From Thermoanaerobacter sp. (GTDB lineage: Bacteria; Bacillota; Thermoanaerobacteria; Thermoanaerobacterales; Thermoanaerobacteraceae), in the NCBI GenBank assembly GCA_014896455.1, contig JADBKJ010000019.1, positions 1-64,000 of the forward strand: DNA of 64,000 nt, in the 5' to 3' direction. Below, piece after piece: positions 1-64,000 of this stretch. Under the pieces are notes generated by a model. That model saw only the letters and a program-made list of their open reading frames with translations. It was not told the origin of the DNA and ran no database searches. The translations under genes were made by a program, and so were the position numbers. The stretch's first letter is position 1. Each line of letters opens with the position of its first letter.

Positions 1-567
1 CAGAAATGATTTTTGGCAATGAGCATAAAACCGTTGGGAGAAGAGTGGTACAATGCTTATTATGCCCAAAATCTCTCTGGCCCTCTCTCTTTGTGAGTCA
101 GTCTCAGATAACTTTATGTAAGGGTCTATTTGCCTTAATCCGTATATGATAAAACTTAAATTATTCATTATCCTTTTGGTGTAAAAATATATATGCTGTC
201 TTGAAAATAGTATGGTGGGAAAGTTTCTTTTTAAGTCACTTATGAAAGAACTGAGAGTTTTTTCTCTTGTAAGTGTCTCTTTTAAAGACTTTACAATCAT
301 ATTGAAAGAATACTGAAAATGGGGAAGACAGAAATCAGGGAGGTAGGAAAGAGTTCTTTTACACACAGGACATATATATCTTCTTATGGCTATTTTTATA
401 CAGTTAGGTCCATCTAAATAGTAACGGTAATAAAACCCGTGCTTTTTTAGTTTTACTCTACACTTGCAATCGGGATAAGGACATATATATGGTGGGTCAG
501 GAAAATTGTAATCTTTACCTTTATGTAAATACTCTTCAATGTTATCAACATGGAAAATTATTTGCAT
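1..567 (-). CDS. Zinc-ribbon protein resembling DUF6431 family, partial
   Basis: The reading frame is open for 189 codons from the ATG at 567 to the window edge, so the C-terminus is missing. Two cysteine pairs (CPYPDCKC near residue 30 and CPVCK near residue 68) form a likely zinc ribbon at the N-terminus, followed by a helical, basic region. I recall this layout from DUF6431-type proteins common in Clostridia, which often sit near transposon debris; that family name is from memory and not certain. No catalytic motif is visible in the part present. A perfect 21-bp inverted repeat lies just upstream of the start. It could be a transposase-like or DNA-binding protein; the function is unknown. 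Confidence 0.6.
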   Translation of the reverse strand, partial: MQIIFHVDNIEEYLHKGKDYNFPDPPYICPYPDCKCRVKLKKHGFYYRYYLDGPNCIKIAIRRYICPVCKRTLSYLPDFCLPHFQYSFNMIVKSLKETLTREKTLSSFISDLKRNFPTILFSRQHIYFYTKRIMNNLSFIIYGLRQIDPYIKLSETDSQRERAREILGIISIVPLFSQRFYAHCQKSFL

Positions 568-583
568 AAGTAACCTCTCCAAT

Positions 584-643
584 TAAAATTAATGCTAAAG
601 GAATCTGAAAAAATTTTTTTAAATTCCTTTAGCATTAATTTTA
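584..643. repeat. Perfect 21-bp inverted repeat (hairpin) upstream of the zinc-ribbon gene
   Basis: The arms 584-604 and 623-643 are exact reverse complements (core ATTAATGCTAAAGGAAT) separated by 18 nt of A/T-rich sequence. The left arm ends 17 bp before the minus-strand start codon at 567. It could be a terminator between divergent units, an operator, or the end of a mobile element. Confidence 0.8.
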
Positions 644-821
644 TCACAAGATTATTTAATCTGAAAAATTTTATCGATTTTGGGCTAAATTAATTTGAGA
701 AATGACAGTGTGAAGTGAATAGGCTTTGTAGTGAATAAGAGATTGATAAGATTAATAAAAAAATTTTTTATCATAAGCAGGAATTTTAAAATTTATAGCG
801 AATATATATAATATAAACTCC

Positions 822-868
822 TGCACAAATTACATTATATTGCACAAATGTGCAAATTTGATTAAGAT
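822..868 (+). promoter_or_regulatory. Sorbitol operon promoter with SorC-type operator
   Basis: A perfect 16-bp palindrome TTGCACAAATGTGCAA lies at 840-855, with an extra half site TGCACAAAT at 822-830. The first six bases of the palindrome double as a -35 box (TTGCAC, 840-845), followed after 17 bp by TAAGAT at 863-868. The same TTGCACA motif overlaps the -35 of the regulator gene downstream, which argues that both are bound by the SorC-family protein encoded at 1927-2886. The site sits about 100 bp before the first gene. The upstream stretch 644-821 holds no recognisable gene. Confidence 0.65.
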
Positions 869-964
869 ACGACTAAAATATATCATGCAGTAATAATTTA
901 GAAGAAACAAAAATATAAATAAAAAGCCTGACGACAATTAAAACATATATAGTTGGAGGTAGAT

Positions 965-1792
965 ATGATGGGAGAATCGTGGTTAAATCTAGAAAACAAA
1001 GTTGCGATAATAACAGGAGGTGCTTCTGGTATAGGTAAAGAAATAGCAATTAAGTTAGCAGAACAAGGAGCATCAGTAGTTATAGCTGATATAAATTCTG
1101 ATGATGAGAAAGTCATAAATCAATTAAGTGGGGGAAGAAAAAGACATCTATTTTTACAAACAGATGTTGCCAAAAAAGATAGTGTTAGGAAGATGGTAGA
1201 GAATGTTATTAAGATATTTAGAAAAATTGATATATTGGTTAATAATGCTGGTATAAATATTCCAAGACTTTTAGTAGATCCTAAAGATCCAAACGGAAAA
1301 TATGAGTTGAACGAGCAAGATTTTGACTTAATGGTAGCAGTAAATCAAAAGGGCACTTTTTTCTGCACTCAGGAAGTAGCGCGAGAAATGATAAAAAATG
1401 GATACGGTGTCATAATTAATATGAGCTCGGAAGCAGGTCTTGAAGGTTCAGAAGGTCAGAGTTGCTATGCAGGAACAAAAGGTGCTATTTATGCTTTTAC
1501 AAGGTCATGGGCAAAGGAATTGGGCAAATATGGAATAAGAGTTGTAGGAGTTGCTCCAGGAATTATTGAAGATACAGGATTAAGAACTTTAGAATATGAA
1601 AAGGCTCTTGCTTATACGAGAGGTATCACTGTAGAAAAATTAAGAGAAAATTATGAAAATAAATCAATACCTCTAGGAAGAGCTGGTAGAGTTAGTGAAA
1701 TAGCAGATTTGGTTTGTTTTTTGGCTTCAGAAAGAGCAAGTTATATTCATGGAGTTACTTACAACATTTCAGGTGGAAAATCTCGTGGTTAA
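965..1792 (+). CDS. srlD: Sorbitol-6-phosphate 2-dehydrogenase (SDR family)
   Basis: This 275-residue cytoplasmic short-chain dehydrogenase should oxidise imported sorbitol-6-phosphate to fructose-6-phosphate with NAD+. The Rossmann motif TGGASGIGKEIA lies near residue 18, NNAG in the middle, and the catalytic Tyr-x-x-x-Lys is in CYAGTKGA. The C-terminal YNISGGKSRG ending is typical of Gram-positive sorbitol-6-phosphate dehydrogenases. ATG 965 is chosen over an upstream in-frame TTG at 953 because GGAGG at 955-959 would then lie inside the gene; ATG 968 is also possible. It is the first gene of a complete glucitol PTS operon, which strongly supports the substrate. Confidence 0.85.
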   Translation: MMGESWLNLENKVAIITGGASGIGKEIAIKLAEQGASVVIADINSDDEKVINQLSGGRKRHLFLQTDVAKKDSVRKMVENVIKIFRKIDILVNNAGINIPRLLVDPKDPNGKYELNEQDFDLMVAVNQKGTFFCTQEVAREMIKNGYGVIINMSSEAGLEGSEGQSCYAGTKGAIYAFTRSWAKELGKYGIRVVGVAPGIIEDTGLRTLEYEKALAYTRGITVEKLRENYENKSIPLGRAGRVSEIADLVCFLASERASYIHGVTYNISGGKSRG

Positions 1793-1864
1793 GTTGCTCA
1801 ACATATAATTTTCTACTCTCATCACCCCTCATGTTTTGCGTTTTATAAATCAAATATTACACTA

Positions 1865-1893
1865 TTGCACATTTGTGTCAAAAAGTTTATACT
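1865..1893 (+). promoter_or_regulatory. Internal promoter/operator of the sorC-type regulator
   Basis: TTGCAC (1865-1870) and TATACT (1888-1893) are separated by exactly 17 bp. The -35 lies within TTGCACATTTGTGTCAA (1865-1881), an imperfect copy of the palindrome upstream of srlD. This suggests autoregulation of the regulator gene. Confidence 0.7.
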
Positions 1894-1926
1894 ACTAAAG
1901 TAGAATAAAAAATGAGGGGTGATGCT

Positions 1927-2886
1927 ATGAGTAAGTGGGAAGAAACAAGGCTTCTTGCTAAAATTGCTCAGATGTATTATATTGAAAACTTAACTCAAAG
2001 TGAGATATCCAAAAAATTAGGTATTTATCGGACAACTATAAGTAGACTTTTGAAAAAGGCAAGAGAAAAGGGAATAGTAGAAATCGTGATCAAAAGTGAT
2101 TTTGGTGAGTGCTTAGAATTAGAAAAATTATTAGAAAGTAAATTTTCTTTAAAAGAAGCAGTTGTTATACCATCTACAGATGAGCAAAACGAAATAATAT
2201 TAAAACAAATGCTTGGTAAAGCCGGAGCAGAATATTTAAAAAGAATTGTTAAAGATGGAGACGTAATAGGGTTTGCATGGGGTACTACCATGGCTGCAGT
2301 TGCAAATGCATTGTCGGATTGTAATAGTATTTCTGCTAATATTATTCCCCTTGTAGGTGGACCAGGAAACATAGAAAGTGAATACCATGTTAATACAATA
2401 GTATCAAAAGTTGCGTCTGCCTTTAAGGCTAAAGGACATTATCTCTATGCTCCGGCTATTACTGCAGAAAAAGAAACGAAAAAAGCTATTATGAATGATA
2501 ATAATTTAAGATCAATACTAGAATTATGGAATAAAGTTAATATTGCAGTGGTAGGAATAGGCGCCCCTATTAAGTCTTCTAATCTAATATGGTCAGGTTA
2601 TTTTGGAAATGAAGATATTGAATTTTTGAAAAAGGTAAATGCAGTTGGTGATATATGTTCTAGATTTTACGACATAAATGGTAATATTATAAATTCGGAT
2701 TTAAATGATAGAACAATAGCGATAGATTTAGAAAAACTGCGAAATATTGAATATTCAATAGGAGTTGCTGAATCTCTTGAAAAGGTTCCCTCAATATTAG
2801 GAGCATTAAATGGTAGATTTATAAATGTGCTTATTACTACAGAAAGAACTGCAAAATTATTAATTGAATTAAATAACAATATGTAA
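1927..2886 (+). CDS. SorC/DeoR-family sugar-responsive transcriptional regulator
   Basis: This 319-residue protein begins with a helix-turn-helix (LTQSEISKKLGIYRTTISRL, near residues 20-40). The rest is a sugar-phosphate-binding domain of the SorC type, with glycine-rich stretches such as WGTTMAAVANAL and PLVGGPGNIES. ATG 1927 is preferred because GAGGGGTG at 1914-1921 gives it good spacing; an ATG at 1912 would precede that site. It lies between the dehydrogenase and transport genes of the sorbitol operon, and both its own promoter and that of srlD carry TTGCACA-type operators. It probably senses a phosphorylated sorbitol or fructose metabolite. Whether it activates or represses cannot be told from the sequence. 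Confidence 0.85.
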   Translation: MSKWEETRLLAKIAQMYYIENLTQSEISKKLGIYRTTISRLLKKAREKGIVEIVIKSDFGECLELEKLLESKFSLKEAVVIPSTDEQNEIILKQMLGKAGAEYLKRIVKDGDVIGFAWGTTMAAVANALSDCNSISANIIPLVGGPGNIESEYHVNTIVSKVASAFKAKGHYLYAPAITAEKETKKAIMNDNNLRSILELWNKVNIAVVGIGAPIKSSNLIWSGYFGNEDIEFLKKVNAVGDICSRFYDINGNIINSDLNDRTIAIDLEKLRNIEYSIGVAESLEKVPSILGALNGRFINVLITTERTAKLLIELNNNM

Positions 2887-2936
2887 AAAATGTATTATTA
2901 AATAATTTTAGAAACAATTTTTAAAAGAGGGATTTT

Positions 2937-3320
2937 ATGGTTTGGTATATAGTTATATTGCTGGGAGCTGCATGGTTTATACAGAGTATTTTAGGATATT
3001 TGCAAATAAAACATTTTAATAATCATTTTAAAAAAATGAGAGAATTAGGAAGAGTTGCAATAGGGAAGAACAAAGGCAAAATAAGAGCTGGGGTAGTTGT
3101 TCTAATTGCGGTCGACGGAAATGGTAACATTATTCGAGTTGAAAAAATGAAAGGTGTTTCGGTTTTTGCCAGAATGAAACCTGTGAAAGGATTAGAAGAC
3201 AAAAATATTCTCAGTATAGATAATAACACACTAAAAAATTTTGACAAATTGACAGCTAAAGCTATAGAGAATGCAATAGAAAATTTTAAAAAATTTTCTG
3301 CTGAAGGAGGTGAGGAATAG
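2937..3320 (+). CDS. srlM: Glucitol operon activator GutM
   Basis: This 127-residue protein has one N-terminal hydrophobic segment (residues 2-20, YIVILLGAAWFIQSILGYLQ) and a small soluble domain containing HFKKMRELGRVAIGKNKGKI and VEKMKGVSVFARMKPVKGL. Both are hallmarks of GutM/SrlM. GutM proteins accompany glucitol PTS genes and act as activators or accessory factors in E. coli. A ribosome site (AAGAGGG) precedes the ATG. It lies between the regulator and the EIIC gene, the usual place in Firmicutes. Confidence 0.85.
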   Translation: MVWYIVILLGAAWFIQSILGYLQIKHFNNHFKKMRELGRVAIGKNKGKIRAGVVVLIAVDGNGNIIRVEKMKGVSVFARMKPVKGLEDKNILSIDNNTLKNFDKLTAKAIENAIENFKKFSAEGGEE

Positions 3321-3390
3321 AAGAAATGTTTTAAATAGTTTATAAGTAGTTATGCAAAATTAAATAAAAGAACAAAAAGGAGGTAATTTT

Positions 3391-3939
3391 ATGGAAGTAT
3401 TGACACATGCGGCGGAAGTTTTTATAGGTTTATTTCAAGAAGGTGGGAAAACATTTGTAAATATGCTTTCTGGGATAGTTCCCACATTAATAATGCTTCT
3501 TGTTGCGATGAATGCATTAATAAAATTTGTTGGTCCTGAAAAGGTTGAAAAATTAGCAAAAGCTAGTTCAAGAAATGTATTTACAAGATATCTTATACTA
3601 CCTGTGGTTGGAACATTCTTTTTCTGCAATCCCATGACATTATCATTAGGTAAATTTTTACCAGAAAAATACAAACCTAGCTATTATGCAGCAGCATCCT
3701 TTTCATGTCATACCATGAATGGACTGTTTCCGCATGTAAATCCAGCTGAACTCTTTGTGTTTTTAGGTATAGCGAATGGTATTACTCAACTAGGTTTGCC
3801 AACAAGTGACTTGGCTTTAAGATATTTTTTGGTAGGAGTTGTAACGAACTTCTTTAGAGGTTGGATAACAGATTTCACAACTTCTTGGGTTGAAAAGCAA
3901 CAAAATGTTAAATTAAAGACGGTAATTTCTCTTAAATAA
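3391..3939 (+). CDS. srlA: PTS glucitol/sorbitol-specific EIIC component
   Basis: This 182-residue membrane protein matches the length of SrlA EIIC2. It has several hydrophobic segments and the family sequences [20 protein letters not shown] and [20 protein letters not shown]. With the EIIBC protein at 4089 it forms the membrane channel for sorbitol uptake coupled to phosphorylation. A strong AAGGAGG site precedes ATG 3391. About 150 bp follow with no gene before the next cistron. Confidence 0.9.
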
Positions 3940-4088
3940 TCTTGAGTGATAAAAAATAAGTTATCTTAGATAAATTGCTTAACAGAAGAAATGAAGTTAA
4001 ACAAAAATATTTATGAAGCCTTTACTAAGGAAATTTTTAGTTAAAATACTTTTAATAACACAAAATTTACAATAAAGGAGGATGAAAA

Positions 4089-5093
4089 ATGAGCAAATAT
4101 AGGAGTATAAAGATAACTGCGGGGCCAGGTGGATTTGGTGGACCTTTAATTATAACGCCTACAGAGAAAAGAAACAAAGTTGTGACCATTACAGGAGGAG
4201 ATATTTCACCTGTTGCGAAAAGGATTGCTGAGTTAACGGGTTGTGAACTGATAGACGGTTTCAAAACTACAGTTCCAGATGATGAAATTGCATGCGTAAT
4301 AATAGATTGTGGTGGAACATTAAGGTGTGGTATATACCCTCAAAAAAATATACCAACAGTAAATTTAACACCTGCTGGCCCAAGCGGTCCGCTTTCACAA
4401 TATATTAAACCTGATATATATGTCTCAGGAGTTAAAACGAACAACATAGAACTATTTAATGGGCCTATAGAAGAGATAAAAGCTAACATTGAAGAAGTTG
4501 CAGCAGCAACTCCAAAGCTAAAGTATGATACAAGTAAAAAAATTAGTGAACAATCAAATACAGGAAATTTAATGGTTAAAATAGGTAAAGGCATGGGATA
4601 CTTAGTTGGGGTACTATATCAAGCAGGGCGTGATACTATAGATACAGTATTAAGGACGATTCTTCCATTTATGGCTTTTGTATCTATGTTAATTGGCATA
4701 ATATTAAAATCTGGAATAGGCGATGCGGTGGCACATGTATTAACGCCTCTTGCTGGTACATTACCTGGATTGTTACTGATATCAGCAATTTGTTCTTTTC
4801 CATTTCTTTCGCCGTTCTTGGGACCTGGCGCGGTAATAGCTCAGGTTATAGGTGTATTAGTTGGTGTTGAAATAGGCAAAGGCCATATTCCTCCACAATT
4901 ATCTTTACCTGCTTTATTTGCAATAAACTCACAGGCAGCATGTGATTTTATACCTGTGGGGCTTGGACTTGCAGAAGCAGAACCGGAAACAGTAGAAGTT
5001 GGTGTACCATCTGTATTGTATAGTAGATTCTTGACTGGTCCTACCACTGTATTTGTTGCATGGCTTGCAAGTTTTGGCCTTTATTCAAAATAA
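4089..5093 (+). CDS. srlE: PTS glucitol/sorbitol-specific EIIBC component
   Basis: This 334-residue protein has an N-terminal EIIB domain (about residues 1-170, motif [11 protein letters not shown]) and a C-terminal membrane part with at least four hydrophobic segments. The likely phosphorylated cysteine is in [14 protein letters not shown] near residue 80. The membrane part contains [20 protein letters not shown] and ends with a conserved [17 protein letters not shown] segment. It transfers phosphate from EIIA (5194-5574) to incoming sorbitol. A good AAAGGAGG site lies upstream of ATG 4089. Its length and domain order are normal for SrlE. Confidence 0.9.
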
Positions 5094-5101
5094 AATGGTA
5101 A

Positions 5102-5151
5102 AATAATAAGGGAATAGAAGATAGTACCACTATCTTCTTTCCCTTATTATT
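5102..5151 (+). other. Strong stem-loop between srlE and srlB
   Basis: AATAATAAGGGAA and the following GAAGATAGT pair almost completely with ACTATCTTC and TTTCCCTTATTATT across a 3-nt loop. It starts 8 bp after the srlE stop and has only a short, broken T-run. It is more likely an mRNA processing or stability hairpin, or a partial terminator inside the operon, than a full terminator. Confidence 0.6.
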
Positions 5152-5193
5152 AATATTAATTAATGTTAAGAATTTTATTAGGAGGAGAGCAAA

Positions 5194-5574
5194 ATGAATA
5201 CTATTTATGAAACGATCGTTACTAAAATAGGTGCAAAAGTGCAAGACTTTTATTCAGAAAAAATTGTTATATTATTTGGAGATAATGTTCCGGATGAATT
5301 AATTGAGTATTGTGTACTACATAATAGTAAGATAGATAAAGCGCATATAGATTATAAAAATATAGAAGTTGGAGATATACTTAAGATAAATGAAGAAAAA
5401 TTTAAAATAACAGCAGTGGGTGAATTGGTCAATGTTAACCTTAAAAATCTAGGACACATTACTATAAAATTTGACGGAAGTACGATAGCAGAACTACCCG
5501 GAACTTTACATGTAGAAAATAAAAATATACCAATTATAAATGTAGGGGATGCAATAGTAATTGTGAGGGAATAA
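5194..5574 (+). CDS. srlB: PTS glucitol/sorbitol-specific EIIA component
   Basis: This 126-residue soluble protein matches SrlB in length and in the sequences VPDELIEYCVLH and FDGSTIAELPGTLHVE. It accepts phosphate from HPr and passes it to SrlE. The glucitol EIIA active histidine is expected in the N-terminal half; HNSKIDKAHIDYKNIEVGD contains candidates. GGAGGAG precedes ATG 5194. It is placed after EIIBC, as in other glucitol operons. The interval to the next gene (5575-5711) shows nothing recognisable. Confidence 0.85.
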   Translation: MNTIYETIVTKIGAKVQDFYSEKIVILFGDNVPDELIEYCVLHNSKIDKAHIDYKNIEVGDILKINEEKFKITAVGELVNVNLKNLGHITIKFDGSTIAELPGTLHVENKNIPIINVGDAIVIVRE

Positions 5575-5711
5575 TAATAATTAATTTACCATAAAACCAA
5601 GTAGAGATGTGCGTTTAACTTTGCTTTTCATAGATTTTCTCCGTTTCGTTTTGTTTAGTTTATGAAAAATTTAAGGTTATACAAGGACAAAAAGAAGGGA
5701 GGAAAATTATT

Positions 5712-6380
5712 ATGTTATTATTAATGGATACAGCTAACATAAAAGAAATTAAACAAAGTATTGAAATGTATCCGATAGATGGTGTAACGACAAATCCTTC
5801 TATAATAGCAAAAGAAAAAAGGGATTTTATTGAATTATTGAAGGAAATTAGAGATATAATAGGATATGATAAAATGCTTCATGTACAGGTTATTAGCCAG
5901 AAAGCAGATGAAATTGTAGAAGAAGCAAAATATATAAATAAAGAAATAGGAGGAAATTTATATATAAAAATACCCGTAATACCTGAAGGAATAAAAGCCA
6001 TAAAAATGCTTAAAGGAGAAATAAAAACAACGGCAACTGCTGTATTTACACCTCAACAGGCACTTATAGCGGCTAAATCTGGTGCCGATTTTGTTGCGCC
6101 TTATGTAAACAGATTAGATAATATATCCGCAAATGGCATTAAAGTTGTATCAGATATTGTAAAACTTATAAATATATATAATTTTAATACTAAAGTTATT
6201 GCCGCAAGTTTTAAAAATGTCGAACAAATTTATGGAGTATGTATGGCTGGAGCTCATGCTATTACGGTTAATTATGATATGATAAATAAATTGATTTTCC
6301 ATCCAATGACTGATTGGAGTGTGTTGCAATTTGTTAAAGATTGGGAAAATTTTTATGGTAATAAAAAAATACGAACATAG
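5712..6380 (+). CDS. fsa: Fructose-6-phosphate aldolase (transaldolase-like)
   Basis: This 222-residue TIM-barrel protein has the length of the small transaldolase/FSA group. The Schiff-base lysine is in LYIKIPVIPEGIKAIKML near residue 85. The segments GVTTNPSIIAKEKRDF, GADFVAPYVNRLDN and KVIAASFKN match FSA closely. In E. coli FSA reversibly cleaves fructose-6-phosphate to dihydroxyacetone and glyceraldehyde-3-phosphate; the related TalC proteins are true transaldolases, and sequence inspection alone does not fully separate them. As the last gene of the sorbitol operon it would act on the fructose-6-phosphate made by SrlD. GGGAGG precedes the ATG. Confidence 0.8.
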   Translation: MLLLMDTANIKEIKQSIEMYPIDGVTTNPSIIAKEKRDFIELLKEIRDIIGYDKMLHVQVISQKADEIVEEAKYINKEIGGNLYIKIPVIPEGIKAIKMLKGEIKTTATAVFTPQQALIAAKSGADFVAPYVNRLDNISANGIKVVSDIVKLINIYNFNTKVIAASFKNVEQIYGVCMAGAHAITVNYDMINKLIFHPMTDWSVLQFVKDWENFYGNKKIRT

Positions 6381-6686
6381 GAAATTATATTTAGAAGTAA
6401 TTACAAATAGGTAAAATTTAGGATAATATAAAAATATCAAATAACATAATTATAAATAAATTGAGATTGCGGCTTTAAAATATTGAAAGATGAAATTTGA
6501 TGACTACATTACAAAAGAGAGTTACTCTGTTAATATAAACTAAATAAGAGTTTTACCAATTGCTATGACAACGGGGCAAATGACAGAGACCGTGGCGAGT
6601 AGAGCAGCATGAGAAATATTTTATTAAAACAGAGAGCTTTTTAAAAAAGAGGCATCAGAATAGGTCAAGTCCAAATTTCTGTATAA
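6381..6686. other. Intergenic decayed sequence after the sorbitol operon
   Basis: There is no credible gene, terminator or RNA here. Base composition becomes mixed around 6540-6600, suggesting remnants of foreign DNA, but no family could be recognised. Confidence 0.4.
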
Positions 6687-6851
6687 AAATTCCGGTGTAT
6701 ACGACCAGATGCTCATATTACCGCTGCACGGCCTATTATACTGCCTCCGGACATGTATGTGTCAAAGATACGCTATCGCCGGGCCTTGACAGCCCTTGAC
6801 ACCAAGAGCCTTCAGCAGTTATTAAAAGCTACCGGTGGTGATAATGGTTAA
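6687..6851 (+). pseudogene. C-terminal fragment of an unidentified protein
   Basis: One frame is open for about 54 codons and reads like a real protein tail (HITAARPIILPPDMYVSK, then RALTALDTKSLQQLLKATGG) ending in TAA at 6849-6851. It has no start codon or ribosome site and is more GC-rich than its neighbours, as expected of a fragment of a transferred gene. I do not recognise the family; a transposon or phage origin is possible. Confidence 0.35.
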
Positions 6852-7370
6852 CTATCTTTTCTCTTGTTTTTTTTTGCCATTTAAAATACTCGGCTGTATA
6901 CAAGTACTTTTTGCCACAAGACCATTTTTTCATCTTGTTGTTCCATTAGTAAAGTTCCGATTAGGAGAATAGCAGATTCTCGACTGGGGAATATCCTTAT
7001 CACTCTTTCACGGCGGCAAATCACTTCATTTAGCCGCTATAACATATTAGTAGTGCGAAGTCTCCTTTGGTAAAGTTCAGCAAGTTCTAAAATCCGTATT
7101 GCATTTTCAAACCCCTCTTCTAAAACTTCCATTGCCATAGGTGCTTTATTTCTATATTCATCTAATACTTGTTTAGTACCATTCTTGCTGTTTTGGCATA
7201 TGGTGCTTCAAATATAGCTCTTACCTTGGCATGGATTTCTTTTTGTAAAACTTTCGGAATTTTGTCAAGAATATTACGCATAAAGTGGGTTTGACATTCC
7301 TGCCAAGTAGCTCCTTGAAAATATCGACGAATAGAATAGCCTGTATAAGCTATTGCTATATGGTATACAC
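6850..7370 (-). pseudogene. Degenerate IS256-family transposase (C-terminal half)
   Basis: Read on the minus strand, the segments GATWQECQTHFMRNILDKIP, then ENAIRILELAELYQRRLRTT, then EVICRRERVIRIFPSRESA and LIGTLLMEQQDEKM follow the order of an IS256/mutator transposase. They are interrupted by in-frame stops and at least one frame change (around NKY-stop and NML-stop). The N-terminal half with the first catalytic aspartates is missing. It is a dead remnant. Confidence 0.8.
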
Positions 7371-7436
7371 GAGGTATTAGACAAGAACAAAATAAAAGAT
7401 ATTCTCGGACTTGAATAAAACAGGGTGTTCATTGTG

Positions 7437-7630
7437 TTAGAAAATTATTTGGTAAAAAGAAAAGTGACACCAGGGAGAAATAATTACATCTCCGATGTCC
7501 GGCGATTTAGTTGATATTACAAATGTTCCCGAGCCGGTATTTTCACAAAAAATGATGGGAGACGGAATTGCTATAGTGCTGACCGATGGAGTGGTTGTAT
7601 CACCTGTAGATGGTGTTGTCATAAATGTTT
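7437..7630 (+). pseudogene. Fragment of a glucose-type PTS EIIA (crr-like) gene
   Basis: The translation contains LFGKKK near 7445-7459 and, after one frame change, [34 protein letters not shown] and VVSPVDGVV. This is the N-terminal third of the EIIA-glucose fold (normal length about 160 residues). The reading frame then runs into a REP-like palindrome and the active-site histidine region is gone. It is a frameshifted, truncated remnant. Confidence 0.8.
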
Positions 7631-7639
7631 TTAAACGTC

Positions 7640-7691
7640 GGGGACGGTTCCTTTTGTCTGATTTTCATTTCAGACAAAAGGAACCGTCCCC
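7640..7691. repeat. REP-like perfect palindrome
   Basis: Arms 7640-7661 and 7670-7691 are exact 22-bp reverse complements around an 8-nt loop. The GGGGACGGTTCC core resembles the repetitive palindromes that accompany REP-associated tyrosine transposases in many bacteria. No such transposase is seen in this window. It directly interrupts the crr fragment. Confidence 0.75.
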
Positions 7692-7747
7692 TTTGTTTGA
7701 TAATGTTTGATAATGAAGTGTAGAAATAAGGCTATTGGAGAATATCC

Positions 7748-7880
7748 ATGAGACAGTGCGTCGATTGTGCCCGGTACCCTGCCGGAACCCGAAGGTCGAG
7801 CTTAGTTTTGTCGCTTTGGAACATCGGAGTGACGATGCAAAATATCCTATTTTAAAATTTTTGACTTTGTCAACAAGCTG
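7748..7880 (-). repeat. Dispersed terminator-associated repeat, copy 1 (truncated)
   Basis: On the minus strand this is nearly identical to the first half of the element at 22387-22649, from TTGTTGACAAAGT through GATATTTTGCATCGTCACTC to GGTACCGGGCACAATCGAC and CTGTCTCA. Homology ends near 7748, so the second terminal repeat and the matching flanking hairpin are lost. Its intact end again abuts a terminator hairpin (7883-7906). Confidence 0.85.
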
Positions 7881-7882
7881 AG

Positions 7883-7906
7883 ACTATACTTTAGTATAGT
7901 TTTTTT
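7883..7906 (+). terminator. Rho-independent terminator hairpin beside repeat copy 1
   Basis: ACTATACT (7883-7890) and AGTATAGT (7893-7900) form a perfect 8-bp stem, followed by six further T (7901-7906). No intact gene now ends just upstream on the plus strand, so it probably served the gene disrupted here. Confidence 0.7.
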
Positions 7907-7961
7907 GCTCATTTATGTAAATATTAACTGGAAATGTAACAAAAATTATACTAAAATATAG

Positions 7962-7990
7962 TAGACATTGAGAAAAATGTATATTATAAT
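7962..7990 (+). promoter_or_regulatory. Candidate sigma-A promoter of the small-gene cluster
   Basis: TAGACA (7962-7967) and TATAAT (7985-7990) are 17 bp apart. A ribosome site AAGGAGG (8015-8021) follows, but the next ATG (8036) is 14 nt away and opens only a 13-codon frame. Confidence 0.5.
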
Positions 7991-8063
7991 AACTGTAGAA
8001 AAGTTTGGTAGATCAAGGAGGATATAAACAATAATATGGTTTTTGAGGCTTTAATAAAACATT

Positions 8064-8183
8064 ATGTACCAGTCTAATAAGTATTTAGGGTTATTTAACT
8101 TAGTATTAGCTTTAATAGGGGTAGAGTCCATGGAAATAAACTCACCGGAGATAATACCCATATTTTTGAGGATATTGACTTGA
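8064..8183 (+). CDS. Small hydrophobic open reading frame, possibly frameshifted
   Basis: This 39-residue frame carries one hydrophobic stretch (YLGLFNLVLALIGV). It has no good ribosome site of its own. Around the T5 run at 8162-8166 a one-base slip would join it to the next frame (8210-8473), which is open upstream of its ATG. The two may therefore be pieces of one secreted protein broken by a frameshift. No family recognised. Confidence 0.3.
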   Translation: MYQSNKYLGLFNLVLALIGVESMEINSPEIIPIFLRILT

Positions 8184-8209
8184 TTTTGAAAGATAGAGGT
8201 CAAATAATC

Positions 8210-8473
8210 ATGAGAGAAGTCATTAATTTAACATGGGGAACTACAGATATTTATGTGGGTCCTCCTGAAAATTCCCCATATAATTCACGAAATTATTATT
8301 CTGCATGTCAATATGATTTATATAATGTAACAGTTAAAAAGTATGATGTTTACAAGGTGTATAATGGTTCTACATTTATAGGTTATCAAGAATATTATGG
8401 AGGGTCCTACATAGTTAATGATGTAAAAAGACCCAAAATAATCAAATATAGCATAGATGTGTGGTACAAATAA
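8210..8473 (+). CDS. Hypothetical tyrosine-rich small protein
   Basis: This 87-residue frame starts at ATG 8210 with AGAGGT about 9 nt upstream. It is rich in Tyr and Asn (for example NSRNYYSACQYDLYNVTVKK), has a single Cys, and shows no signal peptide or transmembrane helix. The same frame is open back to about 8095, so it may be the C-terminal part of a longer, damaged protein. It is followed after 21 bp by a membrane-anchored gene, suggesting one transcript. Function unknown. Confidence 0.45.
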   Translation: MREVINLTWGTTDIYVGPPENSPYNSRNYYSACQYDLYNVTVKKYDVYKVYNGSTFIGYQEYYGGSYIVNDVKRPKIIKYSIDVWYK

Positions 8474-8494
8474 GTTATTTGAGGAGATATTTGT

Positions 8495-9034
8495 ATGGGG
8501 AAAAAGTATATAATTGTCTTTTCGTTAACTTTTATATTCATTACAATATTTTTCATAAACTTATTAATTTCTTCTAATCAGCGAGAAAGAAACCACTTAG
8601 TTAAAGAAATGAACATAAAACACGAAGTTGCAAATCCAGGAATGGAGGATTTCAGAGATAAATTCGAAATTCAAAATATAGAGGCAAGAGAAGTATCATT
8701 TGAAGAAGCTGGATTGAATTTTAAAGGAATAGAGTATCAGTTGCTTCTCAAAGTCTCTAAGGAAGTTAATGAAATTAGTAGCATAGGTATTGAGCTAAAA
8801 TATCCTGATGCAATTTCAAAAATTGTGGGTACCACCTCATCGGGGATAAGTTATGGTTTGACAGAAGTTAAAAAAGACGGTGATTATAATATTTTCAAGA
8901 TAAGCTTTTTAGAAGCAAATAATAAATTATCTGACCTTGATGTAAAGGAGTTAATAAATAATAAAAACAAAATTGATATAGTAATATATTTTAATGATGC
9001 CATTGTGAAATATACAAAAAATCACCATTTTTAG
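8495..9034 (+). CDS. Hypothetical membrane-anchored extracellular protein
   Basis: This 179-residue protein has an N-terminal signal anchor (IIVFSLTFIFITIFFINLLI, residues 6-25) after a Lys-Lys pair. It is followed by a hydrophilic domain with alternating beta-type segments and no cysteines. GGAGATA lies upstream of ATG 8495. I recognise no family. It forms a likely operon with its neighbours at 8210 and 9071; this cluster sits among transposon remnants and may have been acquired by transfer. Confidence 0.6.
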   Translation: MGKKYIIVFSLTFIFITIFFINLLISSNQRERNHLVKEMNIKHEVANPGMEDFRDKFEIQNIEAREVSFEEAGLNFKGIEYQLLLKVSKEVNEISSIGIELKYPDAISKIVGTTSSGISYGLTEVKKDGDYNIFKISFLEANNKLSDLDVKELINNKNKIDIVIYFNDAIVKYTKNHHF

Positions 9035-9070
9035 CTTTGTTTTTGAGTTCAATTTTAAGAAGGTGCTTTT

Positions 9071-9259
9071 ATGATTCTTTTTAGGTTTATGTTAATTACA
9101 GTGTTAATACTTAATAACATTTTAGTTTATCAACATTACAAGTATTTACGTGAAAAAAATATCAGCGACATCGAACCACGAATAATAGTTCTTGTTTTGG
9201 TAGCGAATGTTCCAGCATTATTTGTTTTAATTAGTACATTTATTCCTCCTGGCAGATGA
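9071..9259 (+). CDS. Small two-helix membrane protein
   Basis: This 62-residue protein has two hydrophobic helices (residues 3-19 and about 38-57) joined by a short charged loop (REKNISDIEPR). GAAGG lies upstream of the ATG. No family recognised. It follows the anchored protein at 8495 by 36 bp and precedes a hairpin, so it is probably the last gene of the small cluster. Confidence 0.55.
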   Translation: MILFRFMLITVLILNNILVYQHYKYLREKNISDIEPRIIVLVLVANVPALFVLISTFIPPGR

Positions 9260-9308
9260 GGATTAAATATCAAATTTTTATTTAATAAAATATTTGGTTT
9301 TAAATAGC

Positions 9309-9343
9309 ATATGTGTAAGAAGTTTTTCTCTCACATATGCTTA
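9309..9343 (+). terminator. Possible terminator after the small-gene cluster
   Basis: AGCATATGTG and CACATATGCT form a 10-bp stem with a T-rich loop, about 50 bp downstream of the 9071 gene. The T-run after it is weak. Confidence 0.45.
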
Positions 9344-9373
9344 AAATGTTTTATATGGGAGAGTTTTAATTTA

Positions 9374-10214
9374 GGTTCTTTGTCAATAGTTGGGGTGGGT
9401 ATTTTTCTCTGAATGCCCACCTATAAATTTTATTACAAGAAATATTTGTTAAATTATGTTAGCTATGATAAAAGATATAGCTAGAAGTATGGGTGGATAT
9501 TTATCTAAGTCTTTTCATCAAAGCTCTATAATATACTTGAATATCTTTCATCACTAAAAATAGTATTACATCAAGCATTACAATATAATATCCTTTTCCT
9601 GAATCGATAAAAATTTCTGTAGCCATATGCAAGCCTTTTTAGTACTTTAATTTTATTATTGTAACCTTCTGTTACAGAATTAGTGTAAGGAAACATTCGC
9701 ATTTGTTATTTCTTCAAACCAACGGTTAAATACTTGCACACATCTTTTAAATTCATCAATTTTGCTTTCTTTAGCTAACTGTATCCATCTTTTTAATTCT
9801 ATTTTTGCTTCCTTTGAATTTTTGCATTTTAATACTTTATCATTAAATTCTTCTTTTAAAAGGTATGCTATTCTTAAGTCGTCACTGTACCAGAACATTA
9901 CTTCCAATTCTTCTTTTTGTTCTGTTGTTAAAGTATCATATTTTGCAAGAAGTAGCTTACGGCTTCTTTTGAAATATTTTCTTTTATTGTCTGGTAGCTC
10001 TTTTTGTATTCTCTTTCTTACATTTTCTATCGCCCAATATACGTACCTTGTAAAATGAAATTTGTCTATTGCTATCTTAGCTTCTTTGAAATATGTTTTT
10101 ACCGTCAATAAAAAAGGTTTCCACATGTCTATAATAACCCACTTCACTTTCTTTAATAAGTGCTCTCTTTTTTATAGATTTCTTTTTCCCTACCCCAACA
10201 TTTATTATAGAACC
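9374..10214 (-). mobile_element. ISL3-family insertion sequence, internally deleted
   Basis: The ends are imperfect inverted repeats: GGTTCTTTGTCAATAGTTGG inward from 9374, and GGTTCTATAATAAATGTTGG inward from 10214 on the other strand, both continuing with GGT(A/G)GG. The element is about 840 bp, shorter than usual for ISL3 (about 1.3-1.5 kb), because the transposase N-terminal half is missing. Flanking bases give no clear 8-bp target duplication. Confidence 0.8.
9575..10147 (-). pseudogene. Truncated and frameshifted ISL3-family transposase
   Basis: The frame from 10147 encodes the catalytic-domain part (VIIDMWKPFLLTVKTYFKEA, then KIAIDKFHFTRYVYWAIENV) of an ISL3 transposase but lacks the N-terminal zinc-finger and helix-turn-helix region. 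It stops at 9680, and the true C-terminus (NSVTEGYNNKIKVLKRLAYG, then YRNFYRFRKRI) continues in another frame to about 9575. Both defects make it non-functional. Confidence 0.85.
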
Positions 10215-10268
10215 AGTTTTATAAAAAAGACTAAAAGGCTGTCGAAAGACTTATAAAATTAAAGAAAC

Positions 10269-10303
10269 AAATCCTCCGCTTTTTATTAACAAAAACGGAG
10301 GAT
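10269..10303 (-). terminator. Terminator of the minus-strand PTS/TIM-barrel operon
   Basis: AATCCTCCG and CGGAGGATT form a 9-bp stem. Read on the minus strand it lies 20 bp after the stop codon at 10323 and is followed by a T-rich run. Confidence 0.75.
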
Positions 10304-10322
10304 TAATTAAAAGCAAGTTACA

Positions 10323-11165
10323 TCATTTTTTTCCTAAAAAAAGTTTTACTGTATTTTTGATAGCATTGCGGGCGATATCGTCAAAAGCTGTTCCTACTAC
10401 TAAGATATTGACACCTGTGTTGATAAAAGCTTTAAAGTTTTCTGTATTTATTCCACCTTCAGCCAATGTTGGGACTTTTACTGTTTCTATTAAAGCTTGT
10501 AAACGATCTTTGATTATTTGTGGTATGTCTCCTGCTTCAATTCCTTCATAGCTCATTCCAGTCATTAATCCGATAAAATCTACTCCTATTTTCTCCATTT
10601 CCTTTGCGACTTCTTTCAATTCTTCTATTGTATCGGCAGGTACACCGAAAGGATGTAAGTCAGTAGATAAACCTATATAAGCATCTATTAACAATCCATG
10701 CCTGTGAGCCATTTCTACGATTTCCCTTATATCTCTTAAATCAGATTTGTGAACGTGTAGGCCGTCAGCTCCTGCTTCTGCTATCATTTTAAAATCGGCT
10801 TCTGTCAATTCAACAGGGACTACTTCTGTAAAACTTCCGGGTATTCCTACTGTTATATAAATGTCTGGTCCTACTACTTCTCTTATTCCCCTTGTTACCT
10901 TTGCCATTTCATAAATGGAAATTTCATGGCGTATTTGTTCTGCATCGTGCATTACTGTTACACCTTTGTGGCCTCTTGCCAGTGCCACTGCTGGATGGTT
11001 TGGTTCTAATAATTTAGCTCCTGCTTCTACAGCAGCTTTAGCCATTCGTGCATCGTCACCAGTAATTCCTGTTGACAGAATAGTGGTTCCTCCGTGTAGT
11101 GAAATAGCATTCAATACTTTGTTTCGTGCTATTTCCATTTTGCGTTTCATGTCTCCGTAAATCAT
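10323..11165 (-). CDS. TIM-barrel enzyme of unknown specificity, PTS-associated
   Basis: This 280-residue protein has beta/alpha-barrel spacing and a C-terminal phosphate-binding pair: LAEGGINTENFKAFINTG, then NILVVGTAFDD, as in KDPG aldolase, NanE or HisA-type barrels. Candidate active-site segments include LEPNHPAVALARGHKG, TVGIPGSFTEVVPVEL and GLHVHKSDLRDI. ATG 11165 is chosen because AAGGAGG (11180-11174) sits 8 nt upstream; an ATG at 11183 overlaps the preceding gene and lacks such a site. It is cotranscribed with an unusual PTS-like permease and a DeoR regulator, so it probably acts on a sugar phosphate (aldolase or epimerase). The family name is uncertain. Confidence 0.7.
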   Translation of the reverse strand: MIYGDMKRKMEIARNKVLNAISLHGGTTILSTGITGDDARMAKAAVEAGAKLLEPNHPAVALARGHKGVTVMHDAEQIRHEISIYEMAKVTRGIREVVGPDIYITVGIPGSFTEVVPVELTEADFKMIAEAGADGLHVHKSDLRDIREIVEMAHRHGLLIDAYIGLSTDLHPFGVPADTIEELKEVAKEMEKIGVDFIGLMTGMSYEGIEAGDIPQIIKDRLQALIETVKVPTLAEGGINTENFKAFINTGVNILVVGTAFDDIARNAIKNTVKLFLGKK

Positions 11166-11179
11166 TGAATATTCCTCCT

Positions 11180-12745
11180 TCATTGTTTTTCAGATTTTTT
11201 TCTCGAGTTATGCAATTTGTTTGCTATTGAGGTTATTATAAAAGCTGAAGAAAAGGCTACTAACATGCTAATTACAAAACCTAATGGATTATTGGAAAGT
11301 GCAGGTGCGACTATTGACGGAACGTAAGCTGTTCCTCTGACATTAAAAATACCCACTACAGTACCTGAAATCGCAGCAGAGATAAGCGCACCTCCTAATA
11401 CCAGTCTATCAGAAAACATAAAAGGATAAGAGGCTTCAACAAATGTTCCAAATCCTACATTTATTAAAAATCCCGGAGCAGCAACGGTTGCTTCATCTTT
11501 TGTTCGTGGGAAGATCATATTTGCAAAGGTAATACCTGCAGAGACCATGACAAGACCAACCATATCTATAGCTCCCAAGAAACTATTGCCTGTTTTTTCC
11601 ATTTCTAGAAGGATTATTGGTAGAATCGCTGCGTGATAAACACCGAACATTATAGCAGGCCATATTAGTAAACCTGCTAGTCCTCCAGATAAAATTGGAC
11701 TTATTTTCAATGCTTCGCTTATTAACAACCTGATTCCATTACCTGCAGCTAATGCTACTGGTGCAAGGAGGAAGTATACTGTTAATCCCGCAATTAATCC
11801 CGAAATCCCGCCTGACAATATATTCGCAGTTGTTGCTGGAAATCTCCATTCAAAACTTTTTCTTAATAAAATATTGACTAACAAGCCAGCGATGATTCCT
11901 CCTACTATGCCTCCGATTATTCCTCCATTTACTGAAAGAGTTCCAGCAACAACACCGGCGACAATAGCAACTTCATCAAGTCCTGATACTTGTTTTGCTG
12001 CTACAGCAGCTACTATTACAGGTAATGCTGCAATCATGGAATCAAAAATTTTACTGAAATCTTCCAGACCCGGTATTTTGCCTATTGCTAAAGTAATAGC
12101 CATTGCTATAAAACCTGGCAAAGATGCTACCATAATTCCTCTAAAATTAATTCTTTTCAAGGGATTTTCGGCTATATTAAGCTCATCAAGCTTTCCAATA
12201 ACTGGTTTATAATTAATTTTCCAATGTCTTGCCAGTGCTGAAACGTTTGCGATAGCCCGAGTTCTATTTGTAGTACCGGTTGTGCCAGAAACAGCAATTA
12301 CATTGGCTCCTAATGATTGTATTTTTGCCATAGAAGTTCCGCCAGTACCAACACAAGGTATTTTTGTATTGACGATTTCTTGAATTGCTTTGGAATTAGT
12401 GTTTTCTGGGTCGGCACTGATAAAGATAACGCCATCTATTTTTCCTTCTTTGACCATTAAAGCTATTTGTTCATCCAATTTTTTTGCTTCTTCATTAACC
12501 TCTGAAAGCAGGCCTGAAAATGATTTCTCAGCTTCTTCGCCGTTCCATACCCATAAACTTGCCTTTGTAGTTGGTTTTACGTTATCCATCGAAGCTTCTG
12601 TAGCGATAAATTGTATTGCAGCAACTTCCATATTTGCTGCTTTAAGTTGCTGAATCAATTCTCCAAGTAAATTTTTTGGGTCTTTTCCGCCTAAGTTGTA
12701 TAAATTACCCCCACTACTTCCAATAATCGCAATTTTTTTATTCAC
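11180..12745 (-). CDS. Fructose-type PTS EIIC with unusual N-terminal domain
   Basis: The 521-residue protein starts at GTG 12745 after GGGAGG. Residues 1-190 form a soluble, Rossmann-like domain (IAIIGSSGGNLYNLGGKDP, GVIFISADPENTNSKAI, CVGTGGTSMAKIQSLGANVI) that does not look like a PTS EIIB domain. From about residue 200 it is a polytopic membrane protein of the fructose EIIC kind: GGIIGGIVGGIIAGLL resembles the glycine-rich loop, and FGTFVEASYPFMFSDR the ITEGAIPFA motif. No EIIA or EIIB gene is in the operon. It may transport a sugar for the TIM-barrel enzyme downstream. PTS coupling is unproven. Confidence 0.75.
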   Translation of the reverse strand: MNKKIAIIGSSGGNLYNLGGKDPKNLLGELIQQLKAANMEVAAIQFIATEASMDNVKPTTKASLWVWNGEEAEKSFSGLLSEVNEEAKKLDEQIALMVKEGKIDGVIFISADPENTNSKAIQEIVNTKIPCVGTGGTSMAKIQSLGANVIAVSGTTGTTNRTRAIANVSALARHWKINYKPVIGKLDELNIAENPLKRINFRGIMVASLPGFIAMAITLAIGKIPGLEDFSKIFDSMIAALPVIVAAVAAKQVSGLDEVAIVAGVVAGTLSVNGGIIGGIVGGIIAGLLVNILLRKSFEWRFPATTANILSGGISGLIAGLTVYFLLAPVALAAGNGIRLLISEALKISPILSGGLAGLLIWPAIMFGVYHAAILPIILLEMEKTGNSFLGAIDMVGLVMVSAGITFANMIFPRTKDEATVAAPGFLINVGFGTFVEASYPFMFSDRLVLGGALISAAISGTVVGIFNVRGTAYVPSIVAPALSNNPLGFVISMLVAFSSAFIITSIANKLHNSRKKSEKQ

Positions 12746-12784
12746 TTTGACTCCTCCCTTTAACTAATTTTAATTTTAAAATTG

Positions 12785-13561
12785 CTATTCTAAGTGGACA
12801 ATTATAGTTTCCACCCCCTTCTTTTTTAATAGTTTCAAGTATATAGGTTCTATCTTTTCATCTGTTATAATTTTATTAATTTCTTCAAAACCACAAATTG
12901 TTTTAAAACTTGTTTTACCGAATTTACTTGAATCAGTTAAAAGGATGACTTCACGTGAATTTTTAATAAAGAGCTTTTTGATTTCTATTGCATCTATATC
13001 GAAATCAGAAATACCAGCTTCTTCAGTAATTCCTGCTGCACCAAGAAAAAATTTATCAAAATGATATTGTTTTATTATTTCGCGTACAATTGGACCACTT
13101 AGAGAAAGTTCTTTAGGATTAATTTGACCCCCCGTCAGAAAAACTTTTAAGTTGCTATGTGCCAAAGTGTAAGCGATTGGGATACTAAAGGTAAATACAG
13201 TAATATTTTGCACTTGGTAACTTATTAAAGCTTTAGCAAACTCTAAAGTAGTGGTACCAATGTCTATGCCAATTACTTCTCCTTCTTTGATTAATTTTAC
13301 AGCTTCTTGAGCAATTGCATATTTTGCTTTTAAATTTTTTGACTCTCTTTCTTTTAAGGAAGGTTCATAACCAAAACTAAAGGTGGGCAGTGAAATTCCG
13401 CCAGGATATCGAATAACTAATCCTTTTTCTGCTAATTCTTTTACATCCCTTCTTATGGTAGCAGGGGAGACATTTAATAATTGTAATAATTCGTCTATTG
13501 TAATTGATTGTTTTTGATACAAAATGTTCATTATACGCTGTTTCCGCTCAAAATTGCTCAT
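12785..13561 (-). CDS. DeoR-family transcriptional repressor
   Basis: This 258-residue protein has the N-terminal DeoR helix-turn-helix (ITIDELLQLLNVSPATIRRD, about residues 20-40) and a C-terminal DeoRC sugar-phosphate sensor with IGIDIGTTTLEFAKALISY and HFDKFFLGAAGI. AGGTG precedes the ATG. It is the first gene of the minus-strand operon with the EIIC-like permease and TIM-barrel enzyme and most likely represses that operon in the absence of a phosphorylated sugar. Confidence 0.88.
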   Translation of the reverse strand: MSNFERKQRIMNILYQKQSITIDELLQLLNVSPATIRRDVKELAEKGLVIRYPGGISLPTFSFGYEPSLKERESKNLKAKYAIAQEAVKLIKEGEVIGIDIGTTTLEFAKALISYQVQNITVFTFSIPIAYTLAHSNLKVFLTGGQINPKELSLSGPIVREIIKQYHFDKFFLGAAGITEEAGISDFDIDAIEIKKLFIKNSREVILLTDSSKFGKTSFKTICGFEEINKIITDEKIEPIYLKLLKKKGVETIIVHLE

Positions 13562-13579
13562 TTTTAATCACCTATTTTT

Positions 13580-13608
13580 AATATATCATGATTCAAAAAT
13601 AAAGTCAA
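13580..13608 (-). promoter_or_regulatory. Promoter of the DeoR operon
   Basis: On the minus strand TTGACT (13608-13603) and TATATT (13585-13580) are separated by 17 bp, about 20 bp before the start codon. The intergenic interval 13562-13902 holds this promoter, the divergent alsR promoter and a LacI-type operator, and no gene. Confidence 0.7.
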
Positions 13609-13784
13609 TATAATTTTTTATTTTTTTAAATAGTTTTAAAATGATACAAGATAATTTTATGTGTCTGAAATGTCTTGAATTAAGGTTTTTACTTTATATT
13701 CGTTTTTATGTAATGAAGGTTGAAACATTTAATACATAAAAATAAATAGGCATGGATATAATTTGTACTAAACTTATTTATAAA

Positions 13785-13800
13785 GGGTAAACAATTACCC
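13785..13800. promoter_or_regulatory. LacI-type operator upstream of alsR
   Basis: GGGTAA and TTACCC are separated by 4 bp (ACAA). The same arms and spacing occur in the perfect palindrome at 14962-14981, so both are probably bound by the LacI-family protein encoded between them. Confidence 0.65.
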
Positions 13801-13833
13801 ATAGTTAAAACTGATAAAAAATAAAAATATATA

Positions 13834-13862
13834 TTGACAAATTAGGATTTTTGAAATATAAT
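13834..13862 (+). promoter_or_regulatory. Consensus promoter of alsR
   Basis: TTGACA (13834-13839), a 17-bp spacer and TATAAT (13857-13862) match the sigma-A consensus exactly. It lies 40 bp before the alsR start codon. Confidence 0.85.
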
Positions 13863-13902
13863 CAAGTTAACAATTGAGTAATGGATTACGCAGGGGATGA
13901 AA

Positions 13903-14913
13903 ATGAAGTCTAAAAAAGGATTATCTATGAAAGATATAGCAAAATTAAGTGGTGTATCAGTTGCAACAGTTTCAAGAGTGTTAAACAACAATGGAAGATT
14001 TTCGGAAGAAACCAGAAAAAAGGTTATGGAGGTAGTTGAGAAATTTAATTATCAGACAAACCTGGTTGCTAGAAGTTTGAGGACGAATAGGTCTCAAATT
14101 ATTGGGGTTATTGTTCCGGACATAACAAATGAGTTTTTTGCTGCCATTGTACTAGCAATTGAAAGTTACTGCTTTTTAAAAGGGTATTCTGTTTTTATTT
14201 GCAATACAAACGAAGATGAAGAGAAAGAAACAGCTTATTTTAAAGATTTAATAGCTAAAGGGATAGATGGACTGATATATATTTCAGGGAAAAGCGACAA
14301 AATTTCTAAAGAAACATTATTAAAAGATATTCCTATTATTTTTATAGATAGAAGGCCGAATATTAGTAGCAATGATATCGTTTATATTGCATCTGATAAT
14401 TATAAAGGTGGTGTATTAGCAACAGAAGCTTTAATTAAACGTGGTTGCAGAAATATTATGATACTAAAAGATATTAGAAATTTATCTACAGTTACTCAAC
14501 GATATCTAGGATACAGAGATACTTTAATGAAATACAACATTAATTTAGGAGAGGAATATATAGTAAATGTGAAGAAAGTTGACTTTGAGGAAGCAAGAAA
14601 AGCTGTAAAAGAAAGCATTAAAAAAGGTTTAACTTTTGATAGTATATTTGCGTGTACCGATTGGCTAGCGTTGGGTGCTATTGCTGCATTAAAAGAAGAA
14701 AAAATTGCAATACCTGATCGAGTAAAAGTGATTGGTTTTGATAATATTTCAATTTCAAAATATAGTCATCCTGCTATTTCTACAATAAGTCAAAATCCAG
14801 AGAAACTAGGTAAAACTGCTGCAAAAGTGCTTTTAGATTTAATTGAAGGGAAAACAAACAAAACAACTAATTATATATTGCCTGTTGAGCTTGTTTTAAG
14901 AGAAACAACCTAA
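13903..14913 (+). CDS. alsR: LacI-family repressor of the allose operon
   Basis: This 336-residue regulator begins with the LacI helix-turn-helix MKDIAKLSGVSVATVSRVLN and continues with a periplasmic-binding-like sugar domain (IIGVIVPDITNEFFAAIV, FACTDWLALGAIAAL, KVIGFDNISISKYSHPAIST). ATG 13903 is chosen over ATG 13897 since CAGGGG (13891-13896) leaves it 6 nt of spacing. It heads a complete allose uptake and catabolism operon and is flanked by two GGGTAA-N4-TTACCC operators, consistent with self-repression relieved by allose or a phosphate derivative. E. coli uses an RpiR-type AlsR, so the symbol is by role, not by family. Confidence 0.75.
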   Translation: MKSKKGLSMKDIAKLSGVSVATVSRVLNNNGRFSEETRKKVMEVVEKFNYQTNLVARSLRTNRSQIIGVIVPDITNEFFAAIVLAIESYCFLKGYSVFICNTNEDEEKETAYFKDLIAKGIDGLIYISGKSDKISKETLLKDIPIIFIDRRPNISSNDIVYIASDNYKGGVLATEALIKRGCRNIMILKDIRNLSTVTQRYLGYRDTLMKYNINLGEEYIVNVKKVDFEEARKAVKESIKKGLTFDSIFACTDWLALGAIAALKEEKIAIPDRVKVIGFDNISISKYSHPAISTISQNPEKLGKTAAKVLLDLIEGKTNKTTNYILPVELVLRETT

Positions 14914-14961
14914 AAGGATGAATATAATAAGAACGAAAGGGGGTGTATATTTTTCTAACCG

Positions 14962-14981
14962 ATGGGTAATCGATTACCCAT
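14962..14981. promoter_or_regulatory. LacI-type operator upstream of alsB
   Basis: ATGGGTAATCGATTACCCAT is a perfect 20-bp palindrome, 53 bp before the alsB start. It shares arms and spacing with the site at 13785-13800. No convincing -35/-10 pair is seen next to it. Confidence 0.8.
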
Positions 14982-15034
14982 ATAGTTATAAAATTTAATT
15001 TTCTAAATTAAAAAATGAAGAAGGGGGATTATTT

Positions 15035-16036
15035 ATGAAAAAATTTAACAGAATTGTAGTGGTTATTTTTGCTTTGATGTTAACGGTAGTTTTTTTAACA
15101 GCTGGGTGTACAAACAAATCAACGGAAAAAAGTAGTTCTAATACTCAACAAGCACCTGAACAAAATTCTAATGCTGAAATAGCTATTATTTTAAAAACTC
15201 TATCAAATCCTTTTTGGGTTAAAATGAAAGAAGGTATTGAAGAGGAAGCAAAATCACAAGGAATAAAGGTCGATATTTATGCTGCAAAATCTGAGGATGA
15301 TTTACAAGGACAATTAAATTTGTTTGAAGATTTGCTCAATAAGAATTATAAAGCAATTGGGATTGCACCTTTGTCACCGGTAAATGTGATTTCTCCAATT
15401 GTTCAAGCAAATAAGAAGGGGATATATGTAGTTAACATTGATGAAAAAGTTGATTTAAATGAACTTAAAAAAGCAGGTGGAAGTGTAATAGCATTTGTGA
15501 CTACTGATAATGTTAAAGTAGGAGAAAAAGCTGCACAATATATAGTCGACAAATTAGGACCTGAAGGTGGGGAAGTAGCTATAATTGAAGGTAAAGCAGG
15601 AAATGCAAGTGGAGAGGCTAGGAAAGAAGGTGCTAAAAAAGTTTTTGAATCAGCAAAAAATATAAAATTAGTAGCAAGCCAACCGGCTGATTGGGACCGT
15701 GCAAAAGCTCTTGATGTTGCTACTAATATTATGCAAAGGTATCCGAATATAAAAGCTTTCTATTGCGCAAATGATACAATGGCACTTGGAGTAGTACAAG
15801 CTGTTGAGAATGCAGGAAAGGCAGGTAAGATATTAGTTGTAGGTACTGACGGAATTCCTGAGGCTGTACAAGCTGTAAAAGATGGAAAAATGGCAGCTAC
15901 AGTTGCTCAGGATCCGGCTAAGATTGGTGCGACAAGCTTAAAAGAATTGATAAAGGCTTTGAAAGAAAAACCCAAAATTTCTCCTGATATAGAACCAACT
16001 TTTATTGCAGTTGATTCACAATTAATAACTAAATAA
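15035..16036 (+). CDS. alsB: D-allose-type ABC transporter substrate-binding lipoprotein
   Basis: This 333-residue protein has a lipoprotein signal peptide ending in LTAGC (Cys near residue 25), then a Ser/Gln/Asn-rich linker and a two-lobe sugar-binding fold of the ribose/allose cluster: NPFWVKMKEGIEEEAKSQGI near the start, FYCANDTMALGVVQAVENAG and VVGTDGIPEAVQAV in the C-lobe. It should capture allose outside the membrane and deliver it to AlsC. A strong AAGGGGG site precedes ATG 15035. Specificity is inferred from the alsE, alsK and rpiB genes downstream; ribose is the main alternative ligand. Confidence 0.82.
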   Translation: MKKFNRIVVVIFALMLTVVFLTAGCTNKSTEKSSSNTQQAPEQNSNAEIAIILKTLSNPFWVKMKEGIEEEAKSQGIKVDIYAAKSEDDLQGQLNLFEDLLNKNYKAIGIAPLSPVNVISPIVQANKKGIYVVNIDEKVDLNELKKAGGSVIAFVTTDNVKVGEKAAQYIVDKLGPEGGEVAIIEGKAGNASGEARKEGAKKVFESAKNIKLVASQPADWDRAKALDVATNIMQRYPNIKAFYCANDTMALGVVQAVENAGKAGKILVVGTDGIPEAVQAVKDGKMAATVAQDPAKIGATSLKELIKALKEKPKISPDIEPTFIAVDSQLITK

Positions 16037-16113
16037 AACAACTAAATAAAAATACATGGAGAAATATATGTAATATTTTTAAGATTGTCCAGGAGTGTAA
16101 GAACAAAATAATA

Positions 16114-16169
16114 CCAAAGAGGTCTCGATGTCAAATAATCTATGTCAAATAATCTCGAGACCTCTTTGG
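16114..16169 (+). other. 15-bp perfect stem-loop between alsB and alsA
   Basis: CCAAAGAGGTCTCGA (16114-16128) pairs exactly with TCGAGACCTCTTTGG (16155-16169). The 26-nt loop is a direct repeat of TGTCAAATAATC. There is no T-run, so it is probably an mRNA-stabilising hairpin that lets alsB accumulate above the rest of the transport genes, as in several binding-protein operons. Confidence 0.7.
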
Positions 16170-16217
16170 AGCATGATATTACCATTGAACAATTAAAATT
16201 ATGGGAGTAGAGGCTTT

Positions 16218-17759
16218 ATGGGATTATTAGTAGAAATGAAAAACATAAGTAAAGAGTTTTCTGGAGTAAAAGTATTAAAAAATGTTAATTTTGAATTGTT
16301 TGAGGGAGAAGTACATGTTTTATTAGGAGAAAATGGAGCTGGTAAATCTACTTTAATGAAAATATTAACAGGTATTTATGAGCCAACTGCTGGTTCGATA
16401 ATAATAAATGGAAAAGAGTATTCTAAACTTTCTCCCAAAGAAGCAAAAGAAAATGGAATAAGTATAATATATCAAGAATTAAGTGTAATTGATGCTCTTT
16501 CCATTGAAGAAAATATTTTTGTAGGTAATTTACCTACAAAGAAGTTTCTGAATCTATCAATTATTGATTATGAAAAATTAAGAGAAAAAGCCAAAAATAT
16601 TTTAAAAGAAGTAGGTTTAAATAAAGATCCTCGGATTCTAGTGGAGGAACTAAGTATATCAGAAAAACAACTTGTTGAGATTGCAAAGGCTCTTGCTCAA
16701 GACGCTAAGATTATTATCATGGATGAACCAACATCTTCGCTTACGATGGAAGAGACAAGGAATTTATTTAATATTGTTAATCGGCTCAAAAAGAAAAATG
16801 TAGGGATAATTTATATCTCGCATAAATTAAAAGAAATTTTTGAAATTGGAGATAGAGTTACAGTATTGAGGGATGGAGAATATATAGGGACAAAAGAAGT
16901 AAAAGATGTGAATGAAGTAATGTTAATTAATATGATGGTAGGGCGCGAACTTAAGTCAAAATATTTTGATAGTACTCATACGTATCTTAAAAAAACAGAA
17001 GTTATATTTGAAGTTAAGAATTTAACACGGGCGGATAAAAAAGTGCAGAATGTGAGTTTTAAGTTATACAAAGGAGAAATATTAGGTTTTGCAGGATTAA
17101 TTGGTGCAGGCAGAAGCGAGCTAATGAATGCTATTTTTGGTACTGCTAAGATTTCAAGCGGAGAAATATATTTGTTTGGTAATAGAATTTTTATAGACCA
17201 TCCTTATGCAGCTTTAAAAAAAGGTATAGCATTGGTTCCAGAAAACAGAAGGGAAATGGGCTTTTTTCCTAATTTTGATATTAAGCAAAATATTTCAATT
17301 ATACCTTTTTTAAAAACATCGAGGTTTTATGGTATATGGGGACTGATAGATAAAAACAAAGAAAAGCGATATGCAACTGAGCAAAAAAAGTATCTGAATA
17401 TTAAGTGTTCTTCGATAAATCAAAATATAATTGAGTTATCTGGAGGGAATCAACAAAAAGTGGTAATAGCTAAATGGCTTGCAGCTAATTCTAATATTAT
17501 TATATTTGATGAACCAACTAAAGGGATAGATGTAGGGGCAAAAAGTGAAATTTACACAATAATGAGGAAATTAGTAGAAGAAGGGAAGGGAATTATAGTG
17601 GTATCTTCTGAACTTCCAGAACTTTTGTTATTATGTGATAGGATAGTTGTATTTAAAGATGGACAAATTCAAGCAATTTTTACTAGTGAAGAAGCTACAG
17701 AAGAAAAAATAATGGCTGCTGCTGCCTTAGGCGGGCAAAGAGGGAGGGAGGTACTTTGA
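16218..17759 (+). CDS. alsA: D-allose-type ABC transporter ATP-binding protein
   Basis: This 513-residue protein has two fused ABC ATPase domains, as in RbsA, XylG and AlsA. The first has Walker A GENGAGKST near residue 35 and Walker B IIIMDEPTSSLT; the second has a degenerate Walker A GLIGAGRSE near residue 295, the signature LSGGNQQKVVIAKWL and Walker B IIIFDEPTKGIDVG. It powers sugar import through AlsC. The alsA stop overlaps the alsC start (TGATG), indicating translational coupling. Confidence 0.88.
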   Translation: MGLLVEMKNISKEFSGVKVLKNVNFELFEGEVHVLLGENGAGKSTLMKILTGIYEPTAGSIIINGKEYSKLSPKEAKENGISIIYQELSVIDALSIEENIFVGNLPTKKFLNLSIIDYEKLREKAKNILKEVGLNKDPRILVEELSISEKQLVEIAKALAQDAKIIIMDEPTSSLTMEETRNLFNIVNRLKKKNVGIIYISHKLKEIFEIGDRVTVLRDGEYIGTKEVKDVNEVMLINMMVGRELKSKYFDSTHTYLKKTEVIFEVKNLTRADKKVQNVSFKLYKGEILGFAGLIGAGRSELMNAIFGTAKISSGEIYLFGNRIFIDHPYAALKKGIALVPENRREMGFFPNFDIKQNISIIPFLKTSRFYGIWGLIDKNKEKRYATEQKKYLNIKCSSINQNIIELSGGNQQKVVIAKWLAANSNIIIFDEPTKGIDVGAKSEIYTIMRKLVEEGKGIIVVSSELPELLLLCDRIVVFKDGQIQAIFTSEEATEEKIMAAAALGGQRGREVL

Positions 17760-18706
17760 TGAGACTGGATTATAAATCAATTTGGCAGAAATACGGGACA
17801 TTGGGTATATTTATACTGCTTGTAATTATTTTAGGAATTTTATCCCCTCAATATTTTTTAACAGTTAATAATTTAATTCAAGTGGCATTACAAGGAGCCA
17901 TAACAATAATCATTGCATTAGGAGAATTTTTTACTATATTGATTGCTGGTATTGATTTATCTGTAGGATCAGTTGTTGCTTTGACAGGTATGATAACAGC
18001 CAAAATGATGGTTGCAGGTGTTCCTGTATTTTGGGCAGTTTTAATTGGTGGGGTTTTAGTAGGAGGAATATTAGGGGCAATTAATGGTTCTTTAGTAAAT
18101 ATTACAAATTTGCATCCTTTTATTATTACTTTAGGTACGCAAGCAATTTTCAGAGGCATAACATTAATTATTTCAGATGCAAGGCCTGTTTTTGGATTTC
18201 CTAAGTCTTTTACAGAAGGATTAGCTGGGTGGTTAGGGCCTATACCTATTCCGGTTCTCATTGCTATAGCAATGGCATTGATATTAAATTTTATTACAAC
18301 TAAAACTAAGTTTGGTCGAAACGTATATGCCTTAGGGGGGAATAGCCAGGCAGCGTGGTTTTCTGGTATAAATATCAAACTGCATACCCTTATGGTATTT
18401 ATTATTTCAGGTATATGTTCTGGAATAGCAGGAGTAGTGATGACTGCAAGATTAGGAGCAGCAGAGCCTCTAGCAGGAATAGGATTTGAGACTTTTGCAA
18501 TTGCTTCCGCAATAATTGGAGGTGCTAGTTTTTTTGGAGGTAAAGGTAAAGTATCAGGAGTTTTTGTCGGGGGATTAATAATTAGTGTTATCAATAATGG
18601 ATTAAATATTTTAAATGTTGAGACATACTATCAACAAGTAGTAATGGGTGCTTTAATAATTGGAGCTGTAGCGTTTGATAAATTATTAGCTACAAGGAAA
18701 GGATGA
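17759..18706 (+). CDS. alsC: D-allose-type ABC transporter permease
   Basis: This 315-residue integral membrane protein of the RbsC/AlsC type has about nine or ten hydrophobic segments, including the family sequences IAGIDLSVGSVVALTGMI, NITNLHPFIITLGTQAIFRG and TKTKFGRNVYALGGNSQAAW. ATG 17759 follows GGGAGGGAGG and overlaps the alsA stop; a TTG at 17756 is the alternative. Its own stop overlaps the alsE start. It presumably acts as a homodimeric channel with AlsA. Confidence 0.88.
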   Translation: MRLDYKSIWQKYGTLGIFILLVIILGILSPQYFLTVNNLIQVALQGAITIIIALGEFFTILIAGIDLSVGSVVALTGMITAKMMVAGVPVFWAVLIGGVLVGGILGAINGSLVNITNLHPFIITLGTQAIFRGITLIISDARPVFGFPKSFTEGLAGWLGPIPIPVLIAIAMALILNFITTKTKFGRNVYALGGNSQAAWFSGINIKLHTLMVFIISGICSGIAGVVMTARLGAAEPLAGIGFETFAIASAIIGGASFFGGKGKVSGVFVGGLIISVINNGLNILNVETYYQQVVMGALIIGAVAFDKLLATRKG

Positions 18707-19377
18707 GCAAAATGAAATATTTCTTTTCGCCTTCTCTTATGTGTATGAATTTGATAGAATTAAAAGAGCAACTTTTAACTCTAAATGAAAAAGCAGATTT
18801 TTTACATGTAGATATTATGGATGGTCATTTTGTAAAAAATATTACATTATCTCCACTTTTTATAGAACAAATAAAACCAATTGCTAAAATACCAATAGAT
18901 GCCCATTTGATGGTAGAAAATCCTTCTGATTATATTGATGTCCTTAAACAAAGTGGTGCAGATTATATAACTGTTCATGCAGAAACTATAAAGGGTTTTG
19001 CTTTTAGAATAATAGAGAGAATAAAAAATTTGGGATTAAAAGTGGGCATAGCATTAAATCCTGCGACAGACATCAATGAAATTCACTATTATATAAATAG
19101 AGTAGATAAAATTACAATAATGACAGTTGATCCAGGTTTTGCAGGGCAACCTTTTATTCCTGAAATGTTAGAAAAAATAAAAAAACTTAAAGAATTAAAA
19201 GAAAAAGAAGGGTATAATTTTTTAATTGAAGCTGATGGGTCGTGTAATGCTAAAACATTTAAAATGCTTAAAGAAGCAGGATGTGAGGTTTTTGTACTAG
19301 GTACATCTGGACTTTTTAATAATGATGCGAATTTAGAAAAAGCATGGGAAATTATGTTAAGAAATTTTAATAAATAA
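18703..19377 (+). CDS. alsE: D-allulose-6-phosphate 3-epimerase
   Basis: This 224-residue TIM barrel closely follows E. coli AlsE: SPSLMCMNLIELKEQL at the start, then LHVDIMDGHFVKNITLSPLF, DAHLMVENPSDYIDVL, TIMTVDPGFAGQPFIPEML, EADGSCNAKTFKML and VLGTSGLFNND. The metal-binding His/Asp residues of the ribulose-phosphate epimerase family are present in HVDIMDGHF and VDPGFAGQ. It converts allulose-6-phosphate to fructose-6-phosphate. This gene is the main reason to assign the operon to allose rather than ribose. It overlaps alsC by 4 bp. Confidence 0.9.
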   Translation: MSKMKYFFSPSLMCMNLIELKEQLLTLNEKADFLHVDIMDGHFVKNITLSPLFIEQIKPIAKIPIDAHLMVENPSDYIDVLKQSGADYITVHAETIKGFAFRIIERIKNLGLKVGIALNPATDINEIHYYINRVDKITIMTVDPGFAGQPFIPEMLEKIKKLKELKEKEGYNFLIEADGSCNAKTFKMLKEAGCEVFVLGTSGLFNNDANLEKAWEIMLRNFNK

Positions 19378-19428
19378 AAGAGCAACCATAGAAACAAGTT
19401 TTAAAATTCATACTGCTAGGTGATTGAA

Positions 19429-20337
19429 ATGAATAATAGATTTGTATTAGGTATTGATGTAGGAGGAACTAATTTTAGAATAGGTCTTGTAGAACAAAAT
19501 GGCAAGTTATACAATTTTACGATTGAGAGTAGTTCAATTTTGACACAGAGCGATAACCCTTTTCAAAGTTTTAAAAATTATATAAAAAATTATTTGCAAA
19601 CTTATTTAAATGGAGAATTAATGGCTATCAGTGTAGGGTTTCCTGCTACTGTAAGTAAAGATAAAAATAAAATATACTCAGCGCCAAATTTAGCGGGTTT
19701 CAATAATATTAATATTTCAGAACACTTAGAAGAAGAATTTCAAGTACCTGTGTTTTTAGATAGAGATGTAAATTATCTGTTAATGTATGATATGATTGTA
19801 CACAATATACATCAGAAAGGAGTTACTGTAGGATTCTATATCGGAACAGGTTTTGGAAACGCCATCTATATTAATGGGGAATTTTTATCTGGGAAAAATG
19901 GTGTTGCTGGTGAATTAGGACATATACCAGTTTTGCACAGTAAGGAGTTATGTGGATGCGGAAATGTTGGCTGCATTGAAATTTATGCTTCTGGAAAAGC
20001 TCTTTATCGAATTTGGGAATTAAATTTTAAAGATACGGAAATTGATGAGATATTTATGAAGTATAAAGATTCGCCAGTTTTAAAAGATTTTATTGATGCT
20101 ATTTCAATACCCATTGCCACTGAAATAAACATTTTAGATCCAGACAATATAATAATTGGAGGGGGAGTTGTTAATATGAAAGGATTTCCAATAGATTACT
20201 TTGAAGAATGTATTTTTCAGCATGTCAGGAAGCCGTATCCAGCTTTAAATTTGAAGTATATATATTCTTTAAATAATAAAGAAGCTGGAGTTATAGGGGC
20301 TGCTTATTATGCTTTTGCCAGAATTCAAAAAATTTAA
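19429..20337 (+). CDS. alsK: Allokinase (ROK family)
   Basis: This 302-residue ROK-family sugar kinase has the ATP-binding GIDVGGTNFRIGLVEQNG near the N-terminus, a central GTGFGNAIYINGEFLSG, the ROK signature GVAGELGHIPVL and the zinc-binding CGCGNVGCIE. ATG 19429 is chosen because AGGTG lies 7 nt upstream; a GTG at 19420 overlaps that site. It should phosphorylate allose at C6 to feed RpiB and AlsE. Glucokinase or fructokinase activity is possible for a ROK enzyme, but the operon favours allose. Confidence 0.85.
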   Translation: MNNRFVLGIDVGGTNFRIGLVEQNGKLYNFTIESSSILTQSDNPFQSFKNYIKNYLQTYLNGELMAISVGFPATVSKDKNKIYSAPNLAGFNNINISEHLEEEFQVPVFLDRDVNYLLMYDMIVHNIHQKGVTVGFYIGTGFGNAIYINGEFLSGKNGVAGELGHIPVLHSKELCGCGNVGCIEIYASGKALYRIWELNFKDTEIDEIFMKYKDSPVLKDFIDAISIPIATEINILDPDNIIIGGGVVNMKGFPIDYFEECIFQHVRKPYPALNLKYIYSLNNKEAGVIGAAYYAFARIQKI

Positions 20338-20383
20338 ATACAATACAAATATATAAATAAATTATAAAGGGGTGAAATTTTAG

Positions 20384-20824
20384 ATGATAGCTATAGGTAG
20401 TGACCATGCAGGATTTAAGTTAAAAGAAGAAATAAAAAAATATTTAAAAGAAAAAGGTATAGAGCATAAAGATTATGGATGCTTTAGTGAAGAAAGGACA
20501 GATTATCCTATATATGGGGAATTAGTTGCAAGAGCTGTTGCAAGTGGAGAAGCTGAAAAAGGTCTTCTTTTTTGTGGGACAGGTGTTGGAATTTCATTAG
20601 CTGCAAATAAAGTGAAAGGAATCCGTGCTGTTGTCTGTAGTGATTGTTATACAGCTAAAATGTCAAAAGAACATAATGATACTAATATTTTAGCTATGGG
20701 AAGTAGGGTAGTTGGTGTAGAATTAGCAAAAATGATATTGGATTGTTGGCTTAATGCTAAGTTTGAAGGAGGAAGACATCAAAGAAGAATTGATATGATA
20801 ACTGAGATAGAAAATAAAAGATAA
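20384..20824 (+). CDS. rpiB: Allose-6-phosphate / ribose-5-phosphate isomerase B
   Basis: This 146-residue protein has the RpiB/LacAB fold. IGSDHAGFKLKEEIKKYL begins it, GLLFCGTGVGISLAANKVKG carries the catalytic Cys, and HNDTNILAMGSRVVG follows. In E. coli RpiB serves allose by converting allose-6-phosphate to allulose-6-phosphate. Placed at the end of this operon it links AlsK to AlsE, completing the path to fructose-6-phosphate. GGGGTG precedes ATG 20384. Confidence 0.9.
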   Translation: MIAIGSDHAGFKLKEEIKKYLKEKGIEHKDYGCFSEERTDYPIYGELVARAVASGEAEKGLLFCGTGVGISLAANKVKGIRAVVCSDCYTAKMSKEHNDTNILAMGSRVVGVELAKMILDCWLNAKFEGGRHQRRIDMITEIENKR

Positions 20825-20874
20825 AAACTTATATGTTAAAAAATTGCATGTAAATTTAATTGAATAAACTTCCA

Positions 20875-20973
20875 TTCTTGGTAAAACTGATGAAAGAAAG
20901 TAAATACCAAGAAAGGAGGTTTTTAAGTATGTTTTTTAAATTAAAAAGTAAAGTTTTTATAAATAATTTATAG
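20875..20973 (+). CDS. Possible 14-residue leader peptide with upstream hairpin
   Basis: TTCTTGGTA (20875-20883) pairs with TACCAAGAA (20905-20913), directly before an AGGAGG site, then ATG 20929 opens a 14-codon frame (MFFKLKSKVFINNL) ending at 20973. The interval 20825-21182 contains nothing else that looks coding. It may be a leader for the alcohol dehydrogenase at 21183, or chance. Confidence 0.3.
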   Translation, partial: FLVKLMKESKYQERRFLSMFFKLKSKVFINNL

Positions 20974-21182
20974 GTAAAAACTGTATATAAGAAGTTTTAT
21001 AGAATTTTACTTTAATTAAATTAAATACAAAATATGAAAAGAGAAATAACAGGGGAATTCCATTTCATTATTTTCTCCCTTTGTGTTATAATTTTCTAAA
21101 GGACATTTTTATTAATGTGTTTTGACATCTTGATAACTTCACATATGGCAACACGATAAAAAACTTTTGGGGGAGTGATTTT

Positions 21183-22352
21183 ATGGAAAACTTTGTTTTT
21201 TCAAGCCCTACAAAAATTATTTTTGGTAAGGGAACAGAATATCAAGTGGGTGAAGAGGTAAAAAAGTATAGCAGCAAAGTATTATTTTGCTATGGCGGAG
21301 GAAGCATAAAGAAATCTGGTCTTTACGATAAAGTTGTAAATTCTTTAAAAGAAGCTGGAGTTGAGTTTATAGAGCTATCAGGTGTAAAGCCTAATCCAAG
21401 GCTTAGTCTTGTGCAGGAAGGAATAAAATTATGCCAAGAAAATAATATAGATTTTATTTTAGCTGTTGGCGGAGGAAGCGTTATTGACACTGCAAAGGCT
21501 ATTGCAATGGGTGTGCCTTATGAGGGAAATGTGTGGGACTTTTTTGCAGGAAAAGCGCAGCTTGAAGAGGCTTTACCTGTAGGTGTCATCTTAACTATCC
21601 CTGCAACAGGAAGTGAGGCAAGCGATGCTACAGTTATTACAAATGAAGACGGATGGTTTAAAAAAGGGTTTCATCATGACTTGATAAGGCCCAAGTTTGC
21701 AATTATGAATCCAGAGCTTACATATACATTACCTAATTATCAAACGGCCTGTGGTGTTGCAGATATTATGGCCCACGTCATGGAAAGATATTTTACAAAT
21801 GTCAAAAATGTTGATTTGACTGATAGGCTTTGTGAAGCTACTTTAAAAACTGTTATAAATAATGTGCGTATTGTGCTAAAAGACCCAACAAATTACAATG
21901 CAAGGGCAGAAATTATGTGGGCTGGTACCATCGCACACAATGATTTATTAAGCACAGGAAGGATAGGAGATTGGGCTTCCCATAGAATTGAACATGAACT
22001 AAGCGCTATTTACGATATTGCTCATGGAGCAGGACTTGCAATTATCTTTCCAGCCTGGATGAAGTATGTATACAAGCATGATATAAATCGTTTTGTACAA
22101 TTTGCTGTAAGAGTATGGGATGTGGACCTACCTTATGAAAACCTCGAAGACATAGCATTAGAAGGTATAAGACGAATGACAGAATTTTTTAAAGAGATTG
22201 GTCTTCCTGTTACCCTTAAAGAAGCAGGCATTTCTGATGACAGATTTGAAGAGATGGCCAATAAATGTACAGACAATGGCAACAAAAAACTCGGCAATTT
22301 TGTAAAGTTAGGGAGAGAAGATGTCATTAATATCTATAAATTAGCAAAGTAG
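21183..22352 (+). CDS. Iron-containing alcohol dehydrogenase (butanol dehydrogenase-like)
   Basis: This 389-residue group III alcohol dehydrogenase has the NAD(P)-binding LAVGGGSVIDTAKAIAMG, and the metal ligands are expected in ACGVADIMAHVMERYF (Asp, His) and IEHELSAIYDIAHGAGLAII (two His). It is most like the single-domain, NADPH-dependent BdhA/YqhD group, which reduces butyraldehyde and other aldehydes. GGGGGAGTG precedes ATG 21183. It appears to stand alone, ending in a terminator hairpin 9 bp downstream that now flanks a dispersed repeat. Confidence 0.85.
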   Translation: MENFVFSSPTKIIFGKGTEYQVGEEVKKYSSKVLFCYGGGSIKKSGLYDKVVNSLKEAGVEFIELSGVKPNPRLSLVQEGIKLCQENNIDFILAVGGGSVIDTAKAIAMGVPYEGNVWDFFAGKAQLEEALPVGVILTIPATGSEASDATVITNEDGWFKKGFHHDLIRPKFAIMNPELTYTLPNYQTACGVADIMAHVMERYFTNVKNVDLTDRLCEATLKTVINNVRIVLKDPTNYNARAEIMWAGTIAHNDLLSTGRIGDWASHRIEHELSAIYDIAHGAGLAIIFPAWMKYVYKHDINRFVQFAVRVWDVDLPYENLEDIALEGIRRMTEFFKEIGLPVTLKEAGISDDRFEEMANKCTDNGNKKLGNFVKLGREDVINIYKLAK

Positions 22353-22360
22353 AATTTCTA

Positions 22361-22386
22361 AAAGTCAGTCATTATTGACTGACTTT
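22361..22386 (+). terminator. Terminator hairpin of the alcohol dehydrogenase (left copy)
   Basis: AAAGTCAGTC and GACTGACTTT form a perfect 10-bp stem around ATTATT. Its T-run has been separated from it by the repeat inserted at 22387. The same 26 bp recur at 22650-22675 with one change. Confidence 0.85.
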
Positions 22387-22649
22387 CAGTTTGTTGACAA
22401 AGTTAAAAAATATTCAAAGGAGATATTTTGCATCGTCACTCCGATGTTCCAAAGCGACAAAACTAAACTCGACTTTCGGGTTCCGGCAGGGTACCGGGCA
22501 CAATCGACGTCCTGTCTCAGGTGCCCGCCTCCGCCCTCCTTGGCTTCGGCCCTGCCTCCACCCTCAGTCTCGCTAAGTTTTGTTGCCGCTTTGTCACAAG
22601 TCGCTCCGATCGCAAAATATCTCCTTTACGAAAGTTTGTCTACAGTCTG
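22387..22649 (+). repeat. Terminator-associated dispersed repeat, copy 2 (complete, 263 bp)
   Basis: The ends are imperfect inverted repeats: CAGTTTGTTGACAAAGTT inward on the left and CAGACTGTAGACAAACTTT inward on the right, each followed a few bases later by AAAGGAGATATTTTGC. The middle is GC-rich, unlike the neighbourhood. Copies lie at 7748-7880 and 58319-58694. It encodes no plausible protein. A near-perfect 26-bp duplication of the local terminator hairpin flanks it, as expected for a target-site duplication. Confidence 0.85.
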
Positions 22650-22679
22650 AAAGTCAGTCATTATTGGCTGACTTTTTTG
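22650..22679 (+). terminator. Terminator hairpin (right copy) with T-run
   Basis: Same hairpin as 22361-22386 with one A-to-G change (GGCTGACTTT), which still allows a G-U pair. It is followed by TTT, so it is the functional terminator end. Confidence 0.85.
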
Positions 22680-22816
22680 CTGTGATTTTATATTTTTTTA
22701 ATAATTAATTAATAATTTGTTACAAATTGGACATAAAAACTGATATAATTTATGATATAATCTATATTGACAAAATGTGACGTGTGAACAGAGTATTTTT
22801 AATATGGGGGATCGAT

Positions 22817-25291
22817 ATGGAAAATAATGCAAATTTAAAGCGAAGTGAAAGGAGAAAGCATAAAAGAAAAAATGAAAACAACAGTACCATTAGAAATATA
22901 TTAAAATTTTTAGGATATGCAATATTGATTTTGATTTTTATAGGAGTTGGGGTAATAGGAGGCAAAGTTTGGGCAATAATTAAAAATACTCCACCGATTT
23001 CGCAGGAGGCTTTGACAGCACAAAGCCAATCCTCCATTGTATATGCAAAAGACAGCAGTGGTCAGTGGCAAAGAGTAGCAATACTACATGGGACAGACAA
23101 TAGGCTGTGGGTTCCGATAGAAAAAATACCTAAAGATTTGCAAAATGCTTTTGTTGCTATAGAAGACCAAAGGTTTTATAAAAATAATTTAGGGATTGAC
23201 CCAAAAAGAATCATTGGAGCTCTTATTGCAGATATTAAAGCAGGAGGTAAACCTGTTCAGGGTGCAAGTACTATAACGCAACAGCTCGTAAAAAATACCA
23301 TGCTTTCCAATGAAAAAACACTTACCAGAAAAATACAAGAGGCTGTGCTTGCGTGGAGATTAGAACAAAAGTATACAAAAGAGCAAATACTTGAAGCATA
23401 CCTTAATACAATATATCTTGGAGGACCTAATGTAAATGCTTATGGAGTCCAGGCGGCAGCTTTGGCTTACTTTGGCAAAGACGTAAGCCAGTTAGACTTA
23501 GCCGAATCTGCTATGATTGCTGGTATTACTAATAATCCGTCTGTATATTCACCTTATGCCAATTTAGAAGCTGCTACACAAAGACAACACCTTGTTTTAA
23601 AAAAAATGCTCGAACAAGGGTATATTACTAAAGAGCAGTACGATAAAGCAATAGCAGAGAAATTGGTATTTAAAAAGACGAATTTTACCACATATGACCA
23701 TAAATATTTTATAGACCAAGTCATAAATGATGTAGCAGATGAATTGTCTAAAAAACTCAATATCTCTCATGACGAAGCAATAAACAAAATATATAATGGC
23801 GGACTCAGAATTTATTCGACAATGGATTTGAAAATACAAAGTTATGTTGAAGAGGCTTTCAAAAACCCAGAACTTTTTCCTATAAATTCAAAGATTAAAG
23901 ACGAAGTTCAGGGTGCAATGGTTGTAATGGATTGGAGAACAGGAGAAGTTAAAGGACTTGTTGGGGGACGTGATACTTCTAATATAGTTAGAGGATTCAA
24001 TAGGGCAACTCAAGCTTATAGACAACCGGGCTCTTCAATAAAACCTCTTACGGTTTATGGACCGGCTTTAGAAAGCGGGCTCACAGCAGCGACAGTTGTT
24101 GATGATGTTCCAACAACTTTTGGCAATTGGACTCCTCACAATTACGAAAGTTCTACTTATAGGGGACTTGTAACGTTTAGAGAAGCTTTGACTCATTCAT
24201 TAAACATCCCTGCTGTCAAAGTTGTTGATAGGATAGGGATAGCTACTTCTGCAAATTATGGCAAAAAATTTGGACTTGATATAACAAAGAATGATATGTA
24301 TTTACCTGCTCTTGCTCTTGGGGGACTTTACAAAGGGGTTACGCCTCTTCAAGAAGCTGCTGCTTATGGAGCAATTGCAAATGGAGGAGTTTATACAACA
24401 CCTATTACTTTTACTAAAGTAACAGATTCTGAAGGGAATTTGATTTTAGAAAATAAACCGTTAAGACATGTAGTTTTAAGCGAACAAAATGCTTATATAT
24501 TAATGAACATGATGCAAGACGTTGTAAAATACGGCACAGGTACTCGTGCGAGGATTCCTAATATGCCTGTTGCTGGTAAAACTGGAACTACTGATAATTA
24601 CAGTAATGCATGGTTTTCAGGCTTTACTCCTTATTATGTTGCTACTGTGTGGATGGGCTATGATAATAATTCTATTTCATTATACGATACCAGAACAGGT
24701 ACTAAGGTAGTAGGTGGCAGTTACCCTGCTCAGTTGTGGAAGACAGTGATGCTCCAGATACACAAAGATTTACCATATAAAGATTTTGTAAGGCCATCAG
24801 GAATTATTTCTGCGACAGTATGTCGCGATTCAGGAGAACTTCCTACAGATTCGTGTCACTTAGATCCTCGGGGTGACAGAACCTATACTGAAATTTTTGC
24901 ACAAGGTACCCAACCCACGACTTATTGTACTGTTCACGTAATGGTTAAAATAAATTCTCAAAATGGTAAACTAGCAACGGATTTAACTCCTCCTGATTTG
25001 GTAAAAGAAGCTGTGTTTATAGATCCACCGGGTAGAACACCAGCGCAAAATGCAGTTGCACTAGATAGAAAATATGTTGTTCCAAAAGAATACGACGATA
25101 TTGTTCCGCCACCACAGAATTCTACTGATGGTAATGCTCCAGGGGATAATACTCAACCACCGCCTGCTAATAACGGTGGTACAGAGCAACCTCCTGGAGG
25201 AGAAACGGCCAATCCGCCTCCTAACAATGGTAATTCTCAAACTACTCCGCCTAGTAATAACTCTCCTTCCACAACAAACCCAACACCATGA
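22817..25291 (+). CDS. Class A penicillin-binding protein (PBP1a-type)
   Basis: This 824-residue bifunctional cell-wall synthase has a Lys/Arg-rich cytoplasmic tail, one membrane helix (about residues 33-55), a GT51 glycosyltransferase domain (IEDQRFYKN with the catalytic Glu; QGASTITQQLVKN) and a transpeptidase domain with SxxK in PGSSIKP, SxN in HSLNIPAV and KTG in AGKTGTT. A Pro/Asn/Gly-rich extracellular tail ends the protein. ATG 22817 is chosen because GGGGGAT lies about 5 nt upstream; a GTG at 22784 lacks a site. It polymerises and crosslinks peptidoglycan outside the membrane. Confidence 0.92.
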   Translation: MENNANLKRSERRKHKRKNENNSTIRNILKFLGYAILILIFIGVGVIGGKVWAIIKNTPPISQEALTAQSQSSIVYAKDSSGQWQRVAILHGTDNRLWVPIEKIPKDLQNAFVAIEDQRFYKNNLGIDPKRIIGALIADIKAGGKPVQGASTITQQLVKNTMLSNEKTLTRKIQEAVLAWRLEQKYTKEQILEAYLNTIYLGGPNVNAYGVQAAALAYFGKDVSQLDLAESAMIAGITNNPSVYSPYANLEAATQRQHLVLKKMLEQGYITKEQYDKAIAEKLVFKKTNFTTYDHKYFIDQVINDVADELSKKLNISHDEAINKIYNGGLRIYSTMDLKIQSYVEEAFKNPELFPINSKIKDEVQGAMVVMDWRTGEVKGLVGGRDTSNIVRGFNRATQAYRQPGSSIKPLTVYGPALESGLTAATVVDDVPTTFGNWTPHNYESSTYRGLVTFREALTHSLNIPAVKVVDRIGIATSANYGKKFGLDITKNDMYLPALALGGLYKGVTPLQEAAAYGAIANGGVYTTPITFTKVTDSEGNLILENKPLRHVVLSEQNAYILMNMMQDVVKYGTGTRARIPNMPVAGKTGTTDNYSNAWFSGFTPYYVATVWMGYDNNSISLYDTRTGTKVVGGSYPAQLWKTVMLQIHKDLPYKDFVRPSGIISATVCRDSGELPTDSCHLDPRGDRTYTEIFAQGTQPTTYCTVHVMVKINSQNGKLATDLTPPDLVKEAVFIDPPGRTPAQNAVALDRKYVVPKEYDDIVPPPQNSTDGNAPGDNTQPPPANNGGTEQPPGGETANPPPNNGNSQTTPPSNNSPSTTNPTP

Positions 25292-25297
25292 GAAAAA

Positions 25298-25336
25298 AGC
25301 ATACTTGAAAGCATAGCTTTCAAGTATGCTTTTTTT
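25298..25336 (+). terminator. Strong terminator after the PBP gene
   Basis: AAGCATACTTGAAAGC and GCTTTCAAGTATGCTT form a perfect stem with a 3-nt loop, followed by a run of seven T. Confidence 0.92.
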
Positions 25337-25383
25337 ATAAAATGTGCTATTATTAACTTAAGGTACAGTTGGAGGGGTTAAAT

Positions 25384-27732
25384 TTGAAAAAGATTGTTTT
25401 ATTAATGATGGTTTTAGTGTTATTTTTATCAGGGTGTGACAATTTAAAAACCCCAGGGGAAGCTATAAAACCTCCGAAAAATATTGCAAATGCCGCCTTG
25501 CAAGACGGCAATGTGCCTTTGTGGACAATTCAAAGTAATGGAGAAAGATTTTTTGATACCACATTTATATCAGAAGATGAAATCGTTACTTTAGTGTATA
25601 AAGATGGAAACATATATTTGAGAAGTTATGACAAAGATAAAATGATTGAAGAAAAACTTTTGGGGACAAAAGCAGATTATAGAATATTAAATACCTCTTT
25701 AAATAAATTTGTGGTTAAAAAAGGAGAAACGGAAATAGTACTTTATGATGATAAGTTAACTGAAATTTTAAATTATAATGTGGAGGCTAAAAAGATTGAT
25801 TATCAAAAGAATGTGTTAGATGCTATGGTGTCTCCTGATGGAGAAGCTGTTGTTATTTCCAATATATACTATGAGGATAATTATCCAGCTGATGGCGAAT
25901 TAATATTGTTCAATCAAAATAAAATTGTCAAAAAGATAAATAATGTAATACCGAAACTTGAAAATTTTAGCGATAATAGCGAAAAATTTTTGTTTATTGA
26001 TTTAAGCAATAGAAATAACAACAATAATTTGATACAAGAAAAAGAAAATGATGTTCCTTATCTTTCCTCTAGTGATTTGCTACAATATAACGTTTATGTG
26101 TATAATAGAAATGGGAAAATGATAAAAAGAATAAAGATGCCGCTCAGCCCGTCAAAGGTAGAAGGAACTTCTGGCCTGACAAAAAATTCGGCTTTATTAT
26201 CTGCTGATGGCAATACAATTTTATTTTCCAGTTATTTTGACAAAAAACTTTATATAGAAAAATTAAATGGCGACAAAACGGAGATCCCAACGATAGCAGA
26301 GAGGTTTTACACTAATAAAGATGCTACTAAGTTTGTTATAGGCAATTATGGAGTTTCTAAAATTTATGATAGTTGTGGAAAGCTTGTAGACTATATTGTA
26401 GTAAATTACGGACTTATAAATGATGTGCGTTTTGAAGGGAATAATACTTATTTTGCTATAAATGGCACAACAATACCTAACGCGAAAACTAAAGATTATA
26501 TAGGGGTCATGGATGAAAGTGGAAATATGATTTGGACTGCCAAAGTCTATGATACTATAGCAATGCTTAAATTTTCTCCAGATGGCAAAAGAATTATGGC
26601 ACAGTCTTCTAAATCCATATCAGTATATGACTATCGCAATGGGAAAATGGACATTATACCTCGCCCTATAAACGGAAAATATCCTGAGTTTGTCTGGAAA
26701 AGGTTATTAAATGAAGACATTGAAGGAGAAAATGCTTTTATATTTACAGATGAATTAGAAAATATTTATATAGCTAAAAATACTAATTTGATAAAGGCTA
26801 CAAAAAATGGCAATCAGCTTTGGATGGTAGGTACAAGTAAACCTATCAAATTTTTGGATTTATCTCGCAATGGAGAGTTAATTGCTTTAGCCATAGAAGA
26901 TGAAAAAGGTAGTGAAGTGATAGTTTATGATAAGTCAGGCATGGTGATTTCCCACAAATACATAATAAAAGGGCACAAAGTAACTTCCGTTTCTGTATCT
27001 CCTAATGGAGAATATTTTTCCTATGCAGTATCAACGCCTGAAAATGAGGAATATGGCTCTTTTATTGATTTTTTTAATGATAAAGGATATATGGTATGGG
27101 AGCAAAAAATAAAATCTACTTTTGTTTATGACTTATCTATAAATAAAGATATAGTAACTGCCTCTTTTGATGATGGTAATTCTTCTGGAATTTTAGCGAT
27201 GGATTTTAACGGCAAAGTTTTTTATAATAAAGACATGAAAAACAATGAACCTTTTATAACAGCTTCAGAGGATGGAAAAGCGTTTTTACTCTTAGGTTTT
27301 GACGGTAGTATTGGATTTTATAATAGAGAAAAGGCACTTTTAAGTGAAAACTATACAAAAAAAGGAGTTATACAACAAGCTTTAATGTCTAAAGATGGGA
27401 AAGCATCGGTTCTAATATCTTTCAGCAAAGATTATAAAGAATATTATATTACATTTTTTAACAATTTTAATATGACAAAAACTATAACTTCTAGTTGGAA
27501 AGTTAAAAAAACAGTTATGACACCTGATGGAAATTATATAGTAATTTTATCTCAAGAATATGACAATACCATAAACAATGCTAATAAAATAACTATGTAC
27601 GATAAACAAGGAAATACTTTATATAGTTATTATCATAAAAGCGGTATTTATGATATTGCTATTACGGAGGATGGTTCGAACTTGTACATATATTCCGCAG
27701 ATGGTTACGTATATAAGTATCGCAATAAATAG
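25384..27732 (+). CDS. Secreted beta-propeller lipoprotein
   Basis: This 782-residue protein starts at TTG 25384 behind GGAGGGG; an upstream in-frame TTG overlaps that site. The signal peptide ends in the lipobox LFLSGC (Cys near residue 18). The rest has many repeats of the form phi-SPDG/SxDG (MVSPDGEAV, LKFSPDGKRIM, VSVSPNGEYFSYA, VMTPDGNYIV), as in WD40 or TolB-like propellers, probably two rings given the length. No enzyme motif is evident. It precedes an M28 peptidase by 24 bp and is likely cotranscribed; it may be a binding or sensing protein at the cell surface. Confidence 0.75.
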   Translation: MKKIVLLMMVLVLFLSGCDNLKTPGEAIKPPKNIANAALQDGNVPLWTIQSNGERFFDTTFISEDEIVTLVYKDGNIYLRSYDKDKMIEEKLLGTKADYRILNTSLNKFVVKKGETEIVLYDDKLTEILNYNVEAKKIDYQKNVLDAMVSPDGEAVVISNIYYEDNYPADGELILFNQNKIVKKINNVIPKLENFSDNSEKFLFIDLSNRNNNNNLIQEKENDVPYLSSSDLLQYNVYVYNRNGKMIKRIKMPLSPSKVEGTSGLTKNSALLSADGNTILFSSYFDKKLYIEKLNGDKTEIPTIAERFYTNKDATKFVIGNYGVSKIYDSCGKLVDYIVVNYGLINDVRFEGNNTYFAINGTTIPNAKTKDYIGVMDESGNMIWTAKVYDTIAMLKFSPDGKRIMAQSSKSISVYDYRNGKMDIIPRPINGKYPEFVWKRLLNEDIEGENAFIFTDELENIYIAKNTNLIKATKNGNQLWMVGTSKPIKFLDLSRNGELIALAIEDEKGSEVIVYDKSGMVISHKYIIKGHKVTSVSVSPNGEYFSYAVSTPENEEYGSFIDFFNDKGYMVWEQKIKSTFVYDLSINKDIVTASFDDGNSSGILAMDFNGKVFYNKDMKNNEPFITASEDGKAFLLLGFDGSIGFYNREKALLSENYTKKGVIQQALMSKDGKASVLISFSKDYKEYYITFFNNFNMTKTITSSWKVKKTVMTPDGNYIVILSQEYDNTINNANKITMYDKQGNTLYSYYHKSGIYDIAITEDGSNLYIYSADGYVYKYRNK

Positions 27733-27756
27733 TTTTACTGAGAGGGGGCTTTTAAT

Positions 27757-28917
27757 TTGAAGAGCATTGACTATTTAAAGGAATTGACTAAGTTTGAACA
27801 CAGGGGCTCTGCGACAAAAAATGAAAGGCAAGCCGCAGAGTATATTTTGCAGGAATTGAAGAGGATGGGGTATAAAGCTGAGAAACGGACTTTTAAAACT
27901 ACAAGAGACAATCTATATATGCTTCCTTTACAAGTGGGTGTTTTGCTGTTTATTTGCGGCTTTTTCTCGTTGATGTACGGCGGACCTTTAGAAATAGCAG
28001 CATTTTTACTCAGTTTATTTGCGATAAGTCTTTTGTTATTAGAAGTAAGTGGTAAGCCAGTTGAAACAAGTATAATGCCAAAGTTTTTATCCCAAAATGT
28101 TTTTACAAGTTTTGATGAAAGCCGCAGCAAAAGAATAATTGTATCAGCCCATTATGATACGCAAAGAGGCAGTATAATGTTTCATCCTAAAATTGTCGAC
28201 AAACTAAGTGCAATTTACAACATTTCATATATAGGATTTGGACTTATTCCAATTGGAATTTTGTTTAATATTTTCAATTTAGTTATAGCTTCTGCAATAT
28301 TGCGTATTGGACTTATTATTGTTTTTGCAAATATAATTTTTATGGCTATATGTGAAGTAACGGGTAGTTATACACAAGGGGCAAATGACAATGGCACAGG
28401 GGTAGCTTTAACTTTAGCATTGGCAAATTACTATATAAACCATAAAGACAAGTTTCCTGATAATGTTGACATGGTATTTTTATTTACTGGCAGTGAAGAG
28501 ACAGGGGAAAGAGGAATGAAAAATTTCATAAGGGAATACCGTAAAAAACTTTCTAAAGAGACCAAATTCATCATACTTGATAATCTTGGAACTGGTAAAA
28601 TTACATATCTTGAGGGGGAAGGAATGATATTTTATAAAAGAGCCGGGAAAATGTTACTTGATATAGCAGAGGAGATGGCAAAAGGTCGTGACGGAAAAGT
28701 TCAAAAAATGAAAAATTTGCTCCTTCCTACAGATGCTCTTCCAGCAATGGCTGCTGGATTTGATGCAATAGCGTTTCTTGCAAAAGATGAAAAAGGAAGA
28801 CTAGGTAACTACCACTGGCATACGGATACTATAGAAAACGTCGATACCCAACTTTTAAGTTATGAAGAAGAGTTTTTTAAAGAATATTTAGTTAAAGTAG
28901 CAGAAAGATTAAATTGA
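27757..28917 (+). CDS. M28-family zinc peptidase with membrane segments
   Basis: This 386-residue protein starts at TTG 27757 after GAGGGGG. M28 zinc ligands are visible: VSAHYDTQRGS (His), GANDNGTGVALTLAL (Asp), TGSEETGERGM (Glu pair) and the late histidine in YHWHTDTIENVD. Two hydrophobic hairpins (about residues 50-95 and 155-200) are inserted before and between the catalytic motifs, placing the enzyme at the membrane. It is probably an aminopeptidase. It follows the propeller lipoprotein closely. Confidence 0.8.
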   Translation: MKSIDYLKELTKFEHRGSATKNERQAAEYILQELKRMGYKAEKRTFKTTRDNLYMLPLQVGVLLFICGFFSLMYGGPLEIAAFLLSLFAISLLLLEVSGKPVETSIMPKFLSQNVFTSFDESRSKRIIVSAHYDTQRGSIMFHPKIVDKLSAIYNISYIGFGLIPIGILFNIFNLVIASAILRIGLIIVFANIIFMAICEVTGSYTQGANDNGTGVALTLALANYYINHKDKFPDNVDMVFLFTGSEETGERGMKNFIREYRKKLSKETKFIILDNLGTGKITYLEGEGMIFYKRAGKMLLDIAEEMAKGRDGKVQKMKNLLLPTDALPAMAAGFDAIAFLAKDEKGRLGNYHWHTDTIENVDTQLLSYEEEFFKEYLVKVAERLN

Positions 28918-28966
28918 CAAAAAATTAACTTAAAAAATATTTTTTCTTCTTTAGTTGCAGAGGAAA

Positions 28967-29098
28967 ATGTACAGAGATGCTTTTGATGATGTAGGCTTTC
29001 CTAGAGATAAGCATATTGGAATCGAAATAAGAAACATGAATACACAGCAGGTTATTGAGGAAATAAAGAAAGCTGTACACTTAACGGAAAATTGTTAG
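28967..29098 (+). pseudogene. Fragment of a protein C-terminus
   Basis: A 43-codon frame (beginning MYRDAFDDVGFPRDKHIGIE) looks like the tail of a larger cytoplasmic protein, with no promoter or full domain. GCAGAGG lies just before the ATG, so translation is possible. No family recognised. The interval 28918-29243 also contains a weak hairpin with T-run (29135-29155) and the tetR promoter. Confidence 0.35.
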
Positions 29099-29170
29099 TT
29101 CCACCTGTGAAAGTTAAATAAAGTAACTATCTGGCCGTATGGCCAATTTTTTTTATAAAAATCTTTGCTT

Positions 29171-29228
29171 TTTGCTTTATGACTAAAATATGTTATAATA
29201 TGTATGCAAGCAATTACTTGCATACATA
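29171..29228 (+). promoter_or_regulatory. tetR promoter overlapping a 30-bp palindromic operator
   Basis: TTTGCT (29171-29176), 17 bp, TATAAT (29194-29199) form the promoter. Immediately downstream, arms TATGTATGCAAG (29199-29210) and CTTGCATACATA (29217-29228) are exact reverse complements around 6 bp. Binding there would block transcription start, so the TetR protein next door is the expected ligand-responsive repressor. Confidence 0.8.
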
Positions 29229-29243
29229 TTGTGAGGTGTTTTA

Positions 29244-29825
29244 ATGGGCGATTCGGTAAAGGAAAAGATAGTTGTATCTACTTTAAAACTAATTTCTGAA
29301 AAAGGATATAAGTCTACAACTACAAGAAATATTGCAGAAGAGGCAGGAGTGAATGAAGTTACAATTTTTAGATGTTTTGGAAGCAAAAAAGATATAGTGC
29401 TTTATGCATTAAAAGAGCTGGAATTATTAAAGCCTGTAGATGAAAGAATATTAGACAATTGTACATGGGATTTAAAAGAAGACCTATTCATGTTGGCTCA
29501 TGAATATCATAAAAATTTTACAGAAGAAAAAGCGAAAATCATGATAGGATTGAGAAGTCCAGAGATTTTTGAAGAGGTAAAAGAATATCTGCTCAGGATT
29601 CCGAAAGGCTTTAAAGAAGTTTTGATAAAGTATTTTGAAAAAATGTATGAGAAAGGATTATTAAATACTGATGATTTTGAACTTTTAGCCTTTTATTTTA
29701 TATCACTAAATTTTGGTTTTGTTTTAATGAATGTCTCCTATGGTAACAAGCTAATTGGCTTTAGCGATAGAGAATTTGTAAAAAAAAGCATAGAAATTTT
29801 TGTGAAAGCAATAGAAAAAAAGTGA
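29244..29825 (+). CDS. TetR-family transcriptional regulator
   Basis: This 193-residue protein has the TetR helix-turn-helix in its first 45 residues (ISEKGYKSTTTRNIAEEAGV, then NEVTIFRCFGSKKDI) and a helical ligand-binding domain. GAGGTG precedes ATG 29244. It leads three genes of an activase/dehydratase-like module and has a large palindrome over its promoter start. Such regulators often sense acyl-CoA or lipids, which would fit a lipid-modifying module; the ligand is inference. Confidence 0.85.
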   Translation: MGDSVKEKIVVSTLKLISEKGYKSTTTRNIAEEAGVNEVTIFRCFGSKKDIVLYALKELELLKPVDERILDNCTWDLKEDLFMLAHEYHKNFTEEKAKIMIGLRSPEIFEEVKEYLLRIPKGFKEVLIKYFEKMYEKGLLNTDDFELLAFYFISLNFGFVLMNVSYGNKLIGFSDREFVKKSIEIFVKAIEKK

Positions 29826-29880
29826 TTGAAGTAGTGTAAAATATGATATATGATGAACTTGGAGGAGAGGAGAACAAATA

Positions 29881-30864
29881 ATGAAAATAGGTATTCCAAA
29901 AGCTTTAATGTATTATTTTTATTATCCATTCTGGAAAACTCTTTTTGAAAGCCTTGGTTTTGAAGTGGTCACCTCTGACGATACTTCAAAAAGTATTTTA
30001 GACATAGGGGTAAAAGAAGCAGTTGCGGAAATATGTGTACCTATGAAGGTATATACAGGACATGTTTTAAATTTGCTGGATAAGAGTGTTGATTACATAT
30101 ATATTCCTAGGTTTGTAAGCTTAAGGAAAGGTATATTTATGTGCCCTAAATTTATGGGGTTGCCTGACATGATAAAAGGTCTTTTTGATGGCATTGAGAA
30201 TAAAATTTTGACTCATAACATAGTGTCAAAAAGTACTGACATATCAGAATTCCACAATTATACAGTTTTTATCGATAAATTGGGTGTGAGTAGAAAAGAT
30301 TTAAAAAATGCTTTAAAGAAAGCCCGAGACAAATGGCTTGAGTTTAGAACTTTGAATAAGCAAGGATATGATATAAATGAGCTTTTGACGAGTGATAAAC
30401 CAAAAAAATATGAAGGCGATATTACAATAGGTCTAATTGGTTATGTATATAATGTTTATGATAGATTTGTCAATATGGACTTGCTTAATGTTTTTCGCAA
30501 GCTCAACATAAAAGTTGTGACTTTTGATATGATGGAAGAAAGGATAATACAACGTCAATTGAAAAAATTTAAAAAAAATATGTTTTGGGAATTTACTAAT
30601 ATGCTCTTAGGTACAGCTTATGAGTTTATGGAAAGAGATGACATTGATGGTATTATTCATATTACTGCCTTTGGATGCGGTCCTGATTCAATTGTTGAGC
30701 CTTTTTTAACTATAGATTCTGAAAAACACAAAAAACCTTTTATGACTTTAAGAATTGATGAGCAAACTGGTGAAAGCCACGTAATTACAAGAGTTGAGGC
30801 ATTTACGGACCTCATAAGGATTAAAAAATATAAAGCTGAAAAAACTGTGGAAGGCGTGATTTAA
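29881..30864 (+). CDS. DUF2229/2-hydroxyacyl-CoA dehydratase-like protein, first subunit
   Basis: This 327-residue protein starts MKIGIPKALMYYFYYPFWKT, a signature of the activase-associated DUF2229 proteins. Cysteines likely to bind an iron-sulfur cluster occur in AEICVPMKVYTGHV, GIFMCPKFMGLP and ITAFGCGPDSIVEPFLT. In many Clostridia this domain is part of a very large fused protein with BadF-type ATPase and a second DUF2229/HgdB domain; here it is separate. AGGAGAGG precedes the ATG. The stop abuts the next start. It probably acts with the next two proteins as an ATP-driven electron-transfer enzyme; the substrate is unknown. Confidence 0.75.
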   Translation: MKIGIPKALMYYFYYPFWKTLFESLGFEVVTSDDTSKSILDIGVKEAVAEICVPMKVYTGHVLNLLDKSVDYIYIPRFVSLRKGIFMCPKFMGLPDMIKGLFDGIENKILTHNIVSKSTDISEFHNYTVFIDKLGVSRKDLKNALKKARDKWLEFRTLNKQGYDINELLTSDKPKKYEGDITIGLIGYVYNVYDRFVNMDLLNVFRKLNIKVVTFDMMEERIIQRQLKKFKKNMFWEFTNMLLGTAYEFMERDDIDGIIHITAFGCGPDSIVEPFLTIDSEKHKKPFMTLRIDEQTGESHVITRVEAFTDLIRIKKYKAEKTVEGVI

Positions 30865-31962
30865 GTGAAGATAACATTTCCATATATGGGTTCTCCTTAT
30901 ATGTATGAAAAACTTTTTACATTATTAGGGCATGAAGTTATAACTCCTCCGAAACCTTCACAAAAAACTGTGGATTATGGAGTGAAATATAGTCCTGAAT
31001 TTGCTTGTTTTCCTTTAAAGGTTATTTTGGGAACTTATCTTGAGGCTTTAGAATTAGGAGCGGATACTATAGTGACTTCTGGTGGGAATGGCCCCTGCAG
31101 GGCTGGTTATTATGGAGAGGCTCAGAAAAAAATACTTAGAAATATGGGATATGACGTTGAGTTTATTATATTTGACGAGCCGAAAAAGGATATAAAAGGA
31201 TTTATGGATAATGTAATGAAAATAAAAGGGAAAAGTTCATGGGCACAAGTTATTAGAACAGTAAAAATTGTTTATGATATGGCGAAATCAATGGATAAAA
31301 TAGAGAAAATTGTAGAGACCAAGAGGGCTTATGAGTGTAATAAGGGAGAGTTTACTAAGGCATGGCATGAGATTACAGAAGAGTACAGGAGAATAGAGTC
31401 TTCTGAAGATGTGAAAAAAGTTGAAAGAAAGGCAATTGAGAGGTTGAATAGTATAAAAATTTGTGAAGTTCCAGAAAAAGAAAAAATAAGGATTGGAATA
31501 GTAGGAGAAATATATGTTGTGATGGAGCCTTCAATAAATGGTAATATAGAAGAAGTTTTAAATGCTTATGGCGCAGAAGTGGAAAGGTCTCATTACATTT
31601 CCGAATGGATCGATTTTAATTTAATACCTTTGCCTTCCTACAAAGAAAAAGAACATAAAATATTGAAAAAAGGCGAGAAATACATAGAGATAATAATTGG
31701 TGGGCATGCGAAACAGTCTGTAGGCGCAATAATTGATTTTATGGAAAGAGGATTTGATGGAGTCATTCACTTAAAGCCCTTTGGATGTTTACCAGAACTT
31801 GTTTCTCAAAGTGTGATAGATAAAATAATGAGAGAATATGACTATCCAATTTTGTCACTTTCTATAGATGAACAAATGGCTATTGCCAATGTATTAACGA
31901 GAATAGAAGCTTTTTTAGATGTAATAAAACTAAAAAAACACAGAAAAAAGATAGCGAGGTAG
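30865..31962 (+). CDS. 2-hydroxyacyl-CoA dehydratase-like (HgdB-type) protein, second subunit
   Basis: This 365-residue protein starts at GTG 30865, immediately after the previous stop. It shares the plan of the first subunit: FACFPLKVILGTYLEALE near residue 50, SGGNGPCRAGYYGE near residue 75 and HLKPFGCLPELVSQ near residue 300, each supplying a cysteine likely to bind an iron-sulfur cluster. The C-terminal SLSIDEQMAIANVLTRIEAF parallels TLRIDEQTGESHVITRVEAF in subunit 1, suggesting the two arose by duplication and form a heterodimer. I infer a radical or low-potential reduction or dehydration role. Confidence 0.75.
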   Translation: MKITFPYMGSPYMYEKLFTLLGHEVITPPKPSQKTVDYGVKYSPEFACFPLKVILGTYLEALELGADTIVTSGGNGPCRAGYYGEAQKKILRNMGYDVEFIIFDEPKKDIKGFMDNVMKIKGKSSWAQVIRTVKIVYDMAKSMDKIEKIVETKRAYECNKGEFTKAWHEITEEYRRIESSEDVKKVERKAIERLNSIKICEVPEKEKIRIGIVGEIYVVMEPSINGNIEEVLNAYGAEVERSHYISEWIDFNLIPLPSYKEKEHKILKKGEKYIEIIIGGHAKQSVGAIIDFMERGFDGVIHLKPFGCLPELVSQSVIDKIMREYDYPILSLSIDEQMAIANVLTRIEAFLDVIKLKKHRKKIAR

Positions 31963-31968
31963 ACAAAA

Positions 31969-32931
31969 GTGGAGAAAATATATATTGGTGTTGATGTAGG
32001 GTCAGTAAGTATAAAGGTTGTAGCAATTGATGAAAATAATGAGGTATTATTCAATTCATACGTAAGAAATGTTGGGCAACCAATTGATACTGTAAAGGAT
32101 GAACTAGCAAAATTACACAATGAATTGGCGACTAAAGAAATAGGCGGGGTTGGCGTTACTGGGAGTGGCAGACAACTTCTTGGGTACATCCTTGGTGCAG
32201 ATGTAATAAAAAATGAGATAACTGCCCATGCTACTGCTACTTTGCAGTTTCATCCAGATGTTAGTACTATTTTTGAGATTGGTGGACAGGACTCAAAACT
32301 TATTATTATAAATGATGGTACGATAACTGACTTTGCTATGAATACGGTTTGTGCTGCTGGTACAGGGTCATTCCTTGACCATCAAGCACAAAGGCTGGGG
32401 ATAAAGATTGAGGAATTTGGTGAAATTGCATTGACTGCAAAGCGAGATGTGAGAATTGCGGGTAGATGCACAGTCTTTGCAGAATCTGATATGATATCTA
32501 AACAGCAATACGGGTTTAGTAAAGCTGAAATATTAAAAGGCCTTTCTAAGGCCTTAGTGAGAAATTATATGAACAATCTTGTAAGAGGAAGAAAATTAAA
32601 GCCGGTTTTTGTATTCCAAGGCGGTGTGGCGGCAAATATTGCGATAAAAAAGGCATTTGAAGAAGAAGTAGGTCATGAGGTAATTGTGCCAAAGCATTAT
32701 GACATCATGGGAGCAATAGGAATAGCGATGTTGGCAAAAGATGAAATGAAACGGACAGGCAATTCTACTAAATTTAAAGGGTTTGAGGTTTCAGAGGAGA
32801 AGTTTGAAACGACGAGCTTTATTTGCAAAGCTTGTCCTAACGAATGTGAAATAATACAAATTAAAGCAAACGGCAAAGTAATAGCGATGACAGGAGATAG
32901 ATGTGGGAGATATTCAAATTCTGTAATATGA
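31969..32931 (+). CDS. BadF/BcrA-type ATPase activase
   Basis: This 320-residue member of the ASKHA ATPases has YIGVDVGSVSIKVVAIDE at the start, IFEIGGQDSKLIII, CAAGTGSFLDHQAQRLGI and VFQGGVAANIAIKKAF. Cysteines in TVCAAGTG and GRCTVFAESD normally hold a [4Fe-4S] cluster at the dimer interface. A C-terminal extension adds FICKACPNECEI and GDRCGRYS, which in long fused proteins links the ATPase to the DUF2229 domain. Its presence at the very end suggests a split of such a fusion. It starts at GTG 31969, 6 bp after subunit 2, and should transfer electrons to the two partner subunits with ATP hydrolysis. Confidence 0.85.
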   Translation: MEKIYIGVDVGSVSIKVVAIDENNEVLFNSYVRNVGQPIDTVKDELAKLHNELATKEIGGVGVTGSGRQLLGYILGADVIKNEITAHATATLQFHPDVSTIFEIGGQDSKLIIINDGTITDFAMNTVCAAGTGSFLDHQAQRLGIKIEEFGEIALTAKRDVRIAGRCTVFAESDMISKQQYGFSKAEILKGLSKALVRNYMNNLVRGRKLKPVFVFQGGVAANIAIKKAFEEEVGHEVIVPKHYDIMGAIGIAMLAKDEMKRTGNSTKFKGFEVSEEKFETTSFICKACPNECEIIQIKANGKVIAMTGDRCGRYSNSVI

Positions 32932-33034
32932 AAATGAAGGGATAACCCCCTTTTTATTTTTTTGATTGATTTTTCGTGGGTAAGAGGTAAAATTTAATTA
33001 AATGTAACAGTTGTTACAACAATGAGGTGGTATT

Positions 33035-33754
33035 GTGGAAATAGAGCTTAAAAATATAAGTTACTTTCGAGATGGAAAGTACATTTTAAAGAATGTGTAT
33101 TTTAAATTCGAAAAAAATGGCATATACACTGTAATAGGGCCGTCTGGAGCAGGAAAATCTACAATGCTTAAATTGATCAATAGATTAATTGAACCTACAG
33201 AAGGAGCTATTTTTATAAATGGTGTTGAATACAAAAATATAGATGTAATTCTCTTACGAAGAAAAATTGGCATGGTATTTCAAAGGCCTTTCCTATTTGA
33301 AGGTACGGTAAAAGAAAATATTGAATTAGGGCCTTTTCTTAGAGGGGAGAAAAACATAGATGCGCTTTTTTACCTTGAAGCAGTTGGATTGAGCAAAGAC
33401 TACCTCTTTAAAGATGTGAACAATCTATCAGGAGGAGAAGCACAAAGGGTTTCCATTGCCAGAGCCCTTGCAAATTCTCCTGAAGTACTTCTTTTGGACG
33501 AGCCTACCTCTTCCCTTGACCCTACTTCTGCCAGCATAATAGAAGAACTAATTAAAAGGCTTAATAGAGAGGGCATTATGGTCATATTGGTCACCCACAA
33601 CATGGAACAAGCAAAGAGAATAGGAGATTATACCTTGTTTCTTTACAAGGGAGAACTAATAGAGGCGAGGAAAACGGGGGAATTTTTTGAAAATCCCATA
33701 AGCGAAGTTTCAATGTTATTTTTGAAAGGAAAATTAAAGGAGATGATAAAGTGA
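33035..33754 (+). CDS. fetA: FetA-type ABC transporter ATP-binding protein
   Basis: This 239-residue ABC ATPase has Walker [19 protein letters not shown] near residue 35, signature [16 protein letters not shown] and Walker [16 protein letters not shown] 33035 follows GAGGTGG. The gene overlaps the next (FetB-type permease) by 4 bp, which fixes the assignment to the FetAB/YbbLM family of probable iron exporters rather than a phosphate or amino acid importer. No binding protein is present, consistent with export. Confidence 0.82.
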
Positions 33755-34503
33755 GTACTAGCTCTTTGATTTTTGCTTCTTCTCTTGTGTTTGTTGCGGT
33801 TTTCATTTCTTACTATCAAAAGCTTGGCATTGAAAAAGAGATAATAATAGGAACGGCTAGGGCTGTTTTCCAGCTTATGGTTGTGGGGTATATACTTCAC
33901 TATATCTTTTCAGCAAATAATGCTCTTTTTACTTTGGCGATGGTGGCGGTTATGATACTTGTAGCTGGGGACAATGCTTCAAAGAGAGGGAAAGAGATTC
34001 CGAAAATTTTTTATTATGTAACTTTTTCCATTGCAGTAAGCGCTGCTGTAACACTTTCTCTTCTTATATTGTTTGGAAACATCAAATTTGAGCCTCAACA
34101 GGTTATACCTGTATCTGGTATGATAATAGGAAATTCTATGGTGGCTTCCGGGCTTTCTGTATCCAGATTAAAAGATGAGATAAAAAATAGGCAGGAAGAG
34201 ATAGAGGCCTACCTTGCTTTAGGAGCTACTTCCAGGCAGGCTGCTCAAAAAGTAATAAAGATGAGCATAAAGACAGGAATGATGCCAACAGTGGATAGCA
34301 TGAAAACATTGGGTATTGTTCAACTTCCTGGCATGATGACAGGTCTTATATTAGGAGGAGTAGATCCGATTACGGCTGTAAAATATCAGATAATGGTTAC
34401 TTTTATGCTGGCATCGACAGTTGCAATATCCTGTTTCACAGTGACTTTTTTGACGTACAGGACATTTTTTACAAAACAACATCAACTGAGGCAGGCCTTT
34501 TAG
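33751..34503 (+). CDS. fetB: FetB-type (UPF0014) metal export permease
   Basis: This 250-residue membrane protein has about six or seven hydrophobic segments and the family sequences [36 protein letters not shown] and [20 protein letters not shown]. It starts with GTG overlapping the fetA stop (GTGA). In E. coli FetAB exports iron and protects from oxidative stress; the metal is not determined here. It ends in a hairpin shared with the facing anti-sigma gene. Confidence 0.85.
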
Positions 34504-34511
34504 CCTGCCTC
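34488..34511. terminator. Hairpin between the converging fetB and anti-sigma genes
   Basis: GAGGCAGGC and GCCTGCCTC form a 9-bp stem with a 6-nt loop. It overlaps the fetB stop. T-runs are poor on both strands, so it may work in either direction only partly. Confidence 0.65.
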
Positions 34512-34515
34512 AAAA

Positions 34516-36453
34516 TTATGGTATTAAAACCTGACCTTTATAAGGGTCATATAGATAGTACAGGAAACCTTCTTTTAGTGAAATTTGAAATATCAGTTTA
34601 TCTCGTTGCCAGAATTGAGGCGATATTTCCTCTATTTTTGTATTTTCAAATTTTGACCTCAAATCCACCTTTTCTCCTGTTTTGAGATTGTACACATAAG
34701 CATTTGACTGTTGTGATATATCGTTGTAAGCGAGTACTGCAAGGTATTTTCCACTGGAATCTACTTTAATATCTGGTATAATTGTATTTTCAAGAGACTC
34801 TATTAGTTTAAATGCTCTGTGAGATATATCATAGCTTATTATTCTGCTTTGAGACCTATCATCAGTTTGCATTGTGAAAAATATAGTATTAGTTTTTGGG
34901 CTATAAGTCAAAGTGGCGGCATGAATATTGAGATTGTCTGGCAAAATTTCTTTCGGGATTTCTCTTCTGTCAAAAAGCTTTGTTTCAACATTATTTTCTA
35001 TTTTATAAAAGGTTCCATTTTTTTCAATAAACTCCACAGTTCCTAAATCTTTTATGCTGTCAATTATATAGCCATTGCTATCAGGAGACAAATAGTAACG
35101 TGATTTATCTACAGAGCAATACCCGTTCATAATATATCCATAGGTTAAGGACGCATCCACATAAGGTTTGCCGTCTTCTGTACCTGAGCCTAATATTTCA
35201 TAGGCTACAGGATGAGGGTTTGATACTGTCATTATTGTAGGAGGATTTTTCATCAGTACCCTTGCGAAATCTTCATCTCTTACTATTATCGCTTGCAAGA
35301 ATTTCTTTACCACTTCTTCGGGGGTCAATTCTTCTCTACTTAACTCAATCTTCATAAGTTGCATTGTATTTCCTCTTATATCCTCGTTTAGATTTTTCAG
35401 GACGAAAACGCTCTTTGAATCGCTACTCCATACAGGCCAGTAATAAGTGTATAAAGTACTCGTTACGTAGTTTTGAATTTCTTCTTTAGGTATTCCTGGA
35501 GGTATACTTTTCGGAACATTTAGTGTTACTTGTTTTTTGGTTGTTAAAGAGGAAGTATCTGCTATCCAGATGTTGTTCACATTTACCCTTACGTCTTTAT
35601 CCTCTATTTTTTCTTTTTTGAGCTCATATTTTTCGTAAGCTATATAGTAACCGTTTGGTGATACGGAAGGCCTTTTACCTTCGTCGATTATTTTTTCACT
35701 GCCATCTTTTAAGTTTTTATAGATTATCTTATTATCCCTTTCAAAGACTATAGCATCAGCGTTTTTTACAAAAGAGCCACAGCATCCATCTGCTAATTTA
35801 GTGACTTTTAAGTTTTTTAAATCTACTGCGTTGATATTGCTTTCTTTTACTTCAAAGCCATGGGTCTTTCTTGGAACAATTACTTGTTCAGTGTAGATTA
35901 CATTATTTCCATCTGGTGAAAAAACTGCGTCGCTATAGTAGGTATTTGAGTCATTGCTTTCAATTATTTTATTTTCTTTTCCATTATTTAAATCCTTTAT
36001 ATAAATTGCATTTTTACCATCAGATTCTGTTGTTATAAATACTAATTTTTTTCCATCTGGTGAGACAGCAACTTCGCCGGCAGCCTTATTAATTATTTTT
36101 TCAAAACTTTTATTATCATATTTGTAAATACCCTTGTCATATAAAGGTACATATATGGTTCCGTTGTATTCTGCAATTTTGCCAGCATTTATTCTTCCTA
36201 AACTTATGAAGGAAATTTGATTTATAATCTTTAATTCTTCTGCGTTTACTTTTGTTATTAGATTATCTTGTAAGTTTTTGATGCCGAAAGAGAATACCAT
36301 TAAAAGTACTGCTGCTGCTACAGTGATTGCTATTCCTATTTTTGTCCATTTATTTCTTTTAAATCTTTTTTTGAGAGATTCTTTAAGCTGATAATTTACA
36401 GGAATTAAGTCTTTTAATTTATTGAGGTTTTCTTCTATTCTCTTTTCATCCAT
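34516..36453 (-). CDS. Anti-sigma factor with extracellular beta-propeller
   Basis: This 645-residue protein has a short cytoplasmic N-terminus (about 40 residues), one membrane helix (IGIAITVAAAVLLMVFSFGI) and a long outside domain with TolB-like propeller repeats (EVAVSPDGKKLVFITTE, DAVFSPDGNNVIYTEQ, RPSVSPNGYYIAYEKY) and a different C-terminal part (SRYYLSPDSNGYIIDSIKDL). ATG 36453 is chosen with GGAGGG 6 nt upstream; it starts 2 bp after the sigma gene stop. The placement fits a membrane anti-sigma that holds the ECF sigma factor until an outside signal is sensed by the propeller. The signal is unknown. Confidence 0.75.
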   Translation of the reverse strand: MDEKRIEENLNKLKDLIPVNYQLKESLKKRFKRNKWTKIGIAITVAAAVLLMVFSFGIKNLQDNLITKVNAEELKIINQISFISLGRINAGKIAEYNGTIYVPLYDKGIYKYDNKSFEKIINKAAGEVAVSPDGKKLVFITTESDGKNAIYIKDLNNGKENKIIESNDSNTYYSDAVFSPDGNNVIYTEQVIVPRKTHGFEVKESNINAVDLKNLKVTKLADGCCGSFVKNADAIVFERDNKIIYKNLKDGSEKIIDEGKRPSVSPNGYYIAYEKYELKKEKIEDKDVRVNVNNIWIADTSSLTTKKQVTLNVPKSIPPGIPKEEIQNYVTSTLYTYYWPVWSSDSKSVFVLKNLNEDIRGNTMQLMKIELSREELTPEEVVKKFLQAIIVRDEDFARVLMKNPPTIMTVSNPHPVAYEILGSGTEDGKPYVDASLTYGYIMNGYCSVDKSRYYLSPDSNGYIIDSIKDLGTVEFIEKNGTFYKIENNVETKLFDRREIPKEILPDNLNIHAATLTYSPKTNTIFFTMQTDDRSQSRIISYDISHRAFKLIESLENTIIPDIKVDSSGKYLAVLAYNDISQQSNAYVYNLKTGEKVDLRSKFENTKIEEISPQFWQRDKLIFQISLKEGFLYYLYDPYKGQVLIP

Positions 36454-36455
36454 TT

Positions 36456-36944
36456 TCATCCCTCCAAACATTTTATTACAAGATTTTTTAATTTTTGAAT
36501 TATTCTAAAGGCCTTCATTTTTACTGCATCTTCGGTTTTTTTTACTATTTGTGATATTTCTCTATGAGTCATTCCGGCAAAGTATTTTAAATTTATAATT
36601 TCAATTTCTTCTTTAGGTAGAGAATAAATTGATTTTTTAAGACAATCAATTTCGGCTTCTGTTTCGAATTTATTTTCAAATATGTCCGGATAGGAAAAAG
36701 GAGAAAGGTCATCCTCTAAAGTAACATTTTTATTTTTCCTATAATGATCTGTTATTGTATTTTTTGCTATGGAAAAAAGCCAAGATCTTGGGTTTGATTT
36801 TATAGTTTTATATTTTTCATAGGCTTTTATAAAAATTTCACTTACTATGTCGTCTGCATCCCATTTATTTCCTATTTTAAAATATACATATCTATAAACA
36901 TCATCAAAATTTTTTTCATAAAATTCTAAAAAAGATTCTTCCAC
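36456..36944 (-). CDS. ECF-type RNA polymerase sigma factor
   Basis: This 162-residue sigma-70 family protein has region 2 (DDVYRYVYFKIGNKWDADDI, then VSEIFIKAYEKY) and region 4 (LKYFAGMTHREISQIVKKTE). GTG 36944 is chosen because GGGAGGT lies 6 nt upstream; an ATG at 36962 precedes that site. It is followed directly by its membrane anti-sigma partner and preceded by two ECF-type promoters with identical spacing, so autoregulation is likely. Confidence 0.88.
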   Translation of the reverse strand: MEESFLEFYEKNFDDVYRYVYFKIGNKWDADDIVSEIFIKAYEKYKTIKSNPRSWLFSIAKNTITDHYRKNKNVTLEDDLSPFSYPDIFENKFETEAEIDCLKKSIYSLPKEEIEIINLKYFAGMTHREISQIVKKTEDAVKMKAFRIIQKLKNLVIKCLEG

Positions 36945-36969
36945 TTTACGACCTCCCTTCATATTGAAA

Positions 36970-36994
36970 GACGTATTTATTTGTAAAATGTAAC
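36970..36994 (-). promoter_or_regulatory. Proximal ECF-type promoter of the sigma operon
   Basis: On the minus strand GTTAC (36994-36990), 16 bp, then CGTC (36973-36970). This resembles -35 AAC/TAC and -10 CGTC boxes of ECF sigma factors. The predicted start point lies just upstream of the ribosome site. Confidence 0.65.
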
Positions 36995-37046
36995 ATATGT
37001 AACTTTATTTTTTGCATCTGTTTAGTAACTATCTTCACAATTTATA

Positions 37047-37071
37047 GACGTTTGAAAAAATAGATAGTAAC
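37047..37071 (-). promoter_or_regulatory. Distal ECF-type promoter of the sigma operon
   Basis: GTTAC (37071-37067), 16 bp, CGTC (37050-37047) on the minus strand: the same boxes and exact spacing as the proximal promoter, 77 bp further upstream. Confidence 0.6.
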
Positions 37072-37100
37072 ACAATTATTATAAGGTTTTTTACTAACTA

Positions 37101-37129
37101 TTGCATTTATTTTTCTTTTGTAATAAAAT
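37101..37129 (+). promoter_or_regulatory. leuS promoter
   Basis: TTGCAT (37101-37106), 17 bp, TAAAAT (37124-37129), just upstream of the T-box leader. Confidence 0.65.
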
Positions 37130-37149
37130 AATGTACAAATGAATTTGAA

Positions 37150-37372
37150 AATGCAATGAAGTGGAGCAGTAGGCATTGTAAGCTTTAAGAGAGCCGTTGG
37201 TGGGTGCAAAACGGTAGCCTAAGATGCCGAAACTCGCCACGGAGCAGGCATACTGAAGTGTAGTAGGTATGCACGGTTACCGCCGTTACAGGTTTGAGTG
37301 GGCATTATGCCAAAAAGAGTGGTACCACGGAAGTGTAAGTCTTTCGTCTCTTACGGATGAAAGACTTTTTTT
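37150..37372 (+). ncRNA. T-box riboswitch (leucine) upstream of leuS
   Basis: The leader has the conserved AGAGAGCCG-type element near 37190, a GAAACTC segment near 37228 in which CTC (Leu) is the likely specifier codon, and the T-box core AGAGTGGTACCACGG (37316-37330). A terminator follows (AGTCTTTC 37338-37345 with GAAAGACT 37359-37366 and a T-run). Uncharged tRNA-Leu would pair with the T-box and prevent termination, raising leuS expression. Confidence 0.92.
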
Positions 37373-37415
37373 AATAAAATCGAGTTTGCTAAAAAATAGA
37401 TAGGAGTGGAGGTTT

Positions 37416-39866
37416 ATGGCTTATTCAGTGGATGTTGATAGAAAATGGCAGAAAAGATGGGAAGAGACAAAACTTTACAAATTTAATCCTGAAAATGTAG
37501 ATAAAAAGCTTTATTGCCTTGAGATGTTTTCCTATCCTTCAGGTGCCAAGCTTCACGTAGGGCATTGGTATAATTACGGACCTACTGATTCTTGGGCACG
37601 GATGAAAAAAATGCAAGGCTATGAGGTTTTCCACCCGATGGGATTTGATGCCTTTGGACTTCCTGCAGAAAATTACGCGATAAAAACGGGAATACATCCT
37701 TATGATTCTACTATGGAAAATATAAAGACGATGGAAAAGCAGCTACGGGAAATGGGGGCAACTTTTGATTGGGACTATGAAGTAATAACTTGCTTACCGG
37801 AATATTACAAATGGACACAGTGGATTTTCCTTAAGTTTTTTGAGGCAGGCCTTGCTTATAGAAAGAAAGCTCCAGTGAATTGGTGCCCAAGCTGTCAAAC
37901 TGTTCTTGCAAACGAGCAAGTTATAGATGGAAAATGTGAAAGATGCGGCACTGAAGTTACAAAGAAAGATTTGACTCAGTGGTTTTTTAAGATAACTGCT
38001 TATGCAGAAGAACTCCTTGAAAAACTGGATGAACTTGATTGGCCTGAAAAGACAAAAATAATGCAAAAAAATTGGATTGGAAAATCGGATGGAGCAGAGA
38101 TAGCATTTAAAGTTGACGGCAAAGACCTGACATTTAAGGTGTTTACAACAAGGGCTGATACGTTATATGGAGCGACGTATGTAGTTATCGCTCCAGAACA
38201 TGAGATTGTGGATTTAATTACTACAGATGAATACAAACAAGCTGTTGAGGAGTATAAAGAATACGCGAGAAAACAAAGTGAAATTGAAAGGTTGTCTACT
38301 GAAAAAGAGAAGACAGGGGTATTTACAGGGGCCTATGCTATACACCCTCTGACGGGAGAAAAACTTCCTATTTGGATAGCAGACTACGTCCTTGCAACAT
38401 ATGGAACAGGTTGTGTCATGGCTGTTCCTGCCCATGATGAAAGAGATTATGAATTTGCAACAAAATACAACCTCCCTATAAAAAGAGTGATAAAAGGAAT
38501 TGGAGATATAGACGACAGTCTACCCTTTGTTGAGTATGGAGTGCTTATAGACAGTGGAGAATTTACAGGTATAAAATCAGAAGAAGCGAGGATAAAAATT
38601 GTAGAAAAATTAAAGCAAGAAGGTAGAGCAGAGTTTAAAGTAAATTACAGATTGAGAGATTGGCTTGTTTCAAGGCAGAGATACTGGGGTGCTCCAATAC
38701 CTGTCATTCACTGTGAACGCTGTGGCATAGTCCCTGTCCCAGAAGAAGATTTACCAGTGTTACTCCCTTATGATGTGGAATTTGCTCCAACAGGGGAGTC
38801 TCCACTTAAAAAGCATGAAGGCTTTATGAACGTTACTTGTCCAAAATGTGGAGGACCTGCTTTAAGGGACCCTGATACTTTAGATACTTTTGTGGATTCT
38901 TCCTGGTACTTTTTAAGATATCCCGACAACAAAAACGACAAAGAGCCTTTCAATAAAGAATGGATAAATAAAATGTTGCCTGTTGACAAGTACGTAGGTG
39001 GAGCAGAGCATGCGACAATGCATCTTTTGTATGCAAGGTTTGTCACAAAAGCCTTAAGAGACTTGGGATATCTTGACTTTGATGAACCTTTTAAATCATT
39101 AGTCCACCAAGGCACAATATTGGGACCTGATGGAACCAGAATGAGTAAATCTAGAGGAAATGTCATCTCGCCTGACGAATACATTAAAGAATACGGTTCT
39201 GATGTATTTAGGCTCTATCTGATGTTTGGATTTGCTTATTCTGAAGGTGGGCCATGGAATGACGATGGAATTAAGGCAATTTCCAGATTTGTCAATAGAG
39301 TGGAGAGGTTTATAGATAAATTTATTGAGACTAGACAAAATCCAGGAAAGACAAAAGAAGAAATGGGAGATGCGGAAAAAGAATTGAACTATGTGAGACA
39401 TTACACTATAAAACACGTGACATTGGATGCCGATAAATTTGAATTCAACACTGCTATAGCGAGAATAATGGAACTTGTAAATGCTTTGCATAAATATGAA
39501 AATGAGGTTGAAGTAAAGAACATGAAATTTTATGAAGATGTGGTAAGAGATTTTGTAAAAATCTTGGCGCCTTTTGTGCCCCATTTCTCTGAAGAGATGT
39601 GGGAAAGGCTGGGTTATGAATACTCTGTTTTCAATCAGAAGTGGCCTGAGTGGGATGAAAAAGCCCTTGAAAGAGAGATGGTAGAGATAGCTATTCAGGT
39701 AAATGGAAAGGTTAGAAGCAAGGTTCAAGTGCCTTCAAATGCACCGGATGAAGAGTTGAAGCAGATTGCTTTTTCTGATGAGAGAGTGAAGTCTTACTTG
39801 GATGGCAAAGAAATAAAGAAAGTGATAATTGTAAAAAATAGACTTGTAAATATTGTAGTAAACTAA
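37416..39866 (+). CDS. leuS: Leucyl-tRNA synthetase
   Basis: This 816-residue class I synthetase has the HIGH-like [19 protein letters not shown], the long insert [20 protein letters not shown], zinc knuckles CPSC and CERC (residues about 155-175), a CP1 editing domain ([35 protein letters not shown]) and KMSKS in [14 protein letters not shown]. The C-terminal anticodon-binding and LeuS-specific domains are complete. AGGAGTGGAGG precedes ATG 37416. It is controlled by the T-box leader and charges tRNA-Leu in the cytoplasm. Confidence 0.97.
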
Positions 39867-39867
39867 A

Positions 39868-39903
39868 GCAGGGCTTGCCCTGCCTTAGTTTTTATGTTAT
39901 AAT
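39868..39903 (+). terminator. leuS terminator hairpin overlapping the psuK promoter
   Basis: GCAGGGC and GCCCTGC (39868-39883) form a GC-rich palindrome 2 bp after the leuS stop, followed by a broken T-run. The same bases contain a -35-like TTGCCC (39875-39880) that is 17 bp from TATAAT (39898-39903), giving a promoter for the next operon. Confidence 0.65.
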
Positions 39904-39952
39904 ATACTTGCAAATGTTTGATAAACAAATAATTGTTTGGGAGTGTATTGAT

Positions 39953-41056
39953 GTGGCATTAACACAAAGAGAAAAAGAGATATTAAGACTTATAAAGAAA
40001 AATCCCATGATCTCGCAAGAAGAGTTGGCAAAGATGCTGGGAATAAGCCGGTCAGCTGTTGCAGGGCACATAGCAAACCTCATGAAAAAAGGATTTATAT
40101 TAGGTAGGGGCTATGTGGTAAGAGATTTAAAAGGAGTTACAGTAATTGGAGGTGCAAACATAGATATAAAAGGTAAACCCTACAAAGAGCTTAAACAGCA
40201 TACTTCAAATCCGGGACACATAAACATAGCACCTGGCGGTGTAGGAAGAAATATTGCTCACAACCTTGCACAGCTTAGCCTACCTGTTACACTTTTGAGC
40301 GTTGTGGGTAATGATGATGAAGGAAGAAGGCTTTTAGAGGAGACAAGGCAAGCAGGGGTAAATGTTGAACAGATTGTAATTTCAAATACAAGGCGTACAG
40401 GTATATATCTTGCCATTCTTAATGCAATTGGTGATATGGATGTGGCTCTTTCGGGAATGGACATTTTAGAGGAGTTAAATATTAAGTATCTTGAGTCCAA
40501 GATGGAAGTTATAAAAAATAGTGAGATTGTAGTTTTTGATACAAATATTCCCAAAGACAGCATCAAATATATTGTGGAGCTTTGCTACAATAATAATATT
40601 CCTGTAGTGGCAGAGCCCGTTTCCATCGACAAAGCAAAAAAATTAATAGGTGTACTTGACAAAATCGATTATGTAACTCCAAATAAAGAAGAACTTGAAT
40701 CGATATCCGGAGTTAAAATAGCAAATGATGAGGATATGAAAAAAGCAGTTAAATATTTAAAACAAAAAGGTGTCAAAAATGTCATAGTAACTTTAGGAGA
40801 AAGAGGGGTATATATTTCTTCAGAAGAAGTTGAAAAATTTATAGAACCCTATCAAGCCGAAATTGTTGATGCTACAGGTGCAGGAGATGCTTTGACGGCT
40901 GGTTTGGTCTATGGTATTTTTAATGGCTATACTTTGGATGTATCGGCAAAACTTGGTCTTGCTGCAGCATCTCTTACAATATCCTCACCTTATACAGTAA
41001 ATCCATTTTTAAATGAAAATCAATTAAAAAATATAGTAAAGGAGATTGTAAAATGA
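39953..41056 (+). CDS. psuK: Pseudouridine kinase (PfkB family) with N-terminal helix-turn-helix
   Basis: This 367-residue protein has an N-terminal MarR/DeoR-like helix-turn-helix (SQEELAKMLGISRSAVAGHI, about residues 18-40) fused to a PfkB carbohydrate kinase domain: VIGGANIDIKGKP at the start, GGVGRNIAHNLAQL, and the catalytic DATGAGDALTAGLVYG near the C-terminus. GTG 39953 is chosen with GGGAGTG about 7 nt upstream; upstream in-frame sequence holds the promoter. It overlaps psuG by 4 bp. It phosphorylates pseudouridine to pseudouridine 5'-phosphate; the HTH may make it self-regulating. Confidence 0.88.
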   Translation: MALTQREKEILRLIKKNPMISQEELAKMLGISRSAVAGHIANLMKKGFILGRGYVVRDLKGVTVIGGANIDIKGKPYKELKQHTSNPGHINIAPGGVGRNIAHNLAQLSLPVTLLSVVGNDDEGRRLLEETRQAGVNVEQIVISNTRRTGIYLAILNAIGDMDVALSGMDILEELNIKYLESKMEVIKNSEIVVFDTNIPKDSIKYIVELCYNNNIPVVAEPVSIDKAKKLIGVLDKIDYVTPNKEELESISGVKIANDEDMKKAVKYLKQKGVKNVIVTLGERGVYISSEEVEKFIEPYQAEIVDATGAGDALTAGLVYGIFNGYTLDVSAKLGLAAASLTISSPYTVNPFLNENQLKNIVKEIVK

Positions 41057-41976
41057 ATAAGTTTATTGATTTATCAAAAGAAGTTAAAGAAGCAATGGAA
41101 GAAAGGAAGCCTGTTGTTGCACTTGAGTCCACTATAATATCTCACGGAATGCCTTATCCGGAAAATATTGAGACGGCTAAAACTTTGGAGAATATTGTAA
41201 GAGAACATGGAGCTATACCTGCTACAATTGCCATTATAAATGGAAGAATAAAAATTGGTTTAAGCGAAGAAGAACTTGAATTTATGGGAAATTCAAAAGA
41301 AATATTAAAAGCTAGCAGAAGGGATTTACCCGTAGTTTTAGCAAAAGGACTTAGTGCAGCGACTACAGTTTCCGCAACAATGATTTGTGCAAATCTTGCA
41401 GGCATAAAACTGTTTGTTACAGGAGGTATAGGAGGTGTCCACAGAGGAGCAGAAGAGACTTTTGATATATCAGCTGATTTACAAGAACTTGCAAATACAG
41501 ACGTAGCAGTTGTATGCGCAGGTGCAAAGGCAATACTTGACCTTCCTCGCACTCTTGAATACCTTGAAACCTTTGGGGTTCCTGTGGTAGGGTTTAAAAC
41601 TTGGGAATTTCCAGCTTTTTATACAAGAGAAAGCGGACTTAAAGTTGATTATAAAGTTGATGACGAAATAGAGGCTGCAAAAATTATAAAGACAAAATGG
41701 GATTTAGGCTTAAAAGGTGGGGTTTTAATTGCAAATCCTATTCAAGAAGAATATGCTTTGGATAAAGCTTATATAGATAAAGCAATAGAAGATGCTCTTT
41801 ATGAGGCAGAAAAGCGAAATATAAAAGGTAAAGAAATAACGCCTTTTTTGTTGGATAAAATAAAAGATTTGACACAAGGTAAAAGCTTAAAAGCTAATAT
41901 TGAACTTGTCAAAAACAATGCCCATGTAGGTGCGAAAATTGCCATTGAATTAAATAAATTGTATAAAGAGGCGTAA
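41053..41976 (+). CDS. psuG: Pseudouridine-5'-phosphate glycosidase
   Basis: This 307-residue protein belongs to the IndA/PsuG family: VVALESTIISHGMPYPEN near the N-terminus, the catalytic Lys/Asp region GLSAATTVSATMICANLAG, VTGGIGGVHRGAEETFDISA and VCAGAKAILDLPRTLEYLET. It cleaves pseudouridine 5'-phosphate to uracil and ribose-5-phosphate after PsuK. It is translationally coupled to psuK by a 4-bp overlap. Confidence 0.95.
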   Translation: MNKFIDLSKEVKEAMEERKPVVALESTIISHGMPYPENIETAKTLENIVREHGAIPATIAIINGRIKIGLSEEELEFMGNSKEILKASRRDLPVVLAKGLSAATTVSATMICANLAGIKLFVTGGIGGVHRGAEETFDISADLQELANTDVAVVCAGAKAILDLPRTLEYLETFGVPVVGFKTWEFPAFYTRESGLKVDYKVDDEIEAAKIIKTKWDLGLKGGVLIANPIQEEYALDKAYIDKAIEDALYEAEKRNIKGKEITPFLLDKIKDLTQGKSLKANIELVKNNAHVGAKIAIELNKLYKEA

Positions 41977-41986
41977 TCCGCCTCTT
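41966..41986. terminator. Hairpin between psuG and the converging tlp gene
   Basis: AAGAGGCG and CGCCTCTT form an 8-bp stem that includes the psuG stop. It lies between converging genes and probably works both ways. Confidence 0.7.
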
Positions 41987-41988
41987 AC

Positions 41989-42246
41989 CTACTTTTTGTC
42001 GTTGTAGTGTACTTCATCTATTATTTCTTCTCTCATGTTCTGTATACTTGTGAGCCTATTTTTGTTTTTCTGCTTAATCCTTTCTATTTCTTCAGGAGAA
42101 AGTTCTTCTGCGTGTAATTTTAGGTAATCTTCTGCTTCTCTATAATTTTCTATAGTATCGTGTATCATCTGTTGTAATTTCTCTACATTATCTGAGCGGT
42201 CATCCGGCTTTGGAGGTTTTTTCAATTTATCATTTTCCTTTGCCAT
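41989..42246 (-). CDS. tlp: Small acid-soluble spore protein Tlp
   Basis: This 85-residue charged protein contains KPDDRSDNVEKLQQMIHDTI and ends with NMREEIIDEVHYND, matching the Tlp family of spore core proteins. It has ten or so extra residues at the N-terminus compared with the Bacillus protein. GGGGTGATGTT precedes ATG 42246. It points to an endospore former. Confidence 0.9.
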   Translation of the reverse strand: MAKENDKLKKPPKPDDRSDNVEKLQQMIHDTIENYREAEDYLKLHAEELSPEEIERIKQKNKNRLTSIQNMREEIIDEVHYNDKK

Positions 42247-42402
42247 AACATCACCCCAATTTTAAAATTTCTTATATTTATTTTGTTCAGTAGCAACATT
42301 TATATGTATTGCAAAAAAAACATATTTTTAAGGTTAAGTGTTTTAAAGTGTATTATTTTTTTGTCTTTTATGATAAAATGTATCGTAAAGGAGGCGAAGG
42401 AT

Positions 42403-45105
42403 GTGAAAAGAATTGACAAAGTTTATAATTGTTTAAAGAAATTGTGCAATAAGCAATTGGCTGAAAGAGGAGAAATAGTGGGAGTTTCAGCTATGGAAAT
42501 TGCACAAACCCTTAATATACAAAGAACAAATGCTTCCAGCGATTTAAATATCCTTTTTAGAGAAGGGAAAGTTATAAAAGTTGAAGGTAAACCAGTTTTG
42601 TATAAGGCTAAAGAACTTAATATGGTTTCTGATGAAAGTGATATGGTAGTGGATGTATTTGACAACATAATAGGAGCTAATTTAAGCTTAAAAAATGCCG
42701 TACAGCAAGCAAAAGCTGCTATAATTTATCCTCCCAATGGCCTTCATACGCTTTTGCTTGGGGAGACGGGTACTGGCAAATCTATGTTTGCAGAAGTCAT
42801 GTATAGTTTTGCAAAAGAAATTGGAAGAATAAAAAGAGACGCTCCTTTTGTGACTTTTAACTGTGCTGACTATGCTAATAATCCGCAACTTTTAATGTCA
42901 CAACTGTTTGGGGTGAAAAAAGGAGCGTATACAGGTGCCGATAAGGATAGAATGGGCCTTGTTGAGAAAGCGGATGGTGGCATACTTTTCCTTGATGAAG
43001 TCCATAGGCTTCCTCCAGAAGGACAAGAGATGCTTTTTTATCTGATTGATAAAGGGCTTTATAGACGACTTGGAGAATCTGAAACACAACATAAAGCGAA
43101 TATTTTAATAATATGTGCTACAACAGAAAACATTGAGTCTACTCTTCTTAGGACTTTTATAAGACGGATACCAATGGTGATTAAATTGCCGGCTTTAGCA
43201 GAAAGAACATATGAAGAAAGATTTGAACTTATTAAAAATTTCTTTAGAGAAGAAGCAGCTATTATTAACACTGATATTATGATCACTTCAAATGCTTTGA
43301 AAGCTTTATTGCTTTATGAGTGTCCTAATAATATTGGTCAACTGAAAAGTGATATAAAACTTTCAATTGCAAAAGCTTATCTTGGATACATGATAAAAAG
43401 AGATAAAGGAGTATGCGTGCATACTGAAGATTTACCTGAGTATGTCAGAAGAGGATTGTTTATGTATAAAGAGTCAAAAGATGAGATTGATAAATTTATT
43501 ACAGGAGATATAATAAAGTTTTCAGCCGATAATGCTACTCCTGTTATCCAACAGAATAATCAGATATTCAATTTTTATGAGGCGCTAGAAGAAAAAAGAA
43601 AAGCTTTGGAGCAAAAAGGACTTAACGAAAGTGATATAAGACTCATCATGAGCATTGATATAGAAACATATTTGAAAAAGTATCTCTTAAATCTTGATAA
43701 AAATAATTTGGAGGAATTATATAAAGTAGTAGATAAAAAGATTGTCGATATAGTAAACGATTTTTTGAATTATGCTAGTAAAAAGTTAAAAAGGCCTTTC
43801 AGTGATAAAACCTTATACGGCCTTTCTATGCATGTAGCCAGTTCTGTTGAAAGATTACTAAGTGGCAAAGACATTGTAAATCATCAGCTGGAAAATATAA
43901 AGAAGGTGTATGAGAAAGAATTTGAAGTGGCAACTGCTTTGAGAGAAAAGGTCCAAAAAGAGTTTAACATAAAAGTACCTGATGATGAAGTGGGTTTTGT
44001 TACAATGTTTTTATGTCTTGACGAAGAAACAAAGGAAAAAGACGAAAGGGTAGGCATTATTGTTGCAATGCATGGAGAGGCTGCTGCTACTTCAATTGCA
44101 GAGGTTGCCAACAGGCTTTTAGGAGAAAATTATGTAATTGGCTATAATATGCCACTTGATCAAAAACCAGAAGTTGCGCTAAATAATTTAACTAATATTG
44201 TAAAAAGAGTTGACAAAGGGAGAGGCGTATTACTCCTTGTTGACATGGGTTCCCTAGTATTATTTGGTGACATGATATACGAAAGGACAGGAATACCTAT
44301 CAAAACAATTGAAATGGTTTCTACTCCTATGGTTTTAGAGGCGGCAAGAAAGGCAATCCTTAACGCATCTTTAGAGGAAGTGTATGATGCAGTTGTCAAT
44401 TTCAGTCCTTATGTAGGCAGAATCTATAAAGACAGTTTTAAATTTGAAGATTCTCTTAAAAAGAATGTTATCATAACAGCCTGTATAACAGGTGAGGGCA
44501 CAGCGGTTAAACTTAAATCAATACTTGAAAGAGACCTTAACTTAAAAGAGAAAGATATAGATATTATTCCTATTGAGGTTGAAAGCAAAAGAGAATTTAG
44601 AAGAAAACTACTCAACATCAAAGAAGAAAAAAATATTTTAGCTGTTGTAAGTGCTATAAATCCACAGGATGATTCTATATTGTATATTTCTACATCAGAT
44701 GTGTTTGATAATGATAAATTATCTGTATTAAAAAATAAAATTGAAACTCTTTCGCAAATTGAGGTAATTGATAACATGAAGGAGGTTATAAGAGAAAATA
44801 TAAAAATAGATTCAGAAGTGTATATCTCTTCTTTTAAAAAATTTTACGCAGCTTTAATAAGAGAAGGAGTAAATTTAAATGAAGATATTACAATAGGGTT
44901 AATACTTCACCTTGCCTGTGTAATTGAGCGTATATTACAAGGAAAACAATTAATACACATGAAAGATACACAAAAATACATCAAGAATTATCCAAAAGAG
45001 TTTGATATCATAAAAAAAGCTATAAGGATTATCGAAGAAGGATGTAATGTAAAGATTTCAGACGAAGAATGTGTAAATATGATGAAAATAATCTATTCAC
45101 TTTGA
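42403..45105 (+). CDS. celR: LevR/CelR-type sigma-54-dependent PTS regulator
   Basis: This 900-residue activator has an N-terminal helix-turn-helix, an AAA+ domain (about residues 115-300; Walker A GETGTGKSMFAE, sigma-54 contact loop GAYTGA, Walker B GILFLDEVHRL), a first PRD (about 440-490), an EIIA-mannose-like domain (AMHGEAAA, near residue 555) and a second PRD (about 810-850). GTG 42403 follows AAAGGAGG at 8 nt. It is next to the cellobiose-class PTS genes and a clear sigma-54 promoter, its likely target. PTS phosphorylation of the PRD and EIIA histidines should tune its activity. Confidence 0.9.
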   Translation: MKRIDKVYNCLKKLCNKQLAERGEIVGVSAMEIAQTLNIQRTNASSDLNILFREGKVIKVEGKPVLYKAKELNMVSDESDMVVDVFDNIIGANLSLKNAVQQAKAAIIYPPNGLHTLLLGETGTGKSMFAEVMYSFAKEIGRIKRDAPFVTFNCADYANNPQLLMSQLFGVKKGAYTGADKDRMGLVEKADGGILFLDEVHRLPPEGQEMLFYLIDKGLYRRLGESETQHKANILIICATTENIESTLLRTFIRRIPMVIKLPALAERTYEERFELIKNFFREEAAIINTDIMITSNALKALLLYECPNNIGQLKSDIKLSIAKAYLGYMIKRDKGVCVHTEDLPEYVRRGLFMYKESKDEIDKFITGDIIKFSADNATPVIQQNNQIFNFYEALEEKRKALEQKGLNESDIRLIMSIDIETYLKKYLLNLDKNNLEELYKVVDKKIVDIVNDFLNYASKKLKRPFSDKTLYGLSMHVASSVERLLSGKDIVNHQLENIKKVYEKEFEVATALREKVQKEFNIKVPDDEVGFVTMFLCLDEETKEKDERVGIIVAMHGEAAATSIAEVANRLLGENYVIGYNMPLDQKPEVALNNLTNIVKRVDKGRGVLLLVDMGSLVLFGDMIYERTGIPIKTIEMVSTPMVLEAARKAILNASLEEVYDAVVNFSPYVGRIYKDSFKFEDSLKKNVIITACITGEGTAVKLKSILERDLNLKEKDIDIIPIEVESKREFRRKLLNIKEEKNILAVVSAINPQDDSILYISTSDVFDNDKLSVLKNKIETLSQIEVIDNMKEVIRENIKIDSEVYISSFKKFYAALIREGVNLNEDITIGLILHLACVIERILQGKQLIHMKDTQKYIKNYPKEFDIIKKAIRIIEEGCNVKISDEECVNMMKIIYSL

Positions 45106-45147
45106 TACACATATGTGTATTGAATAGGTTTTTAATCGATACACATT
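45105..45147. promoter_or_regulatory. Upstream activator sites for CelR
   Basis: ATACACATATGTGTAT (45105-45120) is a perfect 16-bp palindrome, with a second half site ATACACATT at 45139-45147. They lie about 70-110 bp before the sigma-54 promoter, as expected for enhancer sites. The palindrome touches the celR stop codon. Confidence 0.65.
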
Positions 45148-45212
45148 AAAACGGTTTAATAAACTATGTCGTTGAAGGCGGAAAAGCAGCAATTTTGTTA
45201 AGAGATTGCTAT

Positions 45213-45229
45213 TTGGCATGAGATTTGCG
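45213..45229 (+). promoter_or_regulatory. Sigma-54 promoter of the cellobiose PTS operon
   Basis: TTGGCATGAGATTTGCG matches TTGGCAC-N5-TTGCW, with GG (45215-45216) and GC (45227-45228) separated by exactly 10 bp. It lies about 40 bp upstream of the celB start. Confidence 0.88.
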
Positions 45230-45270
45230 TCAGTATATAATGCAAAAAATTTAAAAAAGGAGTTGGTCTA

Positions 45271-46560
45271 ATGGATGCACTTATTAATTTCCTAGAGAGG
45301 TATTTCATGCCTGTAGCAGGTAGAATTGCTGAGCAAAGGCACTTAAAATCTATACGTGACGGAATAGTTGCAACAATGCCATTACTACTCATTGGGTCAT
45401 TCTTCTTAATTATAGCTTTTCCGCCTGTACCTGCTCTCGAAGCCCTTGTTAAACCTTATGTAAATGATTTATTAAAAATAGTCAATGCAACATTTGATAT
45501 AATAGCTATGGTTGCATCATTTTCAATAGCCTATTCTCTGGCAGGAAGTTATAAATTAGATGGTTTAGCAGCTGGTGTTTTAAGTTTATCAACTTTTATG
45601 CTTTCAGTACCTTTAACTAAAGATGGTAATATACCTCTGCAGTGGATGGGAAGCCAAGGTTTATTTGTGGCTATGATCATAGCAATATTTGCTGTTGAAG
45701 TACAGAGAAAATTTGTAGAGAAAAATTTAATTATTCGTATGCCTGAAGGAGTACCACCCTCCGTTGGAAGAGCTTTTGCGTCATTAATACCAGGCGCTTT
45801 TATCATTACATCTGTTTGGATAATACACATGATTTTGATTAAAACAATCAATTTAACAATTCCAGAAGCTATTAATAAATTAATTGCTATACCTCTTATG
45901 AAGCTGGGTTCTACACTTCCTGCCGTAATACTAGCAATATTAGCAATTCAGCTCTTATGGAGCGTAGGTATTCACGGAGCAGCTTTAGTAGGGGGAATTT
46001 TGGGGCCGATATGGATTACTTTTACTCAACAGAATGCAGCTGCTAAGATGGCTGGAGAGCAAATTTTACCAAATATTGTTACACAACAATTTTTTGATAT
46101 ATTCATTTATATAGGTGGTTCAGGAACAACTCTTGCATTGGCAATCCTTTTAGTTTTTGCTACAAAATCTGCACAATTGAAAGCTGTAGGTAAAGCTGCT
46201 ATTTGGCCGGGTATATTTAACATAAATGAACCTATCACTTTTGGTATGCCAATAGTGATGAATCCCGTTATGATTATACCATTTATTTTGGCTCCTATTG
46301 CAGCAGGTCTTATAACTTATTTTGCGATGGCATTAAATTTAGTGGCAAGACCTTATGCTTTAATTCCTTGGACGACTCCTGTATTAATTAGTGGTTTCTT
46401 AACAACGGGAGATTGGAAAGCCATTATTTTACAGATTATAAATTTTGTTGTAGCTGGAGCAATTTATTATCCTTTCTTGAAACTATGGGACAATAAGAAA
46501 TATGAAGAAGAGCAGCAATTAAAAAAAGAAGAAGAAAAGTTAGCTGAGACGAAGGCATAA
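45271..46560 (+). CDS. celB: PTS lactose/cellobiose-family EIIC component
   Basis: This 429-residue membrane permease of the lactose/cellobiose EIIC family has about ten hydrophobic segments, with RHLKSIRDGIVATMPLLLIG at the N-terminus, LLWSVGIHGAALVGGILGPI and the signature NINEPITFGMPIVMNPVMII. AAAAGGAG precedes ATG 45271. It pairs with CelA (EIIB) and CelC (EIIA) to import and phosphorylate a beta-glucoside, probably cellobiose, chosen because a 6-phospho-beta-glucosidase follows. Confidence 0.92.
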   Translation: MDALINFLERYFMPVAGRIAEQRHLKSIRDGIVATMPLLLIGSFFLIIAFPPVPALEALVKPYVNDLLKIVNATFDIIAMVASFSIAYSLAGSYKLDGLAAGVLSLSTFMLSVPLTKDGNIPLQWMGSQGLFVAMIIAIFAVEVQRKFVEKNLIIRMPEGVPPSVGRAFASLIPGAFIITSVWIIHMILIKTINLTIPEAINKLIAIPLMKLGSTLPAVILAILAIQLLWSVGIHGAALVGGILGPIWITFTQQNAAAKMAGEQILPNIVTQQFFDIFIYIGGSGTTLALAILLVFATKSAQLKAVGKAAIWPGIFNINEPITFGMPIVMNPVMIIPFILAPIAAGLITYFAMALNLVARPYALIPWTTPVLISGFLTTGDWKAIILQIINFVVAGAIYYPFLKLWDNKKYEEEQQLKKEEEKLAETKA

Positions 46561-46643
46561 TGATATATCCTGGGAGCCTTCAGCTTTTTATAACTTTCCT
46601 TCTCTAAAAGGATATTTAAATCGCTGGAAGCGGAGTGATTACA

Positions 46644-46955
46644 ATGAGGATTCTATTAATCTGTGGTGCAGGAATGTCTACAAGCTTGTTAGTTGAAAAG
46701 ATGAAAAAAGAGGGCGAAAAAAGAGGGATGAAAGATTTATACATTTTTGCAGAAGCTGCAGATAATTTAGAAAAAGTGATAGATGATTATGATGTTATAT
46801 TATTAGGTCCTCAAATTAGGTATAAAGAAAAGTATGTTTCAGAACTCGCAAAAGAGAAAAACAAAGTATATAGAGTAATTCCACCAAACATATATGGGAT
46901 GATAGATGGAGCCAAAACATTGGATTTAGCAATTGAGGCGCTAAAAAACAAATAA
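46644..46955 (+). CDS. celA: PTS lactose/cellobiose-family EIIB component
   Basis: This 103-residue soluble protein has the phosphocysteine loop ILLICGAGMSTSLLVEKM (Cys near residue 7). ATG 46644 is chosen because GCGGAGTG lies upstream; a GTG at 46635 is inside that site. It accepts phosphate from CelC and gives it to the sugar at CelB. Confidence 0.92.
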   Translation: MRILLICGAGMSTSLLVEKMKKEGEKRGMKDLYIFAEAADNLEKVIDDYDVILLGPQIRYKEKYVSELAKEKNKVYRVIPPNIYGMIDGAKTLDLAIEALKNK

Positions 46956-46973
46956 AAATTAGGAGGCAGAAAA

Positions 46974-47306
46974 ATGGATCTTGAACAAATTGTTTTTACT
47001 ATCATATCTCATGCAGGAAATGCACGAAGTAATTCTTTTGAAGCATTAAAGCATGCAAGAGAGGGTAATTTTGAGGAGGCCGAAAAGTGGTTAAATAAAG
47101 CAAGTGAAGAGCTTTTAGAAGCTCATCACGTTCAGACAGATATGATACACAAAGAAGCGGCAGGAGAAAAACAAGAAGTTACACTTCTTTTAGTACATGC
47201 AGAAGACCATCTTATGAATGCAATTCTTGCAAAGGAATTGATAACGGAAATGATTGACTTGTATAAAGTTATTTATCAGACAAAGGGGGCAACTTTTAAT
47301 GTTTAA
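46974..47306 (+). CDS. celC: PTS lactose/cellobiose-family EIIA component
   Basis: This 110-residue helical protein contains the active histidine in LLLVHAEDHLMNAILAKEL near residue 80. It has typical length for EIIA-Lac. GGAGGC precedes ATG 46974. Downstream, 47307-47599 contains no gene I can recognise, only AT-rich sequence with scattered stops. Confidence 0.92.
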   Translation: MDLEQIVFTIISHAGNARSNSFEALKHAREGNFEEAEKWLNKASEELLEAHHVQTDMIHKEAAGEKQEVTLLLVHAEDHLMNAILAKELITEMIDLYKVIYQTKGATFNV

Positions 47307-47599
47307 AAAGGATTTGAAAATTGCTGAGTTAGGTTAGGGGTAGTAAGCAATGAAAAGACGAGTCTAAGAATATGTATGCTGTGAGGATGAGAGTTTTCTT
47401 ATTGTCGAAATTATTGACACTTAATTTTTTTCTTTTGCTTTAGACAAATAAGGTAGCTATTTTAAAAAAGCTTTAGCAATCCTCAAAAGTAAAAAATAAA
47501 AGTTGGGAAATTAAGCAGATAAGTATAAAAACATTACAGTTGTAAGAATTTTATCAAAATAGTAGCTTAACATATGTTGACAACAAGGAGGGAAATATC

Positions 47600-48994
47600 A
47601 TGGTTAAAGAATATAAATTTCCAGAGGGATTTTGGTGGGGAAGTGCTTCTTCTGCACCGCAAATGGAGGGTGCTTCTAAAGAAGACGGTAAGGGAATGAG
47701 TATATATGATTATTGGTATGAAAAAGAGCCAGAACGTTTCTTTAATGGTATTGGTCCAGATATTGCGAGTGATTTTTATCATCGATACAAAGAAGATATT
47801 AAACTGATGAAAGAAATTGGACATAATTCATTTAGAACTTCGATTTCTTGGTCAAGATTAATACCTAATGGTATAGGACAAATTAACAATAAAGCAGTAG
47901 ATTTTTATAGAGATATGATTAATGAAATGATTGCAAATGGAATTGAACCTTTCATGAATTTGTTTCATTTTGATATGCCGCTTGAATTGCAGAAAATAGG
48001 AGGTTGGGAAAATCGAGAAGTCGTTGACGCTTATGTAAACTATGCTAAAACGTGTTTTGAATTATTCGGCGATAAAGTGAAAATGTGGTTTACATTTAAT
48101 GAACCAATTGCCCCAGCTATAGAAGGATACTTATACGGAGCTCATTATCCTAATATTGTTGATTTCAGGAGAGCTATTCAGGTTGCTTATAATACCATCG
48201 TGGCTCAGGCAAAAGCTATTAAAGTATTTAAAGAACATCAAATTAAAAACGGTAAAATTGGAGTAATTTTAAACTTATATCCTGTTTATCCAAGAAGTAA
48301 TCATCCAGCTGATGTGAAAGCTGCCCAAATTGCTGATTTATTCTTTAACAGAAGCTTTTTAGATCCTTCAGTAAAGGGAGAATTATCTCTTGAACTAGTA
48401 GATTTATTAAGGGAATACAATCTTCTGCCATATACAAAAGAAGAGGATAAAGAACTGATTAAGAATAATAAAGTCGATATTCTTGGCGTCAATTATTACC
48501 AACCCAAAAGAGTAAAAGCAAAGGAATATTTACCAAATCCTTATTCACCTATTATGCCTGAGTGGTTTTTTGATTATTATGAAATGCCAGGTAGACGCAT
48601 GAACATTTCTCGTGGGTGGGAGATTTATGAGAAAGGAATATATGACCTCCTAAAAAGACTCAAAGATGAATATGGAAATATTACATGTTTTATATCCGAA
48701 AACGGAATGGGAGTACAAGATGAAGAAAGATTTTTACAAAATGGAATAATCGAGGATGATTATAGGATTGAATTTATAAAAGAGCATTTAAAATGGGTTC
48801 ATAAAGCAATTGAAGAGGGATGCAATGTCAAAGGATATCATTTGTGGACTTTTATGGATAACTGGTCTTTCTTAAATGCATATAAAAACCGTTACGGTCT
48901 TGTATCTGTCGATCTAAAAACACAGAAAAGAACTATAAAGAAAAGTGGATATTGGTATAAAGAATTATCCGAAAACAATGGATTTGTTGATTGA
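47600..48994 (+). CDS. bglA: 6-phospho-beta-glucosidase (GH1)
   Basis: This 464-residue glycoside hydrolase of family 1 has FPEGFWWGSASSAPQMEGA at the start, acid/base Glu in FTFNEPIAP and nucleophile Glu in CFISENGMG. The C-terminal WTFMDNWSFLNAYKNRYGLV differs from plain beta-glucosidases and fits a 6-phospho enzyme, with residues toward the phosphate (KNRYG). It would split cellobiose-6-phosphate to glucose and glucose-6-phosphate. AAGGAGGG precedes ATG 47600. A GC-rich terminator follows directly. Confidence 0.85.
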   Translation: MVKEYKFPEGFWWGSASSAPQMEGASKEDGKGMSIYDYWYEKEPERFFNGIGPDIASDFYHRYKEDIKLMKEIGHNSFRTSISWSRLIPNGIGQINNKAVDFYRDMINEMIANGIEPFMNLFHFDMPLELQKIGGWENREVVDAYVNYAKTCFELFGDKVKMWFTFNEPIAPAIEGYLYGAHYPNIVDFRRAIQVAYNTIVAQAKAIKVFKEHQIKNGKIGVILNLYPVYPRSNHPADVKAAQIADLFFNRSFLDPSVKGELSLELVDLLREYNLLPYTKEEDKELIKNNKVDILGVNYYQPKRVKAKEYLPNPYSPIMPEWFFDYYEMPGRRMNISRGWEIYEKGIYDLLKRLKDEYGNITCFISENGMGVQDEERFLQNGIIEDDYRIEFIKEHLKWVHKAIEEGCNVKGYHLWTFMDNWSFLNAYKNRYGLVSVDLKTQKRTIKKSGYWYKELSENNGFVD

Positions 48995-49024
48995 AATAAC
49001 CGGCTTTTTCGCCGGTTATTTTTT
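48995..49024 (+). terminator. Terminator after bglA
   Basis: AATAACCGGC and GCCGGTTATT form a 10-bp stem with a T-rich loop, followed by a T-run. Confidence 0.92.
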
Positions 49025-49032
49025 ATCTTCAA

Positions 49033-49103
49033 TTTTGTCAAAGAAAACGAATGACAAAACTGATTTTCTTTGAATTGCATAAATGCATATAGGGGTTTAC
49101 AAT
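49033..49103 (+). promoter_or_regulatory. mtl operon promoter with MtlR-like operator
   Basis: TTTTGTCA (49033-49040) and TGACAAAA (49052-49059) are inverted half sites 11 bp apart, like the TTGTCA/TGACAA sites of Firmicute MtlR. Downstream TTGCAT (49075-49080), 17 bp, TACAAT (49098-49103) form the promoter, so the operator lies just upstream of the -35, the usual position for an activator. Confidence 0.65.
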
Positions 49104-49141
49104 AATTATAGAAGAATAAATTCAAGAAGGAGGGAAAACTT

Positions 49142-50578
49142 ATGCAAAACACTAATGCTCTCATAACTGGTGGCGGAAGTGTAAAAGCGAAGTTGCAAAG
49201 GCTTGGTGGTTTCTTGGCTGGCATGGTAATACCAAATATTGGTGCTTTCATAGCATGGGGACTTATTACTGCTTTCTTTATTCCAACAGGGTGGATTCCA
49301 AATGAACATTTGGCTAAACTTGTTGGACCTATGATAACGTATCTTTTGCCAATTTTAATTGGCTATACTGGTGGTAGGCTTGTATACGATGTGAGAGGTG
49401 GAGTAGTAGGAGCCATTGCAACAGCGGGTATCATAATCGGTTCATCTATACCGATGTTTCTCGGTGCTATGCTGATGGGGCCTTTGGGAGGCTATGTCAT
49501 TAAAAAATTTGATGAGCTTGTAGAGGGAAAAATCCCAGCAGGTTTTGAAATGCTTGTCAACAATTTCTCAGCAGGAATTTTAGGTGGTTTATTAGCGATT
49601 ATAGCATTTCTTTTCATTGAACCTGTTGTAAACGGCATCTCAGTAGGGTTGGGCGCAGCAGCTCAATGGGTTACAAATAAAGGCTTATTACCGTTAATAG
49701 CGATTTTTATAGAACCAGGGAAGATATTGTTTTTAAATAACGCTATAAATCACGGTATACTGGCTCCTCTTGGAGTAGCAGAAGTTAAAGAGTTTGGAAA
49801 GTCGATATTCTTTTTACTGGAAACTAATCCGGGGCCAGGTTTGGGAGTTTTGCTGGCATATTGGTTCTTTGGAAAAGGCGATGCAAAACAATCAGCTCCA
49901 GGTGCTATCATAATACACTTCTTTGGCGGAATACATGAAATATATTTCCCCTACGTTTTAATGAATCCATCACTACTCTTGGCAGTTATAGGCGGTGGAA
50001 TGGCTGCAGATGCAACATTTGTTCTGACAAAAGCGGGCTTGGTAGCTACACCTTCACCTGGTAGTATATTTGCAGAGATAGCTATGGCACCAAAAGGCGG
50101 ATTACTTCCTGTACTTGCAGGTATTACAGTTGGAGCAGTTGTATCTTTCCTTATAGCATCAGTGATTGTTAAGAGAGCTAGTGAAGAGAGTATGTCTGCC
50201 GAAAGTATGACATTTGCACGTTCAGTAGTCAGTGGACTTAAAGCGCAAAGCAAAGGACAAAAAGTTGAAGAAATAAAGCTAAATGCACAAAAAATAGAAG
50301 GTATGCCTAAAATGATTGTTTTTGCTTGCGATGCTGGTATGGGTTCTTCAGCAATGGGAGAAACTATTTTAAAGAAAAAATTAAAAGAAGCAGGATTGGA
50401 TATTGTAGTTAAGCATTCTGCTGTAAATCAAATACCAAAAGAGGCGGATGTTGTATTTACACAGGAAAACCTTGCAGAAAGGGCTTCTCAAGTTGTGCCA
50501 AATGCTAAAATTGTAACGGTCAAAAACTTTTTAGACAATACAATCTATGATGAATTTGTAAAGAACCTTAAAAAATAA
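49142..50578 (+). CDS. mtlA: PTS mannitol-specific EIIBC component
   Basis: This 478-residue protein has an EIIC membrane part (about 1-345) with [20 protein letters not shown] near the start and [20 protein letters not shown] late in it, then a C-terminal EIIB domain with the phosphocysteine in [20 protein letters not shown] near residue 398. EIIA is separate (mtlF), as in many Gram-positives. AAGGAGGG precedes ATG 49142. It imports mannitol as mannitol-1-phosphate. Confidence 0.95.
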
Positions 50579-50601
50579 AATAAAAATTTATGGTGAAGGG
50601 T

Positions 50602-52644
50602 ATGGAAAATTTAACTGTGAGGCAAAAATTTATATTAAAAACTTTGATAGAGAAAGGTCCTTCTAATATAGAGGACCTTTCCAAGCTTATGGATGTAAGT
50701 GGAAGAACTATTATGAGAGAAATAGCCTCTATAAACAATAATTTAAAAAAATATAAAGCTGTTATTGTAGAGGACAATGGACAAATCATTTTAAAAGGAG
50801 AGGAAGAAGCGTTAGATAAAATCCATGCTTCTTTAGGCGCCATTCCTCTCCAATGGCTTTTAACTCCAGAGCAAAGGCAAATATTGATGACAATACAATT
50901 GTTACTTTCAGAGGAACCCATAAAAGCTGCTTATTTTAGTTATCAATTTAATGTTGTAGAAGGAACTATAAGTCTCTATCTAGACAAAATAGAAGAATGG
51001 CTGAAAATGAGAAACTTATCTCTTATCAGAAGAAGAGGTTATGGGATTAAAGTAAAAGGAAGTGAATTAGATAAAAGAAATGCAATTGTGGAGCTGTTTT
51101 ATAACTATAAACCCATAGAAGAACTTTTAGCTTTTGTCTATAATGATGAAAAAGACAAATATGTATACACATTTTTTAGTACAGTTTTTGACAATGAGTT
51201 AGTTCAATTAGTGAAAAGAATTGCACAACAAATTAAGAATATTATACATGGTCACTTATCCGACTTAAATTACTTTGGGATGTTTGTACATTTACTTGTT
51301 TCTATTTACAGAACAAAAATAGACAAGCCAATACCGCTTAACGATGAATTTGTAAAGGACATTTTACTTTCTAATGAATTTATTTTCATGAAAGATGTAG
51401 AGAAAATATTGAAAGAAAATGAAGTATATTTGCCAGATGCTGAATTGGCATATTTGGCTCTTCATTTAAGTCCCCAAAAATACGTCTATAAACAAAATAG
51501 ATTTGAAGAACTTGGCATTTCTTTACAAGATTTATCAAAAGAGGTTGTGGAAGAAGTTTCCCGATTTTTAAATATAAAGATAAATTGCGACGAACAACTT
51601 ATTGTAGGACTGTCACAACATTTTGAACCTGCCCTTTATAGATTGACAATGGGACTTCAGACTACCAATCCATTAGTAGAAGAAATTAAAAACTACTATG
51701 GTGATTTGTTTAAAGCAGTAAATAAAGCTTGCAAGTTAATTTTTTCTAAATATAATCTCATGATACCTGAAGAAGAGATTGGATATATTACAATGCATAT
51801 TGGAGCTGCAATTGAAAGACAGCAAGCTTTATCAAAAAAATTGAGAGTTTTTGTTATATGTCCGAATGGGATTGGCACGGCGAGAATATTAAAAGCCAAA
51901 TTAAAAACTCTTTTTAGAGAAATTGATGCTATTGACATTGGGGCAATATGGGAGTATAAGAAAAAGAGTGATAACTATGACCTAATAATTTCTACAGTAA
52001 AGCTTGAAGATTTAAAAGATAATGTAATTGTAGTATCGCCTTTTTTGCCAGAAGAAGATATTAAAAAGGTAGAAGAGTTTATAGAGAAATATGTAGTCAA
52101 GAAAGGAAAAGAATTGAAAGGTAATTTGTCGACGGTGGAGAGAAGACGAAATTTTGAAATAGCAGATGAAATACTTCGGAATTTGCAATTAAAATACGTG
52201 GAAGCAAAAACTATTGCAGATTTAATAAAATTCATTGCAAAAGATTTATATGATTTAATGCTTACTGAAGATGCAAAAGAAATAGAAGAGCTAATCAAAA
52301 AAAGGGAAGCCATGGGCAATGTTGTCATACCAAACACCCACATTGCTTTAATTCATACAAGAAGTGACAAAATGGTAATGCCTTTTGTCGGCGTCTATAA
52401 ACTAAAAACTCCATTAAAGATGAAAAGTGCAGGTTTTTCTTATGAAGAAGTAGACACTTTTCTTGTGATGTTAGCAAGGAAAGCAGAAAGCAGTGAAATA
52501 TTAGAGATGTTAGGTAAAATAAGTATTTCGCTTATAGAGGATAAAGCTTTTAATGAAATATTGAGGCTTGGCGATATCAAAGATATTAGAAATAGCTTAG
52601 TTACAATACTAAATGATACACAGGAGGCTTTGGAAGATGAATAA
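50602..52644 (+). CDS. mtlR: Mannitol operon transcriptional activator MtlR
   Basis: This 680-residue BglG/MtlR-family activator has two N-terminal helix-turn-helix regions (SNIEDLSKLMDVSGRTIMRE), two PRD domains (for example AELAYLALHLSPQ; EEEIGYITMHIGAAIERQ), an EIIB-like domain (FVICPNGIGTARILKAKL, Cys near 420) and an EIIA-mannitol-like domain (VVIPNTHIALIHTRSDKM, His near 580). ATG 50602 follows GGTGA; ATG 50590 is an alternative. It overlaps mtlF by 8 bp. PTS phosphorylation of its histidines and cysteine should couple activity to mannitol supply. Confidence 0.93.
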   Translation: MENLTVRQKFILKTLIEKGPSNIEDLSKLMDVSGRTIMREIASINNNLKKYKAVIVEDNGQIILKGEEEALDKIHASLGAIPLQWLLTPEQRQILMTIQLLLSEEPIKAAYFSYQFNVVEGTISLYLDKIEEWLKMRNLSLIRRRGYGIKVKGSELDKRNAIVELFYNYKPIEELLAFVYNDEKDKYVYTFFSTVFDNELVQLVKRIAQQIKNIIHGHLSDLNYFGMFVHLLVSIYRTKIDKPIPLNDEFVKDILLSNEFIFMKDVEKILKENEVYLPDAELAYLALHLSPQKYVYKQNRFEELGISLQDLSKEVVEEVSRFLNIKINCDEQLIVGLSQHFEPALYRLTMGLQTTNPLVEEIKNYYGDLFKAVNKACKLIFSKYNLMIPEEEIGYITMHIGAAIERQQALSKKLRVFVICPNGIGTARILKAKLKTLFREIDAIDIGAIWEYKKKSDNYDLIISTVKLEDLKDNVIVVSPFLPEEDIKKVEEFIEKYVVKKGKELKGNLSTVERRRNFEIADEILRNLQLKYVEAKTIADLIKFIAKDLYDLMLTEDAKEIEELIKKREAMGNVVIPNTHIALIHTRSDKMVMPFVGVYKLKTPLKMKSAGFSYEEVDTFLVMLARKAESSEILEMLGKISISLIEDKAFNEILRLGDIKDIRNSLVTILNDTQEALEDE

Positions 52645-53077
52645 AGAAATACTAAACGAAAATAATATCGTATTAAATGTACCATCAGAATCTAAAATAC
52701 AAGCTATTGAAAGAGTAGGGAATTTACTTTTTAAAAATGGCTATGTTGAAAAAGAATATATAGAAGGTATGAAAAAAAGAGAAGAAGATGTAACAACTTA
52801 TATAGGTAATGGTATTGCTATTCCTCATGGTGTTTCTGAGTATGTAAAATATATAAAAAAATCTGGAATAGTTATAGCGCAATATCCTAAAGGGGTAGAT
52901 TTTGGAAATGGAAATATTGCCTATATTGTCATAGGAATTGCAGGCAGGGGGGATGAACATTTAGAGATATTATCAAAAATAGCTCTTACCTGCCAGTACG
53001 AAGAAAATGTCGAGAAATTGAAAAAGGCAAGGACAAAACAAGAAATAATAGAAATACTTCAAAAAGGTGATGAATAA
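52637..53077 (+). CDS. mtlF: PTS mannitol-specific EIIA component
   Basis: This 146-residue EIIA of the fructose/mannitol family has the active histidine in [19 protein letters not shown] near residue 63. ATG 52637 is chosen because CAGGAGG lies 9 nt upstream. It overlaps the end of mtlR and is followed by mtlD after 1 bp, indicating coupling. Confidence 0.93.
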
Positions 53078-53078
53078 T

Positions 53079-54251
53079 ATGTTAAAAGCGGTTCATTTTG
53101 GAGCAGGGAATATAGGCAGAGGATTTATAGGATATTTGTTGTATAAGTCTGGATATGAAATAACTTTTGTTGATATATCAAAAGAATTAGTAGAAAGCAT
53201 AAATAATTATAAAAGATATAATGTGATTATTTTAAAAGATAATGTGGAAAAGGAAGAAGTAAAAAATGTCAAAGCTATTCATGTCGAAGATGAAGAAAAT
53301 CTATCCAAGGCTATTTTGGATGCAGATATAATTACGACTTCAGTAGGAGCTAATAATCTTAAGAACATAGGGGAAAATTTAAGAAATTATTTAAAGGTAA
53401 GAAAAGCTAACATTGATAAACCTTTGAATATAATGGCCTGCGAAAATGCACTGTTTGCAACAAATATACTAAAAAATAGTATATTGGAAAAAGAGGATAA
53501 AGATTTTATTGAGTACGTAAATCAAAAAATTGGTTTTCCTAATACGGCTGTGGACAGGATAGTACCGAATGTAGATATAAAGAAAGAACTGCCAATAGAT
53601 GTAGCAGTTGAAGATTTTTATGAATGGGATATTGACAAAAAAGCAATTATTGGGGATTTAAATATCAAAGGGGTGGAACTTGTCGCTGACCTTGAACCTT
53701 ATATAGAGAGAAAATTATTTTTATTAAATGGAACCCATGCAACAGCAGCATATTTAGGATATTTAAAAGGGTATAAATATATACATGAAGCGATTGAAGA
53801 TGGTTTTATAAGAAATATAGTCTATAAAATGCAAGAGGAAGCTTCTAGCGCGCTTTCTAAGAAACATAATATAAAAATTGATAATTTAAGAGAATATTCA
53901 AATAAAGTAATAAAAAGGTTCAAAAACTCCTATTTAAAAGACGAAGTTGTAAGAGTGGGAAGAGAGCCTACAAGGAAATTGTCTGGAAATGACCGGTTAA
54001 TGATGCCTGCCAAACTTTGTTATGAAATTGGAATTACGCCTGAATTTCTACTATATGGTATAGCTGCAGGGTTTTTGTTTGATTATAAAGAGGACCCTCA
54101 AGCTTGTAAAATTCAAGATGACATTAAAAATTTCGGCTTAGAAAAAACAATAAGCAAAATTACAGGTTTAGAAGAAAATAGTGATTTATTACATGAAATT
54201 GTAAAGAAGTATAAAGAATTAAAAGAAACTTTTAAAAAAAAGATGATATAG
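53079..54251 (+). CDS. mtlD: Mannitol-1-phosphate 5-dehydrogenase
   Basis: This 390-residue polyol dehydrogenase starts with the nucleotide-binding [17 protein letters not shown] and contains the catalytic-lysine region [20 protein letters not shown] and [21 protein letters not shown] 53079 follows AAAGGTG. It oxidises mannitol-1-phosphate to fructose-6-phosphate with NAD+ in the cytoplasm and closes the mannitol operon. Confidence 0.96.
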
Positions 54252-54275
54252 ATTGGATTCTATATCGTCTTTTTA
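54241..54275 (+). terminator. Terminator after mtlD
   Basis: AGATGATATAGA and TCTATATCGTCT pair with one wobble around a short loop, followed by TTTT. The stem overlaps the mtlD stop. The rest of the gap (to 54557) shows no gene; any promoter of the next unit is not obvious. Confidence 0.85.
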
Positions 54276-54557
54276 AATGAAAACTTATCATAATAAATTT
54301 AAAAATGTTTACAATACTAAGTAAACGTATAAAATAAAGAGCAAATGGAAGTAAAGTTGAAAATAAACATGTAATATTGTCATAAATCGTTATTGAAGGT
54401 CAAAAAAGTGTTTTATATAATTATATTAAGACTTGTCTGACATCTGATGTATGATGTAATTTACACAAAATTAATAATAGTTTAACTTCTATTTAACACT
54501 CCTCTGGTATACTCAAAATGTCTAGAATTTTTCCTGCAATTCTTATGGAGGTGGTTG

Positions 54558-54611
54558 TTGAAAATCTATTTGTTTTCTAAGAACAAAAATCCTAGTAAAA
54601 GGAGGATGTAA
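54558..54611 (+). CDS. 17-residue upstream open reading frame before the nucleotidase gene
   Basis: TTG 54558 has a well placed GGAGG (54547-54551, 6 nt spacing) and opens a 17-codon frame (MKIYLFSKNKNPSKRRM) whose stop TAA (54609-54611) directly touches the ATG of the next gene. It covers that gene's own AAAAGGAGG site. It may be a leader peptide that controls translation of the secreted nucleotidase. Confidence 0.4.
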   Translation: MKIYLFSKNKNPSKRRM

Positions 54612-57600
54612 ATGTTTAGGTCAAGGTCAAGGATACTTGCAATATTTGTTGCGGCAATAATGGTATTTAGTATGTTTTTCTCTGCAATACCGCAGATAGC
54701 CTTTGCTGCAACGTCAAAAACATTTGACTTTATTGAGGTCACCGATTTTCACGGTTATTTACAAAATGACGGTAAATTAAGTGATGGGACAATTTATAAG
54801 CAGCAAATAGCAGGTGTTTTGGCAAAACAAATTAAAGATATAAAAGCTCAAAATCCTGACAGAACTGTAATTTTATCTGGCGGAGATATGTTCCAGGGAA
54901 CGCCGCTTTCCAACGTCTTAAAAGGACAGCCAGTTATTGACATGATGAAAAACATTGGTTTTGATGCAATGACTCTTGGAAATCACGAATATGACTGGGG
55001 TATTGATTCAGTAATTGATTCGCAAAATGCTACATTGAAAAATTCTACAATTCCCGTTCTTGCAGCAAATGTGTATGATAAAAGAACTGGGAAGCCTGTG
55101 AGTTATGTAAAGCCCTATGTAATTATTGAAAGAGATGGAGTAAAAATTGGCATAATTGGCATCGTAGACAATAAAGAATTCCCAAATATAATAATGCCTG
55201 CATATATACAAAATGTTGATTTTAAAGATCCTGTTCCAATTGTAAATGACTTAGCGCAGCAGTTAAGACAACAAGGTGTGCAAATTGTTGTTGTACTGGC
55301 ACATATGGGTGCATCTCAGGATAAGTCAGGCAATGCAACAGGCAATCTTATAGACTTTGCAAAACAAGTTAAAGGTGTAGATGCTATATTTGGTGGACAT
55401 ACACATTCAATTGTCACTACAAGAGTAAATGGAATACCAGTAGGTGTTGCTGGAAATTATGGGAAAGGTTTTATTGATCTAAAGATAACAGTAAATGATG
55501 ACGGTACTATTACAACAGGCGATATGCAGTACATTGATATTACAGGTTTGTATTCTACACAAAATCCTGTAGTGGATCCTGAAGTACAAGCCATTGTTGA
55601 TAAAGCTTCTAAAGATGTAGGACCAATATTTAACGAAGTGATAGGTCAAGCTGCAGTAGATTTGACAAGGACTCAAAGTGCTGAGCCTTATGGGGATTCA
55701 TTGCTTGGTAACTGGGCAGCTGAAGTGACAAAGGATGCAGTTGGAGCAGATTTTGGATTTGCCAATAATGGTGGGCTTAGGATAGATATTCCAAAAGGCG
55801 ATATAACTATTGGAATGATGTATCAATTGATGCCTTTTGACAACACAATAGTTACAATGAAAATGACAGGGGCGCAAGTAAAAACTATCCTTGAACAGGC
55901 TGTTCAAGATGGAGGAAAAGGCATACAGGTTGCGGGACTTTCCTTTAAATATGACCCAAGTAAACCTACCATGAATAGAGTATTTGACATGAAAAAATCC
56001 GACGGAACACCAATAGCAATGGATAAAACTTATCTTGTTGCGACAAACAACTTTATGGGCACTGGCGGAGATGGTTTTAAAGGTTTTACAGACCCTGATG
56101 TTGCAAAAACTTATGTTGACACATATAAGCTTGTAAGAGATGCATTCATAGATGCAGTTAAAGCCCAAAAGACAGTTACTTCAAAAATAGATAATAGAAT
56201 TGCACCGGCTAAAATGAGTGATGCGACAATAGCAGTACTTGCTACGTCAGATATACATGGCAATATATTCCCATGGGACTACAATACTGCAAAACCAGCA
56301 AATCAAGGTCTTGCAAAGGTATCTACTTATGTAAAGCAGGTAAGAGCGCAATATCCATATGTTGTATTAGTAGACAATGGAGATACAATACAAGGAACAC
56401 CACTTTCTTACTATTATGACAAGATGGATACCACTACAGAATATCCATTAGCAAAAGTAATGGGAGCAATGAAATATGACACCTGGACATTGGGCAACCA
56501 TGAATACAATTATGGGCTTGACGTTTTGAATAGGGTTATAAATGATATGAGAAATGAAGGCATACATGTGCTTTCAGCAAATACTTACAAAGATGACGGA
56601 ACAAACTTTGTTGACCCTTACTATATTAAGACTTTTGATACGCCACAAGGACCTGTAAAAGTGGGTATATTAGGCCTTACGACTAAAACTATACCATCAT
56701 GGGAAGATAAAGACCACTATGCAGGATTACACTTCAATGACCTTGTAGAGGAAGCAAATAAGTGGGTGCCAAAGTTAAGAGAAGCAGGAGCAGACATTGT
56801 AGTTGTTGCAATGCACTCCGGTGAAGAATCACCGACAGATGTAATACCTGAAAATCAAGTTAAAGCCGTTGCAACTCAAGTAAATGGCATTGATGCAATA
56901 GTTGCAGGACATACACATGCTATTATATCACAGCACACATATAAGAACCCGGCAGGCGAAACAGTGATAGTGACAGAACCTGGTAGATGGGGACAATATG
57001 TATCACAGATAAACTTTAATATAAGCAAAAAAGCTGATGGAAAATGGGTAATAGATAGCAAATGGAGTGCAACTATAAAAATGGATGATTCTGTACAAGC
57101 AGACCCCGATATTTTAAACCTTGCACAACCATATCAAGATGCAACACTTAAATATATAGGAACAAAAATCGGTGTTGCAACAGGTGACTTCTTAGGTACT
57201 GAACAGACAGTAAAAGAGACAGCTATAATGGACCTTATCAATAAAGTTCAAAAATATTATGCAAAAACTGATCTGTCAATTGCTGCACCACTTAGTAGCT
57301 CAGCGAAGATATTGAAAGGCGATATAACAATTCAAGACATCATGGGTGTATATGTATATGAAAACTATTTGTATGGAATAAAGATGACTGGGAAACAGTT
57401 AAAAGACTGGTTGGAATGGTCAGCAAGGTATTACAAACAAGTCTCCGCGCCAAATGACCCTATAACAAAAGATCCTACTTTGAATATACCTGATTACAAT
57501 CTTGACCAATTGTACGGTGCAAGCTATGTAATAGATTTAACACAACCAGCAGGACATAGAATTAAGAATCTCAAAGTCAATGGCAAACTTGTAAAAGATG

Positions 57601-58280
57601 ACGATGTATTCACAGTAGCAATAAACAACTATAGATTCAATGGTGGCGGTGGATTCATGCAAGCTGCTGGAATAACAAATCCAGAAATTGTATTTGATTC
57701 TGCAAAAGCTTATGGCGATGACGGACAGGTAAGGAATTTGATGATCAGATATATTCAAGAGCATGGTACAATTACGCCCACTGTTGAAAATTACTGGTAT
57801 GTATCAACAACTCCTGTGGCAGAAGAAACACCATCACCAGTAACACAGCCAACACCTGCTCCAACTCCGCAACCACAACCTGTATACAACTATGGCATTG
57901 TAACTGCATCGGCGCTTAATGTGAGGGCGGGTACAAGTACTTCAAGCAAAATTATAGGAGTGCTTCCTGCAGGTAAAGTTGTTACACTGCTTGAAGAAGT
58001 AAATGGCTGGTATAAGATTGACTACAATGGCAAAACAGGATATATCTACGGCAAATACGTTGCTGCAACGCCCAATCCGTCAAATGTAACTGTTTTGAAA
58101 GCTGTAAAAGTCACTGCTAAGAGCGGGTTAAATGTAAGAGTGGAGAATTCTATAAATGCAAAGAAGATAGGAGCAGTACCATATGGTACAGAACTAAAAG
58201 TAGTTGGAGAATATAATGGATGGTATCAGATACAGTATAATGGCGGATTTGGATATGTATACGCAAAATATACAAAATAG
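54612..58280 (+). CDS. Secreted tandem 5'-nucleotidase / cyclic nucleotide phosphodiesterase with SH3b repeats
   Basis: This 1222-residue protein has a signal peptide (cleavage near AFAAT, about residue 33), then two complete nucleotidase modules. Each has a metallophosphatase domain (VTDFHGYLQN, GGDMFQGTPLSN and LGNHEYDWG in the first; ATSDIHGNIFPW, DNGDTIQGTPLSYY and LGNHEYNYG in the second) and a substrate-binding domain (GDSLLGNWAAEV in the first). A Pro/Thr linker leads to two SH3b repeats (SALNVRAGTSTSSKIIGVLP; GLNVRVENSINAKKIG) that would bind the cell wall. It should release phosphate and nucleosides from outside nucleotides. AAAAGGAGG precedes ATG 54612. Confidence 0.92.
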   Translation: MFRSRSRILAIFVAAIMVFSMFFSAIPQIAFAATSKTFDFIEVTDFHGYLQNDGKLSDGTIYKQQIAGVLAKQIKDIKAQNPDRTVILSGGDMFQGTPLSNVLKGQPVIDMMKNIGFDAMTLGNHEYDWGIDSVIDSQNATLKNSTIPVLAANVYDKRTGKPVSYVKPYVIIERDGVKIGIIGIVDNKEFPNIIMPAYIQNVDFKDPVPIVNDLAQQLRQQGVQIVVVLAHMGASQDKSGNATGNLIDFAKQVKGVDAIFGGHTHSIVTTRVNGIPVGVAGNYGKGFIDLKITVNDDGTITTGDMQYIDITGLYSTQNPVVDPEVQAIVDKASKDVGPIFNEVIGQAAVDLTRTQSAEPYGDSLLGNWAAEVTKDAVGADFGFANNGGLRIDIPKGDITIGMMYQLMPFDNTIVTMKMTGAQVKTILEQAVQDGGKGIQVAGLSFKYDPSKPTMNRVFDMKKSDGTPIAMDKTYLVATNNFMGTGGDGFKGFTDPDVAKTYVDTYKLVRDAFIDAVKAQKTVTSKIDNRIAPAKMSDATIAVLATSDIHGNIFPWDYNTAKPANQGLAKVSTYVKQVRAQYPYVVLVDNGDTIQGTPLSYYYDKMDTTTEYPLAKVMGAMKYDTWTLGNHEYNYGLDVLNRVINDMRNEGIHVLSANTYKDDGTNFVDPYYIKTFDTPQGPVKVGILGLTTKTIPSWEDKDHYAGLHFNDLVEEANKWVPKLREAGADIVVVAMHSGEESPTDVIPENQVKAVATQVNGIDAIVAGHTHAIISQHTYKNPAGETVIVTEPGRWGQYVSQINFNISKKADGKWVIDSKWSATIKMDDSVQADPDILNLAQPYQDATLKYIGTKIGVATGDFLGTEQTVKETAIMDLINKVQKYYAKTDLSIAAPLSSSAKILKGDITIQDIMGVYVYENYLYGIKMTGKQLKDWLEWSARYYKQVSAPNDPITKDPTLNIPDYNLDQLYGASYVIDLTQPAGHRIKNLKVNGKLVKDDDVFTVAINNYRFNGGGGFMQAAGITNPEIVFDSAKAYGDDGQVRNLMIRYIQEHGTITPTVENYWYVSTTPVAEETPSPVTQPTPAPTPQPQPVYNYGIVTASALNVRAGTSTSSKIIGVLPAGKVVTLLEEVNGWYKIDYNGKTGYIYGKYVAATPNPSNVTVLKAVKVTAKSGLNVRVENSINAKKIGAVPYGTELKVVGEYNGWYQIQYNGGFGYVYAKYTK

Positions 58281-58295
58281 GAGCTAAAGAAGAGA

Positions 58296-58318
58296 AAAGC
58301 TGCGGGAAACCGCAGCTT
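58296..58318 (+). terminator. Terminator hairpin of the nucleotidase gene (left copy)
   Basis: AGCTGCGG and CCGCAGCT pair around GAAA. These 23 bp recur exactly at 58695-58717 on the other side of the dispersed repeat. The T-run is now beyond the right copy. Confidence 0.85.
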
Positions 58319-58694
58319 CAGTTTGTTGACAAAGTTAAAAAATATTCAAAGGAGATATTTTGCATCGTCGCTCCGATGTTCCAAAGCGACAAAACTAAAG
58401 CTCGACCTTCGGGCTCCGGCAGGGTACCGGGCACAATCGGCCTCCTTGCCTCAGGTGCCCGCCTTCGCCATCCATGGCTTCGGCCCTGCCTCCACCCTCA
58501 GTCTCGCTAAGTTTTGTTACCGCTTTGTAACAAGTCGCACCGATTGCAAAATATCTCCTTTGCGAAAGTTTGTCTACAGTCTGAGAGGCTTCGGCCCTGC
58601 CTCCACCCTCAGTCTCGCTAAGTTTTGTTACCGCTTTGTCACAAGTCGCACCGATTGCAAAATATCTCCTTTACGAAAGTTTGTCTACAGTCTG
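58319..58694 (+). repeat. Terminator-associated dispersed repeat, copy 3 (with internal tandem duplication)
   Basis: Ends and body match the repeat at 22387-22649 closely. The last 108 bp of the element (58476-58583, from GGCTTCGGCCCTGCCTCCAC to CTACAGTCTG) occur again at 58587-58694, giving 376 bp in total. Open frames across it are a by-product of its sequence, not genes. Exact 23-bp copies of the terminator hairpin flank it. Confidence 0.87.
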
Positions 58695-58724
58695 AAAGCT
58701 GCGGGAAACCGCAGCTTTTCTCTT
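58695..58724 (+). terminator. Terminator hairpin (right copy) with T-run
   Basis: Exact second copy of the 58296-58318 hairpin, followed by TTCTCTTTT. Together with AGAGAAAAG before the left copy it would rebuild the original, longer stem. Confidence 0.85.
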
Positions 58725-58822
58725 TTGCAAAAACTGTTGGAGAGAAGAAAATATGTGATAAAATATATATATAGGTAAGTGGATTATATATAGGAGATTT
58801 ACAGCGAAAGGATGAAATAAGT

Positions 58823-59797
58823 TTGAAAATAGGCGATGTAGTTTTAAAAAATAACGTATTTTTATCTCCTATGGCAGGGGTTACAGATAAGCCTTTTAGA
58901 GTGATTTGCCAAGAAATGGGTTGTGGCCTTGCATACACAGAAATGGTTAGTGCCAAAGGCCTTTATTATGGCAGTGAAAATACAAAAGTGTTGACAGATA
59001 TTGATGAGGAAGAGAAGGTGGCTCTTCAAATATTTGGTTCTGATCCAGATATTATGGGGGAGATAGCAAGAAGGTTAAATGATAGCAAAGCTTTAATTCT
59101 CGATATAAACATGGGATGTCCTACCCCCAAAATAGTTAAAAATGGTGATGGAGCGGCACTTATGCTAAAACCAGAATTGTCAGAAAAAGTAATGGAATCT
59201 GTCGTAAAGGCTTCAAATAAACCTGTGACAGTTAAAATAAGAAAAGGGTGGGATGATAATCACGTAAATGCTGTGGAAATAGCACAAATTGCTGAAAAGG
59301 TTGGCGTTAAAGCAGTAGCAGTACATGGAAGGACGAGAGAACAATTTTATTCTGGAAAAGCTGACTGGAGTATAATAAAAAAAGTCAAAGAAAGTGTAAA
59401 AATACCTGTTATAGGTAATGGCGATATATTTACACCAGAAGATGCAAAAAGAATGTTTGAAGAGACAGGGTGCGATGCAATTTTAATAGGACGAGGGGCG
59501 CAGGGTAATCCCTGGATATTTAAAAGAACTGTACATTTTTTAAATACCGGAGAATTACTTCCCGAGCCGACAATACAAGAAAAAATAGAAGTGATTATCA
59601 GGCATTTGGAAATGATGATAGAATACAAAGGTGAACGTACAGGTATTCTTGAAATGAGAAAACATATTGCTTGGTATTTAAAGGGATTATATGGCAGCGC
59701 CAAACTCAGGGAAGCAGTATTTAAAATGGAAAAATATGAGCAAATAAAAGAGTTTTTATTAAATATAAAATGTAAAAGAGATGCTATTATAAATTGA
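58823..59797 (+). CDS. dusB: tRNA-dihydrouridine synthase
   Basis: This 324-residue FMN-dependent TIM barrel has LSPMAGVTDKPFRVICQEMG at the start, INMGCPTPKIVKNGDGAALM with the catalytic Cys, VKIRKGWDD, AVHGRTREQFYSGKADW and GNGDIFTPEDAKRMFEETG. TTG 58823 follows AAAGG. The length and motifs fit the DusB group of bacterial enzymes, which reduce uridine in the tRNA D-loop. It appears to start a new unit after the repeat. Confidence 0.92.
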   Translation: MKIGDVVLKNNVFLSPMAGVTDKPFRVICQEMGCGLAYTEMVSAKGLYYGSENTKVLTDIDEEEKVALQIFGSDPDIMGEIARRLNDSKALILDINMGCPTPKIVKNGDGAALMLKPELSEKVMESVVKASNKPVTVKIRKGWDDNHVNAVEIAQIAEKVGVKAVAVHGRTREQFYSGKADWSIIKKVKESVKIPVIGNGDIFTPEDAKRMFEETGCDAILIGRGAQGNPWIFKRTVHFLNTGELLPEPTIQEKIEVIIRHLEMMIEYKGERTGILEMRKHIAWYLKGLYGSAKLREAVFKMEKYEQIKEFLLNIKCKRDAIIN

Positions 59798-59828
59798 GGA
59801 GTATTTTATTTACATTGAGGTGGTAACG

Positions 59829-60590
59829 TTGTCAATTGAATATATTATAGCACTTTGCGGTATAGGATTTGCAGCTGCTTTTATTGATTCTATAGCGGGT
59901 GGAGGCGGTATAATAAGCCTTCCAGGGCTTTTAGTACTTGGAGTACCTCCGGCTTTTGCGCTTGGAACTAACAAATTTGCTGCTTCTTGTGCTTCTTTTA
60001 CTAGTTCTTTAACTTTTATAAAGTATAGAGTGTATGATGGAGATTTGTTAAAATACTTAGTATTTGGGACTTTATTAGGTGCAATTCTTGGAGTCAAAAC
60101 TGTACTTTTGTTAGATAGCTCGCAATTAAGGATAATTATAATTATTCTAATGATGTTTGTTGCAATATATACCTTGTTTGTTAAAAATATAGGCAATGAA
60201 AACAAATTTGAAGGCGTTAATAAAAAGACTATTGCAATAGGCTTTATAGTTTCTATAGTTCTTGGCTTTTATGATGGCTTTTTTGGGCCGGGAACAGGTT
60301 CATTTTACATTTTTTTATTCTTAACACTTTTGAATTATGATTTTAAAATAAGTGCAGGAAATGGGAAAATACTGAATTTTGTAAGCAATATAACTTCGCT
60401 AATTATGTTTGCGTTACATGGTAAGATATTGTATTCTATTGCAATTCCCATGGCGTTAGCAATGATACTGGGGGCAAGATTGGGAACGAAGCTGGCTATA
60501 AAAAATGGAGCTCGGCTTATAAGACCTATATTGATTTCTGTCACTTTGTTATATGCAGTGAAAATGATTTTTGATATAACAAATCATTAA
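59829..60590 (+). CDS. TSUP-family (TauE/SafE) membrane permease
   Basis: This 253-residue protein has about seven or eight hydrophobic segments and the TSUP repeats DSIAGGGGIISLPGLLVLGV near the start and LGFYDGFFGPGTGSFYIFLF in the second half. TTG 59829 is chosen with GAGGTGG 5 nt upstream; a GTG at 59820 overlaps that site. TSUP proteins move sulfite, sulfonates or other organic anions; the substrate is unknown. It follows dusB by about 30 bp. Confidence 0.82.
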   Translation: MSIEYIIALCGIGFAAAFIDSIAGGGGIISLPGLLVLGVPPAFALGTNKFAASCASFTSSLTFIKYRVYDGDLLKYLVFGTLLGAILGVKTVLLLDSSQLRIIIIILMMFVAIYTLFVKNIGNENKFEGVNKKTIAIGFIVSIVLGFYDGFFGPGTGSFYIFLFLTLLNYDFKISAGNGKILNFVSNITSLIMFALHGKILYSIAIPMALAMILGARLGTKLAIKNGARLIRPILISVTLLYAVKMIFDITNH

Positions 60591-60652
60591 AGTAAGACAT
60601 GCACAAATAAAAGGAATTAACCACATATAAGTATCATGGAGATGATGCATAT

Positions 60653-61399
60653 ATGTGGGAGGAAAATAGGACAAAAAAATATAAAGGGATTGACATTATA
60701 GAATTCTATCAAAAAGAGGCAATTAAAAAGAAAAACACAATACCCAAAAAAACTTTTTATAATAGATTTTTGAAAATTGGAGACCACATAATGATATCAA
60801 AGACTTATGAAGAAAAGTTGAAGGCAAAAAAATATAAAATCAGCCTATATGAGCTTTTAAAAGACGTAGATTATGAAGAAGTATTTGGAATAAACATCTC
60901 TACCAAAAGGAAAAAAGAGAGCTATCATAACAATCTCTCTTTTGAGAATTTTACTATAGGCGATATTGTTTTGTCTACAAGTCCTGGTTTTCACATACAA
61001 GGTGCTATTAGACATGCTGCTATATTCGATAGCAGAAGATATCATGGGAGCGTTGATGATGAATGCTTACTCACTGCAGAACCAAATAAGGGAGTAATAT
61101 ACGAGTCTATTCGATTTTATCATGAAAACTTTGGAGAAGCATGGGGACTTTATGTGTCCAATACCACTTTACAACAAAGAATTGCAGTTGTCGATGAACT
61201 TGCAAAACATATAGGAGAGAGATATTATTGGAGTGCCCATAAAAACGATTCGAAGGCATGGTATTGTTCGTTGATTCCTTGGAGAGGATATTATAAAATT
61301 ACAGGTATTGATATTGACTATAATGACGGATACTGGGTTTTACCTATTGACATTTTTATGAGTGAATATACTGAAGTTTTTGAGTATTCAAGGGGATAG
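60653..61399 (+). CDS. Permuted NlpC/P60-like (YiiX-type) hydrolase
   Basis: This 248-residue protein has no signal peptide. The order of motifs is that of a circularly permuted papain-like amidase: first FTIGDIVLSTSPGFHIQGAI with His in RHAAIFD, then DELAKHIGERYYWSAHKNDS and the probable catalytic Cys in AWYCSLIPWRGYY near residue 205. Such proteins cut amide bonds in peptidoglycan or act on lipid-linked amides. The N-terminal 90 residues are basic and of unknown role. The target is not clear. Confidence 0.65.
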   Translation: MWEENRTKKYKGIDIIEFYQKEAIKKKNTIPKKTFYNRFLKIGDHIMISKTYEEKLKAKKYKISLYELLKDVDYEEVFGINISTKRKKESYHNNLSFENFTIGDIVLSTSPGFHIQGAIRHAAIFDSRRYHGSVDDECLLTAEPNKGVIYESIRFYHENFGEAWGLYVSNTTLQQRIAVVDELAKHIGERYYWSAHKNDSKAWYCSLIPWRGYYKITGIDIDYNDGYWVLPIDIFMSEYTEVFEYSRG

Positions 61400-61412
61400 T
61401 TGTACTATCCCC
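61392..61412. terminator. Hairpin between the hydrolase gene and the converging zinc operon
   Basis: GGGGATAGT and ACTATCCCC form a 9-bp stem that includes the stop codon at 61397-61399, followed by a T-rich run on the plus strand. Confidence 0.8.
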
Positions 61413-61426
61413 TCTTCTTCTTTTAT

Positions 61427-62221
61427 TTACCTCTTCTTTAATGAAACGAGTCCCATTATTAAAAGCGAGACGAGAACTATACTTCCACCGGGGGATAAGT
61501 TTAAGTAAAAGGATAGAAATATTCCTGAAAAAACTGATACAAAGGAAAAGAGTATTGCATAAAATATTGTCTGTTTAAAGCTTTTGGCGATTCTTAAACT
61601 TGCGGCAGCCGGTATTACCATTAGGGCTGAGACTAAAAGCGCACCTACAATTCTCATGGCGAGGGCAACAGTTAAAGCTACTAGTATTGTAAAGAAGAAA
61701 TTGATATAGCTTACAGGTATCCCTGAAATTTTTGCGGCTTCTTCATCAAAAGTGATGTACAATAACTCTTTGTACAGAAGAATAATAGATACTACTACAA
61801 CAATGCCTAAGGTTAAAATTAATATGACGTCAGTGTTTGTTACAGACACAATACTTCCAAACAGATAATTCATTATGTTGGCTGCGCCGCCACGAGATAA
61901 GCTCAAAAGAATTATGGCAATTGCCATTCCTGCAGACATTACTATGGCTATTGATATTTCTGAATACCTGAAATATGTCTTCCTCAGTCTTTCTATTCCA
62001 AAAGAAGCTAGAAGTACTACAATTATGGAACTTAATGTAGGATTTATTCCAAGTAAAATACCTGCTGCCACTCCTGCTAAAGCAACGTGAGACAGGGTGT
62101 CTCCTATTTGTGAAAGCCGTCTTAGAACAAGAAAGCTACCTGTTAAAGGTGCAATTATTGAAATAATGCTTCCGGCTATAAATGCTCTTCTCATAAATTC
62201 ATAGGAAAAAATATCAATCAT
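61427..62221 (-). CDS. znuB: Zinc ABC transporter permease (ZnuB-type)
   Basis: This 264-residue membrane protein of the ZnuB/TroC family has about eight hydrophobic segments and GSFLVLRRLSQIGDTLSHVA, ISGIPVSYINFFFTILVALT and MRIVGALLVSALMVIPAAAS. ATG 62221 follows GGGAGTG; an ATG at 62236 lies before it. It overlaps the ATPase gene by 8 bp. It forms the channel for metal taken up by the binding protein at 62985. Confidence 0.9.
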   Translation of the reverse strand: MIDIFSYEFMRRAFIAGSIISIIAPLTGSFLVLRRLSQIGDTLSHVALAGVAAGILLGINPTLSSIIVVLLASFGIERLRKTYFRYSEISIAIVMSAGMAIAIILLSLSRGGAANIMNYLFGSIVSVTNTDVILILTLGIVVVVSIILLYKELLYITFDEEAAKISGIPVSYINFFFTILVALTVALAMRIVGALLVSALMVIPAAASLRIAKSFKQTIFYAILFSFVSVFSGIFLSFYLNLSPGGSIVLVSLLIMGLVSLKKR

Positions 62222-62978
62222 TTTTAACACTCCCATTGTGATGATGTTTTGTTATTTTTACTGGATATCCATATACTTCAGCTAATTCTCCTGCTGTAAG
62301 GTCGACGGCTTCACATTTTTCGTTGATTTTACCTTCACTCATGCATATTATCCTTGATACTTTATCAGTAATTGCCCAAACGTCATGGGTTACCATTACT
62401 ATAGTTATACCTTTTTCTTTATTTAATTTTTTAAGGATAGCGTATAAAGCCTTTTCAGACTTTGCATCAATTCCCGTTGTAGGCTCATCCAAAAAAAGTA
62501 TTTCTGGTTTTGCAACTAAAGAGCGAGCTATGAAGACCCTTTGTAGTTGTCCCCCCGATAGTCTTCCTATTAAACTGTGCTTATAATCGAGCATGTCTAC
62601 AATTTTTAAAGCTTCATAAATTTCTTCCCAATCTTTTCTAGAGAGTTTTTTAAATAGCCCTTTCTTTGCATATAATCCCATTGATACTACTTCTTCTACA
62701 CTGGCAGGAAAAGAGGCATTAAAGGAATAAGACTTTTGGGGTACATAACTTATAAAAGACCTATTTTTTATATTTGTAAGCTTTACTCCATCGTACAAAA
62801 CCTCACCAGAAGTGGGGACGAGATTTCCTACCATAATGTTGACTAAAGTGCTTTTTCCGGACCCATTAGGTCCGATGATTGCAACAAATTCTCCTTTATT
62901 TATTTTTAAAGAGATATTGTTTAATATTTTTTTAGTATCATAAGCAAAGCTGATATTCTTAAGTTCAACCAAGTTCAT
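62214..62978 (-). CDS. znuC: Zinc ABC transporter ATP-binding protein (ZnuC-type)
   Basis: This 254-residue ABC ATPase has Walker A IGPNGSGKSTLVNIM, signature LSGGQLQRVFIARSL and Walker B LFLDEPTTGID. The C-terminus ends with TKHHHNGSVKND, a small His cluster that may bind metal. ATG 62978 or GTG 62984 could be the start; GGAG is upstream of both. It is cotranscribed with the binding protein and permease. Confidence 0.9.
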   Translation of the reverse strand: MNLVELKNISFAYDTKKILNNISLKINKGEFVAIIGPNGSGKSTLVNIMVGNLVPTSGEVLYDGVKLTNIKNRSFISYVPQKSYSFNASFPASVEEVVSMGLYAKKGLFKKLSRKDWEEIYEALKIVDMLDYKHSLIGRLSGGQLQRVFIARSLVAKPEILFLDEPTTGIDAKSEKALYAILKKLNKEKGITIVMVTHDVWAITDKVSRIICMSEGKINEKCEAVDLTAGELAEVYGYPVKITKHHHNGSVKND

Positions 62979-62984
62979 TTTCAC

Positions 62985-63866
62985 CTACTCCAATCCTTTT
63001 TTTAAGTTTTCAAGGTTTTGTTTCATTAAAGAGATGTAATCTCCTTTTTTCTTTATATCTTCTTTAGTAAGCCCTTCGATTGTGCTAAGAGGCAAAACCT
63101 GTACTCTTGTTTCTTTTGCTATAGTCTGTATAGGCTTTGGAGAAGTCAAAGGTTCTGTGAAAATGTATTTTATATTTTCACTTTTTATAAGATTTATAAT
63201 TTCTGTCATTCTAGCAGGGCTTACCTCTGCTTCTTCATCTGAACCTACTAATGCTTCTTGCTTTAAGCCATAGTCTCTTGCTAAATAATCAAAAGCGCGG
63301 TGGTATACAATAAAGGTTTTGTGCTTTGTCTGTGAAAGAGTCTCAGTGTACTCTTTATCAAGAGTTTCTAATGTAGTTTTTAAATTTTGATAATTTTTTT
63401 CAAAATAATCTTTATCATTCGGAAAGGTCTTTTGCAAGGCTTCATTTATGTTTTTAGCCATTATCAAGGTCTCTTTTGGTGAAAGCCATATGTGGGGATT
63501 TGTCTCGTTGCCTTCGACAATTGGTGTTATACCTTTTGATACTTCATAAAATGTTACATTTGGAGCATTGGTTTTTATTTTGTCAATCCAAGAGTCCATT
63601 CCCAAACCTAAGTAAAGGATAGTTTTTGCCTTTGTCATAGAAGCCACGTCTTTTGTGGTAGGTTCCCAATCGTGGGGTTCAATTCCTGGCGGTATTATAG
63701 TTCTTACCGTTATTTTGTCACCACCAATTTTTGATGCAAGGTCATAAATTGGATAAAAAGATGCGTACACTACTGGTTTTGAAGATTCTACTGTTTTAGT
63801 GCCACAAGAGGTTATACCTAAAATTAAAGCTATGATAAGCAGTATAATAATTAAAGTTTTCTTCAT
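62985..63866 (-). CDS. znuA: Zinc ABC transporter substrate-binding lipoprotein (ZnuA/AdcA-type)
   Basis: This 293-residue cluster A-I binding protein has a lipoprotein signal peptide with LGITSCG (Cys near 21). Metal ligands are expected from His in PPGIEPHDWEPTTKD, His in NPHIWLSPKETL, His in FIVYHRAFDYLARDYG and the late acidic region SDEEAEVSPARM. The acidic, His-poor loop is short. AGGAGG precedes ATG 63866. A Fur-family gene lies just upstream, so the operon is probably zinc- or manganese-responsive. Confidence 0.9.
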   Translation of the reverse strand: MKKTLIIILLIIALILGITSCGTKTVESSKPVVYASFYPIYDLASKIGGDKITVRTIIPPGIEPHDWEPTTKDVASMTKAKTILYLGLGMDSWIDKIKTNAPNVTFYEVSKGITPIVEGNETNPHIWLSPKETLIMAKNINEALQKTFPNDKDYFEKNYQNLKTTLETLDKEYTETLSQTKHKTFIVYHRAFDYLARDYGLKQEALVGSDEEAEVSPARMTEIINLIKSENIKYIFTEPLTSPKPIQTIAKETRVQVLPLSTIEGLTKEDIKKKGDYISLMKQNLENLKKGLE

Positions 63867-63884
63867 AAATATTACCTCCTATCT

Positions 63885-64000
63885 TTAGTTTTTATTGCTC
63901 ATGCAATCTTTGCAATAACCAACGATTTCTATTTTGTGGTCTACAATTTCAAAGTCTTTTATTTGGTTTATCCAAAGTTCGAGAGGGCATATGTCCAGTT
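63885..64000 (-). CDS. Fur-family metalloregulator (Zur-like), C-terminal part
   Basis: Only the last 38 codons are inside the window. They encode CPLELWINQIKDFEIVDHKI and end with VGYCKDCMSN, where the paired cysteines match the structural zinc site of Fur/Zur proteins. Its stop is 18 bp before the znuA start, so it is first in this zinc operon; Zur or PerR would be expected, but the sensor part is not visible. Confidence 0.75.
   Translation of the reverse strand, partial: LDICPLELWINQIKDFEIVDHKIEIVGYCKDCMSNKN

Follow-up and report, generated by a model that had tools for sequence, protein, structure and literature searches.

The window analyzed here, the whole 64,000-nt stretch of Thermoanaerobacter DNA, belongs to a draft genome (G000) of 33 contigs that is 90% complete. 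A 389-amino-acid open reading frame, which looks by eye like an iron-type alcohol dehydrogenase, stops at position 22352, directly 5' of the first feature under study. There, two copies of a 26-bp terminator hairpin that differ at a single base enclose a MITE (locus 1; Table 1). The MITE has imperfect inverted ends and encodes no transposase. Its interior (22387–22649) is GC-rich, and a 263-nt transcript of either strand is predicted to fold as one long hairpin (z -8.8 and -9.6). The coordinates and lengths given for this arrangement in the original prediction are confirmed.

Table 1. Positions of the elements and hairpin copies in the window.
Feature	Coordinates	Length	Strand	Remark
Truncated MITE	7749–7880		-	Retains positions 1–133 of 263; surviving end abuts hairpin
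Hairpin adjoining truncated MITE	7881–7902			Identified by eye from sequence
Locus 1, left hairpin copy	22361–22386	26 bp	+	Single hairpin here in 8 of 9 related genomes, the ninth occupied
Locus 1, MITE	22387–22649	263 bp		Ends CAGTTTGTTGACAAAG and CAGACTGTAGACAAAC, resembling the two ends of an IS1182-family IS
Locus 1, right hairpin copy	22650–22675	26 bp	+	Retains original T-run
Locus 2, left copy of second duplicated hairpin	58296–58318	23 bp		Outward terminator tail kept on minus strand
Locus 2, second MITE copy	58319–58583	265 bp		94% identity to first copy
Locus 2, repeat of the element's own right part	58584–58694	111 bp		108/111 bp aligned
Locus 2, right copy of second hairpin	58695–58717	23 bp		Identical to left copy

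At locus 2, exact copies of a different, 23-bp hairpin flank what had been described as a single 376-bp element. The hairpin copies stand, but the element itself measures 265 bp, and the remaining 111 bp repeat its right part. Similar tails follow other MITE copies of the same draft genome, with differing breakpoints, while all 49 sampled copies from other genomes in which both ends were found are 262–267 bp long. We therefore read the 111-bp tail as a probable artefact of assembly, a false join. A third, truncated copy abuts a hairpin with its surviving end. The right-end pattern occurs three times in the window against 0.02 expected, which excludes chance. The window also contains a T-box leader RNA (37147–37354, 144.9 bits).

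The family is abundant in G000. With 40 of 125 candidates scored, there are at least 60 matches, and at least 40 run to essentially the full length. The end motif CAG..TGT.GACAAA is found there 79 and 89 times on the two strands, whereas its reversed control has 0 occurrences. Matches are present in all 10 genomes of the genus, in G003 weakly (best E 7e-19).

Whole-hairpin duplication at the target

To define the target, 103 loci were examined: 40 from G000, 50 MITE copies from six relatives, taken from the best matches listed, and 13 IS copies from G006 and G008 (L090–L102). Both ends were recognized in 101 of these, and L014 and L143 were dropped. A flanking direct repeat of at least 12 bp qualified. 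Such repeats, 16–33 bp long, flank 75 of the 101 copies in seven genomes (G000, 21/39; G005, 17/20; G008, 18/18; G006, 8/10; G001, 6/9; G009, 4/4; G007, 1/1). When left and right flanks were paired between mismatched loci, a repeat appeared in 24 of 2000 pairings, some of which probably stem from shared targets. This within-locus match, together with the single hairpin at empty sites described below, bears out the idea that the flanks come from the target.

The repeats are built around a hairpin. When the original site is reconstructed, the center of its best hairpin coincides with that of the repeat to within 1 nt in 74 of 75; L110 is the exception, off center. At its three outermost positions the repeat can pair with itself in 53, 64, and 65 of the 75, a figure that falls to 8–39 when the frame is moved by 1–6 nt. 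Terminator-like context, either a T-rich tail 3' or an A-rich run 5' of the hairpin, accompanies 69 of the 75. The correlation of repeat length with hairpin length is no more than moderate (0.56 for the full potential stem and 0.70 for the GC-closed core); the stems frequently extend into A/T tracts past the cut. The proposal of a non-autonomous mobile element that inserts at terminator hairpins and duplicates the whole hairpin is upheld.

Related genomes were compared at the same places. The locus 1 MITE is missing at the orthologous site in 8 of 9 relatives (G003 diverged), and its right hairpin copy equals the empty-site hairpin of G008 and G009. G005 carries another MITE copy at this terminator. 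The place of locus 2 holds one hairpin in G001, G002, G004–G007, and G009, and an unlike hairpin in G003. In G008 the locus 2 terminator is occupied by a full IS, so that MITE and IS are found at the same terminator in different genomes. Across the set, an empty orthologue was found for 9 of the 75 copies in the sequence compared (gaps of -45 to -10, or at least 100). The deficit at the empty site equals the duplication length in six of the nine and is 1–2 nt larger in three. A wider comparison lifted the gap limit and took in every copy whose flanks reached 60 bp. It gave 48 copies with an orthologous pair: 10 of the empty type, 41 of the occupied type, and six with other gaps. The tenth empty-type copy, L161, looks recombined. 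Three of the six other-gap cases were opened; L129 and L145 face other element copies, and the site opposite L162 has paired hairpin copies with a short element remnant between them. The remaining three face G003 or a second aligned piece. In this wider comparison, with these three other-gap cases opened, no orthologous site was found to carry a double hairpin free of any element trace. The check suggested at the outset therefore came out as expected, with a single hairpin where the element is absent.

A motif search of two 400-kb stretches, from G008 and G009, was run for element lengths of 200–480 and 1450–1700 bp. It paired six elements, one of which is a chance pair of degenerate ends. Hairpin copies flank all five real elements, two of the pairs being imperfect, and for the three that lie in G008 the empty site in G009 is a single hairpin.

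These comparisons bear on whether the hairpins could instead be part of the element, or a product of recombination between copies. Some G000 copies do have unlike flanks. Against this, 72 distinct hairpin cores occur among the 75 repeats, and the one-hairpin empty sites refute it; we give this origin virtually no weight.

One terminator was hit three times, by the IS in G008 (32-bp duplication), by a MITE in G000 (30 bp), and by a MITE in G005 (22 bp). The three duplications share the same dyad center. Being concentric, they indicate that the cuts shift symmetrically along the stem. This matters for a further explanation, in which a long and loose stagger of about 25 nt falls at A/T steps that chance to flank terminators. 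The duplications do begin with A in 60 of 75 and finish with T in 63 of 75, and their commonest lengths are 22–26 bp. A loose stagger is nevertheless hard to square with duplications of three lengths at one hairpin, all centered, with the full range of 16–33 bp, and with the collapse of outer-base pairing on a frame shift. We judge it improbable.

Copies without a duplicated hairpin, named beforehand as an argument against the proposal, do occur. No qualifying repeat was found for 26 of the 101, and 18 of these are in G000 (of 39). Twelve of the 39 G000 copies share two recurrent, mutually inverted right flanks, and 10 of the 12 are failures. Two more G000 failures, L002 and L006, bear the right flank of window locus 1. 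Since these flanks belong to other copies, the pattern points to repeat-driven assembly mis-joins for 12 of the 18. In L030 and L151 the missing hairpin copy is located 40–50 bp further on. The G000 copies with a recurrent right flank include L025–L030, L150, L151, L153–L156, and L159. Six G000 failures are left unexplained by mis-joins, one at a contig end and one followed by a tail. In G005, 3 of 20 copies fail, two of them paired copies with an indel. The complete genomes contribute 5 failures in 41, three of which are MITEs with decayed or partial copies. The IS copy L090 (G006 399,533–401,098) has a 6-bp repeat (gtgaag) and no hairpin, and looks to sit inside a gene; with no hairpin nearby, it raises the possibility that the enzyme also accepts targets of other kinds. 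IS copy L093 is frameshifted and has a hairpin on one side only.

The probable parent IS1182-family element

A search for full-length elements with the same two ends and a transposase gene, also suggested originally, identified an IS1182-family IS. The 13 IS copies in G006 and G008 are 1560–1568 bp long, with ends CAGACTGTTGACAAA and CAGTTTGTTGACAAA (pattern CAG..TGTTGACAAA). Twelve carry a frame of 491–514 amino acids, and one is frameshifted. The 500-amino-acid frame of L091 scores 496 bits against the IS1182 family model NF033551 of NCBIfam (cut-off 270), and the Pfam models DDE_Tnp_1_6, DUF772, and DDE_Tnp_1 match the transposase above their cut-offs. Among solved structures, there was no sequence match at E up to 1. 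Members of the IS1182 family are single-gene IS of ~1.3–2 kb with terminal inverted repeats. The parent IS agrees with this in transposase type, in its single-gene structure with terminal inverted repeats, and in size. Hairpin duplications flank 11 of the 13 copies in G006 and G008 and, by eye, all four in G009, which stand outside the 101-copy count, making 15 of 17. G000 contains one decayed relic of the family, with the same two ends as its boundaries, and the search of this 90% complete draft turned up no intact IS.

In the 12 G006 and G008 copies other than the frameshifted one, which is outside this count, the transposase frame meets no stop codon inside the IS, and it ends 3–72 nt into the flank. 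The target DNA therefore supplies the end of the protein, and the C-terminal tails differ between copies.

The MITE shares its ends with this IS. Its left end is identical to one IS end over 16 nt. By eye, 14 of 15 positions of its right end agree with the other IS end, and the distinguishing AC against TT is kept. The MITE thus bears one end of each IS type. The longest word common to MITE and IS is 16, so the interior is not visibly IS-derived. An origin by internal deletion of the IS was considered and is, on this count, unsupported beyond the ends. The element behaves as a MITE should, lacking a transposase, sharing ends with an autonomous element, and following the same target rule as that element. 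From the shared ends and shared targets we infer that the IS mobilizes the MITE. The enzyme that moves it is very probably the transposase of the IS1182-family IS with the same two unlike ends.

The original prediction had suggested, as a possibility, a different kind of enzyme, of the IS110/IS621 or group IIC type. IS110/IS621 elements and group IIC introns favor hairpins or REP sequences. A group II intron is also close at hand, since all four IS copies of T. wiegelii Rt8.B1 (G009; L257, L258, L259, and L260, the same copies as L103–L106) carry one of ~650 bp inside one terminal repeat. It lies between CAG..TG and TTGACAAA, in two copies at each end; two of the four were checked for Rfam group II hits. 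Hairpin copies flank all four interrupted IS copies by eye, and the homing site of the intron seems to be the IS end. It is nested in the IS end, however, and is not the carrier. Group II intron families gave no hit in the window at the gathering score. IS110/IS621 elements use a DEDD transposase with a bridge RNA and lack inverted terminal repeats, whereas the MITE has inverted ends of IS1182 type plus whole-hairpin duplications, and the parent transposase is a DDE enzyme of the IS1182 family by its NF033551 score. Movement by IS110/IS621 or group IIC machinery is thus extremely improbable.

Proposed insertion at a folded hairpin

A DDE transposase normally has its two active sites at a set spacing and so leaves a short duplication of almost constant length. 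In the present copies the duplication ranges from 16 to 33 bp, hairpin-centered all the same, and so offers evidence from nature that joining takes place at a folded target. This suggests that the enzyme reads DNA shape, not sequence. We consider it likely, on sequence evidence, that the MITE is mobilized in trans by the DDE transposase of the ~1.56-kb IS1182-family IS, with both ends joined at the 5' feet of a cruciform and the hairpin duplicated as a result. This reading draws on the shared ends and targets, the one-hairpin empty sites, the dyad-centered duplications of variable length, and the presence of the habit in one clade.

In this pathway, the terminator hairpin would extrude as a cruciform. 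Its 5' feet are 16–33 nt apart on opposite strands in linear DNA and would come to lie side by side at the cruciform junction. The transposase would then join both element ends at these feet. With both 5' feet at the junction, a DDE transposase of fixed spacing could serve hairpins of any length. Gap filling would leave one full hairpin on each side, and the T-run would stay with the right copy.

The same IS and MITE might instead take the hairpin as single-stranded DNA, on the lagging strand or in a transcription bubble, and not as a double-stranded cruciform. Terminators are both transcribed and replicated. Folded states are inseparable by sequence, and a dyad-centered duplication is expected either way. 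From general DDE chemistry, a single-stranded hairpin would offer one 5' foot, whereas duplication would need both strands to be joined. We regard the single-stranded version as rather unlikely and retain the cruciform as the preferred target.

The base that differs between the locus 1 hairpin copies converts a G-T wobble to an A-T pair, relative to the empty site. The G005 copy at this terminator has the same wobble change, but in its other hairpin copy. That the difference records repair of a folded intermediate was considered and is not claimed, because L121 shows the opposite direction and L149 is uninformative.

The original prediction placed a terminator on both sides of the element. For the plus strand this is too strong, because the left copy loses its U-tract there; the right copy keeps it (at least four T in the six bases 3' of the right copy in 57 of 75). 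After insertion the left copy precedes CAGTTTGTTG in place of its T-run. With the U-tract kept on the right and lost on the left, the upstream gene probably terminates some 290 nt further downstream; transcripts from upstream would probably read through the element as far as the right copy. A simple terminator scan of the plus strand called the left copy at both loci and did not call the right copy at locus 1. Insertion of this kind would give the element a simple route to spread through terminators at little cost.

One transposase clade and its known relatives

The habit extends beyond the genus. Elements of six other hosts, with transposases 45–77% identical to that of G006, are flanked by hairpin copies of 16–30 bp. 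The hosts are an order relative (G023), a Sutcliffiella plasmid, an E. faecium plasmid, an uncultured Bacilli genome, an Erysipelotrichaceae genome, and a Rhizobium plasmid. A tree of 21 rows places the nine that duplicate hairpins on one side of a branch with support 100/99. Outside the genus each of these nine stands for a single insertion, and the trait is therefore thinly sampled for any one row. ISEfa7 of E. faecium, at 54% identity, also falls inside this clade, yet four plasmids show two distinct insertions of it, each with a hairpin on just one side. By eye, whole-hairpin duplication is absent from 22 copies of five other IS1182 groups of the relatives. Outside the clade, single plasmid copies of ISCfr1, of Bradyrhizobium and Sinorhizobium elements, and of an IS1272-like element likewise show no whole-hairpin duplication; the ISCfr1 copy has a 6-bp palindromic repeat, and the Bradyrhizobium copy has a hairpin on its left. 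Three further elements are not placed in the tree. A Paenibacillus element has a broken gene and a 19-bp hairpin duplication in its flanks, L269 (a Clostridia MAG) has hairpin copies with unlike loops, and L267 has no recognizable ends.

On balance, these sequences incline us to a broader reading. A monophyletic group of IS1182-family DDE transposases may gauge its target by DNA structure, joining both ends symmetrically at a four-way junction in the manner of a junction resolvase, so that the palindrome and not the transpososome would set the stagger. Such a habit would let the group settle at the terminators of a Rhizobium and several Bacillota, where a complete hairpin and its T-run would remain.

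The IS itself has probably been met before. An IS1182-like element is known in Thermoanaerobacter kivui and Caldanaerobacter, together with the megatransposon TnCO-1, whose duplication in T. kivui is reported to start at 1,839,957 (PMC12056078). G006, which is probably T. kivui, has an IS copy at 1,841,581–1,843,146, near that start, and the element of that report is probably the same IS. The sections of the report on this element note the IS and its ends and suggest target-structure recognition across the family, and they describe neither hairpin targeting by the IS nor a MITE. Our findings also concern an IS that has been linked to the TnCO-1 rearrangement in T. kivui. The idea that MITE ends form the far end of TnCO-1 was dropped; neither a MITE nor an exact IS end was found in G006 at 1,893,001–1,912,000 and 1,922,001–1,941,000.

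The MITE resembles other bacterial MITEs in being short, transposase-free, and intergenic, with inverted ends, a target duplication, and stem-loop transcripts (PMC10969869). The term IS1182 did not come up when that review was searched for it, and its passages on MITEs describe no whole-hairpin duplication. Among the titles and abstract beginnings searched, no paper on whole-hairpin duplication by an IS1182 element was recognized; ISfinder and TnPedia, outside this search, may record it. As far as the searched literature shows, the whole-hairpin, dyad-centered duplication is the new part, and the hairpin preference of the IS1182 family was already known.

The closest known systems are IS1272 and TnSha1 of staphylococci, which also combine an IS1182-family transposase with hairpin or terminator targets and no target consensus (PMC5678879, PMC4923244). 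Furi et al. (2016) described hairpin targets of TnSha1, several of them terminators, with deletion (PMC4923244). In the accounts given there, both elements delete or replace the stem-loop and do not duplicate it, whereas the Thermoanaerobacter element duplicates the whole hairpin. Stem-loop replacement of the IS1272 kind does not describe our copies: 75 of the 101 lie between direct repeats, and the empty sites have one hairpin. The IS1272-like transposase of an S. epidermidis plasmid is 27% identical over 259 amino acids and lies outside the hairpin-duplicating clade. Wan et al. (2017) proposed that IS1272 uses the 3' feet of the cruciform and so loses the stem-loop; they also drew a "pathway b", in which joining at the 5' feet would duplicate it (PMC5678879). 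In the relevant part of that paper, pathway b is a drawn alternative, a hypothesis and not an observation, and its outcome is the outcome found here. The Thermoanaerobacter element therefore matches the 2017 hypothesis for the IS1182 family and is opposite to the deletion by IS1272. With opposite outcomes in two clades of one family, a comparison of their transposases could reveal the part of the protein that sets joining at the 5' feet or the 3' feet.
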